In this document: positions 1 through 36,775 of the stretch, one piece after another | Numbering within the stretch: position 1 is the first letter of the stretch | How the letters are laid out: every line of letters begins with the position of its first letter | NCBI RefSeq assembly: GCF_013839515.1 | Contig: NZ_JACDNQ010000021.1 | Coordinates: 1-36,775, forward strand | DNA length: 36,775 nt | Direction of reading: 5' to 3' | DNA from: Natronomonas salinimetallica | GTDB lineage: Archaea; Halobacteriota; Halobacteria; Halobacteriales; Haloarculaceae | Notes under the pieces: generated by a model | The model's database searches: none | Seen by the model: the letters and a program-made list of their open reading frames with translations, nothing else | Told to the model about the DNA's origin: nothing | Translations under genes and position numbers: made by a program

Positions 1-102
1 CCCTTCATCCAGATGCCGGACAATCTCGATCCGACGATCTCCACTCATTACCTTCCAGTCTCATTCCATGCCCATAACTTCCGTCACTCATTAAGCGATT
101 TT

Positions 103-312
103 GCGACGGCGATGAACGTCCTCAAACGCGGCTTTTCTGAACTAGGGCTGGGATGGCCCGAAGACACGCCCGTGGAGACTGTGACCGCTACGGACACGAC
201 TCACTTTGAGTCCGTGTCTGCAAGTCACGTCGTAGAAACGGGAAGCCTCGGGGTCGTCCGGAAGACAGCGTCTTCCGTGATGACGAGAGACTCCGTCTCT
301 CGAACCACTTGA
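103..312 (+). pseudogene. tnpB: IS1341-type TnpB, C-terminal remnant
   Basis: The reading frame from about position 103 (residues ATAMNVLKRGFSELGLGW) to the stop at 312 resembles the extreme C-terminus of haloarchaeal IS1341-type TnpB proteins, just after the RuvC-III motif, including the tail VVETGSLG. The RuvC catalytic residues and zinc finger are absent. The roughly 100 bases before it do not read as TnpB, so the gene is truncated at its 5' side or joined to foreign sequence. The last 70 bases form the structured right end described separately. Whether the break is a real deletion or an older rearrangement cannot be told from this window. Family assignment rests on remembered C-terminal sequence, not on a search. 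Confidence 0.6.
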
Positions 313-321
313 CCCCGAGGC
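245..321. repeat. tnpB right-end structured element, copy 1 (three-way junction)
   Basis: An outer 11-bp inverted repeat (GCCTCGGGGTC at 245-255 with GACCCCGAGGC at 311-321) encloses two perfect hairpins: CGGAAGAC/GTCTTCCG (259-266 with 270-277) and CGAGAGAC/GTCTCTCG (284-291 with 295-302). Together they make a closed three-way junction overlapping the end of the tnpB remnant. This is where IS1341-type elements carry their right end and omega/sotRNA. A second copy with compensatory stem changes lies at 9839-9916 in the opposite orientation. Confidence 0.75.
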
Positions 322-348
322 GATTCACCGGCTGTCCCCAGTGTGTAC

Positions 349-395
349 GCGAGTCGCGATCTCGGGGTGCAATAAGCGAGTCGCAATCTCGGGGG
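349..395. repeat. 27-bp tandem duplication
   Basis: GCGAGTCGCGATCTCGGGG at 349 is repeated with one change 27 bases later at 376. The pair lies between the tnpB remnant and the NifU-like gene, inside a 10-bp inverted repeat (CCGGCTGTCC at 328-337 with GGACAGCCGG at 416-425). No gene is seen in 322-430. Confidence 0.7.
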
Positions 396-430
396 TTCGG
401 CATGCGGTTCGAGACGGACAGCCGGGGGTA

Positions 431-790
431 TTAGAAGGGGGCTTCTGGGCCTTCGTCGTCGTCGCCGCCGCCTTCGCCGGGGAACGATGGGGAGACCTGT
501 CCGCCCGCCATCCCCTCGCTACCGCCGCTCGAGCCGGTATCGGCGTGAACGGTGTCGATTTCGGGGATCTCCTGGGTCATACGGCTCTTGATCGCCTGGA
601 TCGTCATCGGGGAGATGCCACAGCCGGAACACGCACCGCCGAGCATGACGGTCACTTCGCCCTTCTCGCGGTCGAGGTTCTGGATCGCGGCGCTGCCGCC
701 GTGCATCTGAATCTGCGGGAAGTTGCGGCGGAGGAAGTTGCTGATTCGCTCGCGGAGTTCGTCGTCCGTGTCGGCGGTTTCAGTGCTCAT
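431..790 (-). CDS. NifU-like C-terminal (Nfu) Fe-S scaffold/carrier protein
   Basis: The protein is 119 residues. It matches the Nfu/NifU C-terminal domain, which assembles or delivers Fe-S clusters in the cytoplasm. The sequence shows the expected ISNFLRRNFPQIQMHGGS helix-strand and the cluster-binding CxxC in GGACSGCGIS, followed by the MTIQAIKSRM helix. A disordered Gly/Asp-rich tail ends at EAPF. I chose the ATG at 788-790 (MSTETADTDDE). The longer frame upstream only translates the satellite repeats at 841-955 into a low-complexity RPRIGC repeat. The gene stands alone: tnpB remnant downstream, acyl-CoA dehydrogenase divergent upstream. The domain call is secure; the particular client proteins are unknown. 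Confidence 0.9.
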   Translation of the reverse strand: MSTETADTDDELRERISNFLRRNFPQIQMHGGSAAIQNLDREKGEVTVMLGGACSGCGISPMTIQAIKSRMTQEIPEIDTVHADTGSSGGSEGMAGGQVSPSFPGEGGGDDDEGPEAPF

Positions 791-840
791 AGAATCCCGT
801 ACGTAGCGCAGCCGTATGAAGATTTGCCTCCGGATCTGAC

Positions 841-955
841 GTTTTGTCTCCGGCTTTGACCCGTTTTGTCTCCGGCTTTGACCCCCGATACGGGGCCGAC
901 ATCCGATACGGGGCCGACATCCGATACGGGGCCGACATCCGATACGGGGCGACAT
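841..955. repeat. Two adjacent tandem repeat tracts upstream of the NifU-like gene
   Basis: A 22-bp unit (GTTTTGTCTCCGGCTTTGAC at 841 and 863) is followed by an 18-bp unit (CGATACGGGGCCGACATC) at 886, 904 and 922, with a slightly shortened copy at 940. The tracts occupy most of the divergent intergenic region between the NifU-like gene and the acyl-CoA dehydrogenase. Copies are contiguous with no spacers, so this is a microsatellite-like expansion and not a CRISPR array. Confidence 0.9.
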
Positions 956-1055
956 AACACGTGATCGGCAAGCGCCGACCCGGATCGGCGCTCACCGGAT
1001 GCGAGGACCGACCAAACCACGACTACCGACCGAATACGTGAACGTCGGGAGTCGG

Positions 1056-1067
1056 GATATAAAAATC
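1056..1067 (+). promoter_or_regulatory. TATA box of acyl-CoA dehydrogenase gene
   Basis: GATATAAAAATC is a strong archaeal TATA element. Initiation about 25-30 bases downstream would leave a leader of about 20 bases before the ATG at 1109. Confidence 0.6.
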
Positions 1068-1108
1068 GGGAGAGGAACTGTAAAGTACTGACGGCCAAAC
1101 GGTGACGT

Positions 1109-2251
1109 ATGGATTTCACGTACACGGCCGAGCAAAAACAGATCACGGACATGGTGTCGGAGTTCGTCGACGAGGAGATCGTCCCCGTGGCCGCGGAGAT
1201 CGACAAAAAAGACGAGTTCCCGGCCGACGTCGTCGATGAACTCGCCGAGTTGGGCCTGATGGGGATGCCGTTCCCGGAGGAGTACGGCGGGGCCGGACTC
1301 GATTATCACGCCTATCCGGCGGCACTCGCGGAAATCTCCCGCGGCTCGGGGGGGCTCGGTACGATCGTCGCCGCCCACATCTCTCTCGCCGGGAACATGC
1401 TCTATGCGTTCGGCGACGAGGAGCAAAAACAGGAGTACCTCACGCCGCTGGCGATGGGCGAGGACATCGGCGCGTTCGCGCTCTCGGAGGCGGGCGCGGG
1501 CAGTGACGTGCCGGCGATGGACACGACGGCGAAAAAGGAGGGCGACGAGTACGTCATCGACGGCGGCAAACTCTGGATCTCGAACGGGTCGGTCGCCGAC
1601 ACCGTGACCGTCTTCGCGAAGACCGACCCCGAGGCCGGCAACAAGGGGATCTCCTCGTTCATCGTTTGCCCCGAAGAGGACGACGGCTTCATCGTCGAAG
1701 GCACGGAGGAGAAACTCGGAGACAAGGGCTGTCCGACCGCCGAGTTGCGCTTCGAGAACCTTCACGTAGACGAGTCGCGCCGCCTCGGCGAGGAGGGACG
1801 CGGCTTCGTCCACGCGCTGAAGACACTCAACGGCGGCCGGATCACGATCGCCGCCCGCTCGGTTGGGATCGCCCAGGCCGCACTCGAGGAGGCGACGGCC
1901 TACGCCCAACAGCGCGAGCAGTTCGGCAACCCGATCTCCGAGTTCCAGGCGATCCAGCACAAACTCGCCGACATGGACACGAAGACGCGCGCGGCGCGAT
2001 TGCTCATGCACTCCGCCGCCGACAAGAAGATCAACGGCGAACACTTCGTCAAGGAGGCCGCCCAGGCGAAACTCTATGCCTCGGAGGTCTCCCGCGAGGT
2101 CGCAAACGAGGGGATCCAGATCCACGGCGGCTACGGCTATACGAAGGACTTCCCCGCCGAACGGTTCTACCGGGACGCCAAGCTCAACGAGATCTACGAG
2201 GGAACGAGCGAGGTGCTGCGGAACACGATCGCGAACGAACTGTTAAACTGA
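1109..2251 (+). CDS. Acyl-CoA dehydrogenase
   Basis: The protein is 380 residues, the usual length for a soluble FAD-dependent acyl-CoA dehydrogenase that introduces a 2,3 double bond into acyl-CoA and passes electrons to ETF. All landmarks are present: the N-terminal helical domain, [11 protein letters not shown] (FAD/substrate loop, about residues 130-140), the [12 protein letters not shown] signature, [20 protein letters not shown], and the catalytic-base region IYEGTSEV near the C-terminus. The start ATG follows a TATA box with a short leader. The gene is not in an operon; a PadR regulator converges 20 bases downstream. Chain-length preference (short, branched or medium) cannot be decided from sequence alone. 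Confidence 0.95.
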
Positions 2252-2271
2252 ACTGATCGCTCGGTTCGGCG

Positions 2272-2595
2272 TCACCGCCGGCCGGTGTCCCCTCCGCGCG
2301 ACGACCGTTCGTCCTCGGCCCGTTCGTCCTCGACCCGCCCGCCCATCCACTCGAACTGCGCTTCGACGTGCTGTCGACCCGCATTGGTCAGCGTGTAGAC
2401 GTCCTCGAGTCCCTCCACTCGCGTATCGACGAAGCCCTTCGATTCGAGCGCGTCGAGCGCGCCGTAGAACCGATCCGGTTTGACCCGACGGTCATAGTGC
2501 GTCTCGATCGCCGATTTGAGGGGCTGCGCGCGTCGTTCCTCGCCGTATAGCAGGATACAGATGTCCCGCCGCAGGCCGCTCGTGAGCCACTCCAT
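2272..2595 (-). CDS. PadR-family winged-helix regulator
   Basis: The protein is 107 residues and cytoplasmic. It reads as a haloarchaeal PadR-like winged helix: LTSGLRRDICILLYGEE (helix 1), KSAIETHYDRRVKPDRFYGALDALESKGFVDTRVEG (recognition helix and wing), then VYTLTNAGRQHVEAQFEWM. The last 20 residues are a charged low-complexity tail (EDERAEDERSS) from a short local duplication. It converges on the acyl-CoA dehydrogenase and is divergent from the gene at 2686. Its targets are unknown. It could regulate one of these neighbours, but no operator is evident. Confidence 0.8.
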   Translation of the reverse strand: MEWLTSGLRRDICILLYGEERRAQPLKSAIETHYDRRVKPDRFYGALDALESKGFVDTRVEGLEDVYTLTNAGRQHVEAQFEWMGGRVEDERAEDERSSRGGDTGRR

Positions 2596-2685
2596 GTGTC
2601 GACTCCCGCCGCCATCGACAAAGGGCCTCCGGAGCGTGCGGCCGGGACCGGTAGTTTGGCAACCGGGCGACCCCTACGGCCGTCC

Positions 2686-2955
2686 ATGTCGACGGCCGAA
2701 TCGGGCGAGATATCCGCCCGCTACGACGAGCGCGACGACGAGCGAGTATTGACCTTCGAAGCCGACGGCCGAACGGCCGCGATCGCCCAGAACGTCGACG
2801 GATACGCGATGTTGAAAGTCCGGTCGACCGCCGACGGTGACGAACTCGAACGCTACTACGGCTTCGATATGGCGCTCGATCACGCCGCTGAACTGCTCTC
2901 CGTTACCCCCTCGGAACTCCCGATCCCCGAGAACGCCGCCGATATGGGTATGTAG
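2686..2955 (+). CDS. Conserved-looking haloarchaeal protein of unknown function
   Basis: The protein is 89 residues, acidic, with no membrane segment or signal. The pattern is beta-rich at the start ([25 protein letters not shown]) followed by a helix ([13 protein letters not shown]). I do not recognise a named family. I chose the ATG at 2686 ([10 protein letters not shown]) over an upstream in-frame ATG at 2596, because the extension is Pro/Arg-rich and overlaps the divergent PadR promoter region. A 28-bp tandem duplication follows its stop codon. Confidence 0.65.
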
Positions 2956-2964
2956 CGCCTTCGA

Positions 2965-3017
2965 CCCGGACACGTCGGATCGGTCGGTAATTCCCGGACA
3001 CGTCGGATCGGTCGGTA
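2965..3017. repeat. 28-bp tandem duplication after a stop codon
   Basis: CCCGGACACGTCGGATCGGT occurs at 2965 and again at 2993, with 25 identical bases per copy. It begins nine bases after the stop of the 2686-2955 gene and runs up to the TATA-like TTATATG of the next gene. Confidence 0.9.
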
Positions 3018-3049
3018 GTTATATGTCCGTCCTTCAGGAGATCCTACGT

Positions 3050-5017
3050 ATGGACGCCCACTCCGTTGTCGACGACTGGGACGCCGTTCCGTTCGACGGT
3101 GGGTTCGGCGGGATCGACCGGCTGGCCTCGCAGGGATTCGACGGGGCGATCGAGGCGGACGGAACGTGGCTGTTCCTCCGCGACGGCGAGGCACTCGCGG
3201 TCATCTCGGACCTGGGGGCTGAGCCCCGACCGGGGAGTGTCGACGCCTTTGAGGACGCTACCGGCCGAAAACACGAAGCACCGGCTCCGGCCGTGGCGAC
3301 GCTCGCAGCGATGTTGGCGCTCGATGGCGATGTCCGCGGCCAATACTTCACTGACGACACGCCCCTCGACGCGGTGGACGAGACGCTTTCCGGGGGTGGG
3401 TTTACCGGATACGTCGAACTCTCGGAGAACGTTCTGAGCGGGGATTATTATTACGTCTACGTCGACGGCGAGGTCGAGCACGTCGGCTTCGTCGGCTCCT
3501 CACAGCTTCTCACCGGCGAGGAAGCCGAATCGAGGGCCGAAGGCGAGGTCGGCATCTACGACGTCATCGCGGTTCGGCTTCCCCGTCCGGAACTCCCGGT
3601 GCCGGAGCCGGAACCGGAGCCGGAACCCAAACCGGCCCCCGAACCGGAGCCGGAACCCAAACCGGCCCCCGAACCGGAGCCGGAACCCAAACCGGCCCCC
3701 GAACCGGAGCCGGAATCGAACTCCATCCCCGAGCCGGAATCCGAACCGGAGCCGGGATCGGATCGGGATACCGAGGGGACGGTCGCGGATGCCGATTCCG
3801 GGGCGGACGATAGCGATACCGACGCTGACTTCGGGTGGGAGACGGAGGCCGACGCCGATACGGCCGGTGGATCGGATACCGCGACGGAGCGTGCCGTCGG
3901 ACCGGACGAACGGTCGGACGAACGAACGAACGGCGAGCCCTCGACCGACGAACCCCAGGCCGTGACGTCGGCCGAGGAGCGATCCGAGGGCGAACACACC
4001 GCCGAAACGGAGGGTGCGATCCCGACGCCGGCGGTGGCCGACGATCCGGCCGAGCCGGGAACACGAGCGGACGTCTCGATCGACCACGAAGTCCCCGATC
4101 CGCACATCGAGGAGTACGAATCCCGCATCGAGGAGTACGAATCCCACGTCGAGGAGTATGAATCCCGCATCGAGGAACTGGAGTCGGAACTCGCCGACGC
4201 CGACTCGCAGATCGCGGAGTTAGAGACCGAACTCGATTCCCTCCGAGCCGAACGCGACGATTTGAAACGGCGGATCGATGCGGAGGACACGCCTCGGTCG
4301 GCGTCGTTGTCGCCGGCCGACGCCCTCGCCGAGACACGTCTTTTCGTCCGCGAGGACAGCCGCAGCGGGGGAACGCTTTCGGACGCCCACGACGGCGACG
4401 CCGACCGCGAGGCCGTCGCCTCGAACCTCCGGATCGAGTACCACACGACCTTCGAGGACGAGGGCGCGTCGGTCGAGGGACGCCCCTTCGAGTCGTGGCT
4501 TCGATCCTCGGAGATCTACGGGTTCGTCGAGTGGCTGGTGGCGGAGCTGCTCTTCGAGATTCGGTCGGCGGATGCCGTCGACGGTGTCCGACCCCTCTAC
4601 GACGCCCTCCCGGAGATCGACCGGGTCGGCTTCGACGAGACGATCACCGTCGGTGACGACACGGAGGACCGAGACGTCGAGTTCGACATCGTCGTTCACG
4701 ACAAGCGGGGAAACCCGCTCCTCGTCGTGGCGTTCGATACGGGCCGGGATCCGACCTACGCCGAGGCCATCGAACCGCTCGTCACCGACGCCTCCGACGT
4801 CTGTGCGGGCCACGAGACACTCGCCGGTGCCGTTGCGATCACGTCGAGTTACTTCGAGTCCGACGCGATGGCCGTTGTCGGCGAGGCGACGGGCTCTAGC
4901 CTGCTCAGCCGGAGCAAATACCGAAGTTACGTCAAACTCTCGCGGACGAACGGCTATCACCTCTGTTTGGTCGAGGCCCGCGACGGCTCGTTCAATCTGA
5001 CCGTTCCCGAACTGTGA
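3050..5017 (+). CDS. Large haloarchaeal protein with Pro-Glu-Lys repeats, coiled coil and C-terminal alpha/beta domain
   Basis: The protein is 655 residues from the ATG at 3050, which lies about 27 bases after a TATA-like TTATATG at 3018-3024, consistent with a leaderless start; an in-frame ATG at 3023 is less likely. It has four parts: an N-terminal domain of about 180 residues ([21 protein letters not shown]); a spacer with three exact 10-residue repeats ([10 protein letters not shown], 3614-3703) and an Asp/Ser/Glu-rich stretch; a coiled coil built on repeated IEEYESR units (about 4107-4270); and a C-terminal domain with [20 protein letters not shown]. That last segment faintly recalls a PD-(D/E)XK nuclease core but lacks a clear ExK. 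No signal or membrane segment is seen. I do not recognise a function. Confidence 0.75.
3614..3703 (+). repeat. In-frame 30-bp tandem repeat x3
   Basis: Three head-to-tail 30-bp copies encode [10 protein letters not shown] units in the linker of the 3050-5017 gene, with degenerate Pro-Glu copies on both sides. The unit length is a multiple of three, so copy-number change would keep the frame and only alter linker length. Confidence 0.9.
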
Positions 5018-5075
5018 GCCGTTAATCTGACCGTTCTCGAACTGTGGGCCGTTAATCTGACCGTTCTCGAACTGT
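4994..5075. repeat. 30-bp tandem repeat spanning a stop codon
   Basis: AATCTGACCGTTCCCGAACT starts at 4994 inside the last codons of the 3050-5017 gene, and near-identical units start at 5024 and 5054. The first copy carries the real TGA. The later copies are noncoding duplicates of the gene's own 3' end. Confidence 0.9.
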
Positions 5076-5152
5076 ACTGTTCGGCGGAGACGCCCTCCGG
5101 CCGTCGTTGGTCGCGGCTCTCCGACGGCGAATCAAAAGGAGAAAGAACCGGT

Positions 5153-5458
5153 TTAGCCTTCTATTTCCGGGATATCGTCGATCTTCATCCCTTCGAGTTT
5201 GTCGATGATACTGTCGATTTTCGAGTCGAGGTCGTCGACGAAGTCGGCGGTGTCCTCGGTGGTGATCGCACCCTGACTCGACGGTTCGATGAGGTTTTCC
5301 TCCTCGAGCACGCGGAGCGAATAGCGGACTTTGTGGTGGGGATACCCCGTCTCGTTCGACATCTTGACGATTCCGATCGGCTCGCTCTCGATGACCATCC
5401 GTAGGACCCGAAGATGGCGTTCGAGCATGTCTACTTCCTTCTCAAGTCTATCTATCAT
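5153..5458 (-). CDS. Winged-helix transcriptional regulator-like protein
   Basis: The protein is 101 residues and cytoplasmic. A short N-terminal coiled coil (MIDRLEKEVDMLERHLRVLRMV) is followed by a winged helix: GIVKMSNETGYPHHKVRYSL is the HTH, RVLEEENLIEPSSQGAITT the wing. An acidic C-terminal helix (DSKIDSIIDKLEGMKIDDI) probably dimerises. It resembles the small haloarchaeal predicted regulators often found alone in the genome. A TATA-like TTTAAAA on the minus strand (5484-5494) lies about 30 bases upstream, suggesting a nearly leaderless message. It is divergent from purA across 268 bases. Its target is unknown. Confidence 0.75.
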   Translation of the reverse strand: MIDRLEKEVDMLERHLRVLRMVIESEPIGIVKMSNETGYPHHKVRYSLRVLEEENLIEPSSQGAITTEDTADFVDDLDSKIDSIIDKLEGMKIDDIPEIEG

Positions 5459-5726
5459 GGCATTTGTTAACTCGTGTTTACGGGTTTTAAATGTTGCTGT
5501 CCGAGCGGCAGACGTAGGTCCACCCTATGTGTCGTATGCTCCTCCTTGAGGGGGGACATATAAATCCCTTGTGACACCGACACGCACGAGACCCGTTTCG
5601 ACGCCCGCCGGGAGCGGGCCTGCGACGAGTCGCCGGCCCGTTCAGCCGTCCGGGCACTCTCCGATCTCCGGCCGCGCCTCTGACATACCGTAATCTGTTT
5701 ACCCCACTGGCGGAAACGTCGTTCCA
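5459..5726. promoter_or_regulatory. Divergent promoter region between the HTH gene and purA
   Basis: These 268 bases hold no convincing gene. A minus-strand TATA (around 5484-5494) serves the HTH gene. A second clear TATA-like element, ACATATAAATCC at 5558-5569, has no ORF at the expected distance on either strand and could drive a short noncoding transcript. The purA promoter is weak by eye (CTGTTTACC around 5695). Confidence 0.4.
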
Positions 5727-7106
5727 ATGACCGTAACCATCGTGGGTTCACAGCTCGGCGACGAGGGAAAAGGCGGTATCGTCGACGTCTACGGCGATGC
5801 CGTCGACGTCGTCGTACGCTATCAGGGCGGCGATAACGCCGGCCACACCGTCGTCTACGAGGGCGACGAGTACAAGCTCTCTCTCGTCCCGTCCGGAGCC
5901 GTCCGTGGCAAGATCGGCGTTCTCGGCAACGGCTGCGTCGTCAATCCGAACACGCTCTTCGAGGAACTCGACGCGCTGGGCGAGCGGGGACTGTCCCCGG
6001 ACGTCCGCGTTGCCGAGCGCGCGCACGCGATCCTCCCGTACCACCGGGTCCTCGACGGCATCGAAGAGGACGTCAAATCCGATGACGACCTCGAAGCCGG
6101 AACCACCGGTCGTGGCATCGGCCCGACCTACGAGGACAAAGCCGGCCGTCGCGGCATCCGGATCGGTGATTTGCTCGATTCCGAGACGCTTCGGTCCCGC
6201 CTCGAGTACGTCGTCCCGCGGAAGCGTGCGATCGTCGAGGACGTCTACGACCTCGATATCGGCGCGGACGTCGACAGCGAGGCCTTCGACGTCGACATCC
6301 TCTTCGAGACCTACCGGGACTTCGGCGAACGGCTCCGACGCGAGGGGATGACCGTCAACTGTGGGGCGTTCCTCCAGGACCGACTCGACGCCGGTGACGA
6401 GATCATGTTCGAAGGCGCACAGGGGACCTCGATCGACATCGACCACGGGATCTACCCGTACGTCACATCCTCGAACCCCACGGCGGGGGCCGCGGCGGTC
6501 GGCACCGGCGTCGGCCCCACCGTTGTGGGGGGCGGCGAGGTGATCGGGATCGTCAAGGCGTACCTCTCCCGCGTCGGTACCGGCCCGTTGCCGACCGAAC
6601 TCGGCTCCGTCGAGGGCCAGACCCCGGAGGACGGCGGTCGCCCCGAGGCGGAGGATCTCGCGACCACCATCCGCGATGAGGGTGGCGAATACGGTACCGT
6701 CACCGGCCGACCGCGTCGCGTCGGATGGCTCGACATGCCGATGCTCCGACACGCGGCCCGTGCCAACGGCTTCACCGGCCTCGCGATCAATCACATCGAC
6801 GTCCTCGCCGGGCTCGAGGAGGTACGGGTCGGCCACGCCTACACGCTCGACGGCGAGGAGCTCCTCACAATGCCCCCGACGACGGAGCGGTGGGGCGAGT
6901 GTGAGGCCGACCTCCGGACGTTCGACGGGTGGGACGACGCCGACTGGGCGGCCGTCGCGGAGGACGGCTACGACGCCATCCCCGAAAACGCCCGAACGTA
7001 CCTGGAGTACGTCGGCGAGGAACTCGACACACCGATCTACGCCGTCGGTGTCGGCCCCGGCCGCGAGGAGACCGTCGTCCGAGTCGACCCCGTCTCCTCC
7101 CGGTAG
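5727..7106 (+). CDS. purA: Adenylosuccinate synthetase
   Basis: The protein is 459 residues. It catalyses GTP-dependent joining of IMP and aspartate, the first committed step to AMP. The N-terminal P-loop region reads GSQLGDEGKGGIVD, with the catalytic Asp and the downstream GDNAGHT (IMP/His) motif. Further landmarks are LPSGAV-type LVPSGAVRG, GTTGRGIGP (here AGTTGRGIGPTYEDK), FEGAQGTSIDIDHGIYPYVTSSNP and the C-terminal VGVGPGREETV guanine-site segment. Haloarchaeal enzymes commonly replace the bacterial Trp and second Lys of GSQWGDEGKGK, as here. It is an isolated gene; the IS element lies just after its 3' end. Confidence 0.97.
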   Translation: MTVTIVGSQLGDEGKGGIVDVYGDAVDVVVRYQGGDNAGHTVVYEGDEYKLSLVPSGAVRGKIGVLGNGCVVNPNTLFEELDALGERGLSPDVRVAERAHAILPYHRVLDGIEEDVKSDDDLEAGTTGRGIGPTYEDKAGRRGIRIGDLLDSETLRSRLEYVVPRKRAIVEDVYDLDIGADVDSEAFDVDILFETYRDFGERLRREGMTVNCGAFLQDRLDAGDEIMFEGAQGTSIDIDHGIYPYVTSSNPTAGAAAVGTGVGPTVVGGGEVIGIVKAYLSRVGTGPLPTELGSVEGQTPEDGGRPEAEDLATTIRDEGGEYGTVTGRPRRVGWLDMPMLRHAARANGFTGLAINHIDVLAGLEEVRVGHAYTLDGEELLTMPPTTERWGECEADLRTFDGWDDADWAAVAEDGYDAIPENARTYLEYVGEELDTPIYAVGVGPGREETVVRVDPVSSR

Positions 7107-7160
7107 CTGTCCCGGTTCTTTCAGTATCGAAGCCCGCGACGGGTACGTCATCGTGAAGTA

Positions 7161-7182
7161 CCCCGCGCACGGTGGCGCGGGG
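7161..7182. repeat. IS terminal hairpin, right end (3' of tnpB)
   Basis: CCCCGCGC (7161-7168), loop ACGGTG, GCGCGGGG (7175-7182). It lies 9 bases beyond the tnpB stop codon and is the likely TnpA recognition hairpin and the end of the omega RNA scaffold. Confidence 0.8.
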
Positions 7183-7191
7183 CGTCCGTGT

Positions 7192-8529
7192 TTAGTCCTG
7201 CACTGCTGACGCAACGGTCTTTAATTTCTCTCGCGCTTGCCCGCTGGCTCGCGCCTCCCCTGCAGAGGTAACACCCGAAGCGAAAACTGCTCCGTGAGAA
7301 TCGGGGCCTCCACCAGCCCCCGATGCCGCCCGTCTCATCACCCGAACACGTCCGGGCAACCTGTCGAGAGACGGAACATTTCCATACTGGTCGTCAAACC
7401 ATTCCTGCACAACACACACCGCCGCCTTCCGATCTGCGTGATCTTGGAACTCGCACTGCTGACACTTGAATCGCTTCTTGTGCCGGTTCCCACGGGCTGT
7501 GTGCTGGCACTCCGTTCGTGGACATCGCTGACTCGTGTACTCAGGGTTAACATCATCAGACGGAATCCCCTCCCACGCAGCTTTGTACGACACCATCTCT
7601 TGGAGTGCAGCAAACGGAAGACTGTGCAATCTTCGATTCATTCGCGTGCCGTAGTCGATGGACTCTCGCATGTCTTTGAGGTCTTCAAAGACGATTACCG
7701 GAGCCGAAAACTGCGACACCCATTCAACTACTTTCCGCGATACTTTGTGCAGGCAATCGTGAACATAGTCGCGTTCTTCAGTCTGCACGACCGTTTCGAA
7801 CGCGGTCTGTTCGGCTTTCTGCATCCGCTTGCGCTTGGTGAAAAACTCATGCCGATGTTCTTTCACCGACGGGTACTCGAACACCGCAGAGTCTTCCACC
7901 GAACCGCCTTGACTCATCGCAGCGAGGGCAATACAGTCTTCGTTCACGTCGATACCAACAATCGTGTCTGCATCGTGCTTGCTGGCGACGTGATGAGTCT
8001 CATGGGTGACTGTGACGTGGAGTCGCCACTCGTTGTGCTTGTGTACGACTTCGGCGGTGCCAACCCGCCATTCATTATCGTTGAATGCGGTTTGGAGCCG
8101 GTCGAAGTGATCAGGACTCCCTCGAAGGTCGCCTTTGACGTGTGTGCCTCTCGTGGCGGTGATCCGGAATCGAACCGTCCCGTCGTCTTCGAGGAACAGG
8201 CGGTAGCCTTCACCGTGGTTCATCACCATGGGGTAGGACTCGTCGATGTATGGGTAGGGCCGTCGCCACCCGTCATCTTTGTTGTCGTGGTAGGTTTCGA
8301 GTTCACCGAGTGCCTTGTCAACGATGAGTTGGGTGGTGTTGTTGACGTGATCGGCGTTATCCACGACAGTCGATTTGATGTCATCCCAATCCCATCCTTG
8401 TCGGTCAAGACGGTTGGTTTCATTGCGGATGCGGCGGGCCTCAAGACAGCCGGTTTGCAAATCGTCTCCACTCCCCGTGTGGATATCTAGTCCGAACGAC
8501 AAGTTCTGGGTGAGTTTGGACGACTGCAC
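7192..8529 (-). CDS. tnpB: TnpB RNA-guided nuclease, IS1341 type
   Basis: The protein is 445 residues. The RuvC-like triad is intact: Asp194 in VGIDVNEDCIALAA (RuvC-I), Glu282 in VIVFEDLKDMRE (RuvC-II) and Asp366 in DHADRKAA (RuvC-III). The zinc finger is present as CPRTEC (C336, C341) and CQQC (C356, C359). TnpB proteins cut DNA next to a TAM using an RNA made from the element's own 3' end, which helps the element persist. The C-terminal 60 residues are Ala/Gly-rich and presumably overlap the guide RNA region. It is alone between the two terminal hairpins. Nothing indicates inactivation. Confidence 0.93.
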   Translation of the reverse strand: MQSSKLTQNLSFGLDIHTGSGDDLQTGCLEARRIRNETNRLDRQGWDWDDIKSTVVDNADHVNNTTQLIVDKALGELETYHDNKDDGWRRPYPYIDESYPMVMNHGEGYRLFLEDDGTVRFRITATRGTHVKGDLRGSPDHFDRLQTAFNDNEWRVGTAEVVHKHNEWRLHVTVTHETHHVASKHDADTIVGIDVNEDCIALAAMSQGGSVEDSAVFEYPSVKEHRHEFFTKRKRMQKAEQTAFETVVQTEERDYVHDCLHKVSRKVVEWVSQFSAPVIVFEDLKDMRESIDYGTRMNRRLHSLPFAALQEMVSYKAAWEGIPSDDVNPEYTSQRCPRTECQHTARGNRHKKRFKCQQCEFQDHADRKAAVCVVQEWFDDQYGNVPSLDRLPGRVRVMRRAASGAGGGPDSHGAVFASGVTSAGEARASGQAREKLKTVASAVQD

Positions 8530-8584
8530 TATATTCTCGTATGGTTCGATATTTGTTAAAAGTTCGTGTTGTGACGCGCTTCAC

Positions 8585-8606
8585 CCACGGGCACGGTGGC
8601 CCGTGG
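8585..8606. repeat. IS terminal hairpin, left end (5' of tnpB)
   Basis: CCACGGGC (8585-8592), loop ACGGTG, GCCCGTGG (8599-8606). It has the same loop and stem length as the right-end hairpin, but several stem pairs differ in a compensated way, so the hairpin shape and not just the sequence is conserved. Confidence 0.8.
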
Positions 8607-8699
8607 TACTCGCGCTGTTATTCATTATAGATCCGGACGGATAGGGGGACGAATCCGGTAGATTATGTACCGGCCGGACGCACTATTTAGTACCCCTTC

Positions 8700-9836
8700 A
8701 TGAGTGATCATATCGGCGCGCCGGGACGAGGTATCTCACGACGCGAGTTCTTGACGGCGACCGGCGGAACCGGAGCTCTCTCGCTTGCGGGCTGTTCGGA
8801 GCCGATCGACAGCGCCCTCGGAAACCAACCGACGAAACAGGTAGACGACGAACTTCCGCCGACCAGCCCGCCCGAGATCGTCAACGTCGACGAGCAGGGT
8901 GGCTCTGTAACGCTCTCGTCGGTGACCTCCAGGCATCCGATCCATCCGCTCGAGTCGATGGGTGGGCCGGTCGAACTCCCGCGTGTCTGGGCGTTTCAGG
9001 CCGACGATCGCGAGCCGAGCGTCCCCGGTCCGATCCTCCGGACGACCGAGGGCGAGGACATGGAAGTGACGCTCGACAATACCGACGCGAGCCACCCTCA
9101 CACGGTTCACTTCCACGGCGTCCAAAAGAGCTGGGAGAACGACGGCGTACCGACGACGACGGGTATTCAGGTCGATCCCGGTGAGCGATACACCTACACC
9201 ATCCCCGCGAACGTGCCGGGGACACATCTCTATCACTGCCACTACCAGACCCACCGACACATCGACATGGGAATGTACGGGATCCTCCGGGTCGATCCCA
9301 AGGGCTACGAGCCGGCCGACAAGGAGTACTTCCTGACGCTCAAAGACTGGGACTCCCGGCTCTCACGGACGATGAACGGCGAGGATCTCGACTACAGTCC
9401 GCGTAATCGGACCCCCGACGTGTTCACGATGAACGGCAAGAGCCTGCCCCGGACCATCCATCCAGAAGAGGGATCGCCGATCATCGTCGATTCGGGTGAC
9501 ACCGTCCGGCTCCATCTCGCCAACTCGGGCTACATGTCGCATCCAATGCACCTCCACAACCACCGCTACCGACTCGTCGCCAAGGACGGTGGCCGGGTTC
9601 CCGAGGCCGCCCAGTACGAGCAGGACATCACCAATATCGCGCCCGCAGAGCGCCACACCATCGAGTTTGAGGCCGATGCCGACCCCGGCATCTACCTCAT
9701 GCACTGTCACAAGGTCAACCACGCGATGAACGGGAACTTCTACCCCGGCGGGATGGTCAACGCCATCGTCTACCGCGATGCCATGGACTCGGACGTCTTC
9801 GCACAACTCATGGAGTACGCGGGCTACGACGGGTGA
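8700..9836 (+). CDS. Tat-exported two-domain multicopper oxidase lipoprotein
   Basis: The protein is 378 residues. The N-terminus has a Tat motif (SRREFLTATGG) and a lipobox LAGC at Cys32, so it is probably anchored outside the membrane. Domain 1 has HPHTVHFHG (about 132-140) and HLYHCHYQTHRHIDMGMYG (about 176-194: Cys180, His185/187, Met190, type 1 copper). Domain 2 has SHPMHLHNHRY (about 280-290) and YLMHCHKVNHAMNGNFYPGGM (about 332-352). This is the layout of two-domain laccases and copper nitrite-reductase-like oxidases. The substrate is unknown; nitrite, metal ions or phenols are all possible. A TATA-like TATTTAG lies about 15 bases upstream. The stop codon abuts the repeat element at 9837. 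Confidence 0.9.
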   Translation: MSDHIGAPGRGISRREFLTATGGTGALSLAGCSEPIDSALGNQPTKQVDDELPPTSPPEIVNVDEQGGSVTLSSVTSRHPIHPLESMGGPVELPRVWAFQADDREPSVPGPILRTTEGEDMEVTLDNTDASHPHTVHFHGVQKSWENDGVPTTTGIQVDPGERYTYTIPANVPGTHLYHCHYQTHRHIDMGMYGILRVDPKGYEPADKEYFLTLKDWDSRLSRTMNGEDLDYSPRNRTPDVFTMNGKSLPRTIHPEEGSPIIVDSGDTVRLHLANSGYMSHPMHLHNHRYRLVAKDGGRVPEAAQYEQDITNIAPAERHTIEFEADADPGIYLMHCHKVNHAMNGNFYPGGMVNAIVYRDAMDSDVFAQLMEYAGYDG

Positions 9837-9916
9837 ATCGCCTCGGGGTCAAGTGGTTCGAGACGCGGAGCGTCTCGTCATCACGGAAATCGGAGATTTC
9901 CGTACGACCCTGAGGT
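9837..9916. repeat. Stand-alone copy of tnpB right-end structure (copy 2)
   Basis: Directly after the oxidase stop codon lies CGCCTCGGGGTC, the linker AAGTGGTT, hairpin CGAGACGC-GGA-GCGTCTCG (9859-9877), the linker TCATCA, hairpin CGGAAATC-GGA-GATTTCCG (9884-9902), then GACCCTGAGG closing the outer stem (9906-9915). The same architecture and linkers occur in inverse orientation at 245-321, but three pairs in each hairpin differ and are compensated. No tnpB is nearby, so this is a solo right end or a MITE derived from it. It may also act as a 3'-UTR structure for the oxidase mRNA. Confidence 0.8.
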
Positions 9917-9975
9917 ATTCGCCTCGTACCGCGTATAAAGACGGCGGTAGCATCGGCTCCCGAGTCCGCCCCCGG

Positions 9976-9985
9976 CTTTATTTTC
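9976..9985 (+). promoter_or_regulatory. TATA box of transducer gene
   Basis: CTTTATTTTC lies about 25 bases before the ATG at 10007, the spacing expected for a leaderless haloarchaeal transcript. Confidence 0.5.
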
Positions 9986-10006
9986 CGCTTCGCACTCTGT
10001 CGGCCC

Positions 10007-11644
10007 ATGTTCCAGACAGTACGACGGCTCTTGCGGGGGCTGTCGGGATCAGGATCTCCACGGATGACCGACGGCGGGACGGAATCGATCGACGGTAGAG
10101 CGGAATCGATCGACGATGGAGCGGAATCGATCGACGGCGAGACGACACAGCTCGAATCGCGGTCGCCCGGCGACGGGGAACCACCGGCTGGGTCCGCGGC
10201 CGGAACGGTCGTCGACTCCTCGGGCGTGGAGCTTTTGAATCTGCTCGCACAGCCGACGTTCGCTCTCGACGCCGACGGGCACATCGCTGCCTGGAACGAG
10301 GCGCTCGAGGAGCTAACAGGTGCGTCCGCCGGGGAAGCGCTCGGCCACGAGCACGCAAGCGAGATGTTCTATCCCGACGGCCGGCGGGCCGAGACGCTCG
10401 CCGACAAGGTGTTGGAACACCCGCGATCGGCCCACGAGGCGTACGACGTCGAACTGGACGATGCCGACACACACCGAGTGAGCGATACGAGCACGATGAC
10501 CGACCAACACGGCGACGAGAAACACATCGCCTTCTGGGCGACACCGCGGTTCGGCCCCGAGGGCGACCTCCTCGGCGTCGTCGAGGTCGTCGTCGACCAG
10601 ACGGACATCATCGGCTCACAGCTCGCGATCGAGGACCTCGTCACCGAACTCTCCTCGACGCTCGGGGCCGTCCGGAACGGCACCTTCGACGAGCGGGCAA
10701 GCATCGACGATGCACACGAATCCCAGTTGCGCGATCAGGGAGTCGACGTCGGGATCGTCGGGGAGTTCAACCAGTTCATCGACGACTTCGAGACCCTTAG
10801 TAGCCGCGTCGAGTCACAGTCCGACCAGCTGACCCACATCGTCGAGGACGTCGTCGACAGCGCCGACGAGATCGCGACTCACATCGACGAACAAAACGGG
10901 ATGCTGGAGGACGCTGTCTTGGAGATGCAGTCGTTTTCAGCCCGAATGGAGGAGGTCGCCGCGACCGCCAGGGAAGTCGACACCGCCGCGACGCAGGCGA
11001 GCGAGATCGCAAGCAACGGCGTCGACACGAGCCACGACGCCCGCGCCGCCACCGACGAGGTGACCGAGATCGGCGACGAACTCGTCGAGAATATCCGGGC
11101 ACTCGACGACCGGATGGGGGACATCGAAACCGTCGTCGAGATCATCTCGGAGGTGGCCGAACAGACGAACCTGCTCGCGTTGAACGCCAACATCGAGGCC
11201 GCTCGCGCTGGATCCGACGGGGACGGGTTCACGGTCGTCGCAGAGGAAGTAAAGACGCTGGCCGACGAGACCCGCGAACACACGGAGGACATCACGGAGA
11301 GCATAGAGCAACTGCGCGAACAGACCGAAACGACGGTGGATGCGGCGGTCGAATCGAGCGAGACGATCGACAACGCGAGCGAACGGATCGACGAAACGCT
11401 CGCCGCCTTCGAGGAGATCGACGACGCCATCGAGGAGGCGGCCAACGGCATCGCCGAGGTTTCGCGGGCGAACGATGAACAGGCCTCCGCGGTCGAAGAG
11501 GTCACCGCGACGCTCGAGAACGTGCGCGAACGGGCCGAGCAGGCGGATTCGGCCGTCGACGACGTCAACGCCGCCGCCGCCGAACAGAGCGCGGCGCTGG
11601 ACCAGTTGGCCGCCCGCGTCGACGAACTCAGGGGCCGCGAGTGA
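10007..11644 (+). CDS. Soluble PAS-domain chemotaxis/signal transducer (Htr type)
   Basis: The protein is 545 residues with no transmembrane segment. After an N-terminal low-complexity part with three 7-residue repeats (AESIDDG-like, 10079-10141), a PAS domain occupies about residues 75-200 ([22 protein letters not shown] ... [12 protein letters not shown]). A long helical methyl-accepting signalling domain follows to the C-terminus. Its CheA/CheW-contacting tip is [18 protein letters not shown] at about residues 384-402. It would sense a cytoplasmic signal (redox, light or small ligand) and modulate CheA. No bound cofactor can be inferred. The gene is convergent with tfb; its stop codon abuts another fragment of the repeat element. 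Confidence 0.9.
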
Positions 11645-11664
11645 ACCGCCTCGGGGTCAAGTGA
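11642..11664. repeat. Half copy of tnpB right-end element (copy 3)
   Basis: TGAACCGCCTCGGGGTCAAG begins exactly with the TGA stop of the transducer gene and matches the first part of the 9834-9855 copy with one change. The two hairpins and the closing arm are missing, so this is a truncated relic. Confidence 0.65.
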
Positions 11665-11762
11665 CTGGATCGTCGGTCTCCCGTCATTACCACTGCGTTC
11701 GAGCCCTCTTTCTGCCTCGAAAAACAAAAAGCGAGACGGATCGAGCGCCGGTCCCGTGCCGG

Positions 11763-12719
11763 TCAGTGGATCCCGAGCGCCTCGATCTGTTCTTGATACC
11801 GGTTCCGGATGGTGACCTCCGTGACCTGTGCGACCTCGGCGACCTCGCGTTGGGTCTTCTTTTCGTTACATAAAAGCGAGGCCGCATAGATCGCTGCGGC
11901 CGCGTAGCCCGTCGGCGATTTCCCCGAGAGCATCCCCTTTTCGGCGGTCACCTCGATGATCTCTCGCGTCTTCTGTTCGACCTCCTCGCTCAGGCCGAGT
12001 TCCGAGCAAAAGCGGGGGACGTACTGGACCGGATCGACGGGCTCGAGCCCGAGTGAGAGCTCCTGGGCGATGTACCGATACGTCCGGCCGATCTCCTTTT
12101 GTTCGACCCGGGCGACCTCCGCGACCTCATCGAGGCTGCGCGGGATCCCTTCCTGTCGGCAGGCGGCGTACAGCGCGGCGGTTGCGACACCCTCGATGGA
12201 ACGACCTCGAATCAGGTCGTCGTCGAGCGCGCGCCGGTAGATGACCGATGCGACCTCTCGGACCGATCGCGGGACCCCGAGCGCCGAGGACATCCGATCG
12301 ATCTCCGAGAGCGCAAACTGGAGGTTCCGCTCGCCCGCGTCCTTCGTTCGGATCCGTTCTTGCCACTTCCGGAGGCGGTGCATCTGTGAGCGCTTCTCCG
12401 AGGAAATCGATCGCCCGTACGCGTCTTTGTCCTTCCAGTCGATCTGCGTCGTTAGCCCCTTGTCGTGCATCGTCTGTGTCGTCGGCGCGCCGACGCGGGA
12501 CTTCGATTGGCGCTCGGAGTGATTGAACGCCCGCCACTCCGGCCCACGGTCGATGTTTTCTTCCTCTATCACGAGCCCGCAGTCCTCACAGACGAGCTCA
12601 CCGCCACCGTCCGCACTCCGTACCAGCGAATCCGACTCACACTCGGGACAGCCGGTTTCTTCCTCCGTTTCCGTCTCCTCTTCGCTGGTGCGCTCTCGCT
12701 GTCGGGTGGGCCCTGGCAT
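11763..12719 (-). CDS. tfb: Transcription initiation factor TFB
   Basis: The protein is 318 residues. It bridges TBP, the BRE and RNA polymerase at archaeal promoters. An acidic N-terminus is followed by a zinc ribbon (C24, C27, C44, C47 in CPEC and CEDC), a B-reader/linker region ([20 protein letters not shown]) and two cyclin-like repeats (about 120-215 and 220-315) with [17 protein letters not shown] and [18 protein letters not shown]. Haloarchaea carry several tfb paralogues; which one this is cannot be decided here. A strong TATA (TTATATAAAT on the plus strand at 12745-12754) lies about 25 bases before the probable start of transcription, so the message should be leaderless or nearly so. 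Confidence 0.95.
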
Positions 12720-12744
12720 TATGCTTATATGGTTTGCCTACTCC

Positions 12745-12754
12745 TTATATAAAT
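12745..12754 (-). promoter_or_regulatory. TATA box of tfb
   Basis: On the minus strand the element reads ATTTATATAA, placed 26-35 bases before the tfb ATG at 12719. A second AT-rich stretch (ATATAAGC) sits right before the start codon. Confidence 0.65.
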
Positions 12755-12800
12755 GCTTTGCACACCTGTCTTTTTGCCCCCGCACTCATGGGGTGCCGTA

Positions 12801-12845
12801 CCAGCATCTCGGCGAGCGCCGATCCAGCATCTCGGCGAGCGCCGG
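12801..12845. repeat. 23-bp tandem duplication upstream of cspA
   Basis: CCAGCATCTCGGCGAGCGCC occurs at 12801 and 12824, in the divergent tfb/cspA intergenic region. It may move the cspA promoter away from that of tfb; no known operator is recognised. Confidence 0.85.
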
Positions 12846-12918
12846 TCGGGGACGGACGCGTCGTGGTATCCCGACCCTCGGAAGCGTTATACCCGAACGG
12901 GCACAATGGCTGTTTGTA

Positions 12919-13125
12919 ATGGCAAACGGTAAGGTTGACTTCTTCAACGACACTGGCGGCTACGGTTTCATTTCGACTGACGACGACGCGGTCGACGACG
13001 ACGAAGACGTTTTCTTCCACATGGAGGACGTCGGCGGCCCGGACCTCGAGGAAGGGCAGGAAGTCGAGTTCGACATCGAATCGTCCCCCAAGGGGCCCCG
13101 CGCGACGAACCTCGTCCGACAATAA
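12919..13125 (+). CDS. cspA: Cold-shock-domain protein
   Basis: The protein is 68 residues, a single cold-shock OB fold that binds single-stranded RNA/DNA as a chaperone. RNP1 reads GGYGFIS and RNP2 is DVFFHMEDV. The start VDFFNDTGGYGF and the end RATNLVRQ match the family. The fold is unusually acidic (DDDAVDDDED), as expected in a high-salt cytoplasm. The ATG at 12919 follows a TATA-like GTTATACCC (12881-12889) with a short leader. It is divergent from tfb and convergent with the RAM-domain gene at 13264. Confidence 0.93.
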   Translation: MANGKVDFFNDTGGYGFISTDDDAVDDDEDVFFHMEDVGGPDLEEGQEVEFDIESSPKGPRATNLVRQ

Positions 13126-13263
13126 AGCGACACCGTCGGTCGCCGTCGGCGACTGACGACGCAGCTTTTTGCGGATCGACCCATTTTATACGGAACACAT
13201 AAAGGGCAGACGCATCCCTCCCCGGACGCGTCTCCGGCGATGGCGCCCGTGTGTCCGACGCGC

Positions 13264-13494
13264 TCACTCCATCGCGATGTAGGTGTGAGTATCCTCGACG
13301 CCGTCGAGCGCCTGTACCGCGTCGGCCGCGATCTCCTTGACATCGCCGGGCGAGTCGACGTCGACTTTCGTAATGATGTCGACGTCCCCAGCCACGATGT
13401 GGGCCGAGACGACACCGTCGATGGCCTCGATGTCGTCGCGTAGCTGCCCCGCCTCGCCGGTGTGGGCTTTGACCATGACGTAGGCGACGACCAT
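13264..13494 (-). CDS. Stand-alone Lrp/AsnC ligand-binding (RAM) domain protein
   Basis: The protein is 76 residues (MVVAYVMVKAHTGEAGQLRD ... GVEDTHTYIAME). The complete RAM fold of Lrp/AsnC regulators is present without any DNA-binding HTH. Such proteins bind small effectors, usually amino acids, and may modulate full-length regulators or partner channels. Its start lies one base after the trkA stop, so the two genes are co-transcribed and probably translationally coupled. A paralogue with the same length and layout lies on the other side of trkA at 14361. Confidence 0.85.
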   Translation of the reverse strand: MVVAYVMVKAHTGEAGQLRDDIEAIDGVVSAHIVAGDVDIITKVDVDSPGDVKEIAADAVQALDGVEDTHTYIAME

Positions 13495-13495
13495 C

Positions 13496-14182
13496 TCAGG
13501 CCCCTCCCTGTGCGAGCGCGCGGTCCGCTTCGCCGACGATGATCTGTTCGACCTCGCGTAGGACGCTGAAATCGGCGATCGCGACGACCCGGTCGCCGAC
13601 CTCCAGTGAGGCGTCGGCGTCGGGGAGTTGCAGCCGGTGGCCCTCCTTGCCGAACGCGAGGACGCGTGCATCCGCCGGCAGTTCGAGTTCCGACAGCGAG
13701 TATCCCCGCATCGGCGACCCCGGCGTAACTGTGAGTTCGAGTAGCTGGAGGTTCTGTGCGATGTCGGCGACCGCCCGGACGCTCCCGCCGACGAGGGCGT
13801 TCTTCGCGGCGATGGCACCAAGGCGTTCGGGGTAGATCACCTCGTCGACGTAGTCGGCGTACTTGCCGACGACGTACTCGTCGTCGTCGTCGTCGACCCG
13901 GAGGACGGTCCGACAGCCGTGGCGCTTGCCGATCATACAGGTAATGAAATTGACGACCAGATCACCCGAGAGGGCGGCGATTCCGTCGACGTCGTCGAGC
14001 CCCTGTTCGAGAAGCGTCGCTTCGTCGCTGCCGTCGCCCTGGATGACCTCGAACCCCTCGTTGCGGAGACGCTCGACTTTCGCCTCGTCGGGTTCGATCA
14101 TGACCGGTTCGTGGTCCTCCTCCCGGAGCACGCGCGCAGTTCGCATTCCAACCCGGCCGGCACCTACGATGATGAACTTCAT
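13496..14182 (-). CDS. trkA: TrkA-type potassium uptake regulator
   Basis: The protein is 228 residues. The N-terminal Rossmann RCK domain begins MKFIIVGAGRVGMRTARVL (GxGxxG nucleotide site), with the acidic MIEPDEAKVERL after strand 2 and GDGSDEATLLEQ. The TrkA-C domain follows from about residue 140 (LQLLELTVTPGSPMRGYSLSEL ... LEVGDRVVAIADFSVLREVEQII). It would gate a TrkH-type K+ channel in response to NAD(H) or ATP/ADP, which matters for a salt-in haloarchaeon. GGAGG eight bases before the ATG is one of few clear Shine-Dalgarno sites in the window. It forms an operon with the RAM gene downstream. No TrkH gene is in the window. Confidence 0.93.
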   Translation of the reverse strand: MKFIIVGAGRVGMRTARVLREEDHEPVMIEPDEAKVERLRNEGFEVIQGDGSDEATLLEQGLDDVDGIAALSGDLVVNFITCMIGKRHGCRTVLRVDDDDDEYVVGKYADYVDEVIYPERLGAIAAKNALVGGSVRAVADIAQNLQLLELTVTPGSPMRGYSLSELELPADARVLAFGKEGHRLQLPDADASLEVGDRVVAIADFSVLREVEQIIVGEADRALAQGGA

Positions 14183-14265
14183 GAATCCTCCTACAACGAC
14201 CGGTCCCAATAATGTTACTCTTTCGCATACACTTCGTGCTGTCGGCGATACGTCCACGACGAGTT

Positions 14266-14284
14266 CCGTCCCACGGAGGGACGG
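14266..14284. promoter_or_regulatory. Hairpin/inverted repeat in the trkA divergent promoter region
   Basis: CCGTCCC (14266-14272) and GGGACGG (14278-14284) surround a five-base spacer, midway between trkA and the divergent RAM gene. It could be an operator or a leader structure. Function is unknown. Confidence 0.3.
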
Positions 14285-14360
14285 ACGTCCCGAAGGAGTC
14301 GAGCCGACGGGCAGGACCGCCTCGGGAAAGGTTTTTCATAAATGATAACAATCACCACGC

Positions 14361-14591
14361 ATGGTACGTGCATTCATCATGCTAAAGGCTGCTACCAGCG
14401 ACGCCGAATCGCTTGCCGAACGGCTCGTCGGACTCGACCACGTCACCGTCGCGAACGTCGTTGCAGGTGATTTCGACGTGATCGTGGAGGCCCAATCGAC
14501 GGAGGTCTACGATATCATACACTCCGTCGCGACCCGGCTCAGAGGGCTCGACGACGTAGCGGACACGAAGACGTACGTCTGTCTGGAGTGA
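14361..14591 (+). CDS. Stand-alone Lrp/AsnC ligand-binding (RAM) domain protein, paralogue
   Basis: The protein is 76 residues (MVRAFIMLKAATSDAESLAE ... DDVADTKTYVCLE), the same length and fold as the product of 13264-13494, again with no HTH. It is divergent from trkA, so trkA is bracketed by RAM proteins. An AT-rich TTTTTCATAAAT (14331-14342) lies about 20-30 bases before the ATG, compatible with a leaderless start. It probably senses the same class of effector as its paralogue. To its right begins the mobile region around tRNA-Glu. Confidence 0.85.
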   Translation: MVRAFIMLKAATSDAESLAERLVGLDHVTVANVVAGDFDVIVEAQSTEVYDIIHSVATRLRGLDDVADTKTYVCLE

Positions 14592-14706
14592 CCAGACGAC
14601 TGCCTCCGGGTTCGGCAGGATCCGACGGCGAGTATGAATCGGACGCACGCCGTGAATCCGAGGCCGTTGATGTCCCGTACCAGGGATCCATTTTTAAGCA
14701 GCCGAC

Positions 14707-14839
14707 CCTCGACGATGCTGTACGCGTGCTCTTTCAGATGGATCAGCCCGAGACCTTCGAGCCACCGTTCACGAACCCGCTCTGCATACCGACCAGTCCG
14801 ACGTGACGCTTGAAGACGTGCGTCGAAACCGGCTGTGAA
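14707..14839 (+). pseudogene. Decayed DUF5615 toxin gene, 3' part
   Basis: The bases encoding LDDAVRVLFQ and, after a frame change, VTLEDVRRNRL-stop match the intact toxin gene at 15553-15894 (LDDTAGVLFQ and VTLEYVSRNWL-stop). The DNA for GTGCTCTTTCAGA and CAGTCCGACGTGAC is identical in both. The 5' two-thirds are missing and the middle is scrambled. It abuts the left copy of the 197-bp direct repeat and is probably the remains of a second related element. Confidence 0.75.
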
Positions 14840-14848
14840 CTACCCCTA

Positions 14849-15045
14849 CTGGTTCGTACAGGCCCAAACCGCAAGAAGGAAACCGAACTGGGATGCTCCG
14901 TCAGGGATTCGAACCCGATGCCAGACCTCACTTCGTTCGGTCTGCCGTGATTCGAATCCCTTCCGTGCGCGCTTCGCTCCCTCGTAAAACTCGGTCGCTG
15001 TAGTGCTCCGTCAGGGATTCGAACCCTGGTCCTTGCCGTGAGAGG
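14849..15045. repeat. 197-bp direct repeat, left copy (distal att side)
   Basis: It is nearly identical to 19777-19973 at a constant offset of 4928 bases. It contains, at its right end, the 3' 34 bases of tRNA-Glu (15012-15045), and about 119 bases further left another T-arm/acceptor fragment (14893-14914). The two copies diverge exactly in the tRNA anticodon loop. Confidence 0.9.
15012..15045 (-). other. Partial tRNA-Glu 3' half (distal attachment site)
   Basis: On the minus strand this reads from the anticodon loop through the anticodon 3' stem, T-arm and acceptor 3' strand of tRNA-Glu, with no 5' half. This is the usual remnant left when a tyrosine integrase inserts into the 3' half of a tRNA gene and the intact gene is rebuilt at the other end (19932-20006). 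Confidence 0.85.
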
Positions 15046-15265
15046 CCGGTCGGGTCCGGGACGACGGGGAACTGACGACCAATTCGATGACCCTCTATAC
15101 GCGGTCTGCGCCTGCTACAGCGAGAATATTTTGCGCCGAGGTATATAAAACACCCAGCCGATTGCCCGGTCGGCAAGTCCGATTCGAAGGACTGTGTCGG
15201 GAAAATAACGGTTCGGTACTTCTAGGCGATCAAGGCCGGACGTTCAAGTATAGTGGCAACGTAGG
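15046..15265. promoter_or_regulatory. Leader region of the toxin-antitoxin operon
   Basis: This 220-base stretch has no gene. A strong TATA (GGTATATAAAACA, about 15137-15149) is followed by a small inverted repeat (TTGCC/GGCAA, around 15162-15176), and a second TATA-like AAGTATAGT (15246-15254) lies about 22 bases before the second ATG of the antitoxin. The operon may have two starts or a structured leader. Confidence 0.4.
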
Positions 15266-15553
15266 ATGGGTATGAGCCAAGTGGCGGGACGGATCGTGCG
15301 CGAACTCCACGATGAGCCACATCTCGACGGTCGACGGATTACGGTCCAGTTCATCAAAGAGCAAATCGAGGACCGTGGACTCACCCCCAGAACGGTTGCC
15401 GATCGTCACGATCTCGACGTGGCAGATGTCTACCGGGCGCTTACCTACTATCACGACCACCCCGAGGAGATGCGCGCTGTCGAACGGCAGCGCGATGCCG
15501 CGATCGAGGAGCACGAGCACCTGACGACCGATCCAAACGACGTACGTGGCTGA
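15266..15553 (+). CDS. DUF433 antitoxin
   Basis: The protein is 95 residues (or 93 from the ATG at 15272, which fits a leaderless start from the TATA-like site at 15246). The DUF433 pattern is seen: HLDGRRITVQFIKEQIEDRGLTPRTVADRHDLDVADVYRALTYYHDHPEEM, a three-helix HTH-like fold, with a charged C-terminus that probably neutralises the toxin. Its stop codon overlaps the toxin start (TGATG), so translation is coupled. DUF433/DUF5615 pairs are predicted type II toxin-antitoxin modules. Its position just inside the distal att repeat fits a role in keeping the island. Confidence 0.88.
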   Translation: MGMSQVAGRIVRELHDEPHLDGRRITVQFIKEQIEDRGLTPRTVADRHDLDVADVYRALTYYHDHPEEMRAVERQRDAAIEEHEHLTTDPNDVRG

Positions 15554-15894
15554 TGGGGTATCGGATTCTTGCCGACGAAAACGTCGAACGGGCGACGATC
15601 AACTATCTCCGGAAGCTCGACCACGATGTCGAATGGATCGGTGATGTTGAGGAACTCGGACTCGGTTCCGATGACGACTCGATCGCTGCGTATGCACGAG
15701 AACGGAACCGTCTCATACTCACGCAAGATGACGATTTCTTCACGCAGTTGCACCTCGACGATACTGCAGGCGTGCTCTTTCAGAAGGATCGGACGCTTTC
15801 AGCCCGAGAGGTCGGAGACATCGTTCACGAACTCTCCCAGTATGTCGATCAGTCCGACGTGACACTCGAATACGTGAGCCGAAACTGGCTGTAA
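15553..15894 (+). CDS. DUF5615 (Mut7-C-like PIN) toxin
   Basis: The protein is 113 residues. The PIN-like fold starts YRILADENVERATINYLRKLDHDVEW (ADEN, first acidic position), has DDSIAAYARERNRLILTQDDDFF (the conserved T-x-D-x-D-F) and ends VTLEYVSRNWL. These acidic residues would hold a metal for RNA cleavage. It overlaps the DUF433 antitoxin by one base. A decayed second copy of this gene's 3' end lies at 14707-14839, outside the distal att. Ribonuclease activity is inferred from the family only. Confidence 0.88.
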   Translation: MGYRILADENVERATINYLRKLDHDVEWIGDVEELGLGSDDDSIAAYARERNRLILTQDDDFFTQLHLDDTAGVLFQKDRTLSAREVGDIVHELSQYVDQSDVTLEYVSRNWL

Positions 15895-15957
15895 ATTTTA
15901 CATCTCCCCTCTCAGTAGTTAATATAAATTGACGTGTTATACACTCTCGATGGTCAG

Positions 15958-16557
15958 TTACTCGACGACGAACGCGCCGTCGAGATACATGTAGTCATGG
16001 CCGTATCCACAGTCCGTGTGACAGATCGGCGTGTAGTCACCACGTTCGGACGCGGAGAGTCGTGCTGTCGTCGTCGACGTTGCGTCGGCCGGGAGCGGGA
16101 TGGGCCGAAGCATCATGCCCCCCTCGCCCATATGGCCCATGTTCCGCCCCGAGGGCATGACCGCGAGGCTGTGGTCCGGATACTTCTCGTTTGCCTCTTC
16201 GAGTACGTCGTGCAGATCGCCGTTCGAAGGCGGTGGAATGCGTTCTTCGTTTCGCTCTTCGAGCGTTTCGTGATCCGGGATCGCCTCTCGGACGGCAGCC
16301 GGCAGTTTCTCTAGGGCAGTCTCTGCGCTCGTGTTGAACGCGACGATCTCGACGGAGTCTCCGCTATCGAAGGTGATTCGATCGTGTTCGGTTCCGGTGT
16401 CGTCTACCAGGATGAACCCCCAGTGATAGGACCCGACATATACCGTCGTATCGAATGCTCTCCGACTACCAGTGATCCCGTTAGACACGCATCCGGAAAG
16501 CGCAGCGACCGCACCCCCAGCGACGGACAGGAACCCACGACGACGTAGGGATGCCAT
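15958..16557 (-). CDS. Tat lipoprotein with a complete CuA (COX2-like) copper site
   Basis: The protein is 199 residues. The N-terminus MASLRRRGFLSVAGGAVAALSGC gives a Tat motif and lipobox (Cys23). The C-terminal part carries a CuA set like cytochrome oxidase subunit II and NosZ: His129 in PDHSLAV, then CHTDCGYGHDYM with C179, C183, H187 and M190. Thr181 replaces the usual Glu between the cysteines. Strands YVGSYHWGFI and DSGDSVEIVAFN match the cupredoxin barrel; a Met/Gly loop (NMGHMGEGGMM) is unusual. An overlapping GTG at 16567-16569 could be an alternative start. It is last in an operon with DUF302 and SHOCT genes. It probably transfers electrons or copper outside the membrane; the partner is unknown. 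Confidence 0.8.
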   Translation of the reverse strand: MASLRRRGFLSVAGGAVAALSGCVSNGITGSRRAFDTTVYVGSYHWGFILVDDTGTEHDRITFDSGDSVEIVAFNTSAETALEKLPAAVREAIPDHETLEERNEERIPPPSNGDLHDVLEEANEKYPDHSLAVMPSGRNMGHMGEGGMMLRPIPLPADATSTTTARLSASERGDYTPICHTDCGYGHDYMYLDGAFVVE

Positions 16558-16565
16558 TGCAGTGA

Positions 16566-16913
16566 TCACTCGTCCGTTTTAAGCGTTTCTCGTCGGTTTT
16601 CAAACTCCTCGTCCGAAAGATCGCCACGAGCGTAGGCCACTCGAAGCTCCTCGAGTGCATCGTCGCGGGACTCCTGGTGACCGATGAGTCGGCGAGCGAG
16701 TAGATAGCCGCCGCCGAGAAGAACGATCAAGAACGCGAACTGGAGGACAACGCTGACGATGCTGTATCCGCCGTCGCTGTAGGGGCCACTCATCATCCCG
16801 CCGTATCCCATCATCCCCATTCCGCCGAACCCCATCATCAGGAGCGGCCAGAGGAGGAGGATACCGAGAACAACGAGTATGACTGTCGTGAGGTCACTCC
16901 GAGTCTCCGACAT
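16566..16913 (-). CDS. Two-TM SHOCT-domain membrane protein, Met/Gly-rich loop
   Basis: The protein is 115 residues. Two transmembrane segments (LTTVILVVLGILLLWPLLMM, about 8-27, and IVSVVLQFAFLIVLLGGGYLLA, about 49-70) flank a Met/Gly loop (GGMGMMGYGGMMSG) that could bind copper or another soft metal. The C-terminus is a SHOCT motif (ALEELRVAYARGDLSDEEFENRRETL). I chose the ATG at 16911-16913, one base after the DUF302 stop. The upstream in-frame extension is only antisense to DUF302. Its stop overlaps a possible GTG start of the CuA gene. Exact function unknown. Confidence 0.82.
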   Translation of the reverse strand: MSETRSDLTTVILVVLGILLLWPLLMMGFGGMGMMGYGGMMSGPYSDGGYSIVSVVLQFAFLIVLLGGGYLLARRLIGHQESRDDALEELRVAYARGDLSDEEFENRRETLKTDE

Positions 16914-16914
16914 T

Positions 16915-17319
16915 TCAGTCCACCTCGGTTTCGTTGACGGCAGCCAGAACACGTTCGAATCGCTCGGTAACCTCGGTCGCGATGGAGTCAAGCGCGTCGT
17001 TATCCGCGATACCGACCAGCTGTTCCGGGTCAACTGCACTCACCACGATATCGCCGTTATCATCCTCGTAGACGATGACGTTACAGGGCAAGAGCGCACC
17101 GAGTTCGGTTTCCGCGTTCAACCCTTCGTATGCCAGCGGCGGATTGCACGCACCGAGAATCCGATACTGACGGAACTCCTCGCCGAGTTTCTCTTTGAGC
17201 GTCGCCTGAATGTCGATGTCACAGAGGACGCCGAATCCCTCATCTTTGAGTGCAGCGTTCGTCGCGTCGACGACATCGTCGAATTCACCGGTAACTGTGG
17301 TCTGTATTGTGTATTCCAT
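16915..17319 (-). CDS. DUF302 family protein
   Basis: The protein is 134 residues and cytoplasmic (MEYTIQTTVTGEFDDVVDATNAALKDEGFGVL ... YRILGACNPPLAYEGLNAETELGALLPCNVIVYEDDNGDIVVSAVDP). The ACNPP and LLPCNVIVYE motifs are diagnostic of DUF302. Family members are common near heavy-metal, copper and redox genes, but the biochemical role is not established. It is first in a three-gene operon (DUF302, SHOCT, CuA lipoprotein) with one-base spacings. Upstream are a TATA-like TTAATACTT (about 17345-17353) and a perfect palindrome, CCGTTAACGG, between it and the start codon. Confidence 0.88.
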   Translation of the reverse strand: MEYTIQTTVTGEFDDVVDATNAALKDEGFGVLCDIDIQATLKEKLGEEFRQYRILGACNPPLAYEGLNAETELGALLPCNVIVYEDDNGDIVVSAVDPEQLVGIADNDALDSIATEVTERFERVLAAVNETEVD

Positions 17320-17332
17320 GAAAATTCATACT

Positions 17333-17342
17333 CCGTTAACGG
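17333..17342. promoter_or_regulatory. Palindromic operator candidate before the DUF302 operon
   Basis: CCGTTAACGG is a perfect 10-bp palindrome 14 bases upstream of the DUF302 ATG and immediately downstream of the TATA-like element. A regulator bound here would block the polymerase. The regulator is not in the island as far as can be seen. Confidence 0.4.
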
Positions 17343-17423
17343 GGTTAATACTTTGGGCCCGCCGCGACAGCCGTCGGGCGGGCGTCGTTTTGAATGATAC
17401 TTCCTCTATTTCGTTCATTTGGA

Positions 17424-17771
17424 CTATTCAAGCTGTTTTCGTCGTCGTTGGAACTCCTCCTCGGAGAGTTCACCGCGGGCATAGCGCTCCCGGAGAACCG
17501 AAAGCGGCCGGCCGTTTTTCTCCTCTGAATCGCTGTTGAGAAGCGCGTAGCCGAGATAGAGCGGCACGCCAATCAAGAGCCCCATCCAAAGGAGCCCCCA
17601 AAGGCCCATTCCTCCACCGAAGAGCCCCCAACCACCACCGCCCATCATACCGCCGTCGTGGCCTCCGCCACCGTGAGCAGCAGCGGTACCTGTTGCTGCA
17701 ACTAACAGCGGAACCGCGAGCATCGTAATTCGACGAATTGTCCGTCTGAGAGTTTTGGTGTAGTGTGTCAT
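17424..17771 (-). CDS. Secreted/membrane SHOCT-domain protein, His/Met/Gly-rich
   Basis: The protein is 115 residues. A signal peptide (ITMLAVPLLVAATGTAAAHG) is followed by a His/Gly/Met segment (HGGGGHDGGMMGGGGWG), one membrane span (LWGLLWMGLLIGVPLYLGYALL) and a C-terminal SHOCT motif (LSVLRERYARGELSEEEFQRRRKQL). It resembles the SHOCT gene at 16566 in design but not closely in sequence. It lies between the DUF302 operon and the small Met/His-rich gene, all on the minus strand, 104 bases upstream of the DUF302 start. A role in metal binding at the cell surface is inference. Confidence 0.82.
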   Translation of the reverse strand: MTHYTKTLRRTIRRITMLAVPLLVAATGTAAAHGGGGHDGGMMGGGGWGLFGGGMGLWGLLWMGLLIGVPLYLGYALLNSDSEEKNGRPLSVLRERYARGELSEEEFQRRRKQLE

Positions 17772-17835
17772 TGTGATCGTCGGTTTGGTAGTTCGAGTGT
17801 CTACGTTCTAGACGAGGGACTCCGGATAGGGACCG

Positions 17836-18150
17836 TTAGCAGCCGTGTCCCTGTCCGTTCATCCCGGCGGCGTGATCCTCATCCGCCATCTCTTGGGCCA
17901 TCTCGTCGACGGTCACGCCCATGTGCGCTTCCATCTCGTCAACGGCATCTGGTCCCATGTGATCGGTCATGTGACCATCCATCCAGGCCGCCCACTCCGC
18001 TGTATCACCATCGGCTGGCGTCCCTTCAGCTGCCGTCTCGTTCTCCTGGGCCGGTTCGTCACCGTGTGCGCTCACCACCGGCGCGGCGAGCGCGAGGCCG
18101 ACGAGCGCGAGCGCCACGAGCAGCCATCGTCCGAGGTTTTGGTTGGTCAT
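17836..18150 (-). CDS. Small secreted Met/His-rich protein
   Basis: The protein is 104 residues from the ATG at 18148-18150 (MTNQNLGRWLLVALALVG); the frame extends five codons further up, but that adds only MRRKT. A signal peptide ends near VVSAHG. The mature part is acidic and rich in Met and His (WMDGHMTDHMGPDAVDEMEAHMGVTVDEMAQEMADEDHAAGMNGQGHGC) and ends in Cys. This composition suggests soft-metal (copper or silver) buffering outside the cell. It is first in the minus-strand gene series of the island and 64 bases upstream of the SHOCT gene. No named family is recognised. Confidence 0.75.
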   Translation of the reverse strand: MTNQNLGRWLLVALALVGLALAAPVVSAHGDEPAQENETAAEGTPADGDTAEWAAWMDGHMTDHMGPDAVDEMEAHMGVTVDEMAQEMADEDHAAGMNGQGHGC

Positions 18151-18208
18151 TGTCTTTCGCCTCAAGTACTCATACGGTGGGTTCGGGGTTATCCTCGTGG
18201 GTGTGAAC

Positions 18209-18321
18209 TCAAACAGTAGACCGTCCGAGAACGTCTATAACGCCATCTAAACGTTTCCCTTCAACGAGACCGTCCATGCCTGCCGAATTCGAGGGAGTCT
18301 GAGATAATCGGGTGTGCCGGA
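18209..18321. other. Short gene-free stretch after the integrase remnant
   Basis: No convincing gene. A minus-strand frame at 18209-18277 could encode MDGLVEGKRLDGVIDVLGRS plus two residues, perhaps the tail of a deleted gene, but support is weak. Confidence 0.25.
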
Positions 18322-19575
18322 TCACTGTGTCCCTTGACCGTGTAGATCGTCGCTCGGGTAAACCCGATACGTCCGGCCTTGTCGTTCTCGGTAGAGTAGA
18401 CCGCGCTCTTCGAGTGAGCTCACGGTTTCGGGTGAGCGATATCGAAGCTGTGTCTGGGCCGCTGCAAGATCTTCTTCCCTTGTCATATAGGTTCCTAGAG
18501 CATGCCGCAGTGCATACCAACTCATTTGTCGATGCTCGGTGTCGATACCTGCAATCTCACACAACCGACGCAACAACCCGCCGAGTGATACTGGTGGACG
18601 AAATCAAATGAAACCGACTCACGAGTGATCCGCCGTTCGCTCCGTCGAGCGGCGTGATCCTCGTGCGTCGTGTGTACATTCTTTTGTCCGTCAGTATGAG
18701 GAACTCCCATACGGATTCTGCTTACGAGTTAGCCACAGTGTCTCTGTATTATCGTACATGGAGAAGTTCCGCCGCTGTTGACACCACTTTGACAGTACCT
18801 CAGCTGTTTTGTCCCGTAGTCCAACCACCCAGCGTTCTCTGTTCTTTGAACTGTCTTCCTTCGGAATACGGAGCACGCTGTTATCTGTATCCACCCACGA
18901 GACCGTTGCTCGTTCGACCTCGATTGGGCGAAGGCCAGCGTCAAGGCTGACCCACACCAACGAGGGAATCTTCCAGCCGTTGGCACGGTCCCAGTCATCC
19001 GGCGTCACATCCTCTTTCGGTTTCTCGAAGCGCTGGGCAAGGTATCGCTTCCAGCGGTCGCGTTCGGTCGGTGTGAGGTTGTTGTACGAGGGGACAGAGC
19101 CGTATTCAAGCGCAGCATCACGGATTGCTCGTCGCTCGTCTCGGGTGAGATACTCTCGCGGCTGCGTACTGGTATCTGCAGAGAATCGGAACTCCGGTTC
19201 CCACTCGCCTAACCCGCGTTCGTGATGAAGCCACTTGTAGAGCATCAAGAGCGACTTCATACAGTTTCGCTTGTGGGTTGCACTGACATCACGGCGCGCG
19301 AGGTGACCCATCCACGAGTCAGCATGGTCGTGGGAGAGATTGACCGTGTATCCCTCTTCGTGGTCCCACACGTAGCGGTAGAAGCGATCCATCCGATAAC
19401 ACCGCGGTTTGACCGTCCCCGGTGCGTAGCCGACCGCCTCTTTCGGGGTCTTTCCGAACGTCAACAGCCACTCCAGACAATCTTCTCGCTCCGCGCGGTA
19501 GTCAAGCAGCTGTCGTTCGTTCAGATACGATTCGGCCTTCTCCGTGACGACCGGGAACTCATCGAGGTCACTCAT
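18322..19575 (-). pseudogene. Tyrosine recombinase (integrase) interrupted by a MITE
   Basis: Residues 1-294 (start ATG at 19573-19575) cover the SAM-like core-binding domain and the start of the catalytic domain, including the first catalytic Arg in SLDAGLRPIEVERA. At 18697 a 108-bp insert brings an in-frame TGA. Beyond it the same frame resumes (LLRRLCEIAGIDTEHRQMSWYALRHALGTYM), with the second Arg. Taking out the insert and one TCA restores an uninterrupted reading frame through the joint. Even so, the usual LRHKS is LRYRS, and the nucleophilic Tyr segment is replaced by a tail resembling a winged-helix wing (LEERGLLYRERQGRTYRVYP). So the enzyme is doubly dead. It is located beside tRNA-Glu, as expected for the island's integrase. 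Confidence 0.85.
18589..18696. mobile_element. 108-bp MITE-like insertion in the integrase
   Basis: Terminal inverted repeats of 11 bp: TACTGGTGGAC (18589-18599) and, as complement at the other end, TACTGACGGAC (18686-18696), with 9 of 11 matches. The insert is flanked by TGA direct repeats (18586-18588 and 18697-18699), a 3-bp target duplication. It encodes nothing. Its family is not recognised; movement would need a transposase supplied elsewhere. Confidence 0.8.
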
Positions 19576-19776
19576 GGGGAGATCCCTCGCTGTGTTTCAC
19601 GATGCCGCATTTGCTGCTCAAAATCCGAGTGGGCAAATTGAAAATCGCCAGACTACATCGGGCTGAGTCTCGTTCCTTCGAACCGGATAGCCCGGCAAAA
19701 CGGCGGAATCGCAATAGGGCGCGGTTGTGTGTGAATCCTTCGAATCGACATGGCCTGAGCGTTGAGTCGTTCATGG
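19576..19776. other. Gene-free stretch upstream of the integrase
   Basis: No gene supported. It presumably holds the integrase promoter and the element's inner end; AT content is higher around 19610-19650. Small frames here are not credible proteins. Confidence 0.3.
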
Positions 19777-19973
19777 CTGGTTCGTGCAGGCCCAAACCGC
19801 AAGAAGGAAGTCGAATTTGGATGCTCCGTCAGGGATTCGAACCCGATGCCAGACCTCACTTCGTTCGGTCTGCCGTGATTCGAATCCCTTCCGTGCGCGC
19901 TTCGCTCCCTCGTAAAACTCGGTCGCTGTAGTGCTCCGTCAGGGATTCGAACCCTGGTCCTTGCCGTGAGAGG
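19777..19973. repeat. 197-bp direct repeat, right copy (tRNA side)
   Basis: It is nearly identical to 14849-15045. It includes the 3' half of the intact tRNA-Glu gene (19932-19973), 118 bases of shared noncoding sequence, and a further T-arm/acceptor fragment at 19821-19842. Confidence 0.9.
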
Positions 19974-20006
19974 GCAAGATGATTGGCCGGACTACACCAA
20001 CGGAGC
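19932..20006 (-). tRNA. tRNA-Glu (anticodon CUC)
   Basis: On the minus strand the gene starts GCTCCGT (20006-20000) and ends ACGGAGC plus discriminator A (19932). The anticodon arm is TTGCC-CTCTCAC-GGCAA, so the anticodon is CUC. The T arm contains GGTTCGAATCC. No intron and no encoded CCA are seen. A perfect 12-bp palindrome (CGGTTGCAACCG, 20009-20020) lies just upstream, with TATA-like stretches at 20020-20028 and 20039-20046. It serves as the attachment site of the adjacent island. Confidence 0.95.
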
Positions 20007-20103
20007 GTCGGTTGCAACCGTATATACCCGAGAATGAGGTATAACGGTTGCGTTTCATCGACGCATTGGTCTGGTTTCTCACTGTGGGACGCCCCCGGCG
20101 TGA

Positions 20104-21483
20104 TCACTGTTCGCTTTCGAACGGGGAGCCGGCAGCGTCGGGTTCGTGGCCAGCGAGCGAGACGATGTTCTCCCGGCCGACGCGAAGCCTCGAAATCACC
20201 CCCTCGTCTTCCATCTCCGAGAGGAGCATCGAAACCTTCGATTTCGACCAGTCCGTGTTCGCGACGATATCGACTTGCTTCATCCGGCCCCCGCGCTCTT
20301 CGAGCAGAGAGATGACACGCTCGTCGTCGGAACGGAGTTCCTCATCGGACACCGCGGGAGCCACCGGGCCGAACTCGCCGTGTCGGGCGTCGGCTTCGCC
20401 ACCCTGTCCGGCGTTCTCGTTCGCTGGAGCCGGTTCGCGTTCGGGCTCCGGCTCCGGTGGCTCGGCTGTCCCTTCGACTGCCGCCGAATCCGCTTCGGTG
20501 TCCCCGATCGGCACACCGGAGCGTCGTATCGTCCGGAGGACGTCGGAGCGATAGACGAGGGCGCTCCCCGCACCGACGACCACCACGACCGCGAGTACGA
20601 CCAGCGGAACGAGCGGTCCGGTATCGGCCGGTGTCCCGGGCGACGTCGGCTCCGATCCCTGGTCGGTTACCGGGGGCGGACCGGCATCACGGGCGGTATA
20701 CACTACCCGGGGGCGGCGGTCGGTGAACTGTGCTTCGCCGAGCCAGGTGACGGATTCGCTCTCCGCGAGCGTCCCGCCGGCCATGCTGTCCGGTTCCGGA
20801 TCCACCGACTCGAACCGTAGCGTCGGTCCACGGTCGAATCGGAGCTGTTGGTCCGGGCCGACGTAGAGTCCGTCGACGAACACGTCGCCGACGACGAGTC
20901 GGTCGCCGTCGGATTCGGCGAACTCCGTCCAGACGAACGACATCTCGACGACCCCGAACTCGTCGCCCGCCGGCGGCCGTTCCTCGATCCGGGCCTCCCG
21001 GCCGAACGATCCGGCGGCCATGTCCCGGCCGGTCACGTTACTTCCGGACTCCGTGAGCGCCGTCGAGCGTGCCCGGAAGTTCCTGTAGCTCTCGGTCTCC
21101 TCACTGTTGAACTGCTCGGCGTAGGCCTCGAACTCCCCGACGGCGTCGTCGGTTTCGAGCCGCTGTTCGTACTGGAACGTCCACTCGCCGCTTCCGTTTT
21201 CGCGGACGGTTATCCGAAACCGCGTCCGATCGGCCTCGAACTCCTCGGTGGCGAGATCGCCGATGTTGGCTTCCGACGGGGGGGTACGATCCGGCGATGG
21301 TCCCTCCGCGGCGTCTACGGGCATTGTGGCCTCCGTGATGTCCGTGGCCTCCGTGATGTCCGTGGCCTCCGTGATGTCCGTGGCCTCCGTGATGTCTGTC
21401 GCTCCGGCAGCCGCGATGAGGAGCGAACAGAAGAGCACGCTCAAAAAAAGAGCCACTGCCCATCCTCCGTGTGACGGTCCCAT
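20104..21483 (-). CDS. Membrane-anchored winged-helix protein (haloarchaeal DUF7345/DUF7343-like)
   Basis: The protein is 459 residues from the ATG at 21481-21483. A signal peptide or first TM segment (AVALFLSVLFCSLLIAAAGA) is followed by four exact TDITEA repeats, an extracellular beta-rich domain of about 200 residues (FRITVRENGSGEWTFQYEQRL ... RPRVVYTARD), a TM segment (LVPLVVLAVVVVVGAGSALVY), a charged Pro/Glu linker and a C-terminal winged helix (SDDERVISLLEERGGRMKQVDIVANTDWSKSKVSMLLSEMEDEGVISRLRVGRENIVSL). This layout suggests a one-component sensor that binds DNA from the membrane. The signal is unknown. Domain numbers are from memory and should be treated as likely only. Confidence 0.8.
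   Translation of the reverse strand: MGPSHGGWAVALFLSVLFCSLLIAAAGATDITEATDITEATDITEATDITEATMPVDAAEGPSPDRTPPSEANIGDLATEEFEADRTRFRITVRENGSGEWTFQYEQRLETDDAVGEFEAYAEQFNSEETESYRNFRARSTALTESGSNVTGRDMAAGSFGREARIEERPPAGDEFGVVEMSFVWTEFAESDGDRLVVGDVFVDGLYVGPDQQLRFDRGPTLRFESVDPEPDSMAGGTLAESESVTWLGEAQFTDRRPRVVYTARDAGPPPVTDQGSEPTSPGTPADTGPLVPLVVLAVVVVVGAGSALVYRSDVLRTIRRSGVPIGDTEADSAAVEGTAEPPEPEPEREPAPANENAGQGGEADARHGEFGPVAPAVSDEELRSDDERVISLLEERGGRMKQVDIVANTDWSKSKVSMLLSEMEDEGVISRLRVGRENIVSLAGHEPDAAGSPFESEQ
21326..21397 (-). repeat. In-frame 18-bp tandem repeat x4
   Basis: Four copies of GTGGCCTCCGTGATGTCC (plus strand, units at 21326, 21344, 21362 and 21380) encode TDITEA units just after the signal segment of the membrane HTH protein. 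The unit is divisible by three, so copy number can vary without breaking the frame. Confidence 0.9.
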
Positions 21484-21621
21484 CAACAGCCGGTACCTCG
21501 CCCGCCGCAGTATAAAATCCCGTGGCTCGACCCCGGACGGCTCGACGCACCGGTATACCGGTCGTCCGTACGGTTCGGTGATGACCGATACCGGACGAGG
21601 ACCACCCGTTTCACGGACGGT

Positions 21622-22110
21622 TCACCGTCGATACGTGACGACCGTGAGCTCTCCGGTCGTCTCGCGGTCGCACTCCTCCCACTCGGCCCCGATCTCGGGG
21701 AAGTAGGTGTCGCCGGCCGGTGTCTCCGGAATCTCGGTCACGAGGAGTTCGTCCGCCCGGTCGATACAGGCTTCGTACACCGTCGCACCGCCGACGACGT
21801 AGATCGTCTCCTGGCCGGGATCGAGCGCTGCCTCGGCCGCCTCGAAGGCGGCGTCGAGGTCCCGTGCGTGGACGGCTCCCTCGGGGAGATCGAGCGAGTC
21901 CCGACGCGAGAGGACGACGTTCGTCCGGCCGGGAAGCGGGCCGCCAAGTCGGTCCTCGATCGATTCGTAGGTCTTTCGGCCCATGACGACCGGGTGCCCC
22001 ATCGTCGTCTGCTTGAACTGCCGGAGGTCCTCGGGGTAGTGCCACGGCATCTCGCCGTCGGCACCGATGACGCCGTTTTTTGCGACCGCGGCGACGAGCG
22101 TGATCTTCAT
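21622..22110 (-). CDS. folA: Dihydrofolate reductase
   Basis: The protein is 162 residues. It reduces dihydrofolate to tetrahydrofolate with NADPH. Landmarks: MKITLVAAVAKNGVIGADGEMPWHYPEDLRQFKQTTMGHPVVMGRKTYESI, with the PWH-PEDL active-site region (acidic residue in helix 1) and VVMGRKTYES NADPH-binding turn, then IYVVGGATVYEACI and TEIPETPAGDTYFPEI. The start ATG overlaps the thyA stop as ATGA, so the pair is coupled. Its product recycles the dihydrofolate made by ThyA. Haloarchaea are known to keep this pairing. Confidence 0.95.
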   Translation of the reverse strand: MKITLVAAVAKNGVIGADGEMPWHYPEDLRQFKQTTMGHPVVMGRKTYESIEDRLGGPLPGRTNVVLSRRDSLDLPEGAVHARDLDAAFEAAEAALDPGQETIYVVGGATVYEACIDRADELLVTEIPETPAGDTYFPEIGAEWEECDRETTGELTVVTYRR

Positions 22111-23132
22111 TCGGCCACCGCAAACGAGATACCGGGGGCCGGATCGTACTCCATGAGCCGGACGTCCCCGTATTCGAGCTCGTCGAGCGGCTTGTCGTCC
22201 ACTTCGATCCGCGGCCGCGACCGGGGTTTCCGCGATAGCTGCCTCAACAGTCCGGGGACGTGATCGTAGTCCGCACCGTCGGCCCCGGCCGGGGCCGTCC
22301 CCTCGAGCCACTCGCGCACGTCGAGATACCCCTCGCGATCCTCGACGGCCTGAAGCCGCTCTTGGAGTGTCCCGAGGTGTTCGGCGTACCACGCCCCGCG
22401 TTCGCCGGCCCCACAGTACACGTGGGCGTCGACGATCGTGTGGCCGAAGGAGCCGACCTCGAAGCCGGCCCGGTTCGCGACGGCGTGTGTCAAAAGCGAG
22501 TACGCCGCGAGGTTGAACGGGATCCCTAACGCGATGTCGCCCGAGCGCTGGGTCAAATGAACGTTCAGGCGATCGCCCTGGACGTTGAACACGAACGTGT
22601 AATGACACGGCGGCAGCGTCGAGACGGCGGCGTTCGCCGGGTGCCAGGCGTTGATGACCATCCGCCGGGAGTTCGGCGTCTCCCCGAGCGTATCGAGAAC
22701 GTGGCCGAGTTGATCGAAGACTAACCGGGTGTCGCCCTCCCGTGTCGTTTCGGTCCCGACGCGAGGGTGGTCTGCATCCGGCCAGCTCTCACCGGGAAGC
22801 CGCCCGGTCCCCTCCGGGATCGGGAACCGACGCCAAAACCGGCCGTAGGCGGTGTCGAGGTGCCCCTCGTCGTCGGCCCAGGCGTTCCAGATCTTCGTCT
22901 CCTCGCGGAGGTTCCTGACGTGCTCCTCACCGGAGAGATACCACAGTAACTCGTGGATCAGCGAGTTCCACCGGTAGCCGTCCATTCGCTTCGTCGTCAG
23001 GAGGGGAAACCCCTCGGCGAGGTCCACCTCGTAGTGGTGGCTGAATCCGGCAACGGTGTCGACGCCGGTCCGGTTCGGCTTGTACGTTCCGCCGGCGAGG
23101 ACACCGGAGACGAGGTCGTGATACTGACGCAT
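22107..23132 (-). CDS. thyA: Thymidylate synthase (ThyA type)
   Basis: The protein is 341 residues. It converts dUMP and methylene-THF to dTMP and DHF. The sequence has NRTGVDTVAGFSHHYEVDLAEGFPLLTTKR, ELLWYLSGEEHVRNL, IWNAWADDEG, the catalytic cysteine in ALPPCHY-type TLPPCHYTFVF, QRSGDIALGIPFNLAAYSLL and GHTIVDAHVYC. It is somewhat longer than the 264-residue E. coli enzyme because of haloarchaeal insertions (for example around PESWPDADHPR and near the C-terminus). It is first in a two-gene operon with folA (four-base overlap). Confidence 0.96.
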   Translation of the reverse strand: MRQYHDLVSGVLAGGTYKPNRTGVDTVAGFSHHYEVDLAEGFPLLTTKRMDGYRWNSLIHELLWYLSGEEHVRNLREETKIWNAWADDEGHLDTAYGRFWRRFPIPEGTGRLPGESWPDADHPRVGTETTREGDTRLVFDQLGHVLDTLGETPNSRRMVINAWHPANAAVSTLPPCHYTFVFNVQGDRLNVHLTQRSGDIALGIPFNLAAYSLLTHAVANRAGFEVGSFGHTIVDAHVYCGAGERGAWYAEHLGTLQERLQAVEDREGYLDVREWLEGTAPAGADGADYDHVPGLLRQLSRKPRSRPRIEVDDKPLDELEYGDVRLMEYDPAPGISFAVAE

Positions 23133-23241
23133 TCGATGGTCGTTGTTGTGTCCCGATGCGCTATGTCCGTTTCGGAGCGAGCCGAGGGCAGCTCCCGAAC
23201 CGCGGGACCGCCTTTATGTTCCATCGGACCGACGTTCGGGC

Positions 23242-23595
23242 ATGGACTACGACACCGCGAGCACCGACGAGATCGACAGCGTCGTACCCGAGGAATTCGG
23301 CGGCATGTGGTTCTTCCGGGAACCGCTCGGGTGTGAGAACCTCGGGATGACGCTTCTGGAGCTGGAACCGGGCGCGAAGGGCAAGCCCCACGACCACGCC
23401 GAGGACGGCCAAGAGGAGGTGTATCTCGTCGTCGACGGCGCGTTGACCGTTCGGGTCGGCGGCGAGGAGGGCGACCCCGAGGCCGAACGGACGCTCTCCG
23501 AGGGGGAGGCGATCCGGGTCGACGGCGAGACGCACCGGGAACTGTTCAACGAGGGCGACGAGCGGGTTCGGGTCGCCATCGCGGGCGCGCCCTGA
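23242..23595 (+). CDS. Cupin-domain protein
   Basis: The protein is 117 residues. A single cupin_2 barrel with motif 1 as PHDHAEDGQEEVYLVVDGALTV (His, His, Glu for the metal) and motif 2 around AIRVDGETHRELFNEGD. I chose the ATG at 23242 (MDYDTASTDEID); a longer upstream frame is not needed. A TATA-like CCTTTATGTTC (23209-23219) lies about 25-30 bases upstream. The substrate is unknown: small cupins include isomerases, dioxygenases and sugar- or ligand-binding proteins. It is a single-gene unit before the creatininase-family gene. Confidence 0.85.
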   Translation: MDYDTASTDEIDSVVPEEFGGMWFFREPLGCENLGMTLLELEPGAKGKPHDHAEDGQEEVYLVVDGALTVRVGGEEGDPEAERTLSEGEAIRVDGETHRELFNEGDERVRVAIAGAP

Positions 23596-23686
23596 CCTGT
23601 CCCGTATAAAAGGCGCGTTCCGGTACCGTCCGAGCACGCGGATCGCTTTTGTATCGCTTAAGAGTGTGGGGAACCTTCCACCCCGT

Positions 23687-24481
23687 ATGTACCTCGGAGA
23701 CGCGACGTGGCCCGACGCCGGCGGGAAACTCGACGAAACGTCGACGGCGCTCGTCCCGATCGGATCGACCGAACAGCACGGCCCCCACCTCCCACTGTCG
23801 ACCGACCACGTGATCGCCGAGGGGTTGGCGCGCGCGGCGGCAGACGATGCCGGCGTCGTTTGCACGCCGACGGTGAATATCGGCGTCAGCCCCCACCACC
23901 GCCAGTTCCACGGGACGCTGTCGGTCGATGCGCCGACGTTTCGCGACTACGTCGAATCGCTCTCCCGGAGCCTCGTCTATCAGGGGATCGACCGGATCGT
24001 CTACGTCAACGCCCACGGCGGCAACGTCGAGCACCTCCGGGAGGTCGGCCGCCGGCTTCACGACGACGACGCGGCCTATGCGGTGGAGTGGATGTGGGAC
24101 GAGTCGATCCCCGAGTTGGTCGATTCGCTCTTCGAACGGAACGGCCCCCACGCCGGACCGAAAGAGACCTCGATGGTCTGGTATCTCGCCGACCTGGTTC
24201 GGGAGGGGAAACTCGGGGCCGCCCGCGACGACGGCTGTCCCGACCTGGACGCGGTCGAGACGGAGCGAAACGGGGCACGGCTCTACTACGATTCGGTCGA
24301 AAACAGCCACAACGGCGCGTTCGGCGACCCGACCGACGCCTCCGCGGCGAAGGGCGAACGGCTCTTCGAGGCGGCGAGGGACCAACTCGTCGAGTTGATC
24401 GAGTGGCTCGATGTCCAGCCCTGGGAGACGCTGGGGCCGAGAGCCCACGTCAGAGAGCGTGAGCACGGGGCGGACGGATAG
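23687..24481 (+). CDS. Creatininase-family amidohydrolase
   Basis: The protein is 264 residues from the ATG at 23687 (MYLGDATWPDA); an upstream GTG frame adds only seven residues. The family signature is clear: LVPIGSTEQHGPHLPLSTDHVIAEGLA (metal ligands Glu, His, Asp), VNIGVSPHHRQFHGTLSV, IVYVNAHGGNVEHL and GPHAGPKETSMVWYL. In archaea the best-studied relative, ArfB, removes the formyl group from a formylaminopyrimidine in riboflavin/F420 biosynthesis, so this is a reasonable candidate role. Creatininase itself or another amidase is also possible. The gene stands alone upstream of the nos region. Confidence 0.88.
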   Translation: MYLGDATWPDAGGKLDETSTALVPIGSTEQHGPHLPLSTDHVIAEGLARAAADDAGVVCTPTVNIGVSPHHRQFHGTLSVDAPTFRDYVESLSRSLVYQGIDRIVYVNAHGGNVEHLREVGRRLHDDDAAYAVEWMWDESIPELVDSLFERNGPHAGPKETSMVWYLADLVREGKLGAARDDGCPDLDAVETERNGARLYYDSVENSHNGAFGDPTDASAAKGERLFEAARDQLVELIEWLDVQPWETLGPRAHVREREHGADG

Positions 24482-24577
24482 CCGACGGCGGCGTCCCCGT
24501 GACCGAAGGGCGCATCCACCGGCGGATTCGACCGCTATACCAGACGACATATCCGTTCCGATCGACGTGTTTTGAAT

Positions 24578-26470
24578 ATGTCGCTCCGAGTCGCAGTCGC
24601 GGTCATCTGTTGTCTCTTTGTTCTCGTCGGTGCCGCATCGTTCGTCGTCGCCCCGGAAGCGTCCGAGCCCGAACCGGCCCCCTTCGATCGGACCGTCGCG
24701 ATGGGGATGACGCTCGAAGAACAGCGCATGCTGGGGGCGGACCGATTCGCCCCGCGCGCGCAGGTCGCATACTCGCAGTTCCCCTACGTCGTGGGCTACC
24801 GCGGGATCGGCCTGGCGGCGTCCGCGGTCGATGACCCGCTCGTCGAACAGCAGTTCGGGTATCCACAGTCGGTCTACGTTGAGGCCGCGCCGTCGGACGT
24901 CTCTCTCGACGGGTCGGGGTATCCCGTCGGTGGATACACCGACGAGTGGATCCCCGCCGACGATGCACACGTCGTGGTCGACAGCGCCGCCCGTACCCCG
25001 TCGGGGCCGACGCAGTTGGCCTTCGCCGATCACGAACGCGCAGCCGAGTTCGCCGACGAGTACGGCGGCGAGGTCGTCGACTGGGACGACCGCGGCCGGT
25101 TCGACGTCCCGACCTCGGACGGCTCGACGGCCCGCAATCGGGTCGAGACACAGCACGAGGACGCCGATGCGACGGTCGAGGCGACCCGGGAGCTACTCGA
25201 CCGGCCGGTCGGGACCGTCGTCGGCGAGGACGAACCGACGCTTCGCGCCGCGCTCGATACCGCCGAGGCGAACACGACGATCCTGTTGCCGCAAGGCACC
25301 TACGAAGGCCCGGCCGAGGTCGACAAGCCGGTGACGATCCGCGGATCGAACGCGACCATCGAAGGCGACGGAAACGGCACCGTTCTCACGGTCACGGCCG
25401 ACGACGTCGCCATCACCGGCGTCTCCATCGAGGGGGTTGGCGAGTCCCTACATCCGGACGATTCCTCGAAGGCCAGCGATCGACCCGCCTGGGACCGCGC
25501 GACCGAGGAGGCCTACGGATACGCCGACGCTGCCGTGACCGCCGACAGCGTCGACCGACTGCTCGTCACCCGGAGCGAGGTCGAGAGCCCCGCATCGGGC
25601 ATCATCCTCAGGGACACGGATCGGGCCGTCGTCGATCGCGTCCGGTTCGAGGGGTCCGACAGGTGGCAGTCCGGCTTCATGGGTGTCACCGCGATCCGAT
25701 CGCCGGCGATCGTCCAGGACTCGACGTTCGACGGCGGACGGGACGGCGTGTACGCCCACCGCTCGAGCGGGATCACGATCCGTGACAACAACTTTATCGG
25801 CGGCCGCTTCGGCACTCACTTTATGTACACCTCGGAGGCGCTCTTTGCGGACAACTGCGCGACCGGGCAGGCGCTCTCCGGCGTCGTCATCATGACGAGC
25901 CCGTCGGGGATCGCCATCGCCGAGAACGTGATTACGGACACGAAGCAGGGGATCCTGACGAGCGGGTCAGACGTCTACGTCGGTGAGAACGTCATTGTCG
26001 GGACGGAACAGGGGATTTCGACGAGCGCGCGGAATTCCCTGTACGCCGATAACGCCGTCGTCGGGAACACGGTCGGCTTCCGTGCGTCATCGATATTCCC
26101 GACCAGCGTCGTCGTCGGCAACGACGTCGTCGACAACGACCAACACGTTCGAGCGACGAGCGGGCCGCTTCGGGTCTGGAGCAACGACGGCCGGGGGAAC
26201 TACTGGGACGGCGCTGCCGGACTCGATCGGCGCTACAGCCCGACGGATCCGGTCGACGGGCGGCTCCATCGAACCGGGGCGGCACGGACGCTCTCCGATG
26301 CGCCGATCGTTCGCGGACTCCGGACGCTTCGGGGGGAGGCACCCGGAATGCGTGGCGAGAGCGTCATCGACGCCCACCCCCGTTCGACGCCGGCCAACGC
26401 GACGCGGCTCGAGACGGCACAGGCGCTTGCGGACGGCGACGCGACGCTCCAGGGGGGGTGTGGTGCGTGA
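24578..26470 (+). CDS. nosD: NosD-like periplasmic copper-maturation protein with NosL-like N-domain (cassette 1)
   Basis: The protein is 630 residues. One N-terminal membrane segment (VAVAVICCLFVLVGAASFVV) is followed by a domain of about 140 residues like the C-terminal half of NosL (YSQFPYVVGYRG ... AHVVVDSAARTPSGPTQLAFADHERAAEFADEYGGEVVDW). A right-handed beta-helix of CASH/NosD repeats follows (GTVVGEDEPTLRAALDTAEANTTILLPQGTYEG ... SGITIRDNNFIGG ... FADNCATGQALSGVVIM). NosD works with NosF and NosY to deliver a component to the CuZ site of N2O reductase. I chose the ATG at 24578, about 27 bases after CATATCC. It overlaps nosF by four bases (GTGA). Confidence 0.88.
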   Translation: MSLRVAVAVICCLFVLVGAASFVVAPEASEPEPAPFDRTVAMGMTLEEQRMLGADRFAPRAQVAYSQFPYVVGYRGIGLAASAVDDPLVEQQFGYPQSVYVEAAPSDVSLDGSGYPVGGYTDEWIPADDAHVVVDSAARTPSGPTQLAFADHERAAEFADEYGGEVVDWDDRGRFDVPTSDGSTARNRVETQHEDADATVEATRELLDRPVGTVVGEDEPTLRAALDTAEANTTILLPQGTYEGPAEVDKPVTIRGSNATIEGDGNGTVLTVTADDVAITGVSIEGVGESLHPDDSSKASDRPAWDRATEEAYGYADAAVTADSVDRLLVTRSEVESPASGIILRDTDRAVVDRVRFEGSDRWQSGFMGVTAIRSPAIVQDSTFDGGRDGVYAHRSSGITIRDNNFIGGRFGTHFMYTSEALFADNCATGQALSGVVIMTSPSGIAIAENVITDTKQGILTSGSDVYVGENVIVGTEQGISTSARNSLYADNAVVGNTVGFRASSIFPTSVVVGNDVVDNDQHVRATSGPLRVWSNDGRGNYWDGAAGLDRRYSPTDPVDGRLHRTGAARTLSDAPIVRGLRTLRGEAPGMRGESVIDAHPRSTPANATRLETAQALADGDATLQGGCGA

Positions 26471-27192
26471 GCGATGCGCCGGTACTCCGGATCGATGGCG
26501 TCTCGAAGTCCTTCGGTACCGTCGAGGCACTCTCGGGCGTCTCGGCGTCGATACCCTCCGGCTCCGTCGTGGCCGTGATCGGCCCGAACGGATCCGGGAA
26601 AACGACGCTCGTTCGGATCCTCGTCGGGGACCTCCGGCCGACGGCCGGGACCGTCTCGTACGAGGGCCCCGACACCGAGCGCCCGATCGGCTATCTCCCG
26701 CAGGATCCGACGTTTCGGTCGGGCTTCAGCGCCGCCGAGACGCTCGCGTTCTACTCGTCGCTGGTCGAGGGCCGCGAGCCGGAGCCGCTGCTCGAACGGG
26801 TCGGGCTGGCGGCGGCGGCCGACCGGAACGTCGAGGACCTCTCCGGCGGGATGCGACAGCTACTCGGCATCGCGCAGGCGACGATCGGTGATCCGCCGCT
26901 CGTCGTCCTCGACGAACCCGCAAGCGGCCTCGATCCGAACATGAGCGAGAACGTCTTCGAGACCGCCGCGGAGATGGCCGGCTCGGGGACGACGGTACTT
27001 TTGAGCTCCCACGATCTGGCCCTCGTCGAGGAGACGGCCGATACGGTCCTCGTGTTGAACCGGGGGGGAATAGCCGCCTCGGGAGCTATCGACGCACTCC
27101 GCGAACAGTTCGACGCCGACTCCCTGCGCGACGTACTGAACGAGGTCGTCGGCGATACGAGCCGTGTCGCGGTCGTCGGGGGGAGCCGATGA
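26467..27192 (+). CDS. nosF: NosF-like ABC transporter ATPase (cassette 1)
   Basis: The protein is 241 residues and cytoplasmic. Walker A is IGPNGSGKTTL, the Q-loop is IGYLPQDPTF, the ABC signature LSGGM, Walker B LLVVLDEPASGLDP-like (PPLVVLDEPASGLDP) and the H-loop SSHDLAL. The GTG start at 26467 overlaps the nosD stop (GTGA), and the next gene overlaps its stop (ATGA), so the three are translationally coupled. It powers the NosDFY complex, which hands sulfur- or copper-related cargo to a periplasmic copper enzyme in known systems. Confidence 0.93.
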   Translation: MSDAPVLRIDGVSKSFGTVEALSGVSASIPSGSVVAVIGPNGSGKTTLVRILVGDLRPTAGTVSYEGPDTERPIGYLPQDPTFRSGFSAAETLAFYSSLVEGREPEPLLERVGLAAAADRNVEDLSGGMRQLLGIAQATIGDPPLVVLDEPASGLDPNMSENVFETAAEMAGSGTTVLLSSHDLALVEETADTVLVLNRGGIAASGAIDALREQFDADSLRDVLNEVVGDTSRVAVVGGSR

Positions 27193-28061
27193 GCCGGTTT
27201 CAGGGGTTCGGAGCCGTCGCCTGGCGGGAGGTCCGGACGGTCGTCCGGACGAGGAGCTATCTCCTCTTGTCCGTCGGGCTCCTCGCCGTGTTCGCCGGGA
27301 CGCTCCGCGCCGGCGGCGGGATCGAAGGGGGGTATATTCCGACCGCCGTCGATCTGCTCTTGCCGCTGGAGTTGCTCGTCCCGCTCGTCGCCGTGGCGCT
27401 CGGATACCGGGCTTTCGGCGGCGAAAACGACGATCGCCCAGTACTGTTGAGCTATCCCGTCTCGAAGGGATCGCTCGTCGCGGGCGTCTACGTCGGCCGA
27501 TTGATCGGGCTCGCGGGCATCATCGGTGGGCCTCTCCTCGCCGTCGGGGCCGCCGTCTCCCGAATCGGCGGGGCCGAATCACGGGTGTTTGCGACCCACC
27601 AGGGGGCCGACTCGCCGGTCCTTTTCGTCCGGTTTCTCGCGTTGACGGTCTGTTTCGGGGCCGTCGTGTTGGCGATGGCGATGGCGGCGTCGGTCCTCGT
27701 TCGGACGAGCCGGGCGGCGCTGGCGGCCGGGCTCGCAGTCCTCGTGGTCGTCGTCGCGGGCGGCGATCTGTTGGCGTTCCTCGGGCTCACGGCCGATGCG
27801 ATCGGCGAGGACGTCCTCGGGACGGTGCTCGGGGCGAGTCCGAACAGCGCCTACCGGGGGCTCGTCCTCGAATCCGTCGTCGGCGTGGCGACCGATCAGG
27901 GAGGCGCGATCGACGTATCCGCCGCGGTCGCCGGGCTCGCGGGATGGCTGGTGGTGAGCCTGGGGGCCGTCGTCGTCGGCATCGACCGCGAGCCGTTCGC
28001 GGGGATCCGGACCGGAATCGGCGAACTCACCGGTCGGGTAGCGGGCGCGTTGGATCGCTGA
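27189..28061 (+). CDS. nosY: NosY-like ABC transporter permease (cassette 1)
   Basis: The protein is 290 residues with about six transmembrane segments (for example YLLLSVGLLAVFAGTL, LLLPLELLVPLVAVALGYRA, LIGLAGIIGGPLLAVGAAV, FLALTVCFGAVVLAMAMAASVLV, ALAAGLAVLVVVVAGGDLLA, and a last one near the C-terminus). The pattern PLELLVPLVAVALGYRAF followed by RPVLLSYPVSKGSLVAGVYVGR is typical of NosY. It is last in the first cassette; 95 noncoding bases separate it from the second nosD. Confidence 0.9.
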   Translation: MSRFQGFGAVAWREVRTVVRTRSYLLLSVGLLAVFAGTLRAGGGIEGGYIPTAVDLLLPLELLVPLVAVALGYRAFGGENDDRPVLLSYPVSKGSLVAGVYVGRLIGLAGIIGGPLLAVGAAVSRIGGAESRVFATHQGADSPVLFVRFLALTVCFGAVVLAMAMAASVLVRTSRAALAAGLAVLVVVVAGGDLLAFLGLTADAIGEDVLGTVLGASPNSAYRGLVLESVVGVATDQGGAIDVSAAVAGLAGWLVVSLGAVVVGIDREPFAGIRTGIGELTGRVAGALDR

Positions 28062-28156
28062 CGCTCCCGTCCCGATAGCGCGTCCTCGGTACCTTTCGAG
28101 GCGCACACCAGACTACACAATACCGTCCGGTCCCGACGTCGGAACGTGAACGCGTG

Positions 28157-30235
28157 ATGTCTGCGGAGTCCCAACCGAGAATCGAAACCCGAACGGTCAC
28201 TGCGGTATCGATCCTCGTCCTCGTCGTCGGTCTCGTCGCCGGCCTGTTCATCGTCGATCTCGGATCTGCGACGCCGGAACCGGTCGATTTCGACGAGACG
28301 GTTTCGGTCGGGTTGACGCTCGAAGACGAGCTACGTTTGGATAATTCAGATGCCGACATCGAACTGCCGAAGGTCCAGACGTTTTACTCACAGTATCCCT
28401 ACGTCGTCGGCTACTACGGCGTCGAGTCCTTCGCCGCCGAACAGCGACAGCCGGCCCACGAACAGCGCTTCGGGTTCCCGAACGCCATTTACGTCACGGA
28501 CTACGCCGGGCGCGACGTCGAGTTGACCGAGACCGGACTGCCGGTCACCGGCAACTCGACCGCCGAGCGGACGGCGACCGGCGGCCACAACCACGGCGGA
28601 ACCGCCGGCGGGTCGGGAAACTGGGTGCTCGCAGAGGAGGCGGTCTACGTCGTCGACAGCGAGGCGCGGACCCCCTCCGGGGAGACGGTGATGCCGTTCG
28701 GCGACCGCGAGGCCGCCGAGGCCTTCGTCGAGTCCTACGGCGGTGAGATCGTTGGCTGGGAGGCGGTCCTGGAGGTCCCGGCGGGTGACGACGACGCCGA
28801 GGCCGTCCGGGGTCGGATCGCCGATCGCCACGCCGAGGCGAACGCGACCGTCGACTCGAGGACGCGACTGCGGGACCGCCCCGTCGAGACCGTCGTCGGT
28901 GAGGACGAACCGACGGTCCAGTCGGCCATCGAGGCGGCACCCCCGAACACGACGGTCCTCGTCCCCGAGGGAACCTACCGCGAGCACGTCGACGTCGACA
29001 AGCCCCTGACGCTCCGGGCCGACGGCGACGCACGGATCGTGGGGAACGACAACGGAACCGTCGTCACGATCACGGCCAACCGGACGGCGTTCGTCGGCTT
29101 GAACGTCTCCGGCGTCGGCGGCTCGACCCCCGGACCGACGGTGACTGACGGCCACAGCACCGGCAACGTCGGGGGGGCCAGCCACGACCACGGCGACACC
29201 GTCGGCGACGACTCCTGGGACGCGGACGTCGAGGACGACTACGCCCAGGGCGACACCGCCATCGAGGTCACGAACGCCGAGGACGTCCTCGTCGACGAGA
29301 CGGAGATCCACACCGACGCCGCGGGGATCATCCTCTATGCGTCGCCCGGATCCGTCGTCCGGGGGACGACGGTCGTCGGTAGCGAAAACTACCGCGAGGG
29401 CCACATGGGCATCGTGGCGATGCGCTCGCCGGGCGTCATCGAGAACTCGACGTTCGTCGGCGGCCTCGACGGGGTCTACACCCACCGCTCCGAGGGGATC
29501 GCCGTCCGGGGCAACGAGATGATCGACAACCGAATGGGGATCCACCTGATGTTCACCTCGGGGGCGCTCTTGACCGACAACGCGATGTCCGGCCAGGAGA
29601 CCGCCGGAATCTACGTGATGACCGGGCCACAGCGGAACGCCATCGTCGGCAACGAGATACGCGACACGGAGACCGCGATCAGCGTCGGCGGGACCGACAG
29701 CTACGTCGCCGAGAACGTGGTGACCGAAAACGACCTCGGCGTACGGATCGAGGCGACCGCCTCGATCGTCGAGCGGAACGTCGTCGCGGACAACCGCAAC
29801 GGCATCGAGGCGTGGGCGTTGCTCCCGACGAACCGAGTCACGCACAACGACTTCGTCGACAACAGGCGACACGTGTCGGTCAGCAGTGGCCGCCTCCGGG
29901 TCTGGACCCACGACGGCGAGGGCAACTACTGGGAGGGCGCGATCGGCCCCACCGACGGGACCGTCATCCAGCGGCCCTACACGCCGACGGCCCCGGTCGA
30001 CGGACGCCTCCACCAGGTCGACGGCGCGGCGACGCTCGCACGCGCGCCAGCGCTCGACGCGCTCGCGGGGTTTCAGGGGGCCGTCCCCGGGATGCGGGCC
30101 GACGAAGTGATCGACGTCGCACCGCTTTGTGCGCCCGTCAACGACGAGTGGTTCGAGGCGACGGAACGGACGGACACGGAGCCGATCTGCCGCTCGGGCG
30201 GCGGTTCGGCCGCGCAGACACGATACGATGACTGA
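28157..30235 (+). CDS. nosD: NosD-like protein with NosL-like N-domain and His-rich loops (cassette 2)
   Basis: The protein is 692 residues from the ATG at 28157. Membrane segment (VSILVLVVGLVAGLFIVDLG), NosL-like domain (YSQYPYVVGYYG ... AVYVVDSEARTPSGETVMPFGDREAAEAFVESYGGEIVGW) and NosD beta-helix (GVVED-like GEDEPTVQSAIEAAPPNTTVLVPEGTY ... EGIAVRGNEMIDN ... MFTSGALLTDNAMSG), as in its paralogue. It differs by His-rich insertions: GGHNHGG near residue 145 and SHDHGD near residue 343. These are absent from the first NosD and could bind metal. It overlaps nosF by eight bases. Confidence 0.88.
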   Translation: MSAESQPRIETRTVTAVSILVLVVGLVAGLFIVDLGSATPEPVDFDETVSVGLTLEDELRLDNSDADIELPKVQTFYSQYPYVVGYYGVESFAAEQRQPAHEQRFGFPNAIYVTDYAGRDVELTETGLPVTGNSTAERTATGGHNHGGTAGGSGNWVLAEEAVYVVDSEARTPSGETVMPFGDREAAEAFVESYGGEIVGWEAVLEVPAGDDDAEAVRGRIADRHAEANATVDSRTRLRDRPVETVVGEDEPTVQSAIEAAPPNTTVLVPEGTYREHVDVDKPLTLRADGDARIVGNDNGTVVTITANRTAFVGLNVSGVGGSTPGPTVTDGHSTGNVGGASHDHGDTVGDDSWDADVEDDYAQGDTAIEVTNAEDVLVDETEIHTDAAGIILYASPGSVVRGTTVVGSENYREGHMGIVAMRSPGVIENSTFVGGLDGVYTHRSEGIAVRGNEMIDNRMGIHLMFTSGALLTDNAMSGQETAGIYVMTGPQRNAIVGNEIRDTETAISVGGTDSYVAENVVTENDLGVRIEATASIVERNVVADNRNGIEAWALLPTNRVTHNDFVDNRRHVSVSSGRLRVWTHDGEGNYWEGAIGPTDGTVIQRPYTPTAPVDGRLHQVDGAATLARAPALDALAGFQGAVPGMRADEVIDVAPLCAPVNDEWFEATERTDTEPICRSGGGSAAQTRYDD

Positions 30236-30971
30236 GACAACCCAGACGACACCGATACTGACAGTCGAGGAGCTATCGCATTCGTACGGTCGCGTCGACG
30301 TGTTGGACGACGTCTCCTTGGACGTTCGCTCCGGCGACGTGACCGCCATCATCGGCCCGAACGGGGCGGGCAAGACGACGCTCATCCGGGCCATCGTCGG
30401 GCTGCGGGAGCCGACAGCCGGGGACGTCAGCTACCGAGGGCCGGACGCGGTTCGGCCGATCGGCTACCTCCAACAGCGGCCCGCGTTCCGACCGGGACAG
30501 AGCGTCAAGGAGGCGCTCACGTTCTACGCCTCCCTCGTCGGTGAGACCGACGCCGACGCCATGACGCGGCTCGAGCAGGTCGGGCTGGCCGCGGCGGCCG
30601 ACCGAAACGTCGAGGACCTCTCCGGCGGGATGACGCGGCTCGCCGGCATCGCGCAGGCGACGATCGGCGATCCGCCGCTCGTCGTCCTCGACGAGCCCGC
30701 CAGCGGCCTCGATCCGGGGATGAGCGTCCGGATCTTCGAGGTCGCCGAGGAGCTCACCGGGGCGGGGACGGCGGTGCTTTTGAGCTCTCACAACCTCTCG
30801 TTGGTCGAACGCGTCGCCGACCGGGTCGCGCTGCTCGACGACGGTTCGATCGCCCGGTGTGGGTCACCCGCCGAGATCCGTACCGAAGCCGGGTCGGACT
30901 CGCTGTTGAAGGCGTTCGAGTCGTCCGTCACCGGGGACGCGGGGACGGTCCGCGTCCGGGGGGAATCGTGA
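30228..30971 (+). CDS. nosF: NosF-like ABC transporter ATPase (cassette 2)
   Basis: The protein is 247 residues. Walker A IGPNGAGKTTL, Q-loop IGYLQQRPAF, signature LSGGM, Walker B PPLVVLDEPASGLDP and H-loop SSHNLSL. Its middle (VGLAAAADRNVEDLSGGM and IAQATIGDPPLVVLDEPASGLDP) is identical or almost identical to the first NosF, showing that the cassettes are paralogues. I chose the ATG at 30228, inside the end of nosD. The longer upstream frame is Arg/Ser-rich and only a shadow. It overlaps the next gene as GTGA. Confidence 0.93.
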   Translation: MTETTQTTPILTVEELSHSYGRVDVLDDVSLDVRSGDVTAIIGPNGAGKTTLIRAIVGLREPTAGDVSYRGPDAVRPIGYLQQRPAFRPGQSVKEALTFYASLVGETDADAMTRLEQVGLAAAADRNVEDLSGGMTRLAGIAQATIGDPPLVVLDEPASGLDPGMSVRIFEVAEELTGAGTAVLLSSHNLSLVERVADRVALLDDGSIARCGSPAEIRTEAGSDSLLKAFESSVTGDAGTVRVRGES

Positions 30972-31849
30972 GCACCCCGACGGAATCCCCGGAGACCTCG
31001 GGGGAGACGGCCGAACCGACCGAACCCGCACGCGGGCCGACCGGCCCCGGGATGCTCTTTGCCATCGTGCGACGGGAGCTCTCGACTGCGGTGGTGACGT
31101 GGACGTCCCTCGGGCTGTGGATCGGGGTGCTCGGAACCTTACTCGCCATCACGTGGTTCGGCGGGGGCGTCCAGGTCGGGTACGTCTCGACGATCATCGA
31201 CCTGTTGACGCCGCTGGAGCTTTTGATACCCGTCATCGCGTTCGTGATCGGCTACCGGGCAATCCTCGGGGACGAGCGCCGCGGCGTCCTCGACGTGTTA
31301 CGGACGTATCCAGTCAAGCCATGGCAGGTCGTTCTCGGGACGTACGCCGGACGCGCGATCGGACTCGTCGCCATCGTCACGACGGCGCTGTCGTTTCTCA
31401 TGTTCCCGATCGTCGTCACCGAATCGTACCGGCCCATCTTCTATGCGACCCATACCGGATCGAACTCTCCCGGGCTGTTCCTCCGGTTTATCGTTCTGAC
31501 AGCCTGTTTCGCAATGGTCGTCCTCGCCATCGCGATCGCGATCTCCGCGCTCGCCGGGACGACTCGAACCGCGATCACGGTCGCCGGGCTGGCGCTTTTC
31601 GCGTTGCTGTTCGGGGCCGACATCGGGCTCGTCTTCGCGCTCTCGCGGGGGTTGATCGCGGAGTCCTCGCTCGTCGCTTCGCTCGCGATCAGCCCGCTCA
31701 GCGCCTACCGGGGGCTGGTGCTCGAAACCACCGTGGCCGTCACTGCGGGCACCGGGCCGCGGACGGCCTCACCGCTTGCGAGCGCCGTCGGCCTCCTCGT
31801 CTGGTGGGTCGGGTCGCTCGCCATCGCGACGGTCGCGGTCGATCGGTAA
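30968..31849 (+). CDS. nosY: NosY-like ABC transporter permease (cassette 2)
   Basis: The protein is 293 residues from the GTG at 30968. After an N-terminal Pro/Thr/Glu-rich extension of about 35 residues, six membrane segments follow (LGLWIGVLGTLLAITWFGGG, LLTPLELLIPVIAFVIGYRA, AIGLVAIVTTALSFLMFPIVV, FIVLTACFAMVVLAIAIAISAL, TVAGLALFALLFGADIGLVFAL, and a C-terminal one). It shares with NosY 1 the periplasmic signature YATHTGSNSPGLFLRFIVLTACF (FATHQGADSPVLFVRFLALTVCF there). It is last in the second cassette. The 39-residue membrane protein lies 47 bases further on. Confidence 0.9.
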   Translation: MSTPTESPETSGETAEPTEPARGPTGPGMLFAIVRRELSTAVVTWTSLGLWIGVLGTLLAITWFGGGVQVGYVSTIIDLLTPLELLIPVIAFVIGYRAILGDERRGVLDVLRTYPVKPWQVVLGTYAGRAIGLVAIVTTALSFLMFPIVVTESYRPIFYATHTGSNSPGLFLRFIVLTACFAMVVLAIAIAISALAGTTRTAITVAGLALFALLFGADIGLVFALSRGLIAESSLVASLAISPLSAYRGLVLETTVAVTAGTGPRTASPLASAVGLLVWWVGSLAIATVAVDR

Positions 31850-31866
31850 AATCCGGCGTCGATCAC

Positions 31867-31875
31867 GTATATAGG
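31867..31875 (+). promoter_or_regulatory. TATA box of the 39-residue membrane protein gene
   Basis: GTATATAGG lies 22-30 bases before the ATG at 31897, the spacing for a leaderless message. It gives the small gene its own promoter. Confidence 0.55.
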
Positions 31876-31896
31876 CACCAGGAGTATAGGAGCAGC

Positions 31897-32016
31897 ATGG
31901 CTCGGCTGTATCGTGAACAGAGCATTCACCTGTTGATCCTGCTGTTGTTGCTCCTCGTCGGGCTGTTGTTGTGGACGTTCGCCACCGGGATCATCGAGTG
32001 GATCCCGGCCGTCTGA
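31897..32016 (+). CDS. 39-residue single-span membrane protein
   Basis: The protein is 39 residues (MARLYREQSIH, then a Leu-rich span LLILLLLLLVGLLLWTFATG, then IIEWIPAV). The basic N-terminus and hydrophobic core predict one helix with the N-terminus inside. A TATA box lies at the right distance and the gene sits in a tight slot between nosY 2 and the convergent nosL, which supports it being real. It could be an accessory subunit of the Nos complex or a small redox-chain protein. I know no family for it. Confidence 0.6.
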   Translation: MARLYREQSIHLLILLLLLLVGLLLWTFATGIIEWIPAV

Positions 32017-32103
32017 AGGCGTCCGATGGCCGGGGATATCACTCCGCGACGTCGTATACCCCGCCATCGCGGAGGGACCCAGGGGCGGCTCGGAGCCCGG
32101 CGT

Positions 32104-32751
32104 TCACATCCCGAGTCCGGAGAGGACTTCGCGCGTCACGTCGTCGTGGGCCAAACGCTCCCCGCCGTGTTCGTCGGCGAACGATTCGGCGTCGGCGTCG
32201 TCGGTGAACCCGATCAGCGACTTGCCCATCGCGCCCTCGACCTCGCTGTTGGCGACGAACGTGAGGTCGTGGAGGTCCGCGAACGATCCGGCACCGAGGT
32301 GGGCGCTTATTACTGTCGTTCCACTCTGGGAGTTGAGTTCGTAGTCGACGCTCGAGTAGTCGGTCCCATAGGAGATCGTCGGCTCGTGGCCCCGTTCCTC
32401 GTTCTCGAGCATGTAGTTGTACGTACAGGTGGTACTACAAAACCACGCGATGCCGTTCTCGCGGTCCTCGGGGAGCGACGGGGGAGCGTCGTCACCGTAG
32501 AACGACTCCCCGACCGGCCCCGGATGCATCTCGATCCGCATGTTACAGTAATCACACTCCTGGCCGTCATCAAGGGGGACGGGGTCCGGTCCACTTCGGT
32601 CACCGCCGAGACAGCCGGCGAGCGCGCCCACGCCGCCGACCGCGACGGCACTCAGGACGGTCCGCCGCGTTCGCCCGGCCTCGGTGTCCGATGGTTCGTT
32701 CGTGCTTCGGTGTCCGTGTTCGTTCATGCCTCGGTGTCCGTGTTCATTCAT
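32104..32751 (-). CDS. nosL: NosL copper-chaperone lipoprotein
   Basis: The protein is 215 residues from the ATG at 32749-32751. A His-rich N-terminal repeat (MNEHGHRG, MNEHGHRS) precedes a twin-Arg motif (RTRRTVLSAVAVGG) and lipobox LAGC (Cys47). The mature part has the NosL copper motif ECDYCNMRI (C66, C69, M71), a second pair IAWFCSTTC (C105, C109), and the C-terminal lobe (TFVANSEVEGAMGKSLIGFTDDADAESFADEHGGERL). NosL carries Cu(I) to N2O reductase with NosDFY. It converges on the second nos cassette. An ATG at 32725-32727 is an alternative start that would drop one repeat. Confidence 0.9.
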   Translation of the reverse strand: MNEHGHRGMNEHGHRSTNEPSDTEAGRTRRTVLSAVAVGGVGALAGCLGGDRSGPDPVPLDDGQECDYCNMRIEMHPGPVGESFYGDDAPPSLPEDRENGIAWFCSTTCTYNYMLENEERGHEPTISYGTDYSSVDYELNSQSGTTVISAHLGAGSFADLHDLTFVANSEVEGAMGKSLIGFTDDADAESFADEHGGERLAHDDVTREVLSGLGM

Positions 32752-32760
32752 GCTCGGATG
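32694..32760 (-). repeat. 24-bp tandem repeat at the nosL start
   Basis: Units begin at 32694, 32718 and 32742 (GTTCGTTCATGCCTCGGTGT and variants). They encode NEHGHR-type repeats and duplicate the start codon itself, so at least two possible starts exist. Confidence 0.85.
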
Positions 32761-32880
32761 TACGTGTTGAATAATGATAGCCTGTTTGGTGCGATACCGA
32801 AACGATCCACCGAGGCGAGCATACCGGGGCACTCCGTCGTCATGTGACGTGACGCTGCGGCGTCGCCGCGGCCGACGGAA

Positions 32881-33390
32881 TCACTGGTCGAGAAGCGAGT
32901 CGACGAGTCGCGAGAAGCGATCGACGAGCCGATCGGGCAGGCTCGGATCGATCTCGACGAGGAGGTCGCCGAGCAGGTTCGGTTCCGTAAGCCGGACCGA
33001 AACGCTTCGGCCCTCGTGGACCTTCTCGGCGAGGTCGTATTCGATGAGGTTCGAGAGGTGCCACTCGACCGTGCTCCGGGCGACCCCGATCGACTCGGCC
33101 AGCTCCGCGGGCTGGTCGGTCTCGTCGTCGAGCAACAACACGACGACCTCGCGGGTCGTCTCCCGGCGCAACAGCGCGATCGCGGCCTGCTCTCGCTCCG
33201 AGTAGCCCGCCGGAAAGTAGTGGGTTCGCCCGCATACCTCGAGTCGCCGCAGCACGCCGTTCTTGATGAGCCGGCGGACGTGATATTGGGTCTGTCCGGT
33301 CGCGATGTCGAGTTCGCGACTCACGGCATTAAAATGGACGCCCGGGTTTGCCTCGATGTGGGATCTGACTCGGTGTTTCGTTTCAGTCAT
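32881..33390 (-). CDS. Two-domain winged-helix transcriptional regulator
   Basis: The protein is 169 residues. Two winged helices in tandem: first TETKHRVRSHIEANPGVHFNAVSRELDIATGQTQYHVRRLIKNGVLRRLEVCGRTHYFP, second EREQAAIALLRRETTREVVVLLLDDETDQPAELAESIGVARSTVEWHLSNLIEYDLAEKV, then an acidic C-terminal helix. Such proteins are common haloarchaeal repressors, often beside envelope or copper genes. It lies upstream of nosL on the same strand, 129 bases away, and is a candidate regulator of the nos genes. Cys residue in VCGRTHYF (first wing) could sense redox or metal; this is conjecture. Confidence 0.85.
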   Translation of the reverse strand: MTETKHRVRSHIEANPGVHFNAVSRELDIATGQTQYHVRRLIKNGVLRRLEVCGRTHYFPAGYSEREQAAIALLRRETTREVVVLLLDDETDQPAELAESIGVARSTVEWHLSNLIEYDLAEKVHEGRSVSVRLTEPNLLGDLLVEIDPSLPDRLVDRFSRLVDSLLDQ

Positions 33391-33395
33391 AGATT

Positions 33396-33410
33396 CCGGG
33401 TTCTACCCGG
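33396..33410. promoter_or_regulatory. Inverted repeat at the HTH-regulator start
   Basis: CCGGGT-TCT-ACCCGG is a perfect 6-bp inverted repeat six bases upstream of the regulator's ATG. With a minus-strand TATA-like GATACATAACC (33426-33436) behind it, the layout fits autorepression. Confidence 0.45.
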
Positions 33411-33477
33411 TGTAGTACCCGAGCGGTTATGTATCGCCGGCAGTTTCTCAGGATCTGGGATCCCCCTCTGACAGCCC

Positions 33478-33828
33478 TCAGAACTGGTATCGTCGCGCGT
33501 TGTCGTCGCTGTTCGCCAGGAAATCCCCGCCCCCGCTTCCGCCCGCGCCGCCGACGGCCATCTCGTCGTAGGTCATCCCCGACAGGTACTCGTCGTAGGT
33601 CACATCGTAGCCGCTCCGGAGGTGGAAATCGAGGGTCCCGGTCTCGACGGCGTTTTGAAAGAGCGTGTGGATCGCCCGCCGGAGGATTTCCTCGTGGCTC
33701 TCGGGGTCGTAGGCGCTTTCGAGCATCGCCAGTTCGTTTCTCGTCTCGGTGTCGAGTTCGACGGTCAGCCCCTCGCCGAGATCGGCGTAGGCGGCCTCGA
33801 TGTCGTCGGCAAGATCGTCGAGTCCCAT
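33478..33828 (-). CDS. Hypothetical haloarchaeal protein
   Basis: The protein is 116 residues from the ATG at 33826-33828 (MGLDDLADDIEAAYADLGEGL). It is acidic and soluble. A ribbon-helix-helix-like segment (LTVELDTETRNELAMLESAYDPESHEEILRRAIHTLFQNAVET) is followed by a short DYDVTYDEYLSGMTYDEM part and a Gly-rich tail. The strand-helix-helix pattern could bind DNA, but there is no sequence proof. The longer upstream frame is low-complexity. It is divergent from the GDT1 gene across about 100 bases. Confidence 0.65.
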   Translation of the reverse strand: MGLDDLADDIEAAYADLGEGLTVELDTETRNELAMLESAYDPESHEEILRRAIHTLFQNAVETGTLDFHLRSGYDVTYDEYLSGMTYDEMAVGGAGGSGGGDFLANSDDNARRYQF

Positions 33829-33930
33829 ACACGCGGTGGGGTCGGCGGCCGGAAGTGGGTTTCGCTCGGGACGCCGTGGTCTTTCGACAGGAACCAACTC
33901 TTAAGAGTTCGAACCGGATACATCGACACG

Positions 33931-33975
33931 ATGCGGACGTTCGAGAGCGCAACGGTCGGAGGGGATGCCGAATGA
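33931..33975 (+). CDS. Possible 14-residue leader peptide before the GDT1 gene
   Basis: An ATG at 33931 opens a short frame, MRTFESATVGGDAE, whose TGA overlaps the transporter start as ATGA. CTCTTAAGAG (33898-33907) lies about 25 bases upstream and could be its TATA. Translational coupling would follow if it is expressed. Support is only positional. Confidence 0.3.
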   Translation: MRTFESATVGGDAE

Positions 33976-34673
33976 ACGCGTGGGTCGAGATACTGGTGAT
34001 CGCGTTCGTGGCCCAACTGGCGGTGTTGCCGGGTGAGAAGGTCCAGTTTATCATCGCCGGGCTCTCCACGCGGTACAACCCCGTCATCGTGGTTTCGGCG
34101 GCCGCGAGCGCCTTCGCCGGCTGGACAGCCCTGGAAGTCTGGTTCGGGCGGGCGCTCCAGCGTTCGCTTCCCCCCGTCGCCCTCGATGGGATCACCGCCG
34201 GGCTGTTTTTGCTTTTCGGCGTGCTCCTGTGGCGGTCGATGCCGGCCAAAAGCGAAGACGGGACACCGTCGACGGACGGCGGGCTCCCCGGCATCAACGG
34301 CGAGATATCCGTCCTCGGATACGACGTGTCCGACCGGTTCGGGACGTTCGTGCCGATCTTCGTGATGATGGCGACCGGCGAGTTCGGTGACAAGACCCAA
34401 CTCGTCACCATCGGGCTCGCCGCACAGTACTCCGCGGGCACGGCCATCTGGCTCGGCGAGATGCTCGCGATCGTGCCGATCAGCCTGCTGAACGCCTTCT
34501 TTTTCCACCGGTTCGCCGGTACGTTCGACGTCCGAAAGGCCCACATCGGGGGCGCAGCGATGTTCTTCTTTTTCGGCTCGGATACGGTGTTGGCGATGGC
34601 GACCGGGTTTTCCGTCTGGGAGACGGTTGTCCCGGCAGCGGCGGGGCTCCTCGGGGTCGGCGTCGGGCTGTGA
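33972..34673 (+). CDS. GDT1/UPF0016 (TMEM165-like) cation transporter
   Basis: The protein is 233 residues with six membrane segments in two halves. The second half has the family signature ATGEFGDKTQLVTIGLAA (E-x-G-D-K-T). The first half has a degenerate version (VAQLAVLPGEKVQFIIAGLST) in the equivalent place, with the Asp and Thr lost. Family members export Mn2+ or Ca2+ or exchange them with H+. The ATG at 33972 is chosen because the first TM segment starts directly (MNAWVEILVIAFVAQLAV) and it overlaps the preceding short frame. Ion specificity is unknown. A 23-bp tandem duplication starts at its stop codon. Confidence 0.85.
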   Translation: MNAWVEILVIAFVAQLAVLPGEKVQFIIAGLSTRYNPVIVVSAAASAFAGWTALEVWFGRALQRSLPPVALDGITAGLFLLFGVLLWRSMPAKSEDGTPSTDGGLPGINGEISVLGYDVSDRFGTFVPIFVMMATGEFGDKTQLVTIGLAAQYSAGTAIWLGEMLAIVPISLLNAFFFHRFAGTFDVRKAHIGGAAMFFFFGSDTVLAMATGFSVWETVVPAAAGLLGVGVGL

Positions 34674-34716
34674 GAACGGCCGGCGTCGGGCGGTGAGAAC
34701 GGCCGGCGTCGGGCGA
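34671..34716. repeat. 23-bp tandem duplication beginning at a stop codon
   Basis: TGAGAACGGCCGGCGTCGGG occurs at 34671 (where TGA is the transporter stop) and again at 34694. The copies are contiguous and differ only at the last base. Confidence 0.9.
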
Positions 34717-34817
34717 CGACGCGGTCGTTTCGGATCCGCTCGTAGTGGCGGCGATACGTTCGTGACGCGATCTGCGTCACCGGCGCGCGAACCGCGACAT
34801 CGGGATCGCCGGCGGTA

Positions 34818-35477
34818 TCATATCCCCCACGTCTCCCGCGTGTAGGCCATCTCCCAGAACCGGTACTCCAGCCGAGCGCTGGTCAGGAATGCCTCGCGCA
34901 TCGCGTCGTGTTCGCCCGGATACCGCTCGCCGCAGCGGTCGACGAAGTCCCGCATCAGCCCGACGACCTCGCGGAACTCCTCGCTCGTATACGTCTCGAT
35001 CCACGGCGTGTATCGGTGCTCCTCCGTGGCGAGTTCCGCGGTGTGCGCTCCGATATCCAAGAACCCCTGTCCGCACGGGAACAGCGCCGCGGCGATCTCC
35101 GCGATCGACCCCTCGTAGGCGGTCCGAATCAGGAAATCGGTGTACGCCTCACAGGTCGGTGACTTCCGGACCCGTTCTAGCTCCGCGCGTCCGATGCCGT
35201 ACTCGGCGGCGAACTCCCGATGGAGGTCCATCTCGTCGCTCAGGGTGCTGTGGGCGACGTGTAACAGCTCCGTCATCGTCTCTTCGTCTCGCGCTTTCGC
35301 CCCCGCGATGGCGAACAGCCGGGCGTAATCGAGTAGGTACCGGTAATCCTGCTTGATCCAGTATCTGAACGCCTCCTCGTCGAGGGATCCCTCGGCGAGT
35401 TCCACGACGAAGGGGTGTTCTTTCTGCGCCTCCCAGACGTGCTCGCCGTCCTCTAGCAGCCTGTCGCTGAATGTCAT
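34818..35477 (-). CDS. tenA: TenA-type thiaminase II / aminopyrimidine hydrolase
   Basis: The protein is 219 residues, an all-helical haem-oxygenase-like fold. The expected residues are seen: the substrate-binding region RYWIKQDYRYLLDYARLFA (about 38-56), the nucleophilic Cys in AALFPCGQGF (about 135), and the C-terminal Glu in LEYRFWEMAYTRE. TenA salvages thiamine pyrimidine by hydrolysing aminomethyl-pyrimidine. It is divergent from mutY. A minus-strand TATA-like GTATATTAG (35504-35512) and an 8-bp palindrome TGATATCA (35518-35525) lie upstream. I see no THI-box riboswitch. Confidence 0.92.
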   Translation of the reverse strand: MTFSDRLLEDGEHVWEAQKEHPFVVELAEGSLDEEAFRYWIKQDYRYLLDYARLFAIAGAKARDEETMTELLHVAHSTLSDEMDLHREFAAEYGIGRAELERVRKSPTCEAYTDFLIRTAYEGSIAEIAAALFPCGQGFLDIGAHTAELATEEHRYTPWIETYTSEEFREVVGLMRDFVDRCGERYPGEHDAMREAFLTSARLEYRFWEMAYTRETWGI

Positions 35478-35671
35478 GTCACGACGTACGATCGGTACCG
35501 ACGCTAATATACATTGATGATATCACCCAGGTATACGACCCGGAATCTCCATCCCGTGTGTTCGATCCACCGCCCGGTGCTCACAGCGCCGGCTTCCGAT
35601 CATGGCGTTGCGCTGTACGACAGTCCCGCCCGACCGTCACACACAAACGCCGCCCGCGGATAGACGGGGCG

Positions 35672-36571
35672 ATGACCGACGCCGATTCGCTCCGGTCGGA
35701 GCTAATACGTTGGTACGAGGCCGACCACCGGGCGTACCCCTGGCGCGAGACCGACGACCCCTATCCGATCCTCGTCTCGGAGGTGATGAGCCAACAGACC
35801 CAACTCGACCGGGTCGTAGAGCCGTGGCGTGCGTTCATCGAGGAGTGGCCGACCGTCGAGGCGCTCGCGGCGGCGGATCGCTCGGAGGTGGTCGGGTTTT
35901 GGACCGACCACTCGCTCGGCTACAACAACCGCGCGAAGTATCTCCACGAGGCGGCCCGACAGATCCGCGACGAACACGACGGCTCGTTCCCGAGGACACC
36001 CGAGGGGCTCCAGGAGCTGATGGGCGTCGGCCCCTACACTGCGAACGCCGTCGCGTCCTTCGCGTTCAACGACGGCGATGCGGTCGTCGACACGAACGTC
36101 AAACGGGTGTTGTACCGGGTGTTCGAAGCGGTTCACGACGCGGACGATCCTGACTACGAATCCGTTGCGAACGCGCTCATGCCGGCCGGGGAGTCCCGGG
36201 TTTGGAACAACGCAATCATGGAACTCGGCGGCATCGCCTGCGGGAAGACACCCCGCTGTGAGGAGGCCGGTTGTCCGTGGCGCGAGTGGTGTCACGCCTA
36301 CCAGACCGGCGATTTCACCGCGCCGGACGTGCCGACCCAGCCCGATTTCGAGGGGTCCCGCCGCCAGATGCGGGGCCGGATCGTCTCGGTGCTGCGGGAG
36401 TACGACCGGCTGGCGCTCGACGAGCTGGGGCCGCGGGTCCGGATCGATTACGCCCCCGACGGCGAGTACGGCCGGGCGTGGCTCCGTGGGTTGCTCTCCG
36501 ATCTCGAGTCTGACGGCCTCGTGTCGACGGCGGAGACGGACGACGGGACGGTCGCACGGCTGCGGCGGTAG
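35672..36571 (+). CDS. mutY: A/G-specific adenine glycosylase
   Basis: The protein is 299 residues from the ATG at 35672. It removes adenine mispaired with 8-oxoguanine. Helix-hairpin-helix region LQELMGVGPYTANAVASFAFND is followed by the catalytic Asp in AVVDTNVKRVLYR. YPWRETDDPYPILVSEVMSQQTQLDRV contains the catalytic Glu and the QTQ motif. A 4Fe-4S cluster is formed by four Cys at about residues 190-207 (CGKTPRCEEAGCPWREWC). The NUDIX-like recognition domain of bacterial MutY is missing; a short winged-helix-like C-terminus (VSVLREYDRLALDELGPRV) replaces it. The upstream frame from 35471 is only the tenA leader region. Confidence 0.93.
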   Translation: MTDADSLRSELIRWYEADHRAYPWRETDDPYPILVSEVMSQQTQLDRVVEPWRAFIEEWPTVEALAAADRSEVVGFWTDHSLGYNNRAKYLHEAARQIRDEHDGSFPRTPEGLQELMGVGPYTANAVASFAFNDGDAVVDTNVKRVLYRVFEAVHDADDPDYESVANALMPAGESRVWNNAIMELGGIACGKTPRCEEAGCPWREWCHAYQTGDFTAPDVPTQPDFEGSRRQMRGRIVSVLREYDRLALDELGPRVRIDYAPDGEYGRAWLRGLLSDLESDGLVSTAETDDGTVARLRR

Positions 36572-36629
36572 CCGCGTCGGGAACCCGGATTCCAATGGCG
36601 TCTTTGGTTTCGGTCCCGATACCACGGAC

Positions 36630-36684
36630 ATGAGCGAACTACGAGTCGCGGCGGTCGTCGGAAGCCTCAGGGACGGAAGTTACG
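36630..36684 (+). pseudogene. NADPH-dependent FMN reductase, truncated after 18 codons
   Basis: The frame starts MSELRVAAVVGSLRDGSY, the N-terminus of NADPH-dependent FMN reductases (flavodoxin fold, phosphate loop GSLRDGS). After about position 36684 the sequence changes to an IS-like end, and the frame runs on to a stop at 36723-36725 without family resemblance. The rest of the gene may exist beyond the insertion, outside this window. The preceding 58 bases after mutY hold no gene. Confidence 0.75.
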
Positions 36685-36775
36685 GAAAGTCAAGGAGAAA
36701 GCCTCGCCGTTCACGGCGGGGATGAATCCGACAACACGGCCACAACCGCCGGAATTAAGCCTCTCGACAGCGTAT
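36685..36775. mobile_element. Terminal part of an IS200/IS605-like element (runs past the window end)
   Basis: Beginning shortly after GTTAC (36680-36684), the segment has an imperfect hairpin CCTCGCCG-TTCA-CGGCGGGG (36702-36721, one G-T pair) with AAAG before it and ATGAATCCGAC after it, a pattern I associate with haloarchaeal IS200/IS605 ends. No transposase gene is inside the window. Which end of the element this is cannot be decided. Confidence 0.6.

Follow-up and report, generated by a model that had tools for sequence, protein, structure and literature searches.

A probable mobile double hairpin nested in a PATE-like element of Natronomonas salinimetallica

IS200/IS605 elements such as IS608 have hairpin ends, cause no target duplication and recognise a strand-specific target 5′ of the insertion, possibly with guide pairing. 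Among haloarchaea, PATEs and terminal-only IS605 forms are described in Haloquadratum walsbyi, and small mobile repeats (SMR-A) nested without duplication inside their near-terminal palindromes were reported there in 2011; their mobilisation was called enigmatic (PMC3119063). REPINs and BIMEs are pairs of inverted hairpins that carry a short conserved foot and move as a doublet, and excision events are reported for them (PMC3116915, PMC2817692). CGTC-tagged REP dimers have stems of 8-9 bp, lie in some cases within larger palindromes or genes, and have no associated transposase gene (PMC3733652).

The window, the whole stretch of 36,775 nucleotides analysed here, is an entire contig. A sequence-only reading had placed two copies of a three-way-junction element in it, one at 245-321 that is shared with a tnpB right end and one at 9839-9916 that stands alone. 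Both copies were found there, and the stem differences between them are indeed compensatory. RNA folds of 9837-9916 (z = -5.5 and -6.8 on the two strands) and of 243-321 (z = -6.8 and -6.8) are three-way junctions that 0 of 200 shuffles equal in stability, and when folded as single-stranded DNA, the 102-nt unit is stabler than shuffles, as is each of the two 56-nt cores. What that reading missed is that the origin of the outer stem differs from that of the two hairpins. The junction is a composite, in which a 54-bp inner double hairpin, called the core below, is nested in a 48-bp outer element. The features of the window are these:

13-312, + strand: TnpB reading frame, C-terminal fragment, cut by the contig end and reading through the core
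246-328, + strand: tnpB element right end, with the core inside its palindrome CCTCGGGG/CCCCGAGG, terminus GATTCAC
254-307, + strand: inner core, first copy, 54 bp; covariance model R1 gives 84.2 bits at 253-310
about 7153-8634, - strand: second tnpB element, tnpB at 7192-8529, a plain palindrome at either end; its right end is TACTTCAC
7161-7182, - strand: uninterrupted right-end palindrome of the second tnpB element, followed by TACTTCAC; core-free comparison
8585-8606, - strand: uninterrupted left-end palindrome of the second tnpB element
8700-9836, + strand: multicopper oxidase gene (Pfam Cu-oxidase domains); its stop TGA at 9834-9836 comes from the right end of the outer element
9833-9934, - strand: outer element, PATE-like, 102 bp with the insert and 48 bp without; left end after TTAT, one palindrome, right end ...GCGATTCAC
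9854-9907, - strand: inner core, solo copy, 54 bp; R1 gives 82.5 bits; delimited by filled/empty comparison
9935-9938, - strand: presumed target tetranucleotide TTAT (ATAA on the + strand), from the joined flanks
11641-11663, + strand: truncated third copy, of which the right end GTGAACCGCCTCGGGGTCAAG and two further bases are left, likewise overlooked before

The boundaries of the outer element were set by alignment of own copies and by analogy with a four-copy element of 349 bp whose flanks differ. Uninterrupted twins in related genomes read CCTCGGGG-CTCAA-CCCCGAGG (L094) and CCTCGGGG-CTTGA-CCCCGAGG (L109) with the same left and right ends, and against them the interrupted form has 54 nt extra between G and C. 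Because these core-free twins share both ends and differ by 54 nt, the solo copy at 9837 is a PATE-like element with a second element inside. The second tnpB element of the window also has left and right ends of the kind seen in core-bearing elements, with plain palindromes. The four copies of the 349-bp relative (L116-L119, genome G017) are pairwise identical at 345-347 of 349 positions and have different flanks, with TTTAC at the left and ...TTCAC at the right end and no repeat, hence no target duplication. With flanks that differ around fixed ends, TTCAC is part of the element, and the target remains outside it on the left; for the window locus, the lack of duplication is taken over from this relative.

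The outer element thus resembles the PATEs and terminal-only IS605 elements of H. walsbyi: terminal inverted repeats, target duplication and transposase are absent, a near-terminal palindrome is present, and the sequence is non-coding and related to IS605 ends. Without its insert it measures 48 bp, against 52 bp for the terminal-only form of ISHwa23 (PMC3119063), and it differs in carrying the 54-bp core; the target here appears to be TTAT/YTAC. Judged by these comparisons, it is near certain that a PATE lies behind the oxidase stop codon and that an independent 54-bp element occupies its loop.

The GTGAA at the end of the oxidase gene is the reverse complement of the TTCAC right end, and in nine relatives of the genus that lack the element the oxidase ends at or near the corresponding residue. 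The joined empty site at the locus would read GAC GGA TAA, with a native stop codon, no empty copy having been seen in the same species. Similarly, the stop TGA (11642-11644) of an MCP/transducer gene at 10007-11644 is supplied by the third-copy remnant. In the sense of the gene, the target of the outer element is G-TAR or A-TAA and its right end is GTGAA, so that entry into NN^G TAG or NN^A TAA (^ marks the junction) gives NN^G TGA and the C-terminus of the host protein is preserved. Among 20 of the 21 own-genome places that were judged (L012, which the pattern had placed wrongly, was left out), 10 have the outer element directly 3′ of a reading frame of at least 109 codons whose TGA it supplies; Pfam backs 6 of these 10 frames as real genes, and the other 4 have no match. 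GTAG-type bacterial REPs, too, are said to provide stop codons (PMC3733652). This tally, together with the presence of the core in 50 of 53 genomes of the order, could speak for a retained host element that stabilises 3′ ends or acts as a terminator, as some REP sequences do, with mobility being secondary. However, it is the outer element that stands at stop codons, as a consequence of its target, and the core lies within genes as well, disrupting tnpA with a TGA, which leaves a host role highly improbable.

Core-bearing places number about 21 in the own genome, also unnoticed before. With a covariance model of the inner 58 positions, 19 places score at least 76 bits and 2 more about 61-63 bits; BLAST gives 48 matches to the element region (E ≤ 10). 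The copies fall into tnpB-linked right ends or remnants (L007, L014, L015), two classes of short solos, and a few elsewhere. Left ends of the short solos are of type TCTACAG..GAGTGCC or type TTATCAG..GAATACC, and the outer palindrome with a TTCAC-type right end is common to all classes except the copies in other places, with solo L006 deviating. In another genome, G044, the homogeneous solos L090-L098 belong to a longer repeat whose left palindrome contains the core; they are nearly identical except for the length of the spacer that follows TCTACAG.

The core has the layout TSGT-n-[hairpin]-TGATSA-[hairpin]-A-ACSA. The solo core reads TCGTACGG..TGATGA..CGAACCA between the G and C of the palindrome loop. 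In the own-genome alignment A2 (17 copies, 16 distinct rows), both sides are changed in 7 of the 16 core pairs, and the covariation score is 0.320 versus 0.131 for shuffled alignments, with 0 of 500 shuffles reaching it. Across many genomes, 80 distinct rows pair in 98.0% of cells, with both sides changed in 11 of 16 pairs and a score of 0.406, against 0.140 in shuffled alignments (0/500) and no more than 0.077 after sliding, in an alignment that was fitted to the model and is biased towards structure. The number of pairs changed on both sides was no greater than in shuffles for A1 (167/500), and further pair types gave no excess over shuffles in any of the three alignments. The earlier proposal of selection on the folded structure is therefore supported, the score lying above all 500 shuffles in both A2 and the 80-row alignment.

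Insertion was examined with 183 distinct copies, gathered from loci by a pattern demanding a flanking G and C. Their length is 52-62 nt, and 97 of them measure 54 nt. In the covariance-model alignment, where G and C were not demanded, inspection by eye showed that 79 of 80 distinct rows have a G ahead of the core and that every row has a C behind it. The flanks of 177 usable copies were joined and searched for empty sites (identity ≥75% and ≥15 nt on each side). A match was found for 141 copies, 118 of them ungapped at the junction, and GC stands exactly at the junction in 106 of these 118, with neither duplication nor scar. The remaining 12 are inexact (GA in 9, for example), which is compatible with later loop changes. 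Since many of the targets are related repeats, these counts are not independent events. Outside IS605, 32 filled/empty cases have at least 25 nt on each side and identity of 80% or more. An archaeal bulge-helix-bulge intron was set aside on paper, both junctions lying across the same base pair.

Of the 183 copies, 87 sit in IS605/PATE loops, where the type-1 copies all point the same way, and core abundance correlates better with TnpB (rho 0.53) than with Y1 (rho 0.36). The core might then have spread only passively, with IS605/PATE elements and palindrome exchange after one or few ancient insertions. What argues against passive spread is that filled/empty pairs occur in tnpA (L218 versus L274, 94% over 100 nt), in tnpB coding sequence and in unrelated repeats, one repeat family being entered at two positions (L192/L203/L271 and L206/L216). 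Moreover, neither a TnpB nor a Y1 tnpA match was found in the near-complete genome G059, although the core occurs there at about ten places (18 matches when both strands are counted). We thus consider passive spread alone improbable. The core lies inside tnpA genes at L170, L218 and L296 (L296 by translation), and each of these three insertions introduces a TGA stop, while the tnpB coding-sequence insertion L018 retains a 452-aa frame; harmless in-frame insertion was accordingly rejected as a general rule. Many cores (L087, L168, L175, L200 and L299-L311) lie in a multi-copy, structured host repeat, a GC-rich family in which GAGCGAAGCGAG is abundant and one end has GGGGCTTTC.

The sharing with a tnpB right end that was first noticed at 245-321 is real, because the inner core is inserted in the right-end palindromes of several tnpB families, which were entered at one loop position (L060, L061, L064, L067, L068). 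Linkage to tnpB was examined for 101 copies in pattern-picked named contigs, with tnpB sought by seven queries. There were 12 tnpB right ends, 12 copies with tnpB within 1.5 kb in another arrangement, 39 with no tnpB within 1.5 kb and 38 with flanks too short to judge. A covariance-model scan had been suggested as a means of refutation should it find tnpB-linked copies only; this outcome did not occur, as the 39 copies with no tnpB within 1.5 kb show.

These data bear on whether the core is an RNA element, be it as an orphan omega RNA or as a right-end hairpin that a TnpB omega RNA keeps for TnpB binding. The tnpB-linked copies do lie in the right-end hairpin of the omega RNA, omega RNAs that include such a hairpin are reported to be expressed in Halobacterium (PMC12558985), and the four-copy, tnpB-less element of G017 retains the tnpB C-terminal region. 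Against this, tnpB right ends make up just 12 of the 101 copies, G059 carries the core with no TnpB match, homologous right ends occur without the core, and Rfam yielded only a tRNA at gathering score and nothing relevant near the element. At 9837 in particular, the upstream tnpB C-terminal/omega RNA region present in tnpB-linked copies is absent, with only about 20 nt of left end upstream of the palindrome, and uninterrupted twins exist. An orphan omega RNA, which the sequence-only reading had offered as one option for this copy, was thus rejected, mobility via a folded single strand being the better reading, and an RNA role of the core in general is hardly credible. As the core invades tnpB right ends, part of the apparent omega RNA structure in haloarchaeal tnpB elements is a separate parasite. 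As for L116-L119 (349 bp each), they keep the tnpB C-terminal/omega RNA region together with the right end and are candidate mobile carriers of orphan omega RNA.

The target shows a preference. The asymmetric motif CGNNG^C, with CG at -5,-4, occurs in 52 of 81 non-IS605 targets versus 96 of 778 other GC sites, some of the sites being related to one another. For the asymmetric subtype the target is asymmetric as well (C-5 in 50/59, G-4 in 48/59), and in IS605 loops it lies 77 times forward and 0 times reverse. The target of the near-palindromic subtype (TGATCA/ACGAC) is closer to symmetry (G-4 in 15/19, C+4 in 12/19). In the IS608 logic, a guide in the linker pairs with the cut site. If this holds here, complementarity is expected between the linker S and the right-end S, and it is seen in 181 of 183 copies (G-C 148, C-G 33; C-C 2), which may rest on few evolutionary switches. 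A general preference of the core for hairpin loops was rejected, as it is present in IS605/PATE loops only (n = 31); outside IS605 loops, predicted DNA folds show no preference of the junctions for unpaired positions (0.279 versus 0.258, p = 0.74, n = 80).

Because joining is scarless, both hairpins covary independently, the target is strand-specific and guide pairing is possible, HUH-like chemistry on a folded single strand is indicated. Comparison shows an IS605-type element cut down to its left end, one palindrome and its right end, the PATE behind the oxidase stop codon, and an independent 54-bp element, with two covarying hairpins and invariant linkers, between the G and C of the palindrome loop. 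The 52-62-bp core has entered many other sites without duplication or scar. We propose that it moves, or has moved, as a folded single strand. An enzyme with HUH-like logic would recognise both hairpins and cut after NNG in the target and after ACSA at the element end, and pairing of the element with the cut sites would contribute to the choice of the insertion site. The compensatory changes would then stem from the enzyme's requirement that both hairpins can fold, not from an RNA function. This nested explanation is likely as a whole; its single-strand mechanism for core movement is held tentatively, at somewhat less than even confidence. The suggestion that the solo copy is a MITE mobilised as single-stranded DNA accordingly fits the outer PATE, and for the inner core the mechanism is plausible but unproven. 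Like IS608, the core has hairpin ends, a strand-specific target 5′ of the insertion, no duplication and possible guide pairing; it differs in that the core unit has no tnpA and that its ends lie 5 nt from the hairpins.

Movement as double-stranded DNA could be imagined instead, through a cruciform or by an IS110-, serine- or tyrosine-recombinase-like enzyme at a dyad-symmetric site. The core is nearly palindromic (TCGT..TGATCA..ACGA), the target G^C is palindromic with scarless junctions, and the lack of an unpaired-target preference outside IS605 loops would also fit. On the other hand, a duplex site would not require the independent covariation of both hairpins, the common subtype and its target are asymmetric with the single orientation noted above, and no 2-bp core is repeated at both ends. 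The double-stranded route is therefore unlikely in our estimate.

Among 60 relatives, R1 detects the core in 54, representing 34 of 38 genera (E ≤ 0.001). In a sample of the phylum, 50 of 294 genomes match (E ≤ 1e-6), all in the own order, with no R1 match listed outside it; among the 53 listed genomes of the same order or closer, three (G147, G253 and G286) lack the core. A pattern scan of named genomes gave at least 80 matches, those listed being all haloarchaeal and including Halobacterium salinarum DSM 3754, and viral contigs gave 0 exact pattern matches. The core is also present in Haloquadratum walsbyi J07HQW1 (L257).

An autonomous tnpA version with the ends of the core was sought and not found. 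Around 21 Y1 hits in 8 genomes, there was no full unit with these ends surrounding tnpA, and no pair of cores was recognised that flanks a RAYT-type partner gene; cores or half-cores lie near a few of these hits and fit IS605 insertion sites. Y1 matches occur in 32 of 60 genomes, and core abundance is no different with and without Y1 (p = 0.58). Of 12 near-complete genomes with no Y1 match, 11 still carry the core, and Y1 may have been active there in the past. Resident Y1 TnpA and TnpB would thus appear dispensable for the presence of the core. More speculatively, and with some doubt, the core could represent a separate class of minimal mobile DNA: a self-folding double hairpin of 54-62 nt, near-universal in and apparently confined to Halobacteria, inserting scarlessly at CGNNG^C via terminus-target pairing, moved by an undescribed enzyme independent of IS605 TnpA, and repeatedly invading other mobile elements including TnpB omega RNA right-end hairpins.

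Among the described repeats, SMR-A is like the core in being short, without transposase or target duplication, and inserted within the near-terminal palindromes of PATEs and IS605 elements; it is about 110 bp long with prominent inverted terminal repeats, a length that the 52-62-bp core does not reach (PMC3119063). The core is possibly identical with an SMR-A family (HqIRS42/43/55), the comparison being by description, and the literature searched gave no account of the core family. With REPINs and BIMEs, the core shares two inverted hairpins forming one mobile unit; its foot is TCGT/ACSA rather than GTAG, and it is archaeal (PMC3116915, PMC2817692). CGTC-tagged REP dimers share with it the stem length, the dimeric form, the occasional location in larger palindromes or genes and the lack of an associated transposase gene, but the core lacks both their CGTC tag with AT at the stem start and their CCA tail, and its loops are usually of 3 nt (PMC3733652). 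The core is new in the details of its structure and mobility, and its kind, small palindromic non-autonomous mobile repeats, is known. It is very small for mobile DNA, almost every one of the Halobacteria examined carries it, and its presence changes tnpA and tnpB genes as well as the right ends of omega RNAs. Now that the junctions are exactly placed, the target has a motif, the structure is modelled and filled/empty pairs are numerous, the movement of such small repeats is testable. At L144, L151, L158, L182, L270 and L289, other, unrelated hairpin pairs apparently lie within the TGATSA linker of the core; these linker-nested forms approach the reported SMR-A size, and several double-hairpin families may exist.

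Follow-up and report, generated by a model that had tools for sequence, protein, structure and literature searches.

A lipoprotein with a CuA-type cupredoxin domain in haloarchaea: a possible electron or copper relay in a mobile copper-response module

Introduction

What could a CuA domain do on its own, tethered to the membrane of a haloarchaeon? CuA is usually associated with oxidases and N2O reductase, PmoD being a recent exception: in PmoD, the CuA site is formed across a homodimer by the motif Cx7MxHxnC, and PmoD/AmoD proteins, which are tied to pMMO and AMO, have been reported from methane- and ammonia-oxidising bacteria (PMC6189053). The question is raised by a stretch of 36,775 nucleotides from Natronomonas salinimetallica (contig NZ_JACDNQ010000021.1; hereafter the window, meaning the whole stretch), in which a first-pass annotation had picked out a small gene for a stand-alone CuA domain. 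In the literature, we found no paper naming a family of free-standing CuA lipoproteins.

Results

An intact gene for a predicted Tat lipoprotein

Re-reading the translation confirmed the coordinates, strand and length of 199 residues given by the first-pass annotation, and the ligands it had numbered H129, C179, C183, H187 and M190 are all at their claimed positions. The gene and its ligand-bearing stretches, the latter computed from the ORF start, are:

15958..16557, minus strand: CuA lipoprotein gene, 199 aa, intact ORF, read from the translation
15988..16023, minus strand: CuA ligand loop CHTDCGYGHDYM, residues 179-190
16171..16173, minus strand: codon of His129, the first CuA histidine, in YPDHSLAV

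The protein consists of a Tat signal with lipobox Cys23, cupredoxin strands from residue 36, a helical insert at residues 79-125, a Met-rich loop at 140-149 and the CuA motif C179-HTD-C183-GYG-H187-DY-M190. Its N terminus, MASLRRRGFLSVAGGAVAALSGC, presents a twin-arginine motif followed by a lipobox; read at the sequence level, the twin-arginine motif and lipobox Cys of RRRGFLSVAGGAVAALSGC predict processing as a Tat lipoprotein. The Met-rich loop described earlier is indeed present (M140, M143, M148 and M149), and the reported absence of a COX2 membrane hairpin and of oxidase subunits nearby holds as well: the protein has the Tat/lipobox signal only, and COX1 and COX2 are absent from the window, their genes lying on other contigs of the genome.

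A fold closest to known CuA domains

In an AlphaFold model based on an alignment of 22 relatives (mean pLDDT 82; block averages mostly above 90, except in the first ~34 residues and in the Met-rich loop), the C-terminal part of the protein is a cupredoxin. Foldseek against the PDB ranked the CuA domain of Thermus ba3 oxidase first (2CUA, E 8e-6) and N2O reductase second. VIA-align superposed 93 residues on 2CUA (Z about 8.7, rmsd 1.9), and its list consists almost throughout of COX2 and N2O-reductase CuA domains (Z 8.1-9.7, about 93-104 residues, rmsd about 2 A). The family profile, searched against the PDB, matched the Thermus CuA at E 6e-4. The protein is a CuA-type cupredoxin in the broad sense, that is, a cupredoxin fold with CuA domains as best matches, and the fold match, the profile match and the ligand conservation described below support the stand-alone CuA domain proposed at first. 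The model of a Geothermarchaeota member was poor (pLDDT 58) and was left out of the fold evidence.

Pfam gave no useful E-value for the window protein or the 22 aligned relatives and no match to COX2 (PF00116), while the NCBIfam model CoxB (TIGR02866) matched residues 162-192 of the window protein at E 0.057 and 13 bits, with a cut-off of 147.7. The family carries about 45 mostly helical residues (79-125) ahead of the first CuA histidine, and this insert is probably the reason why COX2 models miss it. Against other CuA proteins, hhalign aligned only the C-terminal 31 columns (probability 96.5%), so the assignment of the first His rests on the motif, its spacing and a modelled strand starting at residue 129.

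With the COX2 CuA domain (PF00116; 2CUA, 1OCC, 1AR1), the protein shares the cupredoxin fold, the ligands (H, C-x3-C-x3-H-x2-M) and an aromatic strand aligned with the electron-entry region, but it has a ~45-residue helical insert before the first His, a Met-rich loop and a lipid anchor of its own. Membership in COX2 was excluded by the profile score below the cut-off, the missing N-terminal TM hairpin and Pfam match, and the missing COX1 partner, with no subunit I gene adjacent. The NosZ CuA domain has the same fold and ligands; however, the residue between its two Cys is Trp, whereas the window protein has Thr, and a protein of 199 aa without an N-terminal propeller and CuZ is not an N2O reductase. 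Like PmoD/AmoD, the window protein is a small, membrane-associated cupredoxin-type protein linked to copper genes and likely to carry CuA outside oxidases, but it has the classical single-chain ligand set; it was not assigned to PmoD, as Cx7MxHxnC is absent from it and no pmo or amo genes occur in the annotated neighbourhoods examined. CopI, compared here by its description, is also a cupredoxin-like extracytoplasmic protein with His/Met-rich segments that is implicated in copper tolerance, but it has its own His-rich N terminus (PMC13308877).

Conserved ligands and variable inserts

The family ranges over Halobacteria, two Geothermarchaeota and one actinomycete MAG. Among 47 distinct homologues, a collection pre-filtered on the Cys/Cys/His loop, the first His and the loop C, C and H are present in all 47 and the axial Met in 45. 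The expectation that homologues would lack none of the ligands is thus borne out except at the axial position of two outliers, an actinomycete MAG and the Euryarchaeota MAG Ods02 (L099:7621-8337 and L100:8001-8672), where Gln replaces Met. Because of this filter, the unbiased check of the ligands is a search with the whole protein and no motif requirement, in which the full motif was kept in all 21 full-length matches. Among ORFs reaching 100 aa, the window has a single C-x3-C-x3-H-x2-M, and 40 dinucleotide shuffles yielded none; together with the retention of the motif in the 21 relatives, this argues against chance.

The spacing between the first His and the first Cys is 35 in oxidases. Some relatives have a similar 35-37; the Met-rich loop widens the gap to 46-51 in the window's subfamily, and another subfamily, which has a Gly/Pro/His-rich insert, shows 83-137. 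Altogether, three subfamilies contain three kinds of metal-binding-looking insert (Met-rich, Gly/Pro/His-rich and His/Asp-rich), situated either in the stretch from the first His to the Cys pair or shortly ahead of that His. The first-pass annotation had considered Thr181 unusual for taking the place of a bridging Glu, a point that we do not uphold: the Glu between the Cys of COX2 is not bridging, and the axial ligand is its backbone carbonyl, so variation is expected, and T, V, R, E and H all occur at this site in relatives. Invariant throughout the family is the strand YHWG, which contains W46. This residue aligned with Thermus F88 in a weak HMMER segment and, judged by the start of the structural-alignment ranges and provided that the first strand is gap-free, falls at the position of Paracoccus W121 and bovine W104, which we take to be the electron-entry residue.

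A conserved operon context with copper genes

The window contains a short form of the operon, with the order Met/His-rich protein, SHOCT, DUF302, SHOCT, CuA:

17836..18165, minus strand: small secreted Met/His-rich protein, conserved at the operon head (start codon uncertain)
17424..17771, minus strand: second SHOCT membrane protein
16915..17319, minus strand: DUF302 protein
16566..16913, minus strand: Met-rich membrane protein with C-terminal SHOCT domain, directly upstream of the CuA gene
15943..18426, minus strand: module shared with N. gomsonensis (84.5% DNA identity); the part 15936-17484 is 93% identical to the XH8 plasmid

The long form comprises MBL, multicopper oxidase, Met/His-rich secreted protein, SHOCT, DUF302, SHOCT, thioredoxin, plastocyanin, two small Cys proteins, SHOCT and CuA. 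Whether DUF302 and SHOCT genes are constant neighbours, a question raised at first, depends on the gene and the subfamily: a Met-rich SHOCT membrane gene is found directly upstream on the same strand at 30 of 30 close-subfamily loci (gap 9-126 bp between alignment ends), but DUF302 is upstream at only 22 of the 30, and neither gene stands beside distant subfamilies. The Gly/His-rich subfamily has no conserved neighbour genes.

Recurring at the close loci are a plastocyanin-SHOCT fusion, a CopA-type multicopper oxidase, a copper ATPase, an HMA chaperone and the Met/His-rich secreted protein, a context that suggests a link to copper. The operon multicopper oxidase is nearest to the CopA model TIGR01480 (1.8e-86, below the model cut-off), and the ATPase encoded downstream in N. 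gomsonensis scores above the cut-off of the model for copper-translocating ATPases (609 bits versus 397). At least one copper marker (plastocyanin-type, multicopper oxidase, HMA or P-type ATPase) occurs at about 24 of the 30 close loci, a raw count over the fetched stretches that excludes the window's NirK-like gene and in which a few plastocyanin matches may reflect the shared SHOCT tail. Six loci, the window included, have none of the markers searched; the window operon holds no multicopper oxidase, plastocyanin or copper ATPase. As the operon plastocyanin is fused to a TM-SHOCT tail of its own, analogy suggests that the separate SHOCT protein may be the membrane partner of the CuA lipoprotein.

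Several operon copies have a further recurring protein nearby (L078:5653-6252), a candidate one-component copper or silver sensor. It combines a winged helix with what look like N-terminal TM segments, separated by a Met-rich loop; of its gene, the window retains only the last ~25 codons. Two loci (L066:8342-8488 and L071:1351-1497) have truncated copies: the SHOCT gene upstream is still there, but about 50 N-terminal residues are all that is left of the CuA protein, and at least two further genomes contain similar fragments.

Other copper and respiratory genes lie farther off. At 8700-9836, the window encodes a Tat-exported protein of the multicopper-oxidase family, NirK-like by length and domain make-up, and at 24572-32832 a Nos maturation cluster with two NosD-like proteins (also matching NosL), an ABC ATPase, ABC-2 permeases and NosL. 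The NosZ-type CuA protein of the genome is on contig C7, outside the window contig. The XH8 plasmid has an ordinary COX2 with CuA (L072:19034-20197) about 8.5 kb downstream of the stand-alone CuA gene.

A decayed tRNA island and a spreading operon

The gene had been placed on a tRNA island, and this is borne out by 197-nt direct repeats at a tRNA-Glu gene:

14849..15045, no strand: left 197-nt direct repeat, holding a partial tRNA-Glu 3' end
15266..15894, plus strand: DUF433/DUF5615 (PIN-like) toxin-antitoxin-like pair, unrelated island cargo
18347..18423, minus strand: remnant of a membrane winged-helix regulator, last ~25 codons, fused to an integrase fragment; intact in N. gomsonensis
18691..19575, minus strand: tyrosine integrase, truncated; C-terminal piece in another frame at 18322-18576
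19777..19973, no strand: right 197-nt direct repeat (97% identical), overlapping the tRNA-Glu 3' end
19931..20006, minus strand: tRNA-Glu (CTC), island attachment gene

The shared module ends within the membrane winged-helix regulator gene, and what remains of this gene is joined to the integrase fragment, making the island a decayed composite that has lost its regulator. With its integrase truncated, the island is probably not self-mobile. In N. gomsonensis, the operon is on contig C1 and the tRNA-Glu region on C2. A degraded second DUF5615 copy lies at 14743-14839, immediately left of the island repeat (78% over 97 nt to 15799-15895).

Horizontal spread of the operon is supported by sequence comparison. 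Matches to the CuA protein are patchy, occurring in 33 of 391 Halobacteria genomes from an evenly drawn sample (about 20 near full length) and, within the genus, in three of 20, of which one holds a fragment, and they are often on plasmids (18 plasmid records). Over 1549 bp, the window operon matches a plasmid from Haloferacaceae archaeon XH8 at 93% DNA identity, as against 84.5% for the same-genus N. gomsonensis, and in the tree host families are interleaved on very short branches. The earlier suggestion of travel between strains thus fits the operon, although the island that holds the window's copy has a broken integrase. Among the viral contigs scanned, there was no relative of the CuA protein and no sign of a viral carrier.

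Relatives outside Halobacteria

In Ca. Scotarchaeum and another Geothermarchaeota MAG, a family member heads a row of genes for a CuA protein with C-terminal TM, a NapH-like membrane ferredoxin, another CuA protein and a small Cys protein. Cassettes of CuA, NapH-like protein (a 480-aa membrane ferredoxin), CuA and Cys protein were seen at L097:7806-11324, L098:1486-4757 and L142:4778-7611; Ca. Scotarchaeum has the cassette twice, and the YHWG family member precedes one copy only. The cassette CuA proteins are likewise free-standing, with one window-family member directly adjacent, but they match COX2/Cupredoxin_1 Pfam models and the window family does not. The Scotarchaeum NosZ gene lies elsewhere, with NosD/F/Y-like neighbours. 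In the Nitriliruptorales (actinomycete) MAG, the family gene adjoins a gene for a DsrO/NrfC-like Fe-S ferredoxin, and the same contig carries a DsrP-like membrane subunit and CcmF/CcmA-like genes. The view that CuA is nearly confined to oxidases and N2O reductase needs amending for PmoD (PMC6189053) and for the further free-standing CuA proteins found here. The gene contexts in Geothermarchaeota and the actinomycete point to electron transfer, that in haloarchaea to copper handling.

Discussion

We infer that the best explanation joins these two contexts: a membrane-tethered CuA protein that relays electrons or copper within a mobile copper-response module, a reading to which we assign a probability of about 0.5. 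The lipoprotein would be exported by Tat, exposing an outer CuA-type cupredoxin domain with the family-specific helical insert and Met-rich loop, and would be held at the membrane next to the SHOCT membrane protein, where it would bind a dinuclear CuA centre. Cu(I) or its electron might be taken up near the Met-rich loop and handed to the module's plastocyanin-SHOCT protein or CopA-type multicopper oxidase, a one-electron, possibly copper, relay in an extracytoplasmic copper-response module. Since the window's module contains neither a multicopper oxidase nor a plastocyanin, the relay partner would be encoded elsewhere. Against a relay stand the lack of these genes and of the ATPase from the window operon, the six marker-free loci, the Gly/His-rich subfamily with its unconserved gene surroundings and the Gln outliers.

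But could the protein simply hold copper? As a copper buffer or metallochaperone, it would use its CuA-like site and Met/His-rich inserts to hold or pass copper outside the membrane, redox chemistry being incidental. The copper-handling gene context of the haloarchaeal loci suits this reading, the inserts that three subfamilies have close to or between the ligands, rich in Met, in His/Gly or in His/Asp, could equally serve copper storage, and the cupredoxin-like CopI of copper-tolerant bacteria provides a precedent (PMC13308877). However, storage requires neither the complete CuA set nor the YHWG strand to be kept over such divergence, and the relatives in Geothermarchaeota and the actinomycete have genes of Fe-S electron transfer beside them. 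We regard a buffer as the less probable, if serious, alternative to the relay.

An alternative electron donor to a terminal oxidase, NirK or NosZ is suggested by the NirK-type oxidase and Nos maturation cluster on the window contig, by the COX2 gene downstream on the XH8 plasmid and by NosZ in the Scotarchaeum genome. This respiratory role is unlikely: the island does not include the window's NirK-type and Nos genes, nos, nir and oxidase genes do not recur among the annotated plasmid neighbourhoods examined, and most genomes of the genus lack the CuA gene. A functionless COX2 domain, decayed or captured, for which the decayed island with its broken integrase and regulator remnant and the truncated or frameshifted copies in some genomes might speak, is very improbable, as the window copy is intact and intact relatives, about 53-74% identical, retain all ligands and the same upstream gene.

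Finally, we would like to place the relay reading into a broader context. Tentatively, and with slightly less than even confidence, we propose that free-standing CuA proteins of Halobacteria, Geothermarchaeota and Actinomycetota form a family so far uncatalogued, whose members may act as electron carriers beyond haem-copper oxidases and N2O reductase, linked to a NapH-like ferredoxin in thermophiles and recruited into mobile copper-detoxification operons in haloarchaea. If true, a single-chain, lipid-anchored CuA family with the full classical ligands, without a Pfam model and spread horizontally in operons linked to copper would widen the known use of CuA and offer a small natural soluble CuA for study. 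It would also make it testable whether CuA domains were separate carriers before they were fused or docked to oxidases and NosZ, and it would name a part of haloarchaeal copper resistance that is currently annotated as hypothetical protein.
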